A stretch of 41,614 nucleotides of DNA, taken from an uncultured Gemmiger sp. GTDB taxonomy: Bacteria > Bacillota > Clostridia > Oscillospirales > Ruminococcaceae. Location of the stretch: contig CALXHT010000018.1 in assembly GCA_944388215.1 (NCBI GenBank), positions 1-41,614 of the forward strand. The letters are read 5' to 3'. The first letter of the stretch is position 1. Each line of letters starts with the position of its first letter. Both the position numbers and the translations under genes were made by a program. Below, piece by piece: positions 1-41,614 of the stretch. The notes below the pieces were generated by a model that ran no database searches, had not been told where the DNA came from, and saw only the letters and a list, made by a program, of their open reading frames with translations.

Positions 1-77
1 TGCGCCACTCCTGCTAAAACCGAATATTCCTGCACCCGGGGCTTTTTTGTACTGTCTGCACAATCTGGGGCGGTTCA
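1..77. repeat. Left copy of a 77-bp terminal inverted repeat
   Basis: These 77 bases are the exact reverse complement of the last 77 bases of the window, and identity stops at base 78. The segment holds a GC-rich block followed by six T (about 35-48, CACCCGGGGC then TTTTTT), which resembles the 3' half of a terminator for transcription entering from outside. It lies just downstream of the leftward glycan operon. A dispersed intergenic repeat at which the assembly broke is the simplest reading. Confidence 0.9.
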
Positions 78-124
78 CTTTCCCAGAATCTGCCGGGGCT
101 ATTTGTTTTACGCTTATGGAGTTT

Positions 125-1654
125 TCAGGCCTCTCTGGCAATGGGTTCCGGACACATGGTGGCATCCAGACCGACCTCGAACATGCGGCGCCAGGGCATC
201 CAGACATGCTGCAGATTCACCCGGGGCGCAATGGAGGACAGCTCCTTGCGGGCAAACCGCTCCAGCTCCTCCCGGACCTTCTCGCTGATGATGCCGTTCT
301 GCTCATGCACGTCAAAATAGTTCATGCCGTACTGGCTCAGCGTGCGGGTAACACGCGCCCGTACCAGTCCGCAGTAGCCGGCATCCTCGAGATACCGTTC
401 CGCCAGGAAGTTCTGATGCGACTGCGTGATACCAAAATGATAGGCATCCACTCCTTCCGCGATGGCGGTCCCCAGGGTGTTGGCCGAGGTATTCCAGCCG
501 GCGTATCCGGCCACCTTGTCCAGCAGGCCGGAATGGTTCAGCATGCGGATCAGCAGCAGCTCACCGCCATTGCCGTACGCGTTGTCGGCAATGGTCACGA
601 TGCGCCCCTCCCGGACCCGTTCTTCCACAAAGTCCACCAGTTCCGGCAGGCTGCGCTCCACGCAGTACCCACGCGCCCGCGAAGGCTGCTGTACCGCTTC
701 CTCGATCCGTTCCGCCGGCGCCGTGACGGCCAGGATGATATCGGCATTTTCATACGAATCCGTCACCTGGCAGCCCGCCGACAACAGCTGGTTGCGGATG
801 GTGGTGTCCAGAGAACACCCTTCATAAATCGGGATCACCGACTTGGCGCCCTCCGCCGCATACTTCACATAGACCTTCGGCTTGCAGCCCGCCATGTGGT
901 TCAGCATGCGGGCCAGCAATGTAAGCCCCACCTCATCGGCACCGGGATACATGAGCACATCCCGCATGAGCCCCTTGCAGGCGATCTCATCCCGGACGGC
1001 CTGCTGGTCCATGGCTGCGTACCCATAGGGTGCAGAGTCATCCTGGGGAATCACCAGCGCATCCAGAATTCCCTGCTCCACCAGTTCCAGCGCCCGATGG
1101 TTGAGCTGCAGATTGCAGGAGCGGCGGTCCACATAATCCTTGAGCTTGTCCTGATCGATCTCCTCCAGCATCCCCTTGAGTTCCTGGTCCCCGCAAAGTC
1201 CCAGGCGGCTGCGGTGCAGGATTTCTCCCGCCCGATGAATCTGCTCGCCGTACTGCTCATAGTAATCCGGCTCCTCATCGTCGCTGGAATAGTCCGGGCA
1301 GCGCATGATCACCTGAAAGCCGTAAATCAGAAGATTCGGATTTTCTTGCTTGAGCTTCCGGATGATATCCAGGCGCGGTTCCAGGTCTTCCGGGCTTGCA
1401 TGATGGATCCGGGAAGGAACCAGCCCGCCATAGAGCAGCGTATCCAGGGAAAGAACCAGTCCGTCCGCATCACGGCAGGCTTCCAACAGAAACCGGTCCA
1501 CCTTTTCCAAATCGGCGGGCTGCTTTTTGTTGCCCAGCGCCTCGGGCACCACCAGTTCAATCCCATTGTGCCGGAACAAATGCTGGGGAAACAGGCGGTT
1601 ACAGGGCCGCTCGTCCAGTGGCAGCAATACCAGCTTCAGCTTTCTGTTCAACAT
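125..1654 (-). CDS. DUF4127 family protein
   Basis: A 509-residue soluble protein matching the DUF4127 family, recognised by its N-terminal LLPLDERPCN segment, the DTLLYGGLVPSR block and the NAYGNGGE and GWNTSANTLG motifs; the length is normal for the family. No signal peptide or membrane segment is seen. The biochemical role of the family is not established, so none is assigned. The ATG at 1654 was chosen because GAGGAGGAG lies 8 bases upstream; the reading frame stays open further upstream but without a ribosome site and with low-complexity shadow sequence. The start overlaps the end of the glycosidase-GNAT gene by 7 bases, so translation is probably coupled. It is the last gene of the GH20-ABC operon, which suggests a role in processing the imported glycan; that is inference. 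Confidence 0.85.
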   Translation of the reverse strand: MLNRKLKLVLLPLDERPCNRLFPQHLFRHNGIELVVPEALGNKKQPADLEKVDRFLLEACRDADGLVLSLDTLLYGGLVPSRIHHASPEDLEPRLDIIRKLKQENPNLLIYGFQVIMRCPDYSSDDEEPDYYEQYGEQIHRAGEILHRSRLGLCGDQELKGMLEEIDQDKLKDYVDRRSCNLQLNHRALELVEQGILDALVIPQDDSAPYGYAAMDQQAVRDEIACKGLMRDVLMYPGADEVGLTLLARMLNHMAGCKPKVYVKYAAEGAKSVIPIYEGCSLDTTIRNQLLSAGCQVTDSYENADIILAVTAPAERIEEAVQQPSRARGYCVERSLPELVDFVEERVREGRIVTIADNAYGNGGELLLIRMLNHSGLLDKVAGYAGWNTSANTLGTAIAEGVDAYHFGITQSHQNFLAERYLEDAGYCGLVRARVTRTLSQYGMNYFDVHEQNGIISEKVREELERFARKELSSIAPRVNLQHVWMPWRRMFEVGLDATMCPEPIAREA

Positions 1655-3762
1655 GTTTTTACTCCTCCTCGGTATCTGCGCACCGGCAAAAATCCGAACT
1701 TGCCGTAATACTCTTTCAGGATGGTCCAGTCGATACAGACGATATGAGCCCCCAGTGCGCGCAGCTGCAGCAAAGACTGCCGCAACAGGAACTCTCCCAG
1801 CCGCCGGCCGCGTACCCCGGCGCTGATGCCGATGGGCCCCAGCCCGGAACGCCCCTGCGGATTCACCGAAATCTTGCAGAAACCACACACGGCACCATTT
1901 TTCGGGCACAGCAGCATGATTTCTCCGGGATTTCCCCCGCTCCCCAGGAAGGACTGCATCTCCTCCAGCCAGCGTCCCGGGAATTCCGCCTGCAAAAAGG
2001 CAAACAGGGCGGCTTCCTGCCCCCGCTGCAGCGGCTCCGCCGTATACGAAGTGAATCCACTCACGTCAAAGGCATCGATCAGGGGATCCTGCGTCACATC
2101 CGCCTCCAGATCATAGTGCTCATCGATGCACATCTCATAGCCACGGTGTTCAAAGAATGCATGTTTTTCCGGCAGTGGTTCCGGCACCCCCGAAAACAGG
2201 TTGCATACATCCTGCCCCAGGAAGATTTTGCGGATGCCCAGTTTATTCATGGCCTTTTCAGCCGCCCTGTACAGGCAGCCGCCCCATCCCTGTTTCTGGA
2301 AGGCAGGATCGACCACCAGCACGCTGATACATCCGGCGCCACCGTAGGGCGGTGCCCCCGGTTCAAACCGCTTGGATACCACCGCTCCCAACAGGCTGCC
2401 GTCCCACCGTTTCAGGCAGAGAGTGGCCGTCTGCAGTATGGCGTGATCGTGGAAGGCCGCCCGCTCCAGACGTTCCCTGCCCAGATCATAGCTCTGCGGC
2501 AATGCCTTCTGGAGCAGGGTGTGCAGGGCAGGCAATTCCGCGCCGGTCAGCGGCTGCAAAGCGGTAGAGCGCTGTGCATATCGCCACCAGCCATCCCCTT
2601 CCAGATAACTCAGATCGAACAGCATGCAGCGGCCGGTCTGGGCAAAGCACATCTGAATCGCCTGTGCAATGCGGGCAGGCGCGTCGCGGTACTGGTCCAG
2701 AAAGAGGCCTGCCGTCACCGGCGTGTCGCCCATAACCACCTGCCGGGCCAGCCGGGCGGCTCCCTCCACGCTGTACCAGTAGGCGGGTTTGTCCTGTGCC
2801 TCCCGCTCTGTGATTTCCGGGTAATAGCAGCCGGAGAGCAGATTATCCACCAACGGTGCGTAGCCTGCCTGCTGATACTGTTCCGGCCGTGCCAAACCGT
2901 ATTCCTGCGGCAGATACCGGGGAGAAGCCCAGTTGGCTCCCACCTGGTCATACAGCGGGTACCAGGACCCGGTATAGTCCAGCAGCACACGCCCCGGGAA
3001 ACGATGCACGCAGGACTGCATCCGCTCCATAAACCCGCGGATTGCCCTGGCCCGGCTGATGCGGAAAGCATCGAAAAGCGGTCCCGGCTCCGCCTTGCCT
3101 GCCTGAATCCGGTAGACCGATGCGGGCCACCCTGCCGCCGTTCCGGCCAGCTGTTCCACAGCTTGCCGTGTCAGCGGGCCGAAATCCGAACAGAGCCCCA
3201 CATAGCGTGCCCGGTCCAGAACCAGTCCCTGAACGGGATACCGGCTCAGCACCTCTCCGGCAATGTCCAGCAGGTACTGCTGCACCTCGGGATTCATGGG
3301 ATCCAGGAACAGCTCCCCGAAGTCATCGATGGAACTGACCGTCTGCAAGGAACCGGCCTGCAGAACCGGGCACACACAAGGTTTGCCCGCCGCATCCAAT
3401 CCATATACTTGCGCCTGCCAGTCCGGGTGCCGTAATGCCGGCATCTCCGGCCTGGGGTCGTTTCGGTTGCCGCCCACAAACACATCCATGGCCGCATACA
3501 GGGCAATACCTTCCTGCCGGCAGATCTCCAGACACTGGCGCAGATAATCCACACCCGGCGCAAAGGTCGGATCGTACTCACTGTAGGACGGCGCCAGCGT
3601 GCTGGGATACAGCACATAACCGCTGGTATCCCGTACACTCAACAGGACCGCATCCACACCGGCTTCGGCGCAATGCTGCATGGCCGTGCGGAACTTGCGG
3701 GCATCGGAAATGGTGGCTTTATTGGCCTGGATTTCAATCCAGACGGAATATCCAGGAAGCAT
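1648..3762 (-). CDS. Glycoside-hydrolase-like TIM barrel fused to two GNAT acetyltransferase domains
   Basis: A 704-residue cytoplasmic protein. Residues about 1-400 resemble GHL10/family-10-like putative glycosidases: an early GYSVWIEIQA strand, a VLDRARY segment followed by SDFG, and LLDYTGSWYP, the type of Asp-bearing strands found in these barrels. Residues about 400-560 carry a GNAT motif A (VVDPAFQKQGWGG). Residues about 560-704 carry a second one (SAGVRGRRLGEFLL) ending in the usual YGKFGF strand. The start is ATG at 3762, 8 bases after GGAGG; a TTG five codons earlier lies before the ribosome site and is unlikely. It follows the MalG-type permease by 15 bases and overlaps DUF4127. Acting on an imported amino-sugar glycoside (cleavage plus N-acetylation) is a reasonable guess, but the substrate is unknown. 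Confidence 0.75.
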   Translation of the reverse strand: MLPGYSVWIEIQANKATISDARKFRTAMQHCAEAGVDAVLLSVRDTSGYVLYPSTLAPSYSEYDPTFAPGVDYLRQCLEICRQEGIALYAAMDVFVGGNRNDPRPEMPALRHPDWQAQVYGLDAAGKPCVCPVLQAGSLQTVSSIDDFGELFLDPMNPEVQQYLLDIAGEVLSRYPVQGLVLDRARYVGLCSDFGPLTRQAVEQLAGTAAGWPASVYRIQAGKAEPGPLFDAFRISRARAIRGFMERMQSCVHRFPGRVLLDYTGSWYPLYDQVGANWASPRYLPQEYGLARPEQYQQAGYAPLVDNLLSGCYYPEITEREAQDKPAYWYSVEGAARLARQVVMGDTPVTAGLFLDQYRDAPARIAQAIQMCFAQTGRCMLFDLSYLEGDGWWRYAQRSTALQPLTGAELPALHTLLQKALPQSYDLGRERLERAAFHDHAILQTATLCLKRWDGSLLGAVVSKRFEPGAPPYGGAGCISVLVVDPAFQKQGWGGCLYRAAEKAMNKLGIRKIFLGQDVCNLFSGVPEPLPEKHAFFEHRGYEMCIDEHYDLEADVTQDPLIDAFDVSGFTSYTAEPLQRGQEAALFAFLQAEFPGRWLEEMQSFLGSGGNPGEIMLLCPKNGAVCGFCKISVNPQGRSGLGPIGISAGVRGRRLGEFLLRQSLLQLRALGAHIVCIDWTILKEYYGKFGFLPVRRYRGGVKTC

Positions 3763-3777
3763 CCTTTCCTCCTCCAA

Positions 3778-4608
3778 TCAGCCCTTGACGGCGCCGCTGA
3801 CCGCTTCGATATAGTTTTTCTGGCACAGGATAAAGACGATGATGACAGGAATTACCGAGATAATAGCGCCCGCGGCAATATACCCGAACTTATAGTTGAA
3901 GGAGCCGTTCAGATACTGCAGGGCGGCGGCCAGGGGGTACTTTTCGGGATCCTGCAGCACGATGATGGGCCACAGAAACTCGTTCCAGCGGCTGATGAAG
4001 TCAAAAATGATGACGGTGGAGATGGTGGGCATGATGCCGGGCAGCATAATCTGCCACCAGATCCGCAGTTCCCCTGCCCCGTCAATGCGGGCGGCCTCGA
4101 TCAGATCCTTGGGGACGCCCAGATAGCCCTGCCGCATCAGAATGATGCTGAACACCTTGACGGAGCCCACCAGGATCACGCCCGCCAGGGTATCCAGCAG
4201 ATGCATGGCCGAAATGGTAAGATAGTTGATGATCATGCCAGCCGCTGCCGGAATGATCATCGAGGCAAGCAGCAGACTGAGCACCACATTCTTGCCCTTG
4301 AAGCGCATGCAGGCAAGCGGGTAGGCGCAGAGTGCCGAGAGGATCACGTCCAGCACGATGCTGCCCACCGTGATGATCACCGTGTTGAGCAAGTAGCGCG
4401 GCACCGAAAGGAACTCCCAGACGCCCACGTAGTTTTCCACCGTGGGATTTTCCGGGATCAGACTGATATCATAGATGTTCTGGCCGGAGCGGAAGGATGC
4501 CGCCAGCAGCCAGATAAACGGCCCGGCACAGATAATCGCAATGAGGATCAGCATAATATAAGTGAGAACGGCACGAACCATCCGCTGGCTTTTTGTTCCG
4601 TACATCAT
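3778..4608 (-). CDS. Carbohydrate ABC transporter permease, MalG/UgpE type
   Basis: A 276-residue inner-membrane permease with about six hydrophobic helices. The EAA loop (EAARIDGAGELRIWWQIMLP) is where the ATPase docks, and the NxxxxPLAxAL-like C-terminal stretch is typical of the sugar CUT1 class. Its ATG overlaps the stop of the upstream MalF-type permease in an ATGA arrangement, so both subunits are made in equal amounts. A second ATG follows at once and could also serve. It forms the channel with the 4605-5534 gene and receives sugar from the lipoprotein encoded at 5704-7032. Substrate specificity cannot be read from the permease; the GH20 neighbour points to an N-acetylhexosamine-containing oligosaccharide. 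The ATPase must come from elsewhere. Confidence 0.93.
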   Translation of the reverse strand: MMYGTKSQRMVRAVLTYIMLILIAIICAGPFIWLLAASFRSGQNIYDISLIPENPTVENYVGVWEFLSVPRYLLNTVIITVGSIVLDVILSALCAYPLACMRFKGKNVVLSLLLASMIIPAAAGMIINYLTISAMHLLDTLAGVILVGSVKVFSIILMRQGYLGVPKDLIEAARIDGAGELRIWWQIMLPGIMPTISTVIIFDFISRWNEFLWPIIVLQDPEKYPLAAALQYLNGSFNYKFGYIAAGAIISVIPVIIVFILCQKNYIEAVSGAVKG

Positions 4609-5534
4609 GCCAACTCCCCCTTTTCGCCCTTACGGCCGTACACAAAGACGACAATGCTGATGATACCGGTGATCAGTGCCTGCACAAAGCCTACCGTGGC
4701 CGCATAACCGAATTCAAAGCTGTTGAAGGCCTTGTAGTAGGAGTAATAGGCGATGACCATCGTGGCGGTGTCGGGACCGCCCTGGGTCAGCACGAAGACG
4801 GCGTCAAACACGCCCACCGCCGAGATAACCGAGTTCAGGCTGCAGAACCAGATATAGGGTTTGAGCAGCGGCAGCCTGATATGGAAAAATGCCTGGATCG
4901 GCGTGGCGCCGTCCACATAGGCGGCCTCCACAATTTCTTTGGGGATGGACTGAAGACCGGCCAGATACATCATCATATAATAGCCCAAGCCCTGCCAGAC
5001 CGTGATGAACATGATACAAAGCATGGCGGTCCGGCTGTCGGTCAAAAATCCCAGGGAGCTGGAGATCACGCCCCAGTTTTTCAGTACGGTATTGATCAGG
5101 CCGCTGGGATCAAACAGGAAGCCCCACATGATGGAAATGGCCACCATGGAAGTGACCACCGGGATGTAATACATCGTGCGGAACAGTGTGATGCCCCGCA
5201 GCTTCCGGTTGACCAGCACTGCCAGCAGGATGGACAGAATCTGGATCACCGGCACAACCACCACGAACAGGACGGTGTTCACAATCGCCGCCTGGAAGTT
5301 GCGGTCGTGGAAAGCCGTGATGAAGTTGTCAAAGCCCACAAACTTCGTCTTACCCAGTACCGAGTAATCAAAAAACATCAGCGGCAAACTGCCCACAATC
5401 GGTGCAAATACAAAGATAATGAGCAGAATCAATGCCGGCGCCATGAACAGATACGCCAGAATGGTTTGCCGTGTCTGAAGGCGCATGGGCCGCCGCTTTT
5501 TGTTGGAAACAGCTGCCGACGTAGACGTTTTCAT
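4605..5534 (-). CDS. Carbohydrate ABC transporter permease, MalF/UgpA type
   Basis: A 309-residue membrane protein starting at ATG 5534, which has GGGGGAAG about 10 bases upstream; an in-frame alternative start at 5561 has no ribosome site. A basic cytoplasmic N-terminus (KKRRPMRLQ) precedes the first helix (residues about 25-50). The EAA loop (EAAYVDGATPIQAFFHIRLP) and the VLTQGGP segment are characteristic of CUT1 sugar permeases. It pairs with the MalG-type permease, with which it overlaps by 4 bases. It is separated from the binding-protein gene by about 170 bases containing two strong hairpins, which would lower permease expression relative to the binding protein. Confidence 0.93.
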   Translation of the reverse strand: MKTSTSAAVSNKKRRPMRLQTRQTILAYLFMAPALILLIIFVFAPIVGSLPLMFFDYSVLGKTKFVGFDNFITAFHDRNFQAAIVNTVLFVVVVPVIQILSILLAVLVNRKLRGITLFRTMYYIPVVTSMVAISIMWGFLFDPSGLINTVLKNWGVISSSLGFLTDSRTAMLCIMFITVWQGLGYYMMMYLAGLQSIPKEIVEAAYVDGATPIQAFFHIRLPLLKPYIWFCSLNSVISAVGVFDAVFVLTQGGPDTATMVIAYYSYYKAFNSFEFGYAATVGFVQALITGIISIVVFVYGRKGEKGELA

Positions 5535-5587
5535 TATAGCATCTTCCCCCTTGCTCCGCAAACCGCCAGCTTTCGGCCTTTTTCAAC

Positions 5588-5679
5588 GGGGCCTTGCGTT
5601 GTAGCAACGATCTGCTGAAATAGGAACCCACAAGGCCCCTTTGAAAAGGGCCGCCAGGGATTTCTACGCTCCCTGGCGG
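5588..5679 (-). terminator. Tandem hairpins between binding-protein and permease genes
   Basis: Two inverted repeats lie in the gap. One is a perfect 10-bp stem, 5651-5660 with 5670-5679 (CCGCCAGGGA, 9-base loop). The other is a 9-bp stem, 5588-5596 with 5631-5639 (GGGGCCTTG), which extends outward through a T/A-rich stretch shared on both sides. Neither is followed by a clean U-run on the leftward transcript, so partial termination or mRNA stabilisation, as known between malE and malF, fits better than full termination. Confidence 0.7.
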
Positions 5680-5703
5680 CATCGGTGGTTTTCGTGCAGT
5701 TGT

Positions 5704-7032
5704 TTATTCGGCAGTCTGAGCCAGAATATCGTTCACAGCCTTTTCACCGTTATCCAGTGCAGTCTGCGTGTCGGTACCATTCTGGATGACCGCTTCCTGA
5801 ATCTGGTTGACGGCATCCTGGATCTCGCTCTGGCCGGCCGTGCCCAGAGAGTAGTCCTTGGAGGTGTCGCTCACCTCAACGGACATCATGCGGGCCTGGC
5901 CTTCCAGGGTCTCGCTGTCAGAGGTGAAGTAGGGATCCTGGCCGGCCTTGATGGTGGACGGGAAGATGGCCGTCTGCTTGCAGAATTCCAGCTGGCATTC
6001 GTCGCCGGTGATGTAGGCAGCAAACTTGATGGCTTCCTCGTGATGCTTGCTGGCCTCAGGCACGACCAGGTTCATCAGCGCGTTGCGGGAGAAGCCTTCG
6101 CTGCCGGTGAGGGGCGCTGCCACGCCAATGTTGTTGTAGACATCGGGGGCTTCATCCTTGATACGGCTCAGGGAAGAACCGGAAGAGCTCACGATGGCCA
6201 GCTGGCCGGTCTCGAACAGTTTCAGCTCGGTATCCCAGTCACCCCACTTGCTGTTCTTGGGCAGGATATCCTGATCGGTCAGTTCCTTGAAGCTGTTCAG
6301 CAGGTCTACCGTCTCGCTGGTGTTGAACGCTGCTGCGGTGTTGTCATCGTTCAGAATGGGAATGCCCTCTTCAAACAGCAGGTTGAAGAACTCCGGCGGG
6401 TTGTAAAGATAGGCGCCGGTCTTCTCCTTCATCGTCTTGGCGGCGTCGAAAGCTTCACGGTACTGGGTGGGCAGGGTGCTGATATCCAGGCCGGCCTGCT
6501 CAAACAGCGCCTTGTTGTAGAACATGATGTTGGGAGAGGCGTACCAGGGGAAGGCGTAGACGGAATCGCCGATCCGGGCAGAATCGTACAGGCTCGGGAC
6601 GTAGACGCTCTTCTGTTCCTCGGTTGCTTCCTTTTCCAGGTCCACCAGCGCGCCCTTGCCGGCCAGCGTCAGGGTCATCTGGGTGTTCAGGTTCACCACG
6701 TCCGGAGAGGTGCCGCCCGCCGTAGCCGTGACGAGCTTCTGCTGGATAGAATCATAAGGAAGATCCACCCAGTTGATGGTAACGCCCGGGTTCTCGGCCT
6801 CATACTTGTCGATCAGGCCGTTCAGGAAATCGGTGAACGTGGGCTGCAGCGCGATGGTCCAGAACTCCAGCGTGACGGGCTCTGCTGTTTCGCCGGAAGC
6901 GGTCGAACCGGAACCGGAAGCCGCCTCGGAGGCAGCGGTGCTGCTGGCGCTTTGCCCGCAGCCTGCCAAAGAGGTGGCTGCAAGCGCGGCTGCACACAAA
7001 CCAGCTGCTGCTTGTTTCCAAATTTTTCTCAT
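5704..7032 (-). CDS. Sugar-binding lipoprotein of an ABC importer
   Basis: A 442-residue extracellular solute-binding protein (family 1). The N-terminus is a lipoprotein signal with lipobox SLAGC, Cys25 being the predicted lipidated residue, followed by a Ser/Ala/Glu/Gly linker (about residues 26-50). The mature part shows family traits such as LEFWTIALQP, YEAENPGVTINW, GTSPDVV and FAAYITGDECQLEF. The start ATG at 7032 has AAAGGAGG 8 bases upstream. It captures the substrate outside the membrane and delivers it to the two permeases downstream. The GH20 gene directly upstream and the RpiR regulator suggest an amino-sugar oligosaccharide; the ligand itself cannot be read from sequence. Confidence 0.93.
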   Translation of the reverse strand: MRKIWKQAAAGLCAAALAATSLAGCGQSASSTAASEAASGSGSTASGETAEPVTLEFWTIALQPTFTDFLNGLIDKYEAENPGVTINWVDLPYDSIQQKLVTATAGGTSPDVVNLNTQMTLTLAGKGALVDLEKEATEEQKSVYVPSLYDSARIGDSVYAFPWYASPNIMFYNKALFEQAGLDISTLPTQYREAFDAAKTMKEKTGAYLYNPPEFFNLLFEEGIPILNDDNTAAAFNTSETVDLLNSFKELTDQDILPKNSKWGDWDTELKLFETGQLAIVSSSGSSLSRIKDEAPDVYNNIGVAAPLTGSEGFSRNALMNLVVPEASKHHEEAIKFAAYITGDECQLEFCKQTAIFPSTIKAGQDPYFTSDSETLEGQARMMSVEVSDTSKDYSLGTAGQSEIQDAVNQIQEAVIQNGTDTQTALDNGEKAVNDILAQTAE

Positions 7033-7065
7033 GTGTTTGTCCTCCTTTTGTTTCTGTTGATATTC

Positions 7066-7121
7066 TTAAACGCTCCCTCCGGGAAATTGCCTGTACCTGT
7101 TTCTGTTTCGGGAGCGCTTAA
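7066..7121 (-). promoter_or_regulatory. Inverted repeat in the GH20 to binding-protein gap
   Basis: TTAAACGCTCCC (7066-7077) and GGGAGCGCTTAA (7110-7121) form an 11-of-12 inverted repeat with 32 bases between, filling the gap between the GH20 stop and the binding-protein ribosome site. It may be an RNA hairpin tuning expression between the two genes or a protein-binding site; the sequence does not decide. Confidence 0.45.
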
Positions 7122-7122
7122 T

Positions 7123-8967
7123 TCATAAAACTGCCGGGGTCGCGTTGCATGACCACAGATTGTAGTTCAGGCTGGCGATCTCACTGTTATCAAAGTAGGC
7201 GAAGGGCAACCTTTCGCCTTCCAGCTCCTCGATGGCTGTAAGCGTACCGTCCAGGTAACGCGCCAGGCATTGCCGGGTGTACAGCAAGCGGCTTCGCAGC
7301 CCGCCCAGGCGCAGGTGCTGGACTTCCAGACCGAATACTTTGTTTTCCTGCAGCCACTGCTCCTGCAGCGTATTCTGGAATGTTTCCAGCCGCTGCACCG
7401 TCTGCGGTATGACCGTTTCGGCAAGGTCTTCCAGTGCTTTGTTATCCCGGCTGTCGTAGGCCGTCTTGATCCGTTTGCCAAGGTCTGCTTTCCGTTCCAG
7501 TACCCTGCAAAGATCTTTCTGGGTGCGGAACAGGATGGCGTACTCCCCTGCCCGGGCTTCTATCTGTTCCAGCTGCCCGGCAGCCTTCGCGTAAAAGTGC
7601 TGCACATCCGCGGGAACCAGCGAATCAAAGGTGCCCAGCAAGGGATCGTTGTAGAGCAGAAACTTGCTGGCATTTCCGTGGACCGTCGGATCCTCGGAGA
7701 ACCGGCTGGGACGATCCAACTGGAGAAACTCCTGGAACGGGATTCCTGTAAGGATGCGGAATCCCTCTGTCTCTTTCGGAATTCCCCAGGCCAGCGCCGC
7801 ATCCGCATACAAGACCGGCAATATGGAAAACACACTTGCCTCGGCGCCGTTATCTCCCCAGGCCGTGATCACCACGGACCGGATTTTTTCTTCGATGCAG
7901 GCCTGCAGCGCATCCCGCCCGGTCTCAATGCTGAAGGCATTGCAGGGGGTAAAGCCGCTCCATTTCCAGGCACCGCCTGCAAAGACCACCCGGTCGGTCA
8001 TCTGCTTGTGCTTTTGCAGCATGGCCTTGTACCGCTCTTTGCCTACATGGTAATAGTCCCAGAATCCCAGTTCCACCTGCGGCGGAATTTCCGGCCGGCA
8101 GCGGGCTTTTGCTCCGGCCGCCGCCTGATCGTAGCTGCCGTAAGCCAGGTTAAAAAACATATCGCTCCACATCTGCGGCTGCAGATGGTGGGACTCGCAA
8201 AGGGCCAGAACCCGCTGCAGATGTTCCTGCAGCACCTGGATGCGGGGCTGGTAGCCGTTTTGTTCCAGATACTTGCCCGCTCCCACCAGGGCTGCCTCAT
8301 CCATGCCGATGTTGACTTTCCGGGTGGTAAAACATTCCGATACCGTCTTCAGCAGCTTATCCAGCAGACGGTACGTCCGCTCATCCCCGGCCAGCAGGAT
8401 GTCTTCGGTATCGCGGATCTCATCATACCGCTGGTACCGCATGATCTGGTTGAGGTGGGCCAGCGTCTGCAGATAGGGCCGCAGTTCCAGGCCCAGGCCG
8501 GCCGCATACTGGTCCAGGTCCTTGAGTTCTTCGGGGGTCATGGCACCGCGCTGGTACCCGAAATACGGCTCCCCCGGGATATCTATTGTGTCCTCCATAT
8601 AGAGGCCCACAAAGCTGTACCCCATCAAAGCACACAACCGGATCAGTTTTCGCGCCGCTTCCGGACGCAGCACTGCATTGCGGGAAATATCCACCATCAC
8701 ACCAAAGTCCGGAAAAGTACACCGTCTTTGGATGGTTCCCCCTTCACTGGGGCAGCTGGCCGCCTCCAGCAAGCCGCGTGCCAGATCCCGCAGATCGTGA
8801 TACTGAATGGAAATTTTTTCCCGGTCTGCCTCGATGCAGAAACCGGATTCTGCTCCTTCGGAAACATACAGCGTGCGATGGTCTTCACTCGGGTTCACCA
8901 TCGGCAGCAACTCTTGCAGAACCGTTGCCGCACGCGCTGTGTGATCCCCATTGATCCGCCATGCCAT
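7123..8967 (-). CDS. GH20 beta-N-acetylhexosaminidase (cytoplasmic)
   Basis: A 614-residue protein with no signal peptide. The GH20 barrel begins near residue 85 (FPDFGVMVDISRN) and holds the family's substrate-assisted catalytic pair in NIGMDEAAL (Asp223-Glu224), then QMWSDMFFNLAYG and a VITAWGDNGAEAS strand. The C-terminal 200 residues are a helical extension like that of the streptococcal GcnA/GH20C type, whose length (about 630) it matches. Start ATG 8967 has AAAGGAGG 9 bases upstream; about 260 bases of open frame before it are promoter DNA. It is first in the operon, and expected to remove terminal GlcNAc/GalNAc from sugars brought in by the importer. Exact linkage preference is not readable. 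Confidence 0.9.
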   Translation of the reverse strand: MAWRINGDHTARAATVLQELLPMVNPSEDHRTLYVSEGAESGFCIEADREKISIQYHDLRDLARGLLEAASCPSEGGTIQRRCTFPDFGVMVDISRNAVLRPEAARKLIRLCALMGYSFVGLYMEDTIDIPGEPYFGYQRGAMTPEELKDLDQYAAGLGLELRPYLQTLAHLNQIMRYQRYDEIRDTEDILLAGDERTYRLLDKLLKTVSECFTTRKVNIGMDEAALVGAGKYLEQNGYQPRIQVLQEHLQRVLALCESHHLQPQMWSDMFFNLAYGSYDQAAAGAKARCRPEIPPQVELGFWDYYHVGKERYKAMLQKHKQMTDRVVFAGGAWKWSGFTPCNAFSIETGRDALQACIEEKIRSVVITAWGDNGAEASVFSILPVLYADAALAWGIPKETEGFRILTGIPFQEFLQLDRPSRFSEDPTVHGNASKFLLYNDPLLGTFDSLVPADVQHFYAKAAGQLEQIEARAGEYAILFRTQKDLCRVLERKADLGKRIKTAYDSRDNKALEDLAETVIPQTVQRLETFQNTLQEQWLQENKVFGLEVQHLRLGGLRSRLLYTRQCLARYLDGTLTAIEELEGERLPFAYFDNSEIASLNYNLWSCNATPAVL

Positions 8968-9030
8968 AATGCCTCGCCTCCTTTGTGCAGAATACCTCCT
9001 GTTTACCTGTGTCTTTCTTTGTTTTTTCCT

Positions 9031-9059
9031 AGTATAATCATCCATTTTCCGGCTTTCAA
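9031..9059 (-). promoter_or_regulatory. Sigma-A promoter of the GH20-ABC operon
   Basis: On the minus strand, TTGAAA (9059-9054) and TATACT (9036-9031) are separated by exactly 17 bases, and the GH20 start lies about 65 bases downstream. No other good promoter is seen between 125 and 9000, so the six genes are probably one transcript. Confidence 0.8.
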
Positions 9060-9215
9060 TAGATGGCGGCATTTCTGAAAGAAGTTGCAAAGGATTGAAA
9101 GTAGATTCTGTTTTGGGCTTTCCGGTGCGTCGTACTCCGCTGGCGTTTCTGTGCATATTCTCTATTTTTCTTTGAAGTTTCGCCTTATTTTTTTGCAAAA
9201 CATACAGTGTCTTTT

Positions 9216-9237
9216 TCGAAATTGTCACACTTTTCGA
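9216..9237. promoter_or_regulatory. Candidate operator in the divergent intergenic region
   Basis: TCGAAA (9216-9221) and TTTCGA (9232-9237) form a perfect inverted repeat with 10 bases between, placed between the two divergent promoters. RpiR-family regulators bind such palindromes, usually near their own gene. This is a positional guess only. Confidence 0.35.
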
Positions 9238-9302
9238 TTATTTGTCCAAATCTTTACCTATTTTTTCAACACGCACACCCGCTTTTCGTGCATATCCATG
9301 CT

Positions 9303-9331
9303 TTGTTTTTTTCTTCAGCCCGCCCTATAAT
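9303..9331 (+). promoter_or_regulatory. Promoter of the RpiR regulator gene
   Basis: TTGTTT (9303-9308) and a consensus TATAAT (9326-9331) are separated by 17 bases, 77 bases upstream of the regulator start codon and pointing rightward. Confidence 0.7.
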
Positions 9332-9407
9332 GGTGTTCATACTTCTATAGTTTCGCGTAGTGATTCTTGTCTGTACCCTTTCCCCCTGCACAAAGGAAGC
9401 GAACCTC

Positions 9408-10271
9408 ATGCAATACCGCAGAACGATCCATCGCATCATGGACACTTATAATCAAATGACCCAAGTGGAACGAACTGTGGCCGACTTTTTCCTGAACAAC
9501 ACTAAGCCGGTGGATCTGGCCTCCAAAAACCTGGCCAAATTGCTCTACGTGTCCGAGGCCACCCTTTCCCGCTTTGCCAAGAAGTGCGGTTACAAAGGAT
9601 ACCGGGAATTCAGCTATGAATACGAACGGGAACTGGGCGGCAGCGAAGGTGAATCTCCGTCCCCTGCCACAGATTCCCAGGTGGAGGGTCTCTACAGTCT
9701 TCTGATGGAACATACCTTTTCTTCCATTGACTATGCCCAGATGCGCCGGATCGCAGCCATCATGGATGAAAGCCAACGTATCTTCCTTTTTGGAATGGGG
9801 CATTCCGGCCTGGCCGCACAGGATTTTCAGCTTCGGTTCATGCGCCTGGGACTTTGGATCCAGGCAGTTACCGATTCCCAGCTGATCCAGATCACCTCGG
9901 CCCTGGTGGGTCCAGGGGATCTGGTACTTGCATTTACCATGAGCGGCCGCACAGCCGAAATCATGGGCGGCATACAGATGGCCAAAGCGCGTGGGGCACG
10001 TACCGTATTGTTTACCGGCGGGCAGCGCCCTGAAAAGGGCACCAATGCACCTGACGAAGTTGTCCACTTGCTCTCCCTGCGTGAGATTGGCGGCGGCCTG
10101 CGGATTTCTCCCCAGGTGCCCATGCTGATGCTCATCGACACGCTGTATGTAACCTGCCTGTCCCGCAATACCTATCAGAAAGCTGAAATCAGCCGCAGTG
10201 TGGATTCCCTGGTTGCCCCCAAAAAGCCCAAGCCCAGTCTTTGGGATCCCGGCGAAGAAAAGGAAATCTGA
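9408..10271 (+). CDS. MurR/RpiR family transcriptional regulator (HTH-SIS)
   Basis: A 287-residue regulator. Residues about 1-77 are the RpiR helix-turn-helix (QVERTVADFFL ... LYVSEATLSRFAKKCGYKGY). Residues about 105-245 are a sugar-isomerase (SIS) effector domain with the FLFGMGHSGLAAQDF phosphate-binding loop and the AFTMSGRTAEIM serine loop, which bind phosphosugars such as MurNAc-6-P or GlcNAc-6-P in characterised members. The ATG at 9408 was chosen because AAAGGAAG lies upstream; an upstream in-frame start at 9360 has no site. It is divergent from the GH20-ABC operon and is its likely local regulator. The sign of regulation is not evident. Confidence 0.92.
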   Translation: MQYRRTIHRIMDTYNQMTQVERTVADFFLNNTKPVDLASKNLAKLLYVSEATLSRFAKKCGYKGYREFSYEYERELGGSEGESPSPATDSQVEGLYSLLMEHTFSSIDYAQMRRIAAIMDESQRIFLFGMGHSGLAAQDFQLRFMRLGLWIQAVTDSQLIQITSALVGPGDLVLAFTMSGRTAEIMGGIQMAKARGARTVLFTGGQRPEKGTNAPDEVVHLLSLREIGGGLRISPQVPMLMLIDTLYVTCLSRNTYQKAEISRSVDSLVAPKKPKPSLWDPGEEKEI

Positions 10272-10313
10272 CTACCTGCCAACACCATTGATTGTTTCTT
10301 ATTGTATACAGCG

Positions 10314-10358
10314 AAACAGGCCCGGCCCGGAGAGAGATTCTCCGGGCCGGGCCTGTTT
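10314..10358 (+). terminator. Rho-independent terminator after the RpiR gene
   Basis: A perfect 20-bp stem (10314-10333 with 10339-10358) with a five-base loop, GC-rich at its core, is followed by GACTTTTATT. It starts 43 bases after the regulator stop. Its A-rich left edge could also let it work on the other strand. Confidence 0.92.
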
Positions 10359-10479
10359 GACTTTTATTCATCTTTTCGAAACGCCAGGAAGGGCCTGCAT
10401 TCCATGAATCACTTTTTTCTGGGAATATGACAAAACAATGCCAGCATCTTCCCTCCTGTTCCAAAATGGCAGTCATGAC

Positions 10480-10519
10480 CCCCGGCTAAGCCGGGGCCTT
10501 GTGTAAGCCCTAGAAGGGC
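10480..10519. repeat. Twin short hairpins, possible insertion-element relic
   Basis: CCCCGGC-TAA-GCCGGGG (10480-10496) is followed ten bases later by GCCCT-AGA-AGGGC (10507-10519). Small perfect hairpins with 3-base loops are typical of ends of IS200/IS605-type elements, but no TnpA or TnpB frame is present, so this is at most an end fragment. Confidence 0.3.
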
Positions 10520-10730
10520 ATCGTACCGGCAAGCCTCTCAAAAAGCATTGAAAAATCTGCCACTCGCATCACTTGCCCTACAGCCCGTAAGCGGACGCTG
10601 TTTATCCAAAATCAACTTTCTTGACAATAGTAAAGTTGTTGCTCTTTTCTCACTTCACTCGATTCTTGAAGCCGAAGCTTTTTACTCTCCCCACAGAGTT
10701 GGGGTTCTCATTTTGCCAAAGCATACAAGA

Positions 10731-10784
10731 GGATTCTCCAAAGCCGGAAAACCCATGATTGGATTTTCCAGTTCTGGAGAACCC
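10731..10784. repeat. Four alternating inverted 9-mers at 15-bp period
   Basis: GGATTCTCC (10731), GGAAAACCC (10746), GGATTTTCC (10761) and GGAGAACCC (10776) are spaced exactly 15 bases apart with 6-base spacers. Successive units are near reverse complements of one another. The block could be a multi-site operator, a repeat-element remnant or a hairpin cluster. Confidence 0.55.
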
Positions 10785-11095
10785 AACGCAACTGAATATG
10801 GGAGATTAGTAAGTACCGAAATAAGCAAAACAGCTACTGGCTGAAAAGGAAGATGTGAGTGCCTATTTTGGACTTCCGGTTTGTCAGTGTTTTCTCTGCA
10901 GAGGGCGCTCTCCTTTTCAGCTGTTAACAGAGTGAGGTAAAAAATTGGCAAGCACGGCATCATGCTGGCATACACCGGCAAAATGCCACTTGTCAGGGGA
11001 ATCTTCCCCTGAAGCCCTTCAGCTATTCCATTAAGCGGCGGAAAAAATATGTAATGTACACTTATAGAAAAGGGGCTGGGTCCCGGAGCCTGTTG

Positions 11096-11125
11096 TTGAC
11101 ACAAAAGTCGGGGAAATGATATACT
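11096..11125 (+). promoter_or_regulatory. Strong promoter of the leader ORF and MFS gene
   Basis: A consensus TTGACA (11096-11101) and TATACT (11120-11125) are separated by 18 bases, about 35 bases upstream of the leader ORF start. This is among the best promoters in the window. Confidence 0.85.
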
Positions 11126-11157
11126 GACACAGTTCAAAAAGAAAGGAGGGCGCACAA

Positions 11158-11256
11158 ATGGCTTGGAGATTTTCTAAGATCCAACTGAAAAAAGGCAATG
11201 TTTTGGCCTTTCAGGGGGATAGTGCGCCCTTTTGGAAGGTCAAGATGGCACGTTGA
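11158..11256 (+). CDS. 32-residue leader peptide of the MFS attenuator
   Basis: ATG 11158 is preceded by AAAGGAGGG at ideal spacing and opens a 32-codon frame (starts MAWRFSKIQLKKGN, ends PFWKVKMAR) closed by TGA at 11254-11256. It lies between a strong promoter and a terminator that directly precedes the MFS start, the layout of ribosome-sensing leaders such as that of tet(M) in Tn916. Codons 19-23 (11213-11225) form the left arm of the antiterminator, so ribosome position would decide the RNA fold. An earlier hairpin, 11185-11196 with 11206-11214, overlaps that arm and could compete with it. The peptide probably acts through its translation rather than as a finished product; that is inference. 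Confidence 0.75.
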   Translation: MAWRFSKIQLKKGNVLAFQGDSAPFWKVKMAR

Positions 11257-11330
11257 TGTGCTTTTGGACGTGAAAAGCTGTGCACTATCTCCTTTTACTT
11301 GCAGACACCTGTGAGAAAAGGAGATTTTTT
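11213..11330 (+). promoter_or_regulatory. Transcription attenuator (antiterminator/terminator) of the MFS gene
   Basis: The terminator has stem ATCTCCTTTT (11287-11296) with AAAAGGAGAT (11316-11325), continued inward by CTTGCAG (11298-11304) with CTGTGAG (11309-11315), and then T-run 11325-11330 right before the MFS ATG. Its right arm contains the MFS ribosome site AAGGAG. The competing antiterminator pairs AGGGGGATAGTGC (11213-11225, inside the leader ORF) with GCACTATCTCCTT (11282-11294), 13 continuous pairs with two G-U, consuming eight bases of the terminator's left arm. The two folds exclude each other. Confidence 0.85.
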
Positions 11331-12419
11331 ATGTTTACTATTAAACGGCAGATTTGCCTCATCTACTCCATAACGGCACTGGGAAGCCTCCAGTTTGCAG
11401 GAGCCTGCTGGGCAGCGCTACTGGCAGCGAGGGGCTTTTCCCTGACCCAGATCGGATTGGCAGAGGCGGTCTTTCACCTCACCAGCCTTTTATTTGAAGT
11501 TCCATCCGGCGTGATTGCCGACGTATTTGGACGTAAACGCTGTATGATCGCCAGCCAATGTATGTCCGCAATGGCCTCCGTTGCCATGATGCTTTCTGGC
11601 TTTATAGGGGGTGTCTGTATAGCGATGGCACTCAGTGCGTTGGGTTACAATTTTGCTTCCGGAGCCCGAGAAACACTTGCCTATGAGAGCCTGAAACAAT
11701 GCGGTCAGCAGAGCGTCTATGAGCGTTTTGCCGTCAATGACACAACTATATGGAGAATCGGGACGGCATTATCCACGCTGTGCACTGGAGCCGCACTGTT
11801 GATCGGCCCGCGTGCCGCCTATGGCGTGGATTTGACCCTGGCATTGTTGGGGTTGTGGCCAGCCATGCAGCTACAGGAATCTCAAAGCAGCGAGGGCGCT
11901 GACAGCGATAGAATGCAGCGCATCTGTGCTGCTGTAAAGGAAAGCGTTGATTTTATTGTCCATAGCCCAAAGGTCCTGCAGCTGATGTTAGGCAACGCTT
12001 TGGTAGGATCTGTGGCGACTATGCTGCTCTATCTGCTCCAGGCGCGGCTGCCGGTTATGGGGGTTCCTGACGGCTGGTTGGGCCCGGTGTTGTTTCTGCT
12101 GGGACTGAGCGGCACACTGGGGCTGCAAATTGCCCGCCTTACAGGTCGGCTGCGGTACCGTTTGGTTGTGGTGCTGTGTGGTACCGGCGTTCTCACAGGA
12201 ACGCTTTTGGCCGCTACATCTTGGCTCCCTGCGGTGCTGGCTGGTGGATTTCTAGCAGGGACACTGGGTGATCTGATGGACGTGTGCAGCGATGTTATAC
12301 TGAACGAAATGGTCCCCTCCTCTCGAAGGGCAACGCTGGTTTCTGTTTCGTCCCTTGTTTTTTCTTTTGCAATGCTGGCTGTCGCTCTGCTGTTGGGAGC
12401 ACTTTTCAGCATGGCTTGA
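11331..12419 (+). CDS. MFS transporter, probable drug exporter under attenuation control
   Basis: A 362-residue polytopic membrane protein of the major facilitator superfamily with about ten to twelve hydrophobic segments. Motif A between helices 2 and 3 is visible (GVIADVFGRKR) after LLFEVPSG, and a SGARETLAYESL segment follows helix 4. It is slightly shorter than the usual 380-420. The ATG at 11331 was chosen because AAGGAG lies 7 bases upstream, inside the terminator stem; the frame open from 11280 has no start signal. Base composition is more A+T-rich than the flanking metabolic genes, and it sits in an island with an integrase relic, which suggests acquisition. Control by a leader ORF plus terminator suggests induction by a ribosome-stalling antibiotic such as a macrolide, lincosamide, phenicol or tetracycline. 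The substrate is not determinable from sequence. Confidence 0.85.
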   Translation: MFTIKRQICLIYSITALGSLQFAGACWAALLAARGFSLTQIGLAEAVFHLTSLLFEVPSGVIADVFGRKRCMIASQCMSAMASVAMMLSGFIGGVCIAMALSALGYNFASGARETLAYESLKQCGQQSVYERFAVNDTTIWRIGTALSTLCTGAALLIGPRAAYGVDLTLALLGLWPAMQLQESQSSEGADSDRMQRICAAVKESVDFIVHSPKVLQLMLGNALVGSVATMLLYLLQARLPVMGVPDGWLGPVLFLLGLSGTLGLQIARLTGRLRYRLVVVLCGTGVLTGTLLAATSWLPAVLAGGFLAGTLGDLMDVCSDVILNEMVPSSRRATLVSVSSLVFSFAMLAVALLLGALFSMA

Positions 12420-12450
12420 CGTGATAATACATCTGCTGCAGATCGAATTA

Positions 12451-12514
12451 TTACATCAAAACAGCGAGATAGCCCCTCCTTAAGGGAGGCGTCTATCTCG
12501 CTGTTTTAATGTAA
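12451..12514. terminator. Bidirectional terminator between MFS and the 84-residue gene
   Basis: A long hairpin: TTACAT plus AAAACAGCGAGATAG (12451-12456, 12458-12472) pairs with CTATCTCGCTGTTTT plus ATGTAA (12493-12507, 12509-12514), with an inner CCTCC/GGAGG pair at the tip. The A-tract on one side and T-tract on the other allow termination of the two convergent genes. Confidence 0.9.
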
Positions 12515-12537
12515 AAGCAGATTGAAAACCGATGTGT

Positions 12538-12792
12538 TTATCTATTCTCTTTATTGGAAGTGTCTTTCTGTAAAACTCGCCATTGCTTCTGAGCTTTATT
12601 TTTTCCGCAACCATCGCAGGAATATGGCCACTGGAGTTTCCACTCGGTACATTCTTCCAGGGTGATCGTTTTCTCTCGCAATTCTCTTTTGCGTATTTTC
12701 CATTCCTTCAGGTAATCATCCATGAATGTGTTTTGAAACCATAACATGGTGGGATCATGCAACAGCCAGTTACCGTTATCACTGTATTCCAT
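12538..12792 (-). CDS. Hypothetical 84-residue protein
   Basis: The product is not recognised. It is rich in Trp, Lys and Glu, with a probable helical, charged middle (about residues 24-48, DYLKEWKIRKRELREK) and one CDGC pair (WPYSCDGCGK) that could bind metal as half of a site. The ATG at 12792 was chosen because CAGGAG lies 6 bases upstream; an upstream ATG at 12825 has no site. It is convergent with the MFS gene, shares its terminator, and its 5' side abuts the decayed integrase, so it is probably cargo or backbone of the same lost mobile element. Normal-looking amino-acid composition and a ribosome site argue for a real gene. Confidence 0.5.
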   Translation of the reverse strand: MEYSDNGNWLLHDPTMLWFQNTFMDDYLKEWKIRKRELREKTITLEECTEWKLQWPYSCDGCGKNKAQKQWRVLQKDTSNKENR

Positions 12793-12833
12793 TTTGAACT
12801 CCTGAATGGAGTTATAATGATCCATCTGTCGCA

Positions 12834-13347
12834 GAACTATGGGAGTACTTTCTCCTCTATCTGGTGGAAGAAAAGCGGGTGGGAACCAGCACCGTTGATC
12901 AGGCACGGAAATTTGGCCACACTTACATACTGCCTGTCTGCGGAAACTTACGAATTTCTCGCTTGAATGAGGGTCACCTGCAAAGAGTGCTCAATCTTTC
13001 CGCGCAGAAAGGTTGTCTGCGACAAGATACGCACCGTCCTTCGAAAGGGCCGCTCAGCCTGAAATCCCTGCCCGGAAAGCCCTTTGTTTCCTGCTATGAA
13101 TCAACAGAGCCGGTATCAATGAAAGTCTTATGCGCACTCTAATGGCATCACGGCCATCAGCTGCTATGAAATGCGCCACACCTTTATCCCTTTGGCGCAG
13201 AACCTGCCGGAAGGAGATCTATGAAGATTGTGTGGTCAATCTGCCAGCATGGATACAGGGGGTGTGTATGCGCATAAACTATGCGATGACGATCCCCGCA
13301 TTGCCGGAGAGGTGGACCAAATTTTAGGGAGGTACCTTGATAATTGA
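12834..13347 (+). pseudogene. Decayed tyrosine recombinase (integrase) next to tRNA-Tyr
   Basis: Two pieces of an integrase remain. The first (12834 to about 13045) reads ELWEYFLLYLVEEKRVGTST and continues as a core-binding domain. The second (about 13139-13347, another frame) reads AISCYEMRHTFIPLAQNLPE, then an in-frame TGA, then SMDTGGVYAHKL and AGEVDQI to the natural end. The Arg-x-x-His box (MRHTF) and the tyrosine box (GVYAHK) of the catalytic domain are recognisable. The second histidine of the usual GHS motif reads Gln (GQS), and most of the middle, some 200 codons, is deleted. It ends 80 bases from the 3' end of tRNA-Tyr, a classic attachment site, so an element once integrated there. 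It cannot make active enzyme. Confidence 0.8.
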
Positions 13348-13394
13348 TAACCACCGAAAGTGGGGTCCTAAACGGGGTCCCCAAATAAAAAAAG

Positions 13395-13420
13395 CCTCGT
13401 AGAATATCGATTCTACGAGG
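13395..13420 (-). terminator. Terminator of tRNA-Tyr
   Basis: CCTCGTAGAAT (13395-13405) pairs with ATTCTACGAGG (13410-13420) around a four-base loop. A T-run flanks it on each strand, so it ends the leftward tRNA transcript seven bases after the CCA. Confidence 0.9.
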
Positions 13421-13427
13421 TCTTTTT

Positions 13428-13512
13428 TGGTGGGAGCTGGTGGATTCGAACCACCGAAGCATTAAGCAGCAGATTTACAGTCTGTCCCCATTGGCCACTC
13501 GGGAAAGCTCCC
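13428..13512 (-). tRNA. tRNA-Tyr (anticodon GTA)
   Basis: On the minus strand, acceptor GGGAGCT pairs with AGCTCCC, the anticodon loop is CTGTAAA, the long variable arm is typical of bacterial tRNA-Tyr, and the T-arm reads GGTTCGAATCC. CCA is encoded at 13430-13428. The 3' end faces the integrase relic. Confidence 0.95.
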
Positions 13513-13551
13513 TTATTTTGTTTTGTGCACCGCAGTTCCGAGTGCTTGATT

Positions 13552-13580
13552 ATTATAGCAAAACAAAAAGAGAAATGCAA
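13552..13580 (-). promoter_or_regulatory. Promoter of tRNA-Tyr
   Basis: On the minus strand, TTGCAT (13580-13575) and TATAAT (13557-13552) have a 17-base spacer, 40 bases upstream of the tRNA 5' end. Confidence 0.75.
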
Positions 13581-13957
13581 GCCTTTTTTTGATTTTTTTT
13601 ACTATTTTTTTGAAGAATTTTATGGCTCAGCAAAACACACGTATCCACGTCATTTATAACGCATTTTGGCATCCTATGTGGTCGTTCACTTCGGGTAGCA
13701 TTCATTGACTTCGTCAGTTTTCGCGCATCGTGGGTCTTTTTGACAAGTAGCCCGGCAAGAAAGCGGTGTCCCCGTAGGCGCCCCGCGGCCGACTTGCATT
13801 TTCTCCGGGAATTGGCTATAATAACATAGTTGCTCGTGATAAGTCCTATTTCCTTTCGCTCTATTAAACCAGTGGAGTCATGCCTGACTTCTGAGGTCAC
13901 GTCGCAATAATCTCCTTGATAAAAAGGTGACTGTCAAAAGCCAAATAAAATTATATC
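13581..13957. other. Intergenic region between the two tRNA genes
   Basis: No supported gene; one short leftward frame lacks a start signal. It holds the two tRNA promoters and otherwise nothing that I recognise. Confidence 0.5.
13794..13822 (+). promoter_or_regulatory. Probable promoter of tRNA-Arg
   Basis: TTGCAT (13794-13799), a 17-base spacer and TATAAT (13817-13822) match the tRNA-Tyr promoter element for element. The distance to the tRNA (about 130 bases) is long, so a processed leader or another target is possible. Confidence 0.6.
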
Positions 13958-14035
13958 TGTCTCTGTAGCTCAGTTGGATAGAGCGACCGCCTCCTAAGCG
14001 GTAGGCCGGAGGTTCAATTCCTCTCAGGGACACCA
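13958..14035 (+). tRNA. tRNA-Arg (anticodon CCT)
   Basis: Acceptor GTCTCTG pairs with CAGGGAC (one G-U), the D-arm reads AGCTCAGTTGGATAGAGC, the anticodon stem ACCGC/GCGGT holds loop CTCCTAA, and the T-arm is GAGGTTCAATTCCTC. CCA is encoded at 14033-14035. Confidence 0.95.
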
Positions 14036-14039
14036 ACTT

Positions 14040-14081
14040 AAAAGCCAGACGTCCTTGTGTAATCAAGGCGCTCTGGCTTTT
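14040..14081 (+). terminator. Terminator of tRNA-Arg
   Basis: AAAAGCCAGA (14040-14049) pairs with TCTGGCTTTT (14072-14081), with inner CCTTG/CAAGG, four bases after the tRNA. Confidence 0.85.
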
Positions 14082-14443
14082 CCTATTCTGCCGGGGATCC
14101 GAACAGCGCAATGTAACCCCCGTTCATTTGAGGAAGATTTTCATTCCCGATTCACCGGCTCCCGCCAGCAAAAATCTCACAGAACTTTTGTGATAGGTGA
14201 TCCCCCTTCCCCTGATTGTATAGACGGCGCAAAAAGAACCTCTATGTAAAAGACGTTCTTTTAACAGGTATGGTACTGCTGATACCACGTCATACTATAA
14301 CACAGGTATGCAGCCAATTGGCAAGATGCTCTGTTCCCTGTTTGAGGCGAAATTTCTGTTCAAACCATATCGCACCTCTAGGTAGGCGCCTCGCTGTCTT
14401 TCGGAAGGCACTTGCTTTTCCTGATTTATTTCATATAAAGCAC
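14082..14443. other. Intergenic region without a recognised gene
   Basis: Open frames here (such as 14216-14491) have no ribosome site. A small AAAAGAAC/GTTCTTTT hairpin (14232-14239, 14255-14262) could be a remnant terminator. Nothing else is recognised. Confidence 0.5.
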
Positions 14444-14480
14444 GGAATCCCCGCCGGGTCAAGTCTCCATCGGGGATTCC
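14444..14480 (-). terminator. Probable terminator of the antiporter gene
   Basis: GGAATCCCCG (14444-14453) and CGGGGATTCC (14471-14480) form a perfect 10-bp stem 13 bases after the antiporter stop. The leftward strand lacks a strong U-run, so termination may be incomplete. Confidence 0.55.
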
Positions 14481-14493
14481 CAAAATCATAGAT

Positions 14494-16104
14494 TCAGGCC
14501 GTCTTGGGCTGCGTCAGGGACTCGGCCAGCACCAGCACATCCCCGGGGTTGATCACCGTCCGCCCCGTCGGGATCATCGTTTCGATGCCACGCTTGACAA
14601 GGATTACCAGACATCCTTCCGGTACCGGCAATTCAGCCAGCGATTTTCCCGCCCAGCGATCACCGCGTTCCACATTGATCTCGTGCAGCGAAATATTTTC
14701 TCGATCTTCAAACGCACGGGCTGCCAGTACCAGCAGATCGCCGGCCTGCAGTCGGGTGGCTCCGTCCGGGACGATCGTCTCTTTGCCGCGCACGATCATT
14801 GTCACCAGCAGTTCCGGCGGAAGCGCCGCTTCCCGCAGCGTGCATCCGCACCAAGGATGCCCACTTCCCAGATGGATCTTGATGAAATCCACATCGCTCT
14901 CTGCCTGATAATCATTAAATGTCTTAGCCACATCCTCGTTATGGTCGATCATGGAGAAATGTCTGGCGGCCTTGGGAAGCAGTGATCCCTGCAGCGCAAT
15001 GGAAAACAATACGATGCAGAACACCAGATTGAACAAATTATTGCGCGTCTGCACGCCGCTGAGCACCGCCGAAATGGCAAACACGATGGAAGCTGCCCCT
15101 CGCAACCCGGCCCAGGAGACGATTCCGATCTGTCCCCACCGTGCGCGGAACGGCAGCAGCAGCACTGTAACCACCGCAGGGCGGGCCACCAGCGTAAGAA
15201 ACAGCATAATTCCCAGCGCAGGCAGCAGCAGTTCCGGCAGTTCTGAGGGCGTCACCAGAAGCCCAAGCAGGAAAAAAATGATTACCTGTGAGACATCAGT
15301 GAGTACATCAAAGAAATGAACCAGATACCGCTTTTGGGAAAGCCTGGTATTTCCCAGTGTGATGCCGCACAAGTACACGCTGAGATATCCATTGCCGCCA
15401 AGCACCGCGGGCAACGCATAGGCCAGCAGCATGACCGCGAAAAGCAGCACCGTGCGGTTCTGCTGGGACTCGAGAAAACTTTGCCGAAGCAGCCATACTG
15501 TCCCCTTGCCGATCAGAATACCGCACAATACGCCCAGACTGATCTGCTGCAGCAGCACCAGCGGAATGGAGACCTTCTCCCCCGCCATCAGTGACAGTGT
15601 AACGGTAGTCAGCATATAGGACATGGGGTCGTTGGAGCCGGATTCCACCTCGAGCAGGGAATCGGTATGATATTTGAGCGCCAGTTTGTTGGTACGCAGA
15701 ATGTTGAACACAGACGCAGCATCGGTGGACGATATGACTGAACCGATGAGCAAACTTTCCATCCAGGGGAGGCTCAGGGCAAAATGTGCAAACAAAGCCA
15801 CCGCACCGGCGGTTCCCGCCACGCCCGCTGTGGAGAGCAGCACCGACTGTGCCAAAACCGGGCGGGCTGCCTGCAGATTGGTACCGAATCCACCGTAAAA
15901 CATAATAAAGATCAGGCAGACCGAACAAATCAGGTTGACGGCGGCATAGTCATTGAACACAATGCGGAACAATCCGTTTTCCCCAAAGCACATGCCCAGT
16001 GCGATAAAGATCAAGAGTGAAGGCACCGGAATTTTTTCCAGGAAACGACTCATCAGTATGCAGATCAGAATGACCGCACCGGCAAGTAAAATAGCTTCAT
16101 TCAC
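14494..16104 (-). CDS. CPA1-type K+/H+ or Na+/H+ antiporter with TrkA-C domains (NhaP2-like)
   Basis: A 536-residue membrane protein. Residues about 1-390 give some twelve helices of the sodium/hydrogen exchanger fold with the ISSTDAASVF and EVESGSNDP motifs, whose Asp residues carry cations in this family. Residues about 400-536 hold two TrkA-C (RCK-C) type segments (ELLVTMIVRGKETIVPDG and EGCLVILVKRGIETMIPTG), as in NhaP2/CvrA potassium-proton antiporters, which respond to ions or nucleotides. The GTG at 16104 was chosen because AAAGGAGG lies 8 bases upstream; a GTG nine bases earlier lies inside that site. It sits directly behind the tRNA-Leu terminator with no clear promoter of its own. 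The transported ion is not certain. Confidence 0.88.
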   Translation of the reverse strand: MNEAILLAGAVILICILMSRFLEKIPVPSLLIFIALGMCFGENGLFRIVFNDYAAVNLICSVCLIFIMFYGGFGTNLQAARPVLAQSVLLSTAGVAGTAGAVALFAHFALSLPWMESLLIGSVISSTDAASVFNILRTNKLALKYHTDSLLEVESGSNDPMSYMLTTVTLSLMAGEKVSIPLVLLQQISLGVLCGILIGKGTVWLLRQSFLESQQNRTVLLFAVMLLAYALPAVLGGNGYLSVYLCGITLGNTRLSQKRYLVHFFDVLTDVSQVIIFFLLGLLVTPSELPELLLPALGIMLFLTLVARPAVVTVLLLPFRARWGQIGIVSWAGLRGAASIVFAISAVLSGVQTRNNLFNLVFCIVLFSIALQGSLLPKAARHFSMIDHNEDVAKTFNDYQAESDVDFIKIHLGSGHPWCGCTLREAALPPELLVTMIVRGKETIVPDGATRLQAGDLLVLAARAFEDRENISLHEINVERGDRWAGKSLAELPVPEGCLVILVKRGIETMIPTGRTVINPGDVLVLAESLTQPKTA

Positions 16105-16132
16105 AAGCAGCACCTCCTTTGGAGTATAAAAA

Positions 16133-16169
16133 ATCGCGCCGCGATATCAACATGGCATCGCAGCGCGAT
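16133..16169 (-). terminator. Terminator of tRNA-Leu
   Basis: ATCGCGC plus GCGAT (16133-16139, 16141-16145) pairs with ATCGC plus GCGCGAT (16157-16161, 16163-16169); the leftward transcript then reads TTTTT. It separates tRNA-Leu from the antiporter gene. Confidence 0.88.
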
Positions 16170-16176
16170 ATAAAAG

Positions 16177-16257
16177 TGCGGCTAACAGGACTTGAACCTG
16201 CACGTCGTGGACACTGGACCCTAAAACCAGCGCGTCTGCCAATTCCGCCATAGCCGC
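16177..16257 (-). tRNA. tRNA-Leu (anticodon TAG)
   Basis: Minus-strand acceptor GCGGCTA pairs with TAGCCGC, the D-loop and ACGCGC start are typical of leucine tRNAs, the anticodon loop TTTAGGG gives TAG, a long variable arm is present, and the T-arm is GCAGGTTCAAGTCCTGT. No CCA is encoded. The last anticodon-stem pair is T-T. Confidence 0.94.
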
Positions 16258-16269
16258 ATAGCACAATTT

Positions 16270-16298
16270 AGTGTAGCAACTTTGGCAGTCTTTGTCAA
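16270..16298 (-). promoter_or_regulatory. Promoter of tRNA-Leu
   Basis: On the minus strand, TTGACA (16298-16293), a 17-base spacer and TACACT (16275-16270), 12 bases before the tRNA and just past the sortase stop. Confidence 0.85.
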
Positions 16299-16305
16299 TG
16301 GCAGG

Positions 16306-17052
16306 TCACTGCGGAATCACACCGTCGGCATCTGTTTCCACTGGATCGGCGTATACCGCATACCGGCGATCCGTGTGGGTCAGGATTCCGAAAGGATAGC
16401 AGGTATACAAAATGCAGCTCGGCTCCGTAGCGCCCCAGCGCACCTTATCGGTATCGGTCTCATAGATGACCTGCATTTCGGTAATCTCATACACAAAATT
16501 GCCCCAGTAGGTATCCAGATAAATCCGGTCCCCCACTTCCGCCGACCCCAGATCCGCAAAGTAGGTGCCGGTATGGGCGCCTATGAATACCGTTCCGTTC
16601 TCCCCGGGCAGCACACAGCCATCCGTAGCGCTGCATCCGGCTCCTGCGTCAAACTGGGCATCGCTGTCACCCCAATACAGGTCACAGTCAATCTGTGTAC
16701 CTTCCACCCGGATTGTTCCCAGTTTGTCACCGTACTGCACACTTTCGTGCGCTGCTGCGGCGTCCTCCACCTGCTGCTTTCGCTGCGCGGCAGCCTCCTC
16801 CGCCTGACGCTGTTCTTCCGCCTGGCGTGCCGCTTCAGCAGCGGCCTCTTCCTGTGCCGCCTGCTCAGCGGCCGCAGCTTCTGCTGCTGCCTGTGCCTCC
16901 GCCGCGGCCTGCCGGGCAGCTTCCTGCCTCTGGCGGGCCACCGCCCGGGCATGCGCTACCAGCACGCAAGCCACCACAATACTGGCAAGCAGCGCCACAG
17001 CGCACCCCAGCAGACAGTGCCGCATTCTGGAATGAAGTAAAGCTCGTTTCAT
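16306..17052 (-). CDS. Sortase (class D-like) with a long helical stalk
   Basis: A 248-residue membrane-anchored transpeptidase. Residues about 13-34 are a transmembrane anchor. Residues about 36-98 are an Ala/Glu/Gln/Arg-rich stretch with heptad character, probably one long helix or coiled coil. Residues about 108-240 are the sortase barrel with His160 (FIGAHTGTYF), the TLxTC-type box with Cys218 (ILYTCYPFG) and Arg229/230 (THTDRRYAVYA). The start is ATG 17052, eight bases after the fumarase beta stop and without a good ribosome site, so translation is probably coupled. No LPxTG-type substrate is encoded in the window, so its targets lie elsewhere. The stalk would hold the active site away from the membrane; that is inference. 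Confidence 0.85.
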   Translation of the reverse strand: MKRALLHSRMRHCLLGCAVALLASIVVACVLVAHARAVARQRQEAARQAAAEAQAAAEAAAAEQAAQEEAAAEAARQAEEQRQAEEAAAQRKQQVEDAAAAHESVQYGDKLGTIRVEGTQIDCDLYWGDSDAQFDAGAGCSATDGCVLPGENGTVFIGAHTGTYFADLGSAEVGDRIYLDTYWGNFVYEITEMQVIYETDTDKVRWGATEPSCILYTCYPFGILTHTDRRYAVYADPVETDADGVIPQ

Positions 17053-17059
17053 AGGCAAT

Positions 17060-17617
17060 TCAATGTAAAGACGACAGATAGGCGGCCGGGCCGCTCTCGT
17101 ACAAATCGCCGCCATGGGGATCCAGCAGCACCGTCAGCGGAAAATCTTTTACCACCAGGCGGCGTACCGCTTCACATCCCAGATCCGGCCAGGCGATGAT
17201 CTCGCAGCTCTCTACGCTGCGCGCCATCAGGGCGCCGGCTCCACCGATGGCCGCCAGATACACCGCCCCGTTCTTGACCACCGAATCTTTGACTTCCTGG
17301 CTGCGCTTGCCCTTGCCGATCATGCAGGCAAGCCCCAGGTCCAGCAAGCGCGGCGTGTAGGCGTCCATCCGTCCGGAGGTTGTGGGACCTGCCGCACCGA
17401 TGGCACAGCCGGGGCGTTCCGGCGTTGGCCCCACATAATAGATCGCCGCGCCGTTTATGGGGAACGGCAACTCTTTCCCGGCGTCCAGCAATTCCATCAT
17501 GCGGGCATGGGCGGCGTCCCGCGCCGTATATACCACACCGGAAAGGAGCACCGTATCCCCTGCCCGCAGCGGATCCAGGTCCGTTTTATGAAGCGGCGTG
17601 TGTAAAACGTACTGCAT
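17060..17617 (-). CDS. fumB: Fumarate hydratase class I, beta subunit
   Basis: A 185-residue protein equal to the C-terminal domain of Fe-S fumarases. It shows the GPTTSGRMDAYTP substrate-loop motif, MIGKGKRS and the terminal VKDFPLTVLLDPHG stretch. With the alpha subunit it interconverts fumarate and malate in the cytoplasm. Its ATG overlaps the stop of the 65-residue gene by one base, so it is translated by coupling. It works beside malic enzyme, which would link fumarate, malate and pyruvate. Related L(+)-tartrate dehydratases share the fold, so the substrate assignment rests partly on the malic-enzyme neighbour. The symbol follows two-subunit usage. Confidence 0.85.
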   Translation of the reverse strand: MQYVLHTPLHKTDLDPLRAGDTVLLSGVVYTARDAAHARMMELLDAGKELPFPINGAAIYYVGPTPERPGCAIGAAGPTTSGRMDAYTPRLLDLGLACMIGKGKRSQEVKDSVVKNGAVYLAAIGGAGALMARSVESCEIIAWPDLGCEAVRRLVVKDFPLTVLLDPHGGDLYESGPAAYLSSLH

Positions 17618-17814
17618 CAGCGACCTCCCTGTTCCCGCGCGCGGCGGCGCATTTCCTTGTACTCTTCATGGTGACGGTTGACAAACTCAAATTCCTTATC
17701 GGTGATACTTGCCGCCCCCTGGTCGCTGTCCAGCGGAATGTCAATGCTGCTGCGGGCAGGGCGGCGCTTCTCCCCCACGCCATCCAGCGAAATATCAATC
17801 TTGCTTTTTCCCAT
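17617..17814 (-). CDS. Hypothetical 65-residue protein between fumarase subunits
   Basis: The product is not recognised. It is highly charged, with two similar N-terminal segments, KIDISLDG (residues 5-12) and SIDIPLDS (23-30), and a basic helical C-terminus (EEYKEMRRRAREQ). GGGAGGT lies 7 bases before the ATG at 17814, which follows the fumarase alpha stop by two bases. Its own stop overlaps the beta start. Such packing on both sides strongly supports a real gene, perhaps a small assembly or regulatory factor of the enzyme; that role is inference. Confidence 0.65.
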   Translation of the reverse strand: MGKSKIDISLDGVGEKRRPARSSIDIPLDSDQGAASITDKEFEFVNRHHEEYKEMRRRAREQGGR

Positions 17815-17816
17815 CC

Positions 17817-18665
17817 TTATACCTCCCGGCTGGCACGCCGCGTCACATGACAGCTCATGTTGACGGCCACCGGCAGGCAGGCCACGTGGGTGGGCCGCTG
17901 CTCGATGGATACCCCCAGACAGGTGGTGGCTCCGCCGAATCCCTGCGGGCCAAAGCCGGTGGCGTTGATGGCGTCCAGCAATTCCTTCTCCAGCGCGGCG
18001 TAATAGGGGTCGGCATTGGGCTGATCCAACGGACGCAGCAGCGCTTTCTTGGCCAGGGCCGCACAGTGGTCAAAGCTCCCGCCGATGCCAATGCCCAGCA
18101 CAATGGGCGGGCAGGGATTGGCCCCCGCCTGACGAACGGTGTCCAGCACAAACTGTTTGACGCCCTCTACCCCGTCGGCCGGCTTGAGCATGGCCAGGCG
18201 GCTCATGTTCTCGCTGCCGGCGCCTTTCGGGGCCACGGTGATTTTGCAGCCGCTGCCCGGCACCAGATGCACCGTCAGGAACGCCGGGGTATTATCCCCT
18301 GTGTTCACCCGCTGCAGCGGATCCGCTGTGATGGATTTGCGCAGATAGGCTTTCTCGTAGCCACGGCGCACACCCTCGTCCACCGCGGCATTCAGATCGC
18401 CGTCGATATGCACATCCTGCCCCAGTTCCACAAACACACAGGCCATGCCGGTGTCCTGGCAGATGGGCAGATCCTGCTGGGCCGCCACACACAGATTCTG
18501 CTGCAAAAGTCCCAGTGTCTCCTTGGCCAGCGGCCAGGGTTCTGCGGCTTCGGCCCGGTCCAGCGCCGCCTTCACATCTTTGGGCAGGCTGGTGTTGGCC
18601 TCGATGCACAGCGCCTCCACCGCGTCCCGGATGGTATCGGCGCTCAGTTCCCGAATCTTGCTCAT
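17817..18665 (-). CDS. fumA: Fumarate hydratase class I, alpha subunit
   Basis: A 282-residue catalytic subunit of the two-part Fe-S fumarase. The three cysteines expected to hold the 4Fe-4S cluster are visible: Cys69 in ICQDTG, Cys185 in NPCPP and Cys249 in ATTCLG. Other family blocks are NTGDNTPAF and APKGAGSENMS. The ATG at 18665 overlaps the stop of the malic enzyme gene in an ATGA arrangement. The cluster is oxygen-labile, in line with an anaerobe. Tartrate dehydratase is the main alternative. Confidence 0.9.
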   Translation of the reverse strand: MSKIRELSADTIRDAVEALCIEANTSLPKDVKAALDRAEAAEPWPLAKETLGLLQQNLCVAAQQDLPICQDTGMACVFVELGQDVHIDGDLNAAVDEGVRRGYEKAYLRKSITADPLQRVNTGDNTPAFLTVHLVPGSGCKITVAPKGAGSENMSRLAMLKPADGVEGVKQFVLDTVRQAGANPCPPIVLGIGIGGSFDHCAALAKKALLRPLDQPNADPYYAALEKELLDAINATGFGPQGFGGATTCLGVSIEQRPTHVACLPVAVNMSCHVTRRASREV

Positions 18666-19837
18666 ACGCGTGCCACACCGCTTTCCCGGGCAGCCTGGGC
18701 CACTGCGGCTGCCACCGCCTCCGGCACCCGCGGATCAAAGGCCTTGGGCAGGATGTTTTCCTCGTTCAGTTCCTCGTCGGGGATCAGACCGGCAATGGCC
18801 CTGGCTGCCGCCATCTTCATGGCCGGGTTGATGTCCCGGGCACGCACCGACAGAGCACCCTTGAAAATGCCGGGGAATGCCAGCACATTGTTGACCTGGT
18901 TGGGGAAGTCCGAACGGCCGGTGCCGATGACCCGGATGCCCGTGGCTTTGGCCTGATCCGGCATGATCTCCGGGGTGGGATTGGCCATGGCAAACACAAT
19001 GGCGTCCGGCGCCATGGTGGCCGCCAGTTCCGGCGTCAGCGCCCCGGCAATGGATGTTCCGATGAAGATATCCGCACCGCGGATGGCCTCGGCCAGACCG
19101 CCGCTGAGTTTTTCGGGGTTGGTCTCCTCCGCCAGTTTGGCCTTATGGCCGGCCAGTCCGGCGGGACGGCCCGGCACCAGAATGCCGTGTTCATCCACCG
19201 CAATGATGTGCCGTGCACCGGCCACCTGCAGCATGTGGATGATGGCCGTGCCGGCCGCACCGGGGCCGTTCTGCACAATGCGCACATCCTCGATTCGCTT
19301 GCCCACCACCTTCAGGGCGTTGAGCACACCGGCCAGCACAATGATGGCCGTGCCGTGCTGGTCGTCATGGAATACCGGGATATCCAGATCCCGCTCCAGT
19401 TCCGCCTCAATCTCGAAGCATTCCGGGCTGCGGATATCCTCCAGGTTGATGCCGCCGAAGGTGGGCGCAATGGCCTTGACGGCTGCAATCACTTCCTCTT
19501 TCGTCTTGGCATTCAGGCAGATGGGGAATGCATCCACACCGCCGAACTCCTTGAACAGCACACACTTGCCCTCCATGACCGGCAGGCCGGCTTCGGGGCC
19601 AATGTTGCCCAGGCCCAGCACGGCGGTGCCGTTGGTCACCACGGCCACCGTGCGCCCCTTGAGGGTATAGGTGTAGACATCGTCGGGATTGGCCACGATT
19701 TTGCGGCAGGGCTCCGCCACCCCCGGCGTGTAAGCTGTGGAGAGAGCATCCTTGTCCTTGCAGGGGACCAGGCTTTGCACCGTCAGTTTGCCGGGGCCTT
19801 TGGCGTGCAGTTCGAGAGCGGCTTGATTGTAGTCCAT
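18662..19837 (-). CDS. NAD(P)-dependent malic enzyme
   Basis: A 391-residue short-type bacterial malic enzyme, converting malate to pyruvate and CO2. Seen are the N-terminal VPCKDKDALSTAYTPGVA segment, the metal-binding ELERDLDIPVFHDDQHGTA block (Glu and Asp ligands), the Rossmann stretch QNGPGAAGTAI and the NPTPEI motif. The ATG at 19837 was chosen because AGAGGA lies 6 bases upstream. It is the second gene of the CDF-malic enzyme-fumarase-sortase series and is coupled to fumarase alpha. Cofactor choice cannot be read with confidence. Confidence 0.93.
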   Translation of the reverse strand: MDYNQAALELHAKGPGKLTVQSLVPCKDKDALSTAYTPGVAEPCRKIVANPDDVYTYTLKGRTVAVVTNGTAVLGLGNIGPEAGLPVMEGKCVLFKEFGGVDAFPICLNAKTKEEVIAAVKAIAPTFGGINLEDIRSPECFEIEAELERDLDIPVFHDDQHGTAIIVLAGVLNALKVVGKRIEDVRIVQNGPGAAGTAIIHMLQVAGARHIIAVDEHGILVPGRPAGLAGHKAKLAEETNPEKLSGGLAEAIRGADIFIGTSIAGALTPELAATMAPDAIVFAMANPTPEIMPDQAKATGIRVIGTGRSDFPNQVNNVLAFPGIFKGALSVRARDINPAMKMAAARAIAGLIPDEELNEENILPKAFDPRVPEAVAAAVAQAARESGVARV

Positions 19838-19854
19838 AGGATTTCCTCTTTCTT

Positions 19855-21057
19855 TCAGTTTTCTTTCCGTACGGAAGATGCGTATTCCGGTTCCAGTTTG
19901 ATGACACAGAAATGATCGGGCCATTTCTGCTGCACCGAGGTGCGCAGCGCTGCCACCAGTTTGGCGCCGCGGCGCTGCTTGTCGGTGATATATTCCGCCG
20001 GGACGGCGCAGTCAAAGATCACATTGGTATGGGACGGGCCCGGCACGATGCGCAGATCATGCAGATTGGCCTCGGGTTCCAGTTCCGCCACCTTGGCTTT
20101 CAGGAAGCTGCGGATCTCATCCACATGGGCGTTGCCGGTGACAATGGGATCGTAATGGATGGTGGCGATCATGCCATCCTGCACCAGCAGGTCCCGCTCA
20201 ATGGTGTCGATGACATCGTGGCTCTGCATCACATCGCCCTTGGCGTCCATCTCGATGTGAAAGCTGACCAGCCGGTTGCCGGGACCATAGTCGTGAATCA
20301 TCAGGTCGTGGATGCCCAGCACACCGGGATAGCCCAGCGCTTTCTTTTCAATATGCTCTACCAGTTCCGGGTCAGGTGCCGCACCCAGGATGGGGTCGAT
20401 GGTATCGCGCACCAGCTGGATGCCGCTGTACAGGATGAAGGCGGCCACGCCCAGGCCCATGATGCCATCGATCCGGGCAAACTTGGTCAGGTAGGTCAGC
20501 ACCGAGGCCACCAGCACCGCGCCGGTGGTGATGACATCGTTGCGGGCGTCGGCTGCCGTGGCCATCAGCGTTTCAGACTGAATGGTGCAGCCGATCTTGC
20601 GGTTCAGCACGCTCATCCACAGCTTGACCAGGATGGAGGCCACCAGCACCGCCACCGTCAGCCAGCCGAACTGTACATCGCTGGGGTGCAGTACCTTGGC
20701 CAAGCTTTCCTTGAGCAGTTCCACACCGATGACAAGGATCATCACCGAGACCGCCAGGCCGGCCAGATACTCATACCGGGCATGACCATAGGGATGTTCG
20801 GAATCCGCCGGGCGGGATCCCAGTTTGAAGCCCACCAGGCTCACAATATTGGAGCTGGCATCCGACAGGTTGTTCATACCGTCGGCCGTAATGGAAACAC
20901 TGCCCGCCAGCGTACCGACGGCCGTCTTACCGGCGAACAGCAGCAGGTTGCAGACAACGCTGACAACGCAGGCCAGGTTGCCGTACGCCGTGCGCACCGC
21001 ACGATCGGCGGTGTTCTGATGATTTTTGATGAAAGTACGGATCAGCAGATCTACCAA
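19855..21057 (-). CDS. Cation diffusion facilitator (CDF) metal/H+ exporter
   Basis: A 400-residue membrane protein. Six helices in residues about 25-215 include the metal-site pairs in ITADGMNNLSDASSN and ATAADARNDV. The EHPYGHARYEYLAG segment is the signature of this CDF branch. The C-terminal cytoplasmic domain is long (about 180 residues), as in clostridial members. The start is a TTG at 21057, placed 7 bases after AAGGGGGAG; no ATG or GTG fits that site. It begins about 70 bases after purA and just past the purA hairpin, with no promoter visible, so it may be fed by read-through. The metal (Zn, Mn, Fe) cannot be assigned. Confidence 0.88.
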   Translation of the reverse strand: MVDLLIRTFIKNHQNTADRAVRTAYGNLACVVSVVCNLLLFAGKTAVGTLAGSVSITADGMNNLSDASSNIVSLVGFKLGSRPADSEHPYGHARYEYLAGLAVSVMILVIGVELLKESLAKVLHPSDVQFGWLTVAVLVASILVKLWMSVLNRKIGCTIQSETLMATAADARNDVITTGAVLVASVLTYLTKFARIDGIMGLGVAAFILYSGIQLVRDTIDPILGAAPDPELVEHIEKKALGYPGVLGIHDLMIHDYGPGNRLVSFHIEMDAKGDVMQSHDVIDTIERDLLVQDGMIATIHYDPIVTGNAHVDEIRSFLKAKVAELEPEANLHDLRIVPGPSHTNVIFDCAVPAEYITDKQRRGAKLVAALRTSVQQKWPDHFCVIKLEPEYASSVRKEN

Positions 21058-21078
21058 CCCGTTCTCCCCCTTTCAGAA

Positions 21079-21105
21079 AACGGCGGACCCTCACAGTCCG
21101 CCGTT
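21079..21105 (-). terminator. Terminator of purA
   Basis: AACGGCGGAC (21079-21088) and GTCCGCCGTT (21096-21105) form a 10-bp stem with a 7-base loop; the leftward RNA continues TTCT. The weak U-run may allow read-through into the CDF gene. Confidence 0.75.
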
Positions 21106-21129
21106 GCTTGGATTCTTCAGATGTGACGA

Positions 21130-22422
21130 TCAGTCGCGGACAATGCAGGCATCCCGCTCAGGACCGACCGAAATATACTTGATCTTGCAGCCCACCAGTT
21201 CTTCCAGGCGCTTGACGTAGTTCTGCGCCGCCGCGGGCAGGTCCTCAAACTTGCGCACCGTGGTGATGTCGCAGTGCCAGCCGGGCACCTTCTCCACCAC
21301 GGGCTGGGCGTCGTCCAGCGTCTTGCCCATGGGGAACCGGGTGGTCAGGCTACCGTCCGACAGACGGTACTGGGTGACGATGGGCACTTCCTCCATGTAA
21401 TCCAGCACATCCAGCAGGGTCAAGGCCAGTTCATCGCAGCCCTGGCACTGTACGCCGTACCGGCTGGCCACCGCGTCGAAGGGACCTACGCGGCGCGGAC
21501 GGCCGGTGGCGGCGCCGTACTCATGGCCGTGCTCACGCAGCACGTCCTTCTCCTCCTCGGTCATGGCCAGTTCGGTGGTGAAGGGGCCTTCGCCGACGCA
21601 GGAGGAATAAGCCTTCATGATGCCGATGGACAGGTTCAGCTTGTGGCCGGGGATGCCCGCACCAATGGGCGCATAGGCACCGATGGTGTTGGAGGAAGAG
21701 GTGTAGGGATAGATGCCAAAATCGATGTCGCGCAGCGCACCCAGCTGGGCCTCGAACATGATCTTTTTGCCGGCCTCATCCGCCTCGGCCAGGTACTGGC
21801 CCACATCGCAGATATACGGCGCAAAGACCTTGGCGTAGTGCTCGCACCAGGCCCACATTTCCTCCACGCTGACCGGCTTCTGGCCGTAGATGTTCACCAT
21901 CGTCAGGTTCTTGGACTCCACGATGGTGGTCAGCCGCTTCTTGACGCCCTCGTCCATGTGGCACAGATCGCCCATGCGCAGCGTCTTCTTCATGTATTTG
22001 TCACCGTAGGTGTAGGCAATGCCCCGCTTGGTGGAGCCGAACTGGGCGCCGGTCTTGGACAGACGCTCCTCCTCCAGGCCATCCTGTGCCACATGGAAGG
22101 GCATGGTGATGGTGGCACGGTCGGAGATCTTCAGGTTGGCCGGGCTGATCTGGATGCCCTTCTCGGTGAGGGAGGCGATCTCCTTCTCGAGATGCTCGGG
22201 ATCGATGACCATACCGCCGCCCATGACACAGACGACCTCGGGACGCAGAATGCCCGACGGGATCAGGTTCAGGATGAACTTGCCGCGCTCGTTCTTGACG
22301 GTGTGGCCGGCATTGTCGCCGCCCTGATAGCGCGCAACGATGTCGTAATCCTGGCTCAGCAGGTCCACCATGCGGCCCTTGCCTTCGTCGCCCCAGTTGA
22401 TACCGGTGATTGCAGTAAGCAT
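21130..22422 (-). CDS. purA: Adenylosuccinate synthase
   Basis: A 430-residue enzyme, the standard bacterial length, joining IMP and aspartate with GTP to give adenylosuccinate, the first step from IMP to AMP. Seen are the N-terminal GINWGDEGKG phosphate loop, GGDNAGHTV, the GSTKRGIAYTY segment and TGRPRRVGPFDA. The ATG at 22422 was chosen because AGAGGT is upstream and the following residues match the universal N-terminus; an open frame of 35 codons before it is leader DNA. It works with purB, at the far right of the window. It stands alone under its own promoter, outside the purine operon. Confidence 0.97.
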   Translation of the reverse strand: MLTAITGINWGDEGKGRMVDLLSQDYDIVARYQGGDNAGHTVKNERGKFILNLIPSGILRPEVVCVMGGGMVIDPEHLEKEIASLTEKGIQISPANLKISDRATITMPFHVAQDGLEEERLSKTGAQFGSTKRGIAYTYGDKYMKKTLRMGDLCHMDEGVKKRLTTIVESKNLTMVNIYGQKPVSVEEMWAWCEHYAKVFAPYICDVGQYLAEADEAGKKIMFEAQLGALRDIDFGIYPYTSSSNTIGAYAPIGAGIPGHKLNLSIGIMKAYSSCVGEGPFTTELAMTEEEKDVLREHGHEYGAATGRPRRVGPFDAVASRYGVQCQGCDELALTLLDVLDYMEEVPIVTQYRLSDGSLTTRFPMGKTLDDAQPVVEKVPGWHCDITTVRKFEDLPAAAQNYVKRLEELVGCKIKYISVGPERDACIVRD

Positions 22423-22497
22423 AGTTTCTACCTCTTTTGCAGTTTCGTTCGGCATTTCAGCCTTTTCCGGAATCCCCGGGATCCGCTGCCGTTGTTT

Positions 22498-22526
22498 ATT
22501 ATAACACACTCCCCCGGGGATTTCCA
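22498..22526 (-). promoter_or_regulatory. Probable promoter of purA
   Basis: On the minus strand, TATAAT (22503-22498) is preceded, 17 bases away, by TGGAAA (22526-22521), a weak -35. The leader to purA is about 70 bases and shows no riboswitch. Confidence 0.6.
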
Positions 22527-22580
22527 TACCCGTTTTGCCCAGGATTCGGATTTTCTCGCGGCGTGGGCGGTGTTTTCCTC

Positions 22581-22609
22581 TTGATTTTACGGCGGCAACC
22601 TCTTACAAT
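22581..22609 (+). promoter_or_regulatory. Promoter of the metY-metA-GT2 operon
   Basis: TTGATT (22581-22586), a 17-base spacer and TACAAT (22604-22609) precede metY by 67 bases. The leader contains a small GCGGG/CCCGC hairpin but no SAM riboswitch or T-box that I recognise. Confidence 0.7.
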
Positions 22610-22675
22610 AGAACTAATTCGTGAAAAAAACGGATGCGGGCCAGTGACCCGCTCATACAAAAGGAGCGGAAAAGT

Positions 22676-23962
22676 ATGAGTCAGAATTATTCCATCAACA
22701 CCCTGTGCGTACAGGGCGGCTACCATCCCGGCAACGGCGAACCCCGCCAGATCCCCATCATCCAGAGCACCACCTTCAAATACGACAGCTCCGACGAGAT
22801 GGGCAAGCTGTTTGACCTGGAGGCCAGCGGCTACTTCTATTCCCGTCTGCAGAACCCCACCTGCGACACCGTGGCCGCCAAGATCACCGAGCTGGAGGGA
22901 GGCACCGCCGGCATGCTGACCAGCTCCGGCCAGGCCGCCAACTTCTTTGCGCTGTTCAACCTCTGCAACGCCGGTGACCACATCGTCTCCTCCAGCTCGA
23001 TCTACGGCGGCACCTTCAACCTGATCGCCGTCACCATGGCCAAGATGGGCATCACTGCCACCTTTGTCTCCCCCGACTGCACCGAGGAGGAGCTGGAAGC
23101 GGCCTTTACCCCCAACACCAAGGTGGTTTTCGGCGAGACCATCGCCAACCCCGCCCTGACCGTGCTGGACATTGAAAAGTTTGCCGCTGCGGCCCACCGT
23201 CACGGCGTGCCTCTGGTGGTGGACAACACCTTTGCCACCCCCATCAACTGCCGTCCCCTCTCCTGGGGCGCCGACATCGTCACCCACTCCACCACCAAAT
23301 ACATGGACGGCCACGGCGGCTGCGTGGGCGGTGCCATCGTGGACGGCGGCAAGTTTGACTGGATGGCCCATGCCGACAAGTTCCCCGGCCTGACCACCCC
23401 CGACGAGAGCTACCACGGCATCACCTATGCCGAGCGCTTCGGCAAGGAAGGCGCCTTCATCACCAAGGCCACTGCCCAGCTGATGCGTGACCTGGGCTGC
23501 GTCCAGAGCCCCATGAGCGCCTACATGCTCAACCTGGGCCTGGAGAGCCTGCATGTACGGATGGCCCGCCACTGTGAGAACGGCCAGGCGGTGGCGGAGT
23601 TCCTGGCTTCCCATCCCAAGATCGCCTACGTGAACTACTGCGGCCTGCCCGGCGACAAGTACCATGCCCTGGCCCAGAAGTATCTGCCCAACGGCTCCTG
23701 CGGTGTGGTCAGCTTCGGCGTCAAGGGCGGCCGTGAGGCGGCTGCCAACTTCATGGCTCACCTGAAGGTGGCCGCCATCGAGACCCACGTGGCTGACGCC
23801 CGCACCTGCTGCCTGCATCCCGCCAGCAGCACCCATCGTCAGATGAACGACGAACAGCTGATTGCCGCCGGCGTGCAGCCCGATCTGGTCCGCATGAGCT
23901 GCGGCCTGGAGGACAAGCGCGACCTGATCGCCGATATCGACCAGGCTCTGGCGCAGATCTGA
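22676..23962 (+). CDS. metY: O-acetylhomoserine sulfhydrylase
   Basis: A 428-residue PLP enzyme of the Cys/Met-metabolism family, making homocysteine from O-acetylhomoserine and sulfide. The PLP lysine is Lys208 in HSTTKYMDGHG. Other blocks are PIIQSTTFKYDSS, YSRLQNPTCD and the SSGQAANF loop; the length of about 430 and the FGKEGAFI insert fit MetY rather than cystathionine gamma-synthase (about 380). The ATG at 22676 has AAAAGGAG upstream; an earlier in-frame start lies in the leader. It is first in an operon with metA, whose predicted product is its substrate. Confidence 0.95.
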   Translation: MSQNYSINTLCVQGGYHPGNGEPRQIPIIQSTTFKYDSSDEMGKLFDLEASGYFYSRLQNPTCDTVAAKITELEGGTAGMLTSSGQAANFFALFNLCNAGDHIVSSSSIYGGTFNLIAVTMAKMGITATFVSPDCTEEELEAAFTPNTKVVFGETIANPALTVLDIEKFAAAAHRHGVPLVVDNTFATPINCRPLSWGADIVTHSTTKYMDGHGGCVGGAIVDGGKFDWMAHADKFPGLTTPDESYHGITYAERFGKEGAFITKATAQLMRDLGCVQSPMSAYMLNLGLESLHVRMARHCENGQAVAEFLASHPKIAYVNYCGLPGDKYHALAQKYLPNGSCGVVSFGVKGGREAAANFMAHLKVAAIETHVADARTCCLHPASSTHRQMNDEQLIAAGVQPDLVRMSCGLEDKRDLIADIDQALAQI

Positions 23963-23995
23963 TCCGTTCCGAAGTCTTGAAAAGGGAGCGATTCC

Positions 23996-24925
23996 ATGCC
24001 GCTGATTATACCCAAAGAACTGCCCGCCTATGACGAGCTCTCCCGGGAGAACGTCTTTGTCATGCACCGCGAGCGCGCGCAGAGCCAGAACATCCGGCCC
24101 CTGCGCATCCTGATCCTCAACCTGATGCCCACCAAGATCGTCACCGAGACCCAGCTGGCCCGCCTGCTGGCCAACAGCCCGCTGCAGGTACAGATCACCT
24201 TGCTGAAAACCGCCACCCACGACACCACCCACACCTCGCCGGAACACATGCAGGCCTTCTACAAGACCTTCGACGAGATCAAGGAGGAGCGTTTTGACGG
24301 CATGATCATCACCGGTGCGCCGATCGAGGACCTGGACTACCCCGATGTGGATTACTGGGATGAGCTGTGCAAGATCATGGACTACACCAAGACCAACGTC
24401 TACTCCACCATTCATCTGTGCTGGGGTGCGCTGGCAGGTCTTTACTATCATTTCGGCATTCCCAAGGTCCATCTGCCCCAGAAGATGTTTGGTGTCTTTG
24501 AGCATCGGGTGACGCGCCCCTCCAACCCGCTGGTCCGCGGCTTTGACGAGGTGTTCTACGCCCCCCACAGCCGGTGGGCAGGACTGGACCGGGCGGCCAT
24601 CGATGCCTGCCACGATCTGCGCATTCTCGCTGAGAGTGACGTGGCCGGGCCGATGCTGCTTTCCACCGAGTCCGGCCGTCAGATCTTTGTCATCGGCCAT
24701 CCCGAGTATGACAAATATACCCTGGACGCCGAATACAAGCGGGATGTGGCCGCCGGCAAGGAGATCCACGTTCCCTGCAATTACTACCCCGACGATGACC
24801 CCAGCCGCGACCCGCTGTTCCGCTGGCGCGCCCACGGGTATCTGCTATACACCAACTGGCTCAACTACTATGTCTATCAGGACACCCCCTACGACTTGAG
24901 CCAGCTGGAAGCCCTGAAGAAATAA
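23996..24925 (+). CDS. metA: Homoserine O-acetyltransferase (MetA fold)
   Basis: A 309-residue enzyme of the MetA family. The catalytic Cys142 (HLCWGALAG), His235 and Glu237 (IGHPEYD) sit at exactly the family's reference positions. Residue 111, which decides the acyl donor, is Glu (TGAPIEDLDY), the acetyl-CoA form known from Bacillus cereus, not Gly as in succinyl-CoA users. The enzyme should therefore make O-acetylhomoserine, the substrate of the metY product directly upstream. GGGAGC precedes the ATG. Many databases would label it a succinyltransferase by homology; the sequence argues against that. Confidence 0.95.
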   Translation: MPLIIPKELPAYDELSRENVFVMHRERAQSQNIRPLRILILNLMPTKIVTETQLARLLANSPLQVQITLLKTATHDTTHTSPEHMQAFYKTFDEIKEERFDGMIITGAPIEDLDYPDVDYWDELCKIMDYTKTNVYSTIHLCWGALAGLYYHFGIPKVHLPQKMFGVFEHRVTRPSNPLVRGFDEVFYAPHSRWAGLDRAAIDACHDLRILAESDVAGPMLLSTESGRQIFVIGHPEYDKYTLDAEYKRDVAAGKEIHVPCNYYPDDDPSRDPLFRWRAHGYLLYTNWLNYYVYQDTPYDLSQLEALKK

Positions 24926-24936
24926 GGAGTTCCGGC

Positions 24937-25725
24937 ATGGCCAAAATCAGCGCCTGTATTGTGGCGTACTGCGATTACGAGGAAGTCTGCGCCGCGGTTC
25001 GCAGCATTCTGCATCACACCCCCACGCCCGACTTTGCCCTCTATGTGGTGGACAACGGCAGCCCCGACGGCTGCGGCAAACAGCTGACGGACACCGATTT
25101 CGGCGATAAGCGGGTCACGGTATTGCCGCTGCCCCATAACATCGGTTTTGGCAAAGGGCACAACACCGTGCTGGACCGGCTGGAAAGCGACGTTCACTTC
25201 ATTCTGAACCCCGATATCCTGCTCACCGAAGACATCCTGGAGCCCATGGCCGACTGGCTGCTCTCCGTTCCCGGGGCGGCCATGGCCACACCGCAGCTGC
25301 GCTACCCCGACGGGCGGCTGCAGCATCTGCCCCGGCGCAAACCCACCCCCTGGCTGCTGCTGGCCCGCCAGCTGGCACCCAAGCTGGGCGGCGCTTTCCG
25401 CAGGGCCGACGAACACTATACCATGCAGGATGAAACGCTGACCGAGCCGCGGCGCATCGAGTTCTGCACCGGCAGTTTTATGGCGGTGCGCACCGACGTG
25501 CTGAAGAAGATCGGCGGGTTTGACCCGGCCTACTTCATGTATGTGGAGGATGCCGACCTGACCCAGAAGGTGCTGCGGGAGGGCACTGTCTGGCTGGCGC
25601 CGCAGTTTTCGGCCATACATGCCTGGCACCGCGCTCCCATGCGGGATGCCGGCAAATTCAAGATGCAGCTTCTGAGCATGGGACGGTATTTCCGGAAATG
25701 GGGCTGCGGAAAAGGCGAAGTTTGA
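24937..25725 (+). CDS. Family 2 glycosyltransferase (rhamnosyltransferase-like)
   Basis: A 262-residue inverting GT-A enzyme. The N-terminal ISACIVAYCDYEEV strand, YVVDNGSPDG and PHNIGFGKGHN bind the nucleotide sugar; LNPDI carries the Asp of the metal site; GSFMAVRTDVLKKIGGFD and YVEDADLTQKV complete the acceptor side as in WbbL/RfbF rhamnosyltransferases. No membrane segment is seen. AAGGAG lies 7 bases before the ATG, and only 11 bases separate it from metA, so it is co-transcribed with the methionine genes. It probably adds a sugar to a surface polysaccharide; donor and acceptor are unknown. Confidence 0.88.
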   Translation: MAKISACIVAYCDYEEVCAAVRSILHHTPTPDFALYVVDNGSPDGCGKQLTDTDFGDKRVTVLPLPHNIGFGKGHNTVLDRLESDVHFILNPDILLTEDILEPMADWLLSVPGAAMATPQLRYPDGRLQHLPRRKPTPWLLLARQLAPKLGGAFRRADEHYTMQDETLTEPRRIEFCTGSFMAVRTDVLKKIGGFDPAYFMYVEDADLTQKVLREGTVWLAPQFSAIHAWHRAPMRDAGKFKMQLLSMGRYFRKWGCGKGEV

Positions 25726-25728
25726 GTC

Positions 25729-25758
25729 TTGACAAACTTTGCCCGAATATGCTACAGT
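25729..25758 (+). promoter_or_regulatory. Promoter of the ZTP riboswitch-fhs unit
   Basis: A consensus TTGACA (25729-25734) and TACAGT (25753-25758) are separated by 18 bases, placed immediately after the glycosyltransferase stop and just before the riboswitch aptamer. Confidence 0.8.
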
Positions 25759-25765
25759 AACGATA

Positions 25766-25878
25766 GCAGGCTGCTGACCGACGGATTTGTGGGGATTACC
25801 ACAGGGGAGGCAGCTGAAGAAAAAGCCGACCGTCTGGGCTGCATGCACTGAAGCAGGTGTATGCAGCCCTTTGTTTTT
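25766..25878 (+). promoter_or_regulatory. ZTP (pfl motif) riboswitch with terminator, upstream of formate-THF ligase
   Basis: The pfl-motif core is visible: ACCACAGGGGAGG (25798-25810) and GCCGACCGTCTGGGC (25825-25839). GACGG (25780-25784) can pair with CCGTC (25830-25834) as the long-range helix. The last aptamer bases GGGC start a terminator: GGGCTGCATGCAC (25836-25848) with GTGTATGCAGCCC (25857-25869), then TTTGTTTTT. ZTP or ZMP, which builds up when 10-formyl-THF is short, should stabilise the aptamer and prevent termination, raising fhs expression. This is the textbook gene partner of the class. Confidence 0.93.
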
Positions 25879-25900
25879 ATCACCACAGGAGGAATTGCGT

Positions 25901-27562
25901 ATGTTGAGCGACATCGAAATTGCACAGGCTGCCGAAATGAAGCCCATCACCGAGATTGCGGCCAAGCTGGGCCTGCAGGGACAGAGCGTTATCCCCTACG
26001 GCCACTACAAGGCCAAGATCGACCATAAGCTGGCCAAGGGCGACGGTCCCGAGGGCAAGCTGATCCTGGTCACGGCCATCAGCCCCACCCCCGCCGGCGA
26101 AGGCAAGACCACCACCAGCGTAGGGCTGGCGGACGCCATGAACGCACTGGGCAAAAAGACGATGCTCTGCCTGCGTGAGCCCTCCCTGGGCCCCGTCTTC
26201 GGCATCAAGGGCGGCGCGGCCGGCGGCGGCTATGCCCAGGTCGTGCCCATGGAGGATATCAACCTCCACTTTACCGGCGACATCCACGCCATCGGCACCG
26301 CCAACAACCTGCTGGCGGCCATGATCGACAACTCCATCCAGCAGGGCAACCCGCTGAACATCGATCCCCGCCGCATCACCTGGAAGCGCTGCATGGATAT
26401 GAACGACCGGCAGCTCCGCTTCATCGTGGACGGCCTGGGCGGCAAGGTCAACGGCACCCCCCGGGAGGACGGCTTCGACATCACCGTAGCCAGCGAGGTC
26501 ATGGCTATCTTCTGCCTGGCCACCGACCTGGAGGACCTGAAGGCACGGCTGTCCCGCATTGTCTGTGCCTACACCTATGACGGCAAGCCCGTCACTGCCG
26601 GTCAGATCGGCGCTGCCGGTGCCATGACCGCCCTGCTCAAGGACGCCCTGGATCCCAACCTGGTCCAGACCCTGGAGCACAACCCCGCCATCATCCACGG
26701 CGGCCCCTTCGCCAACATCGCCCACGGCTGCAACAGCGTCATCGCCACCAAGCTGAGCCTGAAACTGGCGGACTACGTGGTGACCGAGGCCGGCTTCGGC
26801 GCCGACCTGGGTGCCGAGAAGTTCCTGGACATCAAGTGCCGCTATGCGGGGCTGCATCCCTCCGCCGTGGTTCTGGTGGCCACCGTGCGCGCCCTGAAAT
26901 CCCACGGCGGTGTGGCCAAGCCTGATCTGAGCAAGCCCAACGCCGAGGCTGTCAAGGCCGGTTCTGTGAACCTGGCCCGCCACATCGAGAATATGCGCAA
27001 CTTCGGCCTGCCGGTCTGCGTGGCCATCAACGCCTTCCCCACCGACACCCAGGAAGAGATGGATGTCATCTACGAGGTCTGCCAGAAGGCCGGTGTGCCC
27101 TGCGCCCTCTCCGAGGTCTTCGCCAAGGGCGGCGAGGGCGGCAAAGCCCTGGCCGAGACCGTCCTGTCCATCCTGGACGACAATGCCAAGGTCAACTACA
27201 CCTACGAACTGAGCGCTTCCCTGCCCGAGAAGATCGAAGCCGTCGCCAAGAAGATCTACCGCGCCGGCGGTGTTTCCTACAGCGCCGCGGCCCAGAAGAC
27301 GCTGGCCGAACTGGAAACCATGGGCTACAGCAACCTGCCGGTCTGCATTGCCAAGACCCAGTACTCCTTCAGCGACAACGCCAAGCTCATCGCTGCCCCC
27401 GAGGGATTCACCCTCAACGTGCGGGAGATCCGCCTGTCGGCCGGGGCCGGCTTTGTGGTGGTAGTCTGCGGCAGCATCATGACGATGCCCGGCCTGCCCA
27501 AGCACCCCGCCGCCATGGACATTGATGTGGATGCCCACGGCAAGATCACCGGTCTGTTCTGA
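25901..27562 (+). CDS. fhs: Formate-tetrahydrofolate ligase
   Basis: A 553-residue enzyme making 10-formyl-THF from formate, THF and ATP. Seen are the [12 protein letters not shown] nucleotide loop (residues 61-72), [20 protein letters not shown], the FTGDIHAI stretch and [13 protein letters not shown], all diagnostic of Fhs; the length is standard. The ATG at 25901 was chosen because ACAGGAGG lies upstream; an open frame before it is the riboswitch leader. Its product is the one-carbon donor for PurN and AICAR formyltransferase, encoded further right, which explains the ZTP control. Confidence 0.97.
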
Positions 27563-27581
27563 TTGTTCCTCTGTCACACGC

Positions 27582-27615
27582 AAAAGGAGCCTGCCCCCAG
27601 GGGCAGGCTCCTTTT
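27582..27615. terminator. Bidirectional terminator between fhs and the PsiE-like gene
   Basis: AAAAGGAGCCTGCC (27582-27595) pairs with GGCAGGCTCCTTTT (27602-27615) around a short loop and is followed by GGTTTTT. A- and T-tracts at both ends suit the two convergent genes, which end at 27562 and 27627. Confidence 0.92.
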
Positions 27616-27626
27616 GGTTTTTGCGG

Positions 27627-28157
27627 TTACAGCTTGTCCTTCTCGTCTCCCAGTTCCCGGCCTTCCTCTTCGTCCGGCGAATACAGATGCGCCAGGTCGG
27701 GGGCAATCTGCCCGCCGGGCATCTTCTGGCCGAAGGACGGCACAAAGAAGAAGCGCCGGATGATGAAGATCAGCGCAATCGCTGCCACGCTGACCAGGTT
27801 CTGCACGGCATCCTCGTGCCCCACAATCATGTGGCGGGCGATGGCATACAAAAGCACCTCCAGCACACTGCCGGGGCTGTGCTTGGCCAGCATCTTGATG
27901 AACTCGATACCGATCACAATGTCCAGCGCGCGGGTAAGGAAGTTGTACACTTCCACATCGTTGCCATCCACGATAAGCCCCGGCATCCACTGCACCAGCG
28001 GCACAACACTGAACAGCAACCCCACCAGCACAATGCCGGACAGCACCACTTCCAGGATGCCCGCCGCCTCGGCGATCTGGTCCCGGAAGATCCGTTTGAC
28101 ACGCTCCTCCTTGCCGTGCAGCGCTATGTCCTCTGTGCAATTTTTGGGTTGTTCCAT
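27627..28157 (-). CDS. PsiE-like four-helix membrane protein
   Basis: A 176-residue protein with about four hydrophobic segments in residues 25-150 and the PsiE-family block KHSPGSVLEVLLYAIARHMI followed by AAIALIFIIRRFFF. PsiE in E. coli is a phosphate-starvation-inducible membrane protein of unknown activity; no function is assigned beyond that. The cytoplasmic tail is acidic (SPDEEEGREL). The ATG at 28157 has AGAGAGGAAC upstream; an extended frame to 28346 has no site. It stands alone, convergent with fhs and divergent from the purine operon. Confidence 0.75.
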   Translation of the reverse strand: MEQPKNCTEDIALHGKEERVKRIFRDQIAEAAGILEVVLSGIVLVGLLFSVVPLVQWMPGLIVDGNDVEVYNFLTRALDIVIGIEFIKMLAKHSPGSVLEVLLYAIARHMIVGHEDAVQNLVSVAAIALIFIIRRFFFVPSFGQKMPGGQIAPDLAHLYSPDEEEGRELGDEKDKL

Positions 28158-28194
28158 GAATTCTGTTCCTCTCTTCGGGAGAGTGATTTTTCTT

Positions 28195-28203
28195 ATTATA
28201 CCA
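28195..28203 (-). promoter_or_regulatory. Extended -10 promoter of the PsiE-like gene
   Basis: On the minus strand, TGGTATAAT is a TG-extended -10 box (TATAAT at 28200-28195) about 38 bases before the start codon. No good -35 is seen, as is usual for such promoters. Confidence 0.55.
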
Positions 28204-28379
28204 TATCCCGTTCCGGGACGCCATCCCCTCTTTCCTGCCATTTTGATAAAGTCATACCTTATCGCTTTTGTTCCCATCAAAAACGACAAAAAGCAACAGG
28301 GAAAATCCTCTTCCCGCCGTTTTTTGGCTGAAAAAACCGCTTTCATCTTGCTTTTTTATCGTTTACGCCTTACACTGAT

Positions 28380-28408
28380 TTTACAAGGGTACTTTACTTC
28401 TTTATATA
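28380..28408 (+). promoter_or_regulatory. Probable promoter of the purine operon
   Basis: TTTACA (28380-28385), a 17-base spacer and TATATA (28403-28408) give a leader of about 155 bases before purE. Alternatives further upstream are weaker. Confidence 0.55.
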
Positions 28409-28429
28409 AAGGGGGATCTTCCGTGCAAG

Positions 28430-28540
28430 ACTCGCTGATGCGTCTTGGAATTATTCACGGGTTCTTTGTACCCCGCATGCCGTATTCGTATATCCGAACA
28501 GCGCAGTGTACCGTTTTGCCGGCCGCTGCGCTCTTTTCGT
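28430..28540 (+). promoter_or_regulatory. Structured purE leader with a terminator-like hairpin
   Basis: The leader can fold as CCGTG/CACGG enclosing CAAGAC/GTCTTG, then GGGT/ACCC. AGCGCAG (28500-28506) pairs with CTGCGCT (28526-28532), followed by CTTTTCGT, like an attenuator. It does not match the purine, PRPP, THF or ZTP aptamers that I know. An unknown sensor or protein-controlled attenuation is possible. Confidence 0.4.
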
Positions 28541-28570
28541 CTGGCGTGTAATCAGGAAAGGAGCTTACCA

Positions 28571-29068
28571 ATGAAAAAAGTAGCGATCATTATGGGTTCT
28601 GACAGCGACTGGGCTGTGGTCAAGGGAGCCTGCACTGTACTGAAGGATTTTGGTGTCCCCTATGAGGCGCACATCCTCTCGGCCCATCGTACGCCCGAAG
28701 CAGCCTCCGCCTTTGCCAAGGCCGCCCGTGCCAACGGCTACGGCGTCATTCTGTGTGCCGCCGGTATGGCCGCCCATCTGGCCGGCGCCTTTGCCGCCAA
28801 CACCACCCTGCCGGTGGTGGGCATTCCCATGAAGGGCGGCGCCCTGGACGGCCTGGATGCCCTGCTGGCCACCGTGCAGATGCCCAGCGGCTTCCCCGTG
28901 GCTACCGTTGCCCTGAACGGCGCCAAGAACGCCGCCTACCTGGCCGTGGCCATCCTGGCGGTTTCTGATGAGGAGCTGGCCGCCAAGCTGGAGAAATTCC
29001 GTGCCGACACCGCTGCGGCCATCGCCAAGAAGGACGCCGCCATCGCCGCTGAAGCTGCCGCGATGTAA
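28571..29068 (+). CDS. purE: 5-(carboxyamino)imidazole ribonucleotide mutase / AIR carboxylase
   Basis: A 165-residue enzyme for the carboxylation step giving CAIR. The N-terminal IIMGSDSDW loop and LSAHRTPE match PurE. The third block reads [11 protein letters not shown] where class I enzymes usually read GGAAHLPG, and the C-terminus has [13 protein letters not shown]. The ATG at 28571 has AAAGGAGC upstream. No purK is in the window, so either N5-CAIR synthetase is elsewhere or this PurE carboxylates AIR directly with CO2 (class II behaviour). The sequence alone does not settle this. First gene of the purine operon. Confidence 0.93.
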
Positions 29069-29076
29069 ACAAATTC

Positions 29077-29105
29077 TTGCACACCGACACAAAACGGGGT
29101 ACAAT
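29077..29105 (+). promoter_or_regulatory. Internal promoter upstream of purC
   Basis: TTGCAC (29077-29082), a 17-base spacer and TACAAT (29100-29105) lie in the 91-base gap between purE and purC, so the rest of the operon can be transcribed apart from purE. Confidence 0.65.
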
Positions 29106-29159
29106 AAAATTGCAGTTGTACACTCGTTTTTATACACTACATAAAAGGGAGCGTTTATC

Positions 29160-29873
29160 ATGAAATACGAAGTTAAAGAGCAGATGTACGAAGGCAAGGC
29201 CAAGCAGGTTTTCGCTACCAGCGACCCCGCCATTGTGATGGTTCACTATAAGGACGATGCCACCGCCGGCGACGGCGAAAAGAAGGGCACCATCCGCGAC
29301 AAGGGCATTGTGAACAACAAGCTGTCCAACGCCCTGATGCAGAAGCTGGAAAAGGAAGGCATCCCCACCCACTATGTGGAGGAGATCAACGACCGCGACA
29401 CCTTCGTGAAGAAGGTGGAGATCGTGCCGCTGGAGGTCATCATCCGCAACGTCGCCGCCGGCCACTTCAGCCTGCGCATGGGCGTGCCCGAGGGTACTCC
29501 CTTCAAGACCCCCATCCTGGAGTTCAGCTACAAGAACGACGATCTGCATGACCCGTTCATCAACCACTACTACGCCCTGGCACTGGATCTGGCCACCCAG
29601 GAGGAGATCGACACCATCACCAAGTACTCCTTCAAGATCAACGAGATCCTCAAGAAGATCCTGCTGGATGCCAACATCCGCCTGATCGACTTCAAGTTGG
29701 AGTTCGGCCGCCTGCCCGACGGCACCATCATCCTGGCCGACGAGATCAGCCCCGACACCTGCCGTTTCTGGGATGCCACCACCGGCGCCCATCTGGACAA
29801 GGATCTGTTCCGCCGCGATATGGGCGGCGAGGCCGATGCCTATCAGGAAGTCATGAAGCGCCTGCTGGGCTGA
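29160..29873 (+). CDS. purC: SAICAR synthetase
   Basis: A 237-residue enzyme joining CAIR and aspartate with ATP. Seen are EGKAKQVF, the KKGTIRDKGIVNNKLS stretch, VPLEVIIRNVAAGHFS, and the LEFGR and DEISPDTCRFWD motifs that bind ATP-Mg and aspartate. Length and order of motifs are standard. AAAAGGGAG precedes the ATG, and purF follows after 26 bases. Confidence 0.97.
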   Translation: MKYEVKEQMYEGKAKQVFATSDPAIVMVHYKDDATAGDGEKKGTIRDKGIVNNKLSNALMQKLEKEGIPTHYVEEINDRDTFVKKVEIVPLEVIIRNVAAGHFSLRMGVPEGTPFKTPILEFSYKNDDLHDPFINHYYALALDLATQEEIDTITKYSFKINEILKKILLDANIRLIDFKLEFGRLPDGTIILADEISPDTCRFWDATTGAHLDKDLFRRDMGGEADAYQEVMKRLLG

Positions 29874-29899
29874 TCTGAGAAAACGGAGCAAAAAGCGGA

Positions 29900-31372
29900 A
29901 TGAGTGAAATTTCCCAATATACCGAGTCGCTGCATGAAGAATGCGGTGTCTTCGGCATCTATGACAAGACCGGCGAGACCGACATGGTCAGCGCCGTATA
30001 CAGCGCCCTCTACGCCCTGCAGCACCGCGGCCAGGAGAGCTGCGGCATCGCGCTGAATGTGGACGGCGTGCTGTCCGGCCACCGCGACCTGGGCCTTGTC
30101 AGCGAAGTCTTTACCAAGCGCGTGCTGGAGGAGTTGCCCCACGGCGCCAAGATGGCCACCGGCCATGTGCGCTACGCCACCGCCGGTCAGCGCAGCCGTT
30201 CCAACGCCCAGCCCATGATCCTGCATCACTGCAAGGGCGCCATGGCTGTCTGCCACAACGGCAATCTGGTCAACGCCCCCAAGCTGCGGCGCAAGCTGGA
30301 GATGAGCGGTTCCATCTTCCACGGCACCTCGGACACCGAGGTCATCGCCTACCTGCTGACCCAGAACCGTCTGCTGACCCCCAACATCGAGATGGCGGTC
30401 AGCCGTACGATGGATGAGATCGAGGGCGCCTACAGTCTGGTCATCATGACCCACACCAAGCTCATCGCGGCGCGCGACCCCCACGGGTTCCGTCCGCTGT
30501 GCATCGGCGAGCTGCCCAACGGCAGCGGGTACGCCTTTGCCAGCGAGTCCTGCGCCCTGGATGCGGTGGGTGCCAAGTTTGTGCGGGATGTGCGTCCCGG
30601 TGAGATCGTCATCGCTGACCACGACGGTCTGCGCTGCATCGACACCCACTGCGGCACAGCCCCCCATACCATGTGTGTCTTTGAGTACATCTATTTTGCC
30701 CGTCCGGATTCCGTGCTGGAGGGCACCTGCGTCCATGAAGCCCGGCTGCAGGCCGGCCGTTTCCTGGCCCAGGAGCATCCCGTGGAAGCGGATGTGGTCA
30801 TCGGTGCGCCGGACTCCGGCCTGGACGCCGCGCTGGGATATGCCCAGGAGAGCGGCATCCCCTACGGCATCGGCTTTATCAAGAACAAGTACGTGGGCCG
30901 CACCTTCATCCAGGGCAGCCAGGCCCAGCGCGAGAACAGCGTGCGCATCAAGCTCAACGCCATTGAGTCCACCGTGCGCGGCAAACGCGTTGTGCTGGTG
31001 GACGACTCCATTGTGCGCGGCACCACCAGCGCCCGGACCATCCGCCTGCTGCGGGAGGCCGGCGCCAAGGAAGTGCACTACCGCATCAGCGCACCGCCCT
31101 TTGCCCATCCCTGCTACTTCGGCACCGATATTCCCGACGAAAAGCAGCTGATCGCCACCGGTCATACCGTGGAGGAGATCAACAAGCTGGTGGGATCCGA
31201 TACGCTGGGCTACCTGAGCATCGAGCATGTGCAGCAGCTGGCCATTCACAGCCGCTGCGGTTTCTGTGTCGGCTGCTTCACCGGCCATTACCCCGTGGAT
31301 CCGCCCCAGGAAACGATGGATATCGTCTACGACAAACCGCTGAGCATTTCCAATCCGAACAAAAAACTGTGA
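29900..31372 (+). CDS. purF: Amidophosphoribosyltransferase (glutamine PRPP amidotransferase)
   Basis: A 490-residue enzyme for the committed step of purine synthesis. The N-terminal Ntn-glutaminase starts at Cys15 (EECGVFGIYD), so a 14-residue propeptide must be removed, as in the Bacillus-type enzyme. Four cysteines placed like those of the Bacillus 4Fe-4S cluster are visible (TMCVFEY, AHPCYFG, RCGFCVGC). The PRPP loop reads VVLVDDSIVRGTT. The iron-sulfur form is oxygen-sensitive, which suits an anaerobe. CGGAG precedes the ATG weakly. It is followed by purM after 63 bases. Confidence 0.97.
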   Translation: MSEISQYTESLHEECGVFGIYDKTGETDMVSAVYSALYALQHRGQESCGIALNVDGVLSGHRDLGLVSEVFTKRVLEELPHGAKMATGHVRYATAGQRSRSNAQPMILHHCKGAMAVCHNGNLVNAPKLRRKLEMSGSIFHGTSDTEVIAYLLTQNRLLTPNIEMAVSRTMDEIEGAYSLVIMTHTKLIAARDPHGFRPLCIGELPNGSGYAFASESCALDAVGAKFVRDVRPGEIVIADHDGLRCIDTHCGTAPHTMCVFEYIYFARPDSVLEGTCVHEARLQAGRFLAQEHPVEADVVIGAPDSGLDAALGYAQESGIPYGIGFIKNKYVGRTFIQGSQAQRENSVRIKLNAIESTVRGKRVVLVDDSIVRGTTSARTIRLLREAGAKEVHYRISAPPFAHPCYFGTDIPDEKQLIATGHTVEEINKLVGSDTLGYLSIEHVQQLAIHSRCGFCVGCFTGHYPVDPPQETMDIVYDKPLSISNPNKKL

Positions 31373-31435
31373 CCGGTCTGCGGCCCCTGCACCGCGTCCG
31401 CGTCCTTTGCAACTACACCCGATAGGAGTACCGAC

Positions 31436-32479
31436 ATGGAAAAAAGCTATTCTGCCAGCTACGCCGCTGCCGGCGTGGATATTACGGCCGGCTACCGCTC
31501 CGTCGAACTGATGAAGCAGTATGTGGCCCGCACGATGACCGAGAACTGCATCGGCGGTCTGGGCGGCTTCGGCGGCCTGTTTGAACTGGACTGCTCCGGC
31601 ATGGAGCATCCCGTCCTGATCTCCGGCACCGACGGCGTCGGCACCAAACTGCGCGTGGCCCAGTACATGAACAAGCACGATACCATCGGCATCGACTGCG
31701 TGGCCATGTGCGTCAACGATGTCATCTGCGCCGGTGCCAAACCGCTGGTGTTCCTGGACTACATCGCCTGCGGCAAAAACATTCCCGAGAAGATCGCCGA
31801 GATCGTCAAGGGTGTGGCCGAGGGCTGCGTCCAGGCCGGCTGCTCCCTGGTGGGCGGCGAGACCGCCGAACACCCCGGCATGATGCCGGAGGAGGAATAC
31901 GATCTGGCCGGCTTTACCGTGGGCGTGGTGGACAAGAGCAAGATCCTCGACAACTCCACCATGCAGCCCGGCGATGTGGTGCTGGCTCTGCCCTCCACCG
32001 GCGTGCATTCCAACGGTTTCTCGCTGGTGCGCAAGATCTTTGACATCGACAACCATCCCGAAGTGCTGGACAAGACCTTCGAGGGCATGGACAAGACCCT
32101 TGGTGAAGCGCTGCTGGCGCCCACCAAGATCTATGTCAAGCCGGTGCTGGCCCTGATGGAACAGGTCACCGTGAAGGGTGTTTCTCACATCACCGGCGGC
32201 GGCTTTTACGAGAACATTCCCCGCAGCCTGAAGAAGGGCTGTGCCGCCCGCATCGCCAAAGCCGATGTGCGCACCCCTGCCCTCTTCGGCGTGCTGGCCA
32301 AGGAAGGCAACGTGCCGGAGCGCGACATGTTCAACACCTTCAACATGGGTGTCGGCATGACCATCGTGGTGGCCGCCGAGGACGCCGACAAGGCGCTGGA
32401 GATTCTGCACGCCCACGGCGAGGAAGGTGCCTACCGTCTGGGCACCATCGTGGAAGGCGACGGGGTGGAACTGGTATGA
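31436..32479 (+). CDS. purM: AIR synthetase (phosphoribosylformylglycinamidine cyclo-ligase)
   Basis: A 347-residue ATP enzyme closing the imidazole ring. Seen are ISGTDGVGTKL, CVAMCVNDV, the GGETAEHPGMM loop and ALPSTGVHSNGFSLVR with HITGGGF, all typical of PurM. GATAGGAG precedes the ATG. Its stop overlaps the purN start in an ATGA arrangement, so both are translated together. Confidence 0.97.
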   Translation: MEKSYSASYAAAGVDITAGYRSVELMKQYVARTMTENCIGGLGGFGGLFELDCSGMEHPVLISGTDGVGTKLRVAQYMNKHDTIGIDCVAMCVNDVICAGAKPLVFLDYIACGKNIPEKIAEIVKGVAEGCVQAGCSLVGGETAEHPGMMPEEEYDLAGFTVGVVDKSKILDNSTMQPGDVVLALPSTGVHSNGFSLVRKIFDIDNHPEVLDKTFEGMDKTLGEALLAPTKIYVKPVLALMEQVTVKGVSHITGGGFYENIPRSLKKGCAARIAKADVRTPALFGVLAKEGNVPERDMFNTFNMGVGMTIVVAAEDADKALEILHAHGEEGAYRLGTIVEGDGVELV

Positions 32480-33069
32480 AGCGTGTAGCTGTACTGGTAT
32501 CCGGCGGCGGCACCAATCTGCAGGCCCTGCTGGAGAGCGAAGCCCGGGGTGAAAACCCCAATGGCAAGATCGTGCTGGTGGTGGCCAGCAAACCCGGCGT
32601 GTATGCCCTGGAACGGGCCGCCAACTTCGGTGTGGAAAGCGCCGTGGTGGCCCGCAAGGAATACCCCGACAGCGAGGCCTTCGACACCGCCCTGCTGGAC
32701 ACCCTGCAAAGCCACCAGATCGATGTGGTGGTGCTGGCCGGGTTCCTCTCGGTGCTGGGTCCCCGCGTGATCGAAGCCTACCCCAACCGCATCCTCAACG
32801 TACACCCCAGCCTGATCCCCAGCTTCTGCGGCCCCGGCTTTTACGGCCTGCGGGTCCACGAAGCGGCCCTGGCCCGGGGCGTGAAGGTGACCGGCGCCAC
32901 CGTGCATCTGGTCAACGAGGAATGCGACGGCGGCCCCATTCTGCTCCAGAAAGCCGTGGCAGTACAGCCCGGCGATACCCCTGAAGTGCTGCAGAAGCGC
33001 GTGATGGTGGAAGCGGAATGGAAACTGCTGCCCAAGGCTCTGGCCATGGTTTGCAACGACGAGGTGTAA
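32476..33069 (+). CDS. purN: GAR formyltransferase (10-formyl-THF dependent)
   Basis: A 197-residue enzyme formylating GAR with 10-formyl-THF. Catalytic Asn and His are in RILNVHPSLIPSF, the catalytic Asp in NEECDGGPI, and the phosphate loop is VSGGGTNLQALL. The formyl donor comes from the Fhs enzyme encoded to the left. The start overlaps purM by four bases, and GGTGGAACTGG precedes the ATG. Confidence 0.96.
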   Translation: MKRVAVLVSGGGTNLQALLESEARGENPNGKIVLVVASKPGVYALERAANFGVESAVVARKEYPDSEAFDTALLDTLQSHQIDVVVLAGFLSVLGPRVIEAYPNRILNVHPSLIPSFCGPGFYGLRVHEAALARGVKVTGATVHLVNEECDGGPILLQKAVAVQPGDTPEVLQKRVMVEAEWKLLPKALAMVCNDEV

Positions 33070-33073
33070 TGCA

Positions 33074-33808
33074 ATGAAAAAGAATCTGTACAAATATCTG
33101 GCCGGCAACGAATATCCCGGCCGCGGCATTGTGCTGGGCCGCACCCCCGACGGCCAGAAGGCGATCATCGCCTACTGGATCATGGGACGCAGTGCCAACA
33201 GCCGCAACCGTGTGTTTGAGGCGATCCCGGGCGGCATCCGCACGGTGGCTGCCGATCCGGCCAAACTGGAAGATCCCCATTTGATCATCTACAATGCGGT
33301 GCTGACTCACCGGGAGACCACCATTGTCACCAACGGCGACCAGACCGATACCATCGCCCATTTCATGAACGAGAACCTCTTCCCCGGCTACAGCTTCGAG
33401 GCCGCCCTGGCCACCCGCACCTACGAGGATGACGCGCCCAACTTCACGCCGCGCATCTCCGGCGTGGTGGATATGCGCAGTGGTGCCTACAAGCTGTCCA
33501 TCCTCAAGAGCTGCGACGGCAATGCCGCCAGCGTCCAGCGCCAGACCTTCGACTACCCCCAGCCGGTGGCGGGCGAGGGCCATTTCATCAGCACCTACCT
33601 GAAAAATGGCGCCCCCATCCCCAGCTACGCAGGGGAACCCATGCGGGTGACCATCGACGAGAACGACGGCGCCGAATTTGCCGGCAAGCTGTGGGAGTCC
33701 CTCAATGAGGACAACAAGGTCAGCCTCTTTGTGCGGACCATCACGCTGGAGACCGGCGATTACGAAGATACCATTCTGAACAAATACAATGCGGTGGAGG
33801 GTGAATAA
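33074..33808 (+). CDS. purO: IMP cyclohydrolase, PurO type
   Basis: A 244-residue protein of the PurO-like IMP cyclohydrolase family, first known from archaea and unrelated in fold to the N-terminal domain of PurH. It closes FAICAR to IMP, the last step. Visible family traits are an N-terminal NEYPGRGIVLG segment, AYWIMGRSANSRNR and FTPRISGVVD. GAGGTGTAA precedes the ATG. Its stop is joined directly to the next start (TAAATG), which encodes the formyltransferase that makes its substrate. Confidence 0.9.
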   Translation: MKKNLYKYLAGNEYPGRGIVLGRTPDGQKAIIAYWIMGRSANSRNRVFEAIPGGIRTVAADPAKLEDPHLIIYNAVLTHRETTIVTNGDQTDTIAHFMNENLFPGYSFEAALATRTYEDDAPNFTPRISGVVDMRSGAYKLSILKSCDGNAASVQRQTFDYPQPVAGEGHFISTYLKNGAPIPSYAGEPMRVTIDENDGAEFAGKLWESLNEDNKVSLFVRTITLETGDYEDTILNKYNAVEGE

Positions 33809-34990
33809 ATGAAAGAATTTCAACTGAAATACGGCACCAACCCCAACCAGAAGCCCGCTCGCATTTATATGGCGGACGGCAGTGAGCTCCCGGTGGAGAT
33901 CCTCAACGGCCGTCCGGGCTACATCAACTTTCTTGATGCGCTCAACTCCTGGCAGCTGGTGCGCGACCTGAAAAAGGCGCTGGGTATGCCGGCGGCTGCC
34001 AGCTTCAAGCATGTCTCCCCTGCCGGCGCGGCCATTGGCCTGCCGCTGGATGACACGCTGCGCGCCATGTACCACGTGGACGCTGACGCCGAACTGACCC
34101 CGCTGGCCTGCGCCTACGCCCGCGCCCGCGGTGCCGACCGTATGTCCAGCTTCGGCGACTGGATCGCCCTGTCCGATGTGTGCGACCTGGCCACCGCCAA
34201 GCTCATCAAGCATGAGGTCAGCGACGGCATTATTGCCCCCGGCTACGATGCCGATGCCCTGGAAGTGCTGAAGTCCAAGAAGAAGGGCAACTACAACATT
34301 GTGGCCATCGATCCCGACTATGAGCCCGCCAAGCTGGAGACCCGCACCGTCTTTGGTGTGACCTTCGAGCAGGGCCGCCAGGATCTGGACATCTCGGATG
34401 CCACCATGCTGCAGAACATCGTCACCGAAAGCAAGGAGATCAGCGCCGAGCAGCGCCGCGACCTGATCATCAGCCTGATTGTACTGAAGTACACCCAGTC
34501 CAACAGCGTCTGCTACGTGCAGGACGGCCAGACCATCGGCGTGGGTGCCGGCCAGCAGAGCCGCATCCACTGCACCCGCCTGGCGGGCCAGAAGGCCGAC
34601 AACTGGCAGCTGCGCCACATGCCCAAGGTGCTGAACCTGCCCTTCCGGGAGGATATCTCCAAGCCCAACCGGGACAACGCCATCGATGTCTACATCGGCG
34701 ACACGCCGGAGGATGTCATCGGCGATGATGTCTGGGCCGAGACCTTCACCGAGCAGCCCGCGCCCCTCACCGCGGAAGAAAAGCGCGCCTGGCTGGACAA
34801 GGTCACCGGCGTTTCTCTGGGCAGCGACGCCTTCTTCCCCTTTGGCGACAACATCGAGCGCGCCCGCCGCAGCGGCGTGACTGCCATCGTGCAGCCGGGC
34901 GGTTCCATCCGCGACCAGCAGGTCATCGACACCTGCAACCGCTTCGGTATTGCCATGGCCTTCTGCGGCATCCGGCTGTTCCATCACTAA
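33809..34990 (+). CDS. purH: Stand-alone AICAR formyltransferase (PurH C-terminal domain only)
   Basis: A 393-residue protein equal to the AICAR transformylase half of PurH, formylating AICAR with 10-formyl-THF. The active-site Lys-His pair is in FKHVSPAGAA, and the C-terminal SDAFFPFGDNIERA and PGGSIRDQ blocks are typical. The 200-residue IMP-cyclohydrolase domain of normal PurH (about 520 residues) is absent, and its place is taken by the adjacent purO. The natural N-terminus follows the purO stop at once, so this is not a truncation. SEED-type annotations name this form purV. Confidence 0.93.
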   Translation: MKEFQLKYGTNPNQKPARIYMADGSELPVEILNGRPGYINFLDALNSWQLVRDLKKALGMPAAASFKHVSPAGAAIGLPLDDTLRAMYHVDADAELTPLACAYARARGADRMSSFGDWIALSDVCDLATAKLIKHEVSDGIIAPGYDADALEVLKSKKKGNYNIVAIDPDYEPAKLETRTVFGVTFEQGRQDLDISDATMLQNIVTESKEISAEQRRDLIISLIVLKYTQSNSVCYVQDGQTIGVGAGQQSRIHCTRLAGQKADNWQLRHMPKVLNLPFREDISKPNRDNAIDVYIGDTPEDVIGDDVWAETFTEQPAPLTAEEKRAWLDKVTGVSLGSDAFFPFGDNIERARRSGVTAIVQPGGSIRDQQVIDTCNRFGIAMAFCGIRLFHH

Positions 34991-35002
34991 AAATCGCACT
35001 TG

Positions 35003-35031
35003 CCTGCGGCGTTTTTTCGTCGCGGGCAGTT
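35003..35031 (+). other. Small hairpin between purH and purD
   Basis: TGCCTGCG and CGCGGGCA can form an 8-bp stem in the 62-base gap, with T-run inside the loop rather than after the stem. It is more likely an mRNA-stability element than a terminator. Confidence 0.35.
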
Positions 35032-35052
35032 GTGCTGTCAAAGGAGTTCAGT

Positions 35053-36339
35053 ATGAAGATTCTCGTTGTTGGCGGCGGCGGGCGTGAACACGCCATCATC
35101 CGCGCGCTGAAACAAAGTCCCCAATGCACCGAAATCTGGTGCGCTCCCGGCAACGGCGGCATCAGCTATGATGCCCGCTGCAAGGCCATTCCCGCCACCG
35201 ACGTGGAGGCCATGGTCGCCTTTGCCAAAGAGGAAGCCTTTGACTATGTGGTCGTTGCCCAGGACGACCCGCTGGCACTGGGCATGGTGGACGCCCTGGC
35301 GGCTGTGGGCATTCCCGCCTTCGGCCCCGACAAGGCGGCGGCCCGCATCGAGGCCAGCAAGGTGTTCAGCAAGAACCTGATGCAGAAATACGGCATTCCC
35401 ACCGCCGACTATACGGTGTTTGACGATCCCGCCAAGGTCGTGGCCTACGTGGAGGAGAAGAACAAATACCCGGTGGTCATCAAGGCGGACGGCCTGGCCC
35501 TGGGCAAGGGCGTTCTGATCTGCCAGAACCACGACGACGTGGTGGAGGCCGTGAAGGAGATCATGCTGGACAAAAAGTTCGGCGCTTCCGGCAACCATGT
35601 GGTGGTGGAAGAGTTCCTCACCGGCCCCGAGGTCAGCGTGCTGTCCTTCTGCGACGGCAAGACCGTCAAGCCGATGGTGTCCAGCATGGACCACAAACGC
35701 GCCCTGGACGGCGACCAGGGTCTCAACACCGGCGGCATGGGCACGGTGGCCCCCAACCCCTACTACACCAAGGAAGTGGCCGACCGCTGCATGAAGGAGA
35801 TCTTCCTGCCCACGGTGGCCGCCATGCAGGCCGAAGGCTGCCCCTTCAAGGGCTGCCTCTACTTCGGCCTGATGCTGACCCCCGATGGTCCCAAGGTCAT
35901 CGAGTACAACTGCCGTTTCGGTGACCCCGAGACCCAGGTGGTCCTGCCGCTGCTGGAAAGCGATCTGCTCACCGTTATGCAGGCTACCACCAACGGCACG
36001 CTGGCGAAAACCGAAGTCAAGTTCCGCGACGGTGCCGCAGCCTGTGTCATTCTGGCCAGCGGTGGCTATCCCCTGGCCTACGAAAAGGGCAAGGAAATCA
36101 CCGGCCTTACCGAGGGACAGCTGCCCGGCTGCGCCGATGTGACGGTCTACCATGCCGGCACGGCGCTGAAGGACGGCAAGCTCGTCACCAACGGCGGCCG
36201 CGTGCTGGGTGTGACCGCCACGGCGGATACCCTGCCCGAGGCGCTGAAGAAGGCTTACGCCGCCAGCGAAAACATTCATTTTGACAAACTGCATAAGCGC
36301 AGCGACATCGGTGCCCGTGCACTGGCTGCCATGCAGTAA
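35053..36339 (+). CDS. purD: GAR synthetase (phosphoribosylamine-glycine ligase)
   Basis: A 428-residue ATP-grasp enzyme joining phosphoribosylamine with glycine. Seen are ILVVGGGGREHAI at the N-terminus, YPVVIKADGLALGKGV, EEFLTGPEVSVL, NTGGMGTVAP and the metal-binding EYNCRFGDPETQ. The ATG at 35053 has AAGGAG at good spacing; an in-frame start 21 bases earlier has none. Its unstable substrate is made by PurF of the same operon. Confidence 0.97.
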   Translation: MKILVVGGGGREHAIIRALKQSPQCTEIWCAPGNGGISYDARCKAIPATDVEAMVAFAKEEAFDYVVVAQDDPLALGMVDALAAVGIPAFGPDKAAARIEASKVFSKNLMQKYGIPTADYTVFDDPAKVVAYVEEKNKYPVVIKADGLALGKGVLICQNHDDVVEAVKEIMLDKKFGASGNHVVVEEFLTGPEVSVLSFCDGKTVKPMVSSMDHKRALDGDQGLNTGGMGTVAPNPYYTKEVADRCMKEIFLPTVAAMQAEGCPFKGCLYFGLMLTPDGPKVIEYNCRFGDPETQVVLPLLESDLLTVMQATTNGTLAKTEVKFRDGAAACVILASGGYPLAYEKGKEITGLTEGQLPGCADVTVYHAGTALKDGKLVTNGGRVLGVTATADTLPEALKKAYAASENIHFDKLHKRSDIGARALAAMQ

Positions 36340-36354
36340 CCGGGAGGCAATATA

Positions 36355-39300
36355 ATGGTATATCGGATTTATGTTGAGAAAAAGCCCGGCTTCGACGGCG
36401 AAGCCCAGGGTCTGTTCCATGAGTTGGTAGACCTGCTGGGCATCACCCGGCTGAAAGGTCTGCGGCTGATCAACCGCTACGACGTGGAGGGCATCGACGA
36501 GGAACTTTTCCAGAAGGCCATTCCCACCGTCTTCAGCGAACCCCCTGTGGACGTGACCTACAAGGAACTGCCCGCGGCTGCCACCGTCTTTGCGGTGGAA
36601 TACCTGCCCGGCCAGTTCGACCAGCGCGCTGACTCCGCCAGCCAGTGCATCCAGCTGCTGAGCCAGGGCGAGCGCCCCGACGTGCGCAGCGCCCGGGTGT
36701 ATCTGCTGGACGGCGAGCTGACCGACGAGGACCTGGCCGCCATCAAGAAGTATGTCATCAACCCTGTGGAGGCCCGTGAAGCCAGCCTGGAGCCCCGCGC
36801 CACCCTGAAGATGGAGTTTGCCATCCCCACCGCGGTGGAGACCCTCGACGGCTTCACCGCCCTGGACGAGGATGCCCTGGAGGCGTTCCGCAACGAGAAG
36901 GGCCTGGCCATGGACCATGCCGACATCGTCTTCTGCCAGGACTACTTCAAGAGCGAGCACCGGGATCCCACCATCACCGAGATCCGCCTCATCGACACCT
37001 ACTGGTCGGACCACTGCCGCCACACCACCTTCGGCACCATCCTGGACGATGTGAAGATTGACGACGAGCTGGTCCAGGCCGCCTTTGACCGCTATATGGC
37101 TCTGCGGGAGGAGACCGGCCGCGACAAGAAGAACCGCACCCTGATGGACTGCGCCACCATCGGTGCCAAGGCGCTGAAGCAGCGCGGCATCCTGAAGAAT
37201 CTGGACGAGAGCGAGGAGATCAACGCCTGCACCGTCAAGATTAAGTGCGATGTGGACGGCGAACTGCAGGACTGGCTGTTCCTGTTCAAGAACGAGACCC
37301 ACAACCATCCCACCGAGATCGAGCCCTTCGGCGGTGCCGCCACCTGCATCGGCGGCGCCATCCGCGATCCCCTGTCCGGCCGCAGCTACGTCTACCAGGC
37401 CATGCGTGTGACCGGCGCCGGTGACCCGCTGAAGCCCGTCTCGGAGACCATGCCCGGCAAACTGCCCCAGCGCAAGCTGGTGACCACCGCCGCGGCAGGC
37501 TACTCCAGCTACGGCAACCAGATCGGTCTGGCCACCGGCCAGGTGGCCGAGCTCTATCACCCCGGCTATGTGGCCAAGCGCATGGAGATCGGCGCCGTGG
37601 TGGGCGCCACGCCGGCCAACCATGTCCGCCGCGAAGAGCCCGCCCCCGGTGACGTGGTCATCCTGCTGGGCGGCCGCACCGGCCGTGACGGCATCGGCGG
37701 TGCCACCGGTTCCTCCAAGGCCCACAAACTCACCAGCCTGGAGACCTGCGGCGCCGAGGTGCAGAAGGGCAACGCCCCCATCGAGCGCAAACTGCAGCGT
37801 CTGTTCCGCCGTGAGGATGCCTGCCGCCTGATCAAGCGCTGCAACGACTTCGGCGCCGGCGGTGTTTCGGTGGCCATCGGCGAGCTGGCCGACGGCCTGC
37901 GCATCGATCTGAACAAGGTCACCAAGAAATACGAAGGCCTGGACGGCACCGAACTGGCCATCAGCGAGAGCCAGGAGCGTATGGCTGTGGCTGTGGCCGC
38001 CGAGGATGCCGATACCTTCATCGGCTATGCCCATGAGGAAAACCTGGAGGCCACCGTGGTCGCCACTGTGACCGAAGAGAAGCGGATGCGCGAGATCTGG
38101 AACGGCAAGGCCATTGTGGATCTGTCCCGTGAGTTCCTCAACTCCAACGGCGCCGAGCGCCACGCCGATGTGCACATCCTGCCGGGCCATGTCTGGCAGC
38201 CCCAGTGGGCCGGTTCCACCTTTGAAGAGAAGATGGAGAACCTGGTCTCCGACCTCAATGTCTGCAGCCAGAAGGGTCTGGGCGAGCGTTTCGACTCCAC
38301 CATCGGTGCCGCCACCGTCCTGATGCCCTACGGCGGCAAGTATCAGCTGACCCCCGCCATGGCCATGGCCGCCAAACTGCCGGTGGACGGCGAAACCACC
38401 ACCTGCTCCGGCATGGCCTGGGGCTTCAACCCCTATCTGTCCGAAGCGGATCCCTACCGCGGTGCCTACCTGGCCGTGGTGGAGAGCGTAACCAAGCTGG
38501 TCTGCGCCGGCTTCCACCACAAGGACATGTACCTGACCTTCCAAGAATACTTCGAGCACATGAACGACGATCCCACCCGCTGGGGCAAACCGCTGGCGGC
38601 TCTGCTGGGCGCCCTGGATGCCCAGATGGGCCTGGGCATCGCCTCCATCGGCGGCAAGGACTCCATGTCCGGCAGCTTTGAAGGTTTGGACGTGCCGCCT
38701 ACGCTGGTCAGCTTTGCCACCGCCATCGGCAACGTGAAGGATGTGCAGAGCCCCGAATTCAAGAAAGCCAACAGCTCGGTGGTCATGCTGCGCCCGCAGT
38801 ACAAGGATGGCCTGCCGGAGATCGGCAGCCTGATCTCCATCTACAAGACCGTGGAGCAGATGATCGACGAGGGCAAGGTCCTGGCGGCCGCCACCCCCGG
38901 CTACGGCTGTGTGGCCGAGGCCCTGTTCAAGATGTGTGTGGGCAACCATGTGGGCCTGCAGCTGAGCAATGCTCTCAAGCTGGATGATCTGTTCAAACCC
39001 GCCTACGGTGCGGTGATTCTGGAACTGCTGGATCCCGCAGCCGGCGAATTCCTGGGCTTCACCACGGTGGATTACACGCTGGAAGCAGAGGGCAACAAGA
39101 TCGATCTGGCTCACCTGCAGGAGCTGTGGGAAGCCAAGCTGGAGCCTGTCTTCCCCTACCGCAAGAAGGGCGATCACGTACAGGCGCTGAACTATGAGTG
39201 CAGCATGATGGACCGCGTGGCTCCCGCCGTGCGCCTGGCCACTCCCCGCGTGATCATTCCCGTCTTCCCCGGCACCAACTGCGAGTACGATACCGCCCGC

Positions 39301-40041
39301 GCCTTCCGCCGTGCCGGCGGTGACCCCCATGTGCTGGTGCTGAAGAACCTGACCCCCGCCGACGTGGCCGAGAGCTGCGAAGCGCTGGTCAAGGAACTGG
39401 ATGAGGCGCAGATCCTCATGCTGCCGGGCGGCTTCTCGGGCGGCGACGAACCCGATGGTTCCGCCAAGTTTATTGCGGCCTTCTTCCGCGCTCCCGCCGT
39501 GGCCGATGCCGTCAACCGTCTGCTCAACCAGCGTGACGGCCTGGCCCTGGGCATCTGCAACGGCTTCCAGGCTCTCATCAAGCTGGGTCTTGTCCCCTAC
39601 GGCGAGATCCGTCCCATCACCGAGAATGATCCCACGCTGACCTTCAACACCATCCACCGCCACCAGAGCATGCTGGTCCGCACCCGCATTGCCAGCAACA
39701 AGAGCCCCTGGCTGAGCGAATGCGATATCAACGACGAGCACCTGATTGCCATCAGCCATGGCGAGGGCCGTTTCGTCTGCAACGACGACCTGCTCCAGAA
39801 GCTGATCGCCAACGGCCAGATCGCCACCCAGTATGTGGATCTGACCTGCCAGCCCACCATGGATCTGCGCTACAACCCCAACGGCTCGGTGCTGGCCATC
39901 GAGGGCATCACCAGCCCCGACGGCCGTGTCTTCGGCAAGATGGGTCACAGCGAGCGTACCGGCAACCAGCTGTACAAGAATGTGACCGGCGACAAGTATC
40001 AGCCCATCTTCGAGGGCGGCGTCAACTACTTCAAGCTGTAA
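36355..40041 (+). CDS. purL: FGAM synthase, large single-chain type
   Basis: A 1228-residue single-chain enzyme turning FGAR into FGAM with ATP and glutamine. Order: N-terminal PurS-like part (about 1-160), two AIR-synthetase-like halves (ETHNHPTEIEPFGGAATCIG near residue 320; SIGGKDSMSG near 765) and a C-terminal class I glutaminase with Cys1068 (LGICNGFQ) and His1198/Glu1200 (MGHSER). It replaces the three-gene purS-purQ-purL system common in other Firmicutes, which is absent here. GGGAGG lies before the ATG. The clostridial form is a little shorter than the roughly 1300-residue enterobacterial one. Confidence 0.96.
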   Translation: MVYRIYVEKKPGFDGEAQGLFHELVDLLGITRLKGLRLINRYDVEGIDEELFQKAIPTVFSEPPVDVTYKELPAAATVFAVEYLPGQFDQRADSASQCIQLLSQGERPDVRSARVYLLDGELTDEDLAAIKKYVINPVEAREASLEPRATLKMEFAIPTAVETLDGFTALDEDALEAFRNEKGLAMDHADIVFCQDYFKSEHRDPTITEIRLIDTYWSDHCRHTTFGTILDDVKIDDELVQAAFDRYMALREETGRDKKNRTLMDCATIGAKALKQRGILKNLDESEEINACTVKIKCDVDGELQDWLFLFKNETHNHPTEIEPFGGAATCIGGAIRDPLSGRSYVYQAMRVTGAGDPLKPVSETMPGKLPQRKLVTTAAAGYSSYGNQIGLATGQVAELYHPGYVAKRMEIGAVVGATPANHVRREEPAPGDVVILLGGRTGRDGIGGATGSSKAHKLTSLETCGAEVQKGNAPIERKLQRLFRREDACRLIKRCNDFGAGGVSVAIGELADGLRIDLNKVTKKYEGLDGTELAISESQERMAVAVAAEDADTFIGYAHEENLEATVVATVTEEKRMREIWNGKAIVDLSREFLNSNGAERHADVHILPGHVWQPQWAGSTFEEKMENLVSDLNVCSQKGLGERFDSTIGAATVLMPYGGKYQLTPAMAMAAKLPVDGETTTCSGMAWGFNPYLSEADPYRGAYLAVVESVTKLVCAGFHHKDMYLTFQEYFEHMNDDPTRWGKPLAALLGALDAQMGLGIASIGGKDSMSGSFEGLDVPPTLVSFATAIGNVKDVQSPEFKKANSSVVMLRPQYKDGLPEIGSLISIYKTVEQMIDEGKVLAAATPGYGCVAEALFKMCVGNHVGLQLSNALKLDDLFKPAYGAVILELLDPAAGEFLGFTTVDYTLEAEGNKIDLAHLQELWEAKLEPVFPYRKKGDHVQALNYECSMMDRVAPAVRLATPRVIIPVFPGTNCEYDTARAFRRAGGDPHVLVLKNLTPADVAESCEALVKELDEAQILMLPGGFSGGDEPDGSAKFIAAFFRAPAVADAVNRLLNQRDGLALGICNGFQALIKLGLVPYGEIRPITENDPTLTFNTIHRHQSMLVRTRIASNKSPWLSECDINDEHLIAISHGEGRFVCNDDLLQKLIANGQIATQYVDLTCQPTMDLRYNPNGSVLAIEGITSPDGRVFGKMGHSERTGNQLYKNVTGDKYQPIFEGGVNYFKL

Positions 40042-40056
40042 GAAAGGGATTTCGCA

Positions 40057-41493
40057 ATGGCACAACATGACCGCTATATCTCTCCGTTCAGCACCCGCTA
40101 TGCTTCGGACGAGATGCAGTATATTTTCTCTGACGACAACAAGTTCCGTACCTGGCGCAAGCTGTGGATCGCTCTGGCCAAGGCCGAACAGAAGCAGGGT
40201 CTGGCCATCACCGATGGGCAGATTGCCGAGCTGGAAGCCCACAAGGACGACATCAACTACGAGGATGCCATCGCCCGGGAGAAGCTCGTGCGCCACGACG
40301 TGATGAGCCATGTCTACGCCTACGGCCTGCAGTGCCCCAAGGCAAAGGGCATCATTCATCTGGGCGCCACCAGCTGCTATGTGGGCGACAACACCGATAT
40401 CATCATCATGCGGGAAGCCCTGCAGCTGGTCCGCAAGAAGATCATCGGCGTGCTGGCCAACCTGGCCAAGTTTGCCGAGCAGTACAAGGCCATGCCCTGC
40501 CTGGCCTACACCCACTGCCAGCCCGCACAGCTGACCACGGTGGGCAAGCGCGCCACCCTGTGGATGAACGAGCTGTACATGGACCTGGAAGAGATCGACC
40601 ACCAGATCGGTCAGCTGGCGCTGCGCGGCGTCAAGGGCACCACCGGCACCCAGGCCAGCTTCATGGAGCTGTTCAACGGCGATTCCGCCAAAGTCAAGGC
40701 CGTGGAGGCCGATGTCTGCGCGCAGATGGGCTTCACCAAGGTGGTGCCGGTCTGCGGCCAGACCTACAGCCGCAAGGTGGACTACAATGTGCTGTCTGCC
40801 GTGGCGGGGCTTGGCCAGAGTGCCATGAAGATGGCCACCGACATCCGTCTGCTGGCCAACTTCAAGGAGATGGAGGAGCCCTTTGAAAAGAACCAGATCG
40901 GTTCTTCCGCCATGCCCTACAAGCGCAACCCCATGCGCTGTGAGCGCATCTGCGCCTTGAGCCGTTACCTGATGGTGGATGTGCTGAACCCCGCCATGAC
41001 CGCCGGTACCCAGTGGTTTGAGCGCACGCTGGACGACTCCGCCAACAAGCGCATTGCCATGGCGGAGGGCTTCCTGGCCGCCGACGCCATCCTGAACATC
41101 CTGCTGAACGTCTCCGATGGTCTGGTGGTCTATCCCAAGGTCATCCGTGCCCGCGTGATGGCAGAGCTCCCCTTCATGGCCAGCGAAAACATCATGATGA
41201 AGGCTGTGAAGAAGGGCGGCGACCGTCAGGAATTGCATGAGCGCCTGCGGGAGCACGCCGTGGCAGCTGCCGCCGTAGTCAAACAGGAGGGCAAGCCCAA
41301 CGATATGATCGCACGTGTGGAAACGGATCCCGCCTTCGGCCTGAGCCGTGAGGAAATCGAGGCGGAGCTGAGCCCCGAGGACTTCACCGGCCGTGCACCG
41401 GAACAGGTGGAGGAGTATCTCCGGGACGTTATTGCCCCGGTTCTCGCCGCCAATGCGGAGGACATCGGCCAGAAAGTAGAACTGAACGTCTGA
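40057..41493 (+). CDS. purB: Adenylosuccinate lyase
   Basis: A 478-residue enzyme of the fumarase/aspartase superfamily acting twice: SAICAR to AICAR, and adenylosuccinate to AMP. The signature loop GSSAMPYKRNPMR, the THCQPAQLTTVGKR catalytic segment and HLGATSCYVGDN are visible. AAAGGGAT precedes the ATG, 15 bases after purL. Last gene of the operon. Both reactions release fumarate, which the fumarase of the central cluster could take up; this link is inference. No terminator is visible before the window ends. Confidence 0.97.
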   Translation: MAQHDRYISPFSTRYASDEMQYIFSDDNKFRTWRKLWIALAKAEQKQGLAITDGQIAELEAHKDDINYEDAIAREKLVRHDVMSHVYAYGLQCPKAKGIIHLGATSCYVGDNTDIIIMREALQLVRKKIIGVLANLAKFAEQYKAMPCLAYTHCQPAQLTTVGKRATLWMNELYMDLEEIDHQIGQLALRGVKGTTGTQASFMELFNGDSAKVKAVEADVCAQMGFTKVVPVCGQTYSRKVDYNVLSAVAGLGQSAMKMATDIRLLANFKEMEEPFEKNQIGSSAMPYKRNPMRCERICALSRYLMVDVLNPAMTAGTQWFERTLDDSANKRIAMAEGFLAADAILNILLNVSDGLVVYPKVIRARVMAELPFMASENIMMKAVKKGGDRQELHERLREHAVAAAAVVKQEGKPNDMIARVETDPAFGLSREEIEAELSPEDFTGRAPEQVEEYLRDVIAPVLAANAEDIGQKVELNV

Positions 41494-41537
41494 TTCTGCC
41501 CCATCAATCCCATCAATAAAAAATCCCGTGGAACGAT

Positions 41538-41614
41538 TGAACCGCCCCAGATTGTGCAGACAGTACAAAAAAGCCCCGGGTGCAGGAATATTCGGTTTTA
41601 GCAGGAGTGGCGCA
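41538..41614. repeat. Right copy of the 77-bp terminal inverted repeat
   Basis: The last 77 bases are the exact reverse complement of the first 77. The copy starts 45 bases after the purB stop. As on the left, it lies downstream of the last gene of an operon, in the same orientation relative to transcription. The run of six A before GCCCCGGG would end a transcript coming from outside the window. Confidence 0.9.

Follow-up and report, generated by a model that had tools for sequence, protein, structure and literature searches.

A putative ribosome-mediated transcription attenuator with a conserved leader peptide upstream of an MFS exporter gene in gut and rumen bacteria

Leader peptides that sense drugs in the tunnel of the ribosome are described for a handful of resistance genes, mostly from a few pathogens and Bacillus. 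Mef is an exporter of the MFS class, as is the protein considered here, and TnaC, a leader peptide with a different output, works through Rho. The report on mef(E)/mel (msr(D)) gives an 8-codon leader peptide, MTASMRLR, with the stall motif MRLR and macrolides as inducers, and describes an arrangement like that of our locus, namely a short leader ORF led by a Shine–Dalgarno (SD) sequence and a terminator that gives way to an anti-attenuator on stalling (PMC4335068). In the BmrB–BmrCD system of Bacillus subtilis a drug transporter is likewise under ribosome-mediated attenuation, with three alternative stem-loops (PMC4191407). With the MsrDL and Erm arrest peptides, a nascent peptide and a ligand in the exit tunnel together halt the ribosome and a terminator is lifted (PMC10314930), as we infer for the leader described below. 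TnaC and this leader both keep a Trp some 12 residues away from the site of the stall, a putative one in our case (PMC8429421).

The leader region and its alternative folds

The window, by which we mean the whole stretch of 41,614 nucleotides that was analysed, derives from an uncultured Gemmiger sp. and contains the following features at the locus in question.

11096..11125, + strand: sigma-70 type promoter, TTGACA-18 nt-TATACT with extended TG, 11 of 12 consensus matches
11142..11149, + strand: SD of the leader, AAAGGAGG, overlapping the left arm of hairpin T1
11144..11155, + strand: left arm of T1 (protector or anti-antiterminator), 12 pairs with 11222-11233
11158..11256, + strand: leader ORF of 32 codons, MAWRFSKIQLKKGNVLAFQGDSAPFWKVKMAR, from the ORF read and relatives
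11158..11202, + strand: codons 1-15, the conserved and putative sensor part of the peptide, from amino-acid level conservation and ORF lengths
11164-11166, + strand: W3 codon of the leader
11194-11196, + strand: G13 codon of the leader
11213..11227, + strand: left arm of the antiterminator, leader codons 19-24, from folding and both-side changes in relatives
11222..11233, + strand: right arm of T1 with T-run (four T in the window, up to six in relatives)
11280..11294, + strand: right arm of the antiterminator, with an 8-base overlap with the left arm of the terminator
11287..11325, + strand: terminator T2, 11287-11304 with 11309-11325, 17 pairs and a one-base bulge
11316-11323, + strand: SD of the MFS gene, inside the right arm of T2
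11325..11330, + strand: T-run of T2, six T, adjoining the MFS start
11331..12419, + strand: MFS exporter gene, 362 aa, ATG at 11331
12458..12507, + strand: strong hairpin followed by T (-33 kcal/mol), also listed as a palindrome

An earlier sequence-only reading of this DNA had proposed a leader-ORF attenuator controlling an MFS exporter, with a promoter, a 32-codon leader with its own SD and a terminator holding the SD of the MFS gene. All of these parts are present by sequence, folding and comparison, the attenuator as a whole is well supported by homologues, and the assignment of the exporter to the MFS agrees with Pfam (MFS_1, E 7e-17). Scanning for promoter-like sites found one where 2.2 are expected in shuffled sequences, so that the promoter is not significant by itself; the transcript would start near 11130. 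The earlier leader hairpin that was said to compete with the antiterminator corresponds to T1, the left arm of which is the leader's own SD and the right arm of which, in a stem of 12 pairs, overlaps the antiterminator left arm. The antiterminator, put at 13 pairs beginning inside the leader, does exist and does overlap the terminator, but 11213-11227 and 11280-11294 form 15 pairs when G-U pairs are counted.

Folding of the whole leader is stronger than that of dinucleotide shuffles (z = -5.07), as is that of T2 (z = -5.61), and the two antiterminator pieces give z = -2.55 and -3.37. Folded as a whole, the leader adopts T1 and T2 in its best structure, which is the OFF state, and the antiterminator appears in the fold when the 5' part of the leader is omitted. 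A simple terminator scan of the window did not list T2, probably because of its one-base bulge. T1 is a poor terminator in the window because its T-run has only four T. The hairpin at 12458-12507 is likely to be the end of the transcription unit. Elsewhere in the window, at 25764-25846 on the + strand, lies a ZMP/ZTP riboswitch (RF01750, 58.4 bits).

Linkage of the leader with the exporter gene

The MFS protein was matched at E <= 1e-20 in 20 of 150 relatives, the window included. With two faecal scaffolds from a phage collection, which are unannotated and probably bacterial, these make up 22 first homologues, and all 22 have an SD-led small ORF that aligns with the window leader within 420 bases upstream of the exporter gene. 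Apart from the window's own, their exporters are 24-94% identical to that of the window; the most distant (L021 and L022) have the leader Trp at codon 5, and an in-frame stop is listed in the exporters of L004 and L017. R1, a covariance model built from the leader segment, gave matches in 17 of 197 family genomes (E <= 0.01). All 13 of those with E <= 8.1e-7 precede the MFS gene. The other four are weak (E 0.001-0.006), do not precede it and resemble ordinary terminators or other genes (the surroundings in L042 were read in part). Ten of 391 class genomes, among them that of the window, were matched at E <= 0.001; of the other nine matches, eight are immediately upstream of the MFS gene and one (L047) is separated from it by an insertion. 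No other kind of gene stands behind any strong R1 match in the 197 family and 391 class genomes.

A single-sequence scan of contigs from named organisms had given no match; a later profile scan yielded 539 loci, of which the best 80 were taken. These best 80 come from Lachnospiraceae, Butyrivibrio, Pseudobutyrivibrio, Blautia, Roseburia, Ruminococcus, Saccharofermentans, Fournierella, and Treponema and other spirochaetes. An SD-led ORF with W3 and G13 and a length of at least 14 codons is found in 65 of the 80, or in 66 if the leader of L104, which lies beyond an insertion, is counted. The remaining 14 comprise 13 spirochaete versions and L121, in which the leader is gone and T2 and the MFS gene are kept; when homologues that retain the MFS gene without leader and stems were sought, L121 was the only one of the best 80 of 539 to have lost its leader. 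Outside these 80, L041 has kept the MFS gene together with a degenerate leader of 8 codons that lacks the conserved peptide. SD-led ORFs with W3 and G13 arose in 5 of 1600 trials with shuffled upstream regions and in none of 17 regions upstream of outgroup MFS genes. In L047 the leader is 1787 bases before the MFS gene, and the insertion between them carries a transposase-like ORF, presumably of IS91 type. L104, from Butyrivibrio hungatei NK4A153, is the same locus, its 1295 overlapping bases being identical. The insertion of ~1.5 kb (about 1700-3104 in L047, 1-1500 in L104) lies between T2 and the MFS gene and separates the exporter from its leader.

In a tree of 49 MFS proteins, all 33 rows with a W leader (L041 and L021/L022 among them) stand on one side of a branch, the support of which is 94/94 in the full tree and 100/99 without ten unlabelled rows. 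The tree left out L004, L010, L027, L028 and L047, and L017 is absent from it, its product, with the in-frame stop, probably falling below the 300-aa limit. Members of families f52 and f67 are intermingled in the tree, together with one f1 genome (L039), a pattern suggestive of horizontal transfer of the exporter with its leader attached. A single MFS gene of this kind and a single such leader are present in the source genome (2.3 Mb, 46 contigs, 89% complete). No occurrence was found among the viral contigs searched. Plasmids searched with the MFS protein gave 17 records, all below 60% identity and none with 80% coverage; with the leader peptide (of L008) they gave one match (E = 5), with the leader DNA of L046 four records of short pieces (best E 0.3), and with the window's whole leader DNA none. 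The stretch after the leader, used as a DNA query, matched 66 records, 36 of them Borrelia and two Campylobacter coli (best E shown 4e-5); at the one C. coli site inspected, the listed neighbours included no resistance gene.

The suggestion that the locus is an antibiotic-sensing resistance unit fared less well than that of its architecture. The exporter exceeded the curated cut-off of none of the named MFS resistance models in NCBIfam, the best being TetA(P) with 37.7 bits against a cut-off of 750, the Mef model was absent from its NCBIfam matches, and the leader is unlike the tet ribosomal-protection leaders that were read (MRQGILK in seven loci) and unlike the mef(E) leader.

Conservation of the leader peptide and the RNA structures

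The leaders share the consensus M-x-W-K-x-x-N-[ILV]-[QH]-L-x-[KN]-G. The first set consists of 36 of 39 rows, 34 of them unique, after removal of L021 and L022 (W at codon 5) and L041 (degenerate). Since W at codon 3 helped to locate these leaders, some starts of which were placed by hand, its occurrence in all 34 is in part a product of the method. G13 played no role there, and all 34 have it, through GGC (13), GGT (14) and GGA (7), as all have [ILV]8 and 31 have [KN]12. The 61 unique named leaders, drawn from the best 80 of 539 loci and selected on W3 and G13 only, with the other positions free, read M-[FYTS]-W-K-[TM]-x-N-[ILV]-[QH]-L-x-[KN]-G, with N7 in 56, [ILV]8 in 61, [QH]9 in 59, L10 in 58 and [KN]12 in 61, and encode G13 by four codons. 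Glycine 13 is kept through synonymous codons, and the peptide is therefore selected; conservation of amino acids at a fixed distance from the start, one mark of an arrest peptide, is what these leaders display.

All leaders of the 36-set and the 65-set have at least 15 codons, the latter set being taken from the best 80 of 539 with at least 14 required. The ORF ends at exactly codon 15 in 11 of the 36, and at 18 in 12 of the 65 (from the best 80 of 539); that of L052, MSWKFDFLHLIKGNYSLI, also has 18 codons. Past codon 15 it is the nucleotides that are kept, as AGT-GYR-CCC-TTTT in those leaders of alignment A1 whose ORF ends at codon 16, and AGTGYRCCCTTTT is retained in A1 leaders after the end of the ORF. 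Codons 1-15 thus look like the sensor peptide and codons 19-26 like RNA structure, the latter because nucleotides are conserved even where the ORF has already ended.

In 109 leaders, the duplex between a leader's own antiterminator arm region and its own region before the MFS gene has a mean of -19.8 kcal/mol, against -16.6 (sd 0.24) with swapped partners, where the best of 2000 permutations, made with kinship ignored, reached -17.4, and against -12.9 with base-shuffled partners. These leaders come from both locus sets (the named one being the best 80 of 539), and some species are probably in both; L051 and L120, for example, have the same leader peptide and arms and were both counted. L004, L010, L014, L018, L022, L041 and L047 were dropped because they are near copies or lack parts, L104 and L121 because no leader is in reach, and L117 because it is too short. 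On 18 leaders alone the swap control is modest (own -23.8, swapped -19.5), and swapped partners were at least as good as the leader's own in 13 of 17 cases for L046 and 12 of 17 for L051. The window architecture is found in 80 of the 109 (76 unique), the rest being 13 spirochaete leaders and 16 relatives, including L011, L012 and L016 from the same genus, that use other antiterminator arms. Covariation had been called for as a check, and the antiterminator shows changes on both sides. Among the 76 unique sequences one column has UA 60, AU 6, UG 5, CG 3, GC 1 and GU 1, and its neighbour AU 64, GC 9, UA 2 and UG 1, for pairings that were picked by energy, a choice that leans towards pairing.

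The T2 layout of SD, T-run and start is present in 77 of these 80 leaders, the T-run being shorter in L147 and further from the start in L170 and L054. The antiterminator shares at least 4 paired bases with the left arm of T2 in 74 of the 80, and the last 59 bases before the start have z < -2 relative to base shuffles in 68. Two marks of a ribosome-mediated transcription attenuator are found here, a translatable SD-led leader ORF between promoter and gene, and a conserved antiterminator that is mutually exclusive with an intrinsic terminator. T1 has a mean of -19.4 in the 36 leaders of the first set (-9.8 in shuffles) and of -10.7 in the 65 leaders of the named set, from the best 80 of 539 (-7.0 in shuffles), and is weak in L039 (-4.8 kcal/mol) and L051 (-9.1 kcal/mol). 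We considered T1 as an essential terminator in general and rejected this, given its short T-run in the window and its weakness or absence in some relatives; spirochaetes, moreover, lack a visible SD arm. T1 most plausibly serves as a protector, keeping the antiterminator arm occupied as long as the leader is free of ribosomes, and, in relatives with six T behind it, as an early terminator as well.

The 13 spirochaete loci among the best 80 of 539 (L135, L143, L146, L150, L153, L154, L159, L164, L165, L169, L174, L178 and L179) begin with ATG-TGG-AAR, have W at codon 2 and are one codon shorter. At codon 12, in the place of G13, they have G in 6, C in 6 and A in 1, so that the glycine is not universal. 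No SD is visible before the leader in any of these 13, and the leader may be translated from a leaderless transcript. In several of the 13 the region before the MFS gene forms a hairpin that closes the SD and has no T-run, and in several the leader's GGGGTAGTGGG can pair near this hairpin, which together suggest that output in spirochaetes is translational. Another leader ORF, marked by the motif YLA-x-x-HA[IV], is shared by all six loci (L082-L086 and L089) of a neighbouring group, family f46. It lies about -340 to -100 upstream of the MFS gene (IIEYLAYAHAITGDFGAQGRS in L083), and behind it comes a G-rich stretch similar to the right arm of T1. The leaders of L082 and L089 are more divergent, and that of L086, missed by the SD filter, was read from the sequence directly. 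Upstream of the outgroup MFS genes of L087 (MLHWIGFKWNIMYEKDGNRISASFF), L092 and L099 there are small ORFs or conserved-looking stretches, which may be other leaders.

Proposed mechanism and comparison with known systems

The leader and its peptide-level conservation, the antiterminator, T2, the overlap of the two and the linkage to one MFS clade are features of the sequences themselves. On this basis we consider it quite probable that the locus works by ribosome-mediated transcription attenuation, with a leader peptide of the arrest type in control; the stalling and where it occurs, the inducer and the substrate of the pump are what we infer. Our working model is as follows. When the leader is untranslated, T1 would tie up the left arm of the antiterminator and T2 would form; when it is translated through without delay, the moving ribosome would cover the same arm, with the same result. 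RNA polymerase would then halt before the MFS gene, the SD of which would be locked in the T2 stem, and the exporter would be OFF. If the nascent W3...[KN]12-G13, together with an inducing small molecule, were to block the peptidyl-transferase centre and halt the ribosome at some point up to about codon 13, T1 would be kept open by this ribosome or by the one that follows it onto the SD. The segment 11213-11227 would stay free to pair with 11280-11294, T2 would not form, and the exporter would be transcribed and translated (ON). The geometry is compatible with such a switch. With the textbook figure of 15 nt upstream and 17 downstream of the first base of the P codon, the footprint of a ribosome with G13 in the P site would be about 11179-11211, with the antiterminator arm beginning at 11213, ~1 base beyond. 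A ribosome at or before G13 would leave the arm free and one further on would cover it, hence a stall would mean ON.

Such an architecture would by itself suffice for a general sensor of translation speed, in which any drug or starvation that slows early leader ribosomes acts without specific arrest; in B. subtilis, BmrCD responds to chloramphenicol, erythromycin and lincomycin through translation of bmrB (PMC4191407). We regard this as unlikely for the present leader, since amino acids and not only codons are conserved at positions 7-13, and since spirochaetes keep much of the peptide though the RNA parts differ. A sensor of free tryptophan or another aromatic metabolite resembling TnaC would have W3 in the tunnel 12 residues above a P site at residue 15, and residue 15 is indeed the last codon before the stop in 11 of 36 leaders. 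In TnaC the ligand pocket is lined by Trp12, a critical residue, and a second critical residue, Pro24, stands at the same offset of 12 (PMC8429421). We take this equality as a hint, not as evidence; most leaders continue past codon 15 and the downstream gene is an exporter, not a tryptophanase, which makes this alternative improbable.

Starvation for tryptophan is less probable again. Uncharged tRNA would stall the ribosome at the TGG of codon 3, where it would sit over the SD, cover 11149-11181 and with it much of the T1 left arm, and open T1, and W3 is present in all tabulated leaders, if partly by construction. However, the run of cognate codons and the cognate biosynthesis or transport gene of trp-type attenuators are both absent (the window leader has W3 and W26 only, and no Trp gene follows), residues 7-13 would be left unexplained, and in spirochaetes, with W at codon 2, the K/G region shifts along with it, the glycine itself being kept in 6 of 13. 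Control of the antiterminator by an RNA-binding protein or a ligand-binding RNA, with the leader peptide incidental, would suit the strong folding but is the least probable of the four, since the codon of G13 varies but its amino acid does not, which speaks for translation, and since no Rfam riboswitch, T-box or leader family matched the region above its cut-off (below it there were only weak matches, E 2-4.2).

Returning to the arrest-type leader, the inducer would most likely be a ribosome-binding natural product or drug that the pump exports. Sensing of an antibiotic is plausible, given an exporter behind an arrest-type leader, and we put its chances at about even. A little more tentatively, we propose an undescribed class of ligand-dependent arrest peptides in gut and rumen Clostridia and spirochaetes, with W3 or W2 followed by N-[ILV]-x-L-x-[KN]-G or something close to it, the last residue of which lies ten positions after the Trp, linked to one MFS clade in all loci seen. 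Such peptides might sense a ribosome-acting natural product that is common in the guts of animals and turn on the pump for its removal, at the level of transcription in Clostridia and of translation in spirochaetes. The term undescribed accords with a word search of open-licence PMC papers, which found no description of this leader, and with the Rfam result.

Among the known systems, in the tet(M) type, too, a leader ORF precedes a resistance gene, and the bacteria are of the same class, but the leader is MRQGILK and the downstream gene a GTPase (L056-L062). Ribosomal-protection genes exceeded their family's cut-off in 8 of 148 genomes, and of 11 regions upstream of ribosomal-protection-like genes (L055-L065) seven (L056-L062) have MRQGILK and L055 has MRHSIFK; none resembles the present leader, and kinship with tet leaders was rejected. 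The gene behind the window leader is an MFS exporter in place of a ribosomal-protection gene, and the leader is not of MRQGILK type. The peptide is also unrelated to that of mef(E)/msr(D) and lacks the MRLR/MRLK stall motif (PMC4335068). BmrB–BmrCD has an ABC transporter, a 53-codon leader and a terminator inside the leader gene (PMC4191407). The MsrDL and Erm peptides are not the same as that of the window (PMC10314930), and TnaC has its own stall at the end of the ORF and controls tryptophanase (PMC8429421). Set beside these, the present locus offers a different conserved peptide, tied to one exporter clade in many cultured and uncultured bacteria of the gut and rumen, Blautia, Butyrivibrio and Treponema among them. 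If the leader stalls ribosomes on demand, it would provide a ready biosensor for the compound of the pump, a new case for recognition of tunnel ligands, and a direct route to the function of an exporter to which no family model gives a name.
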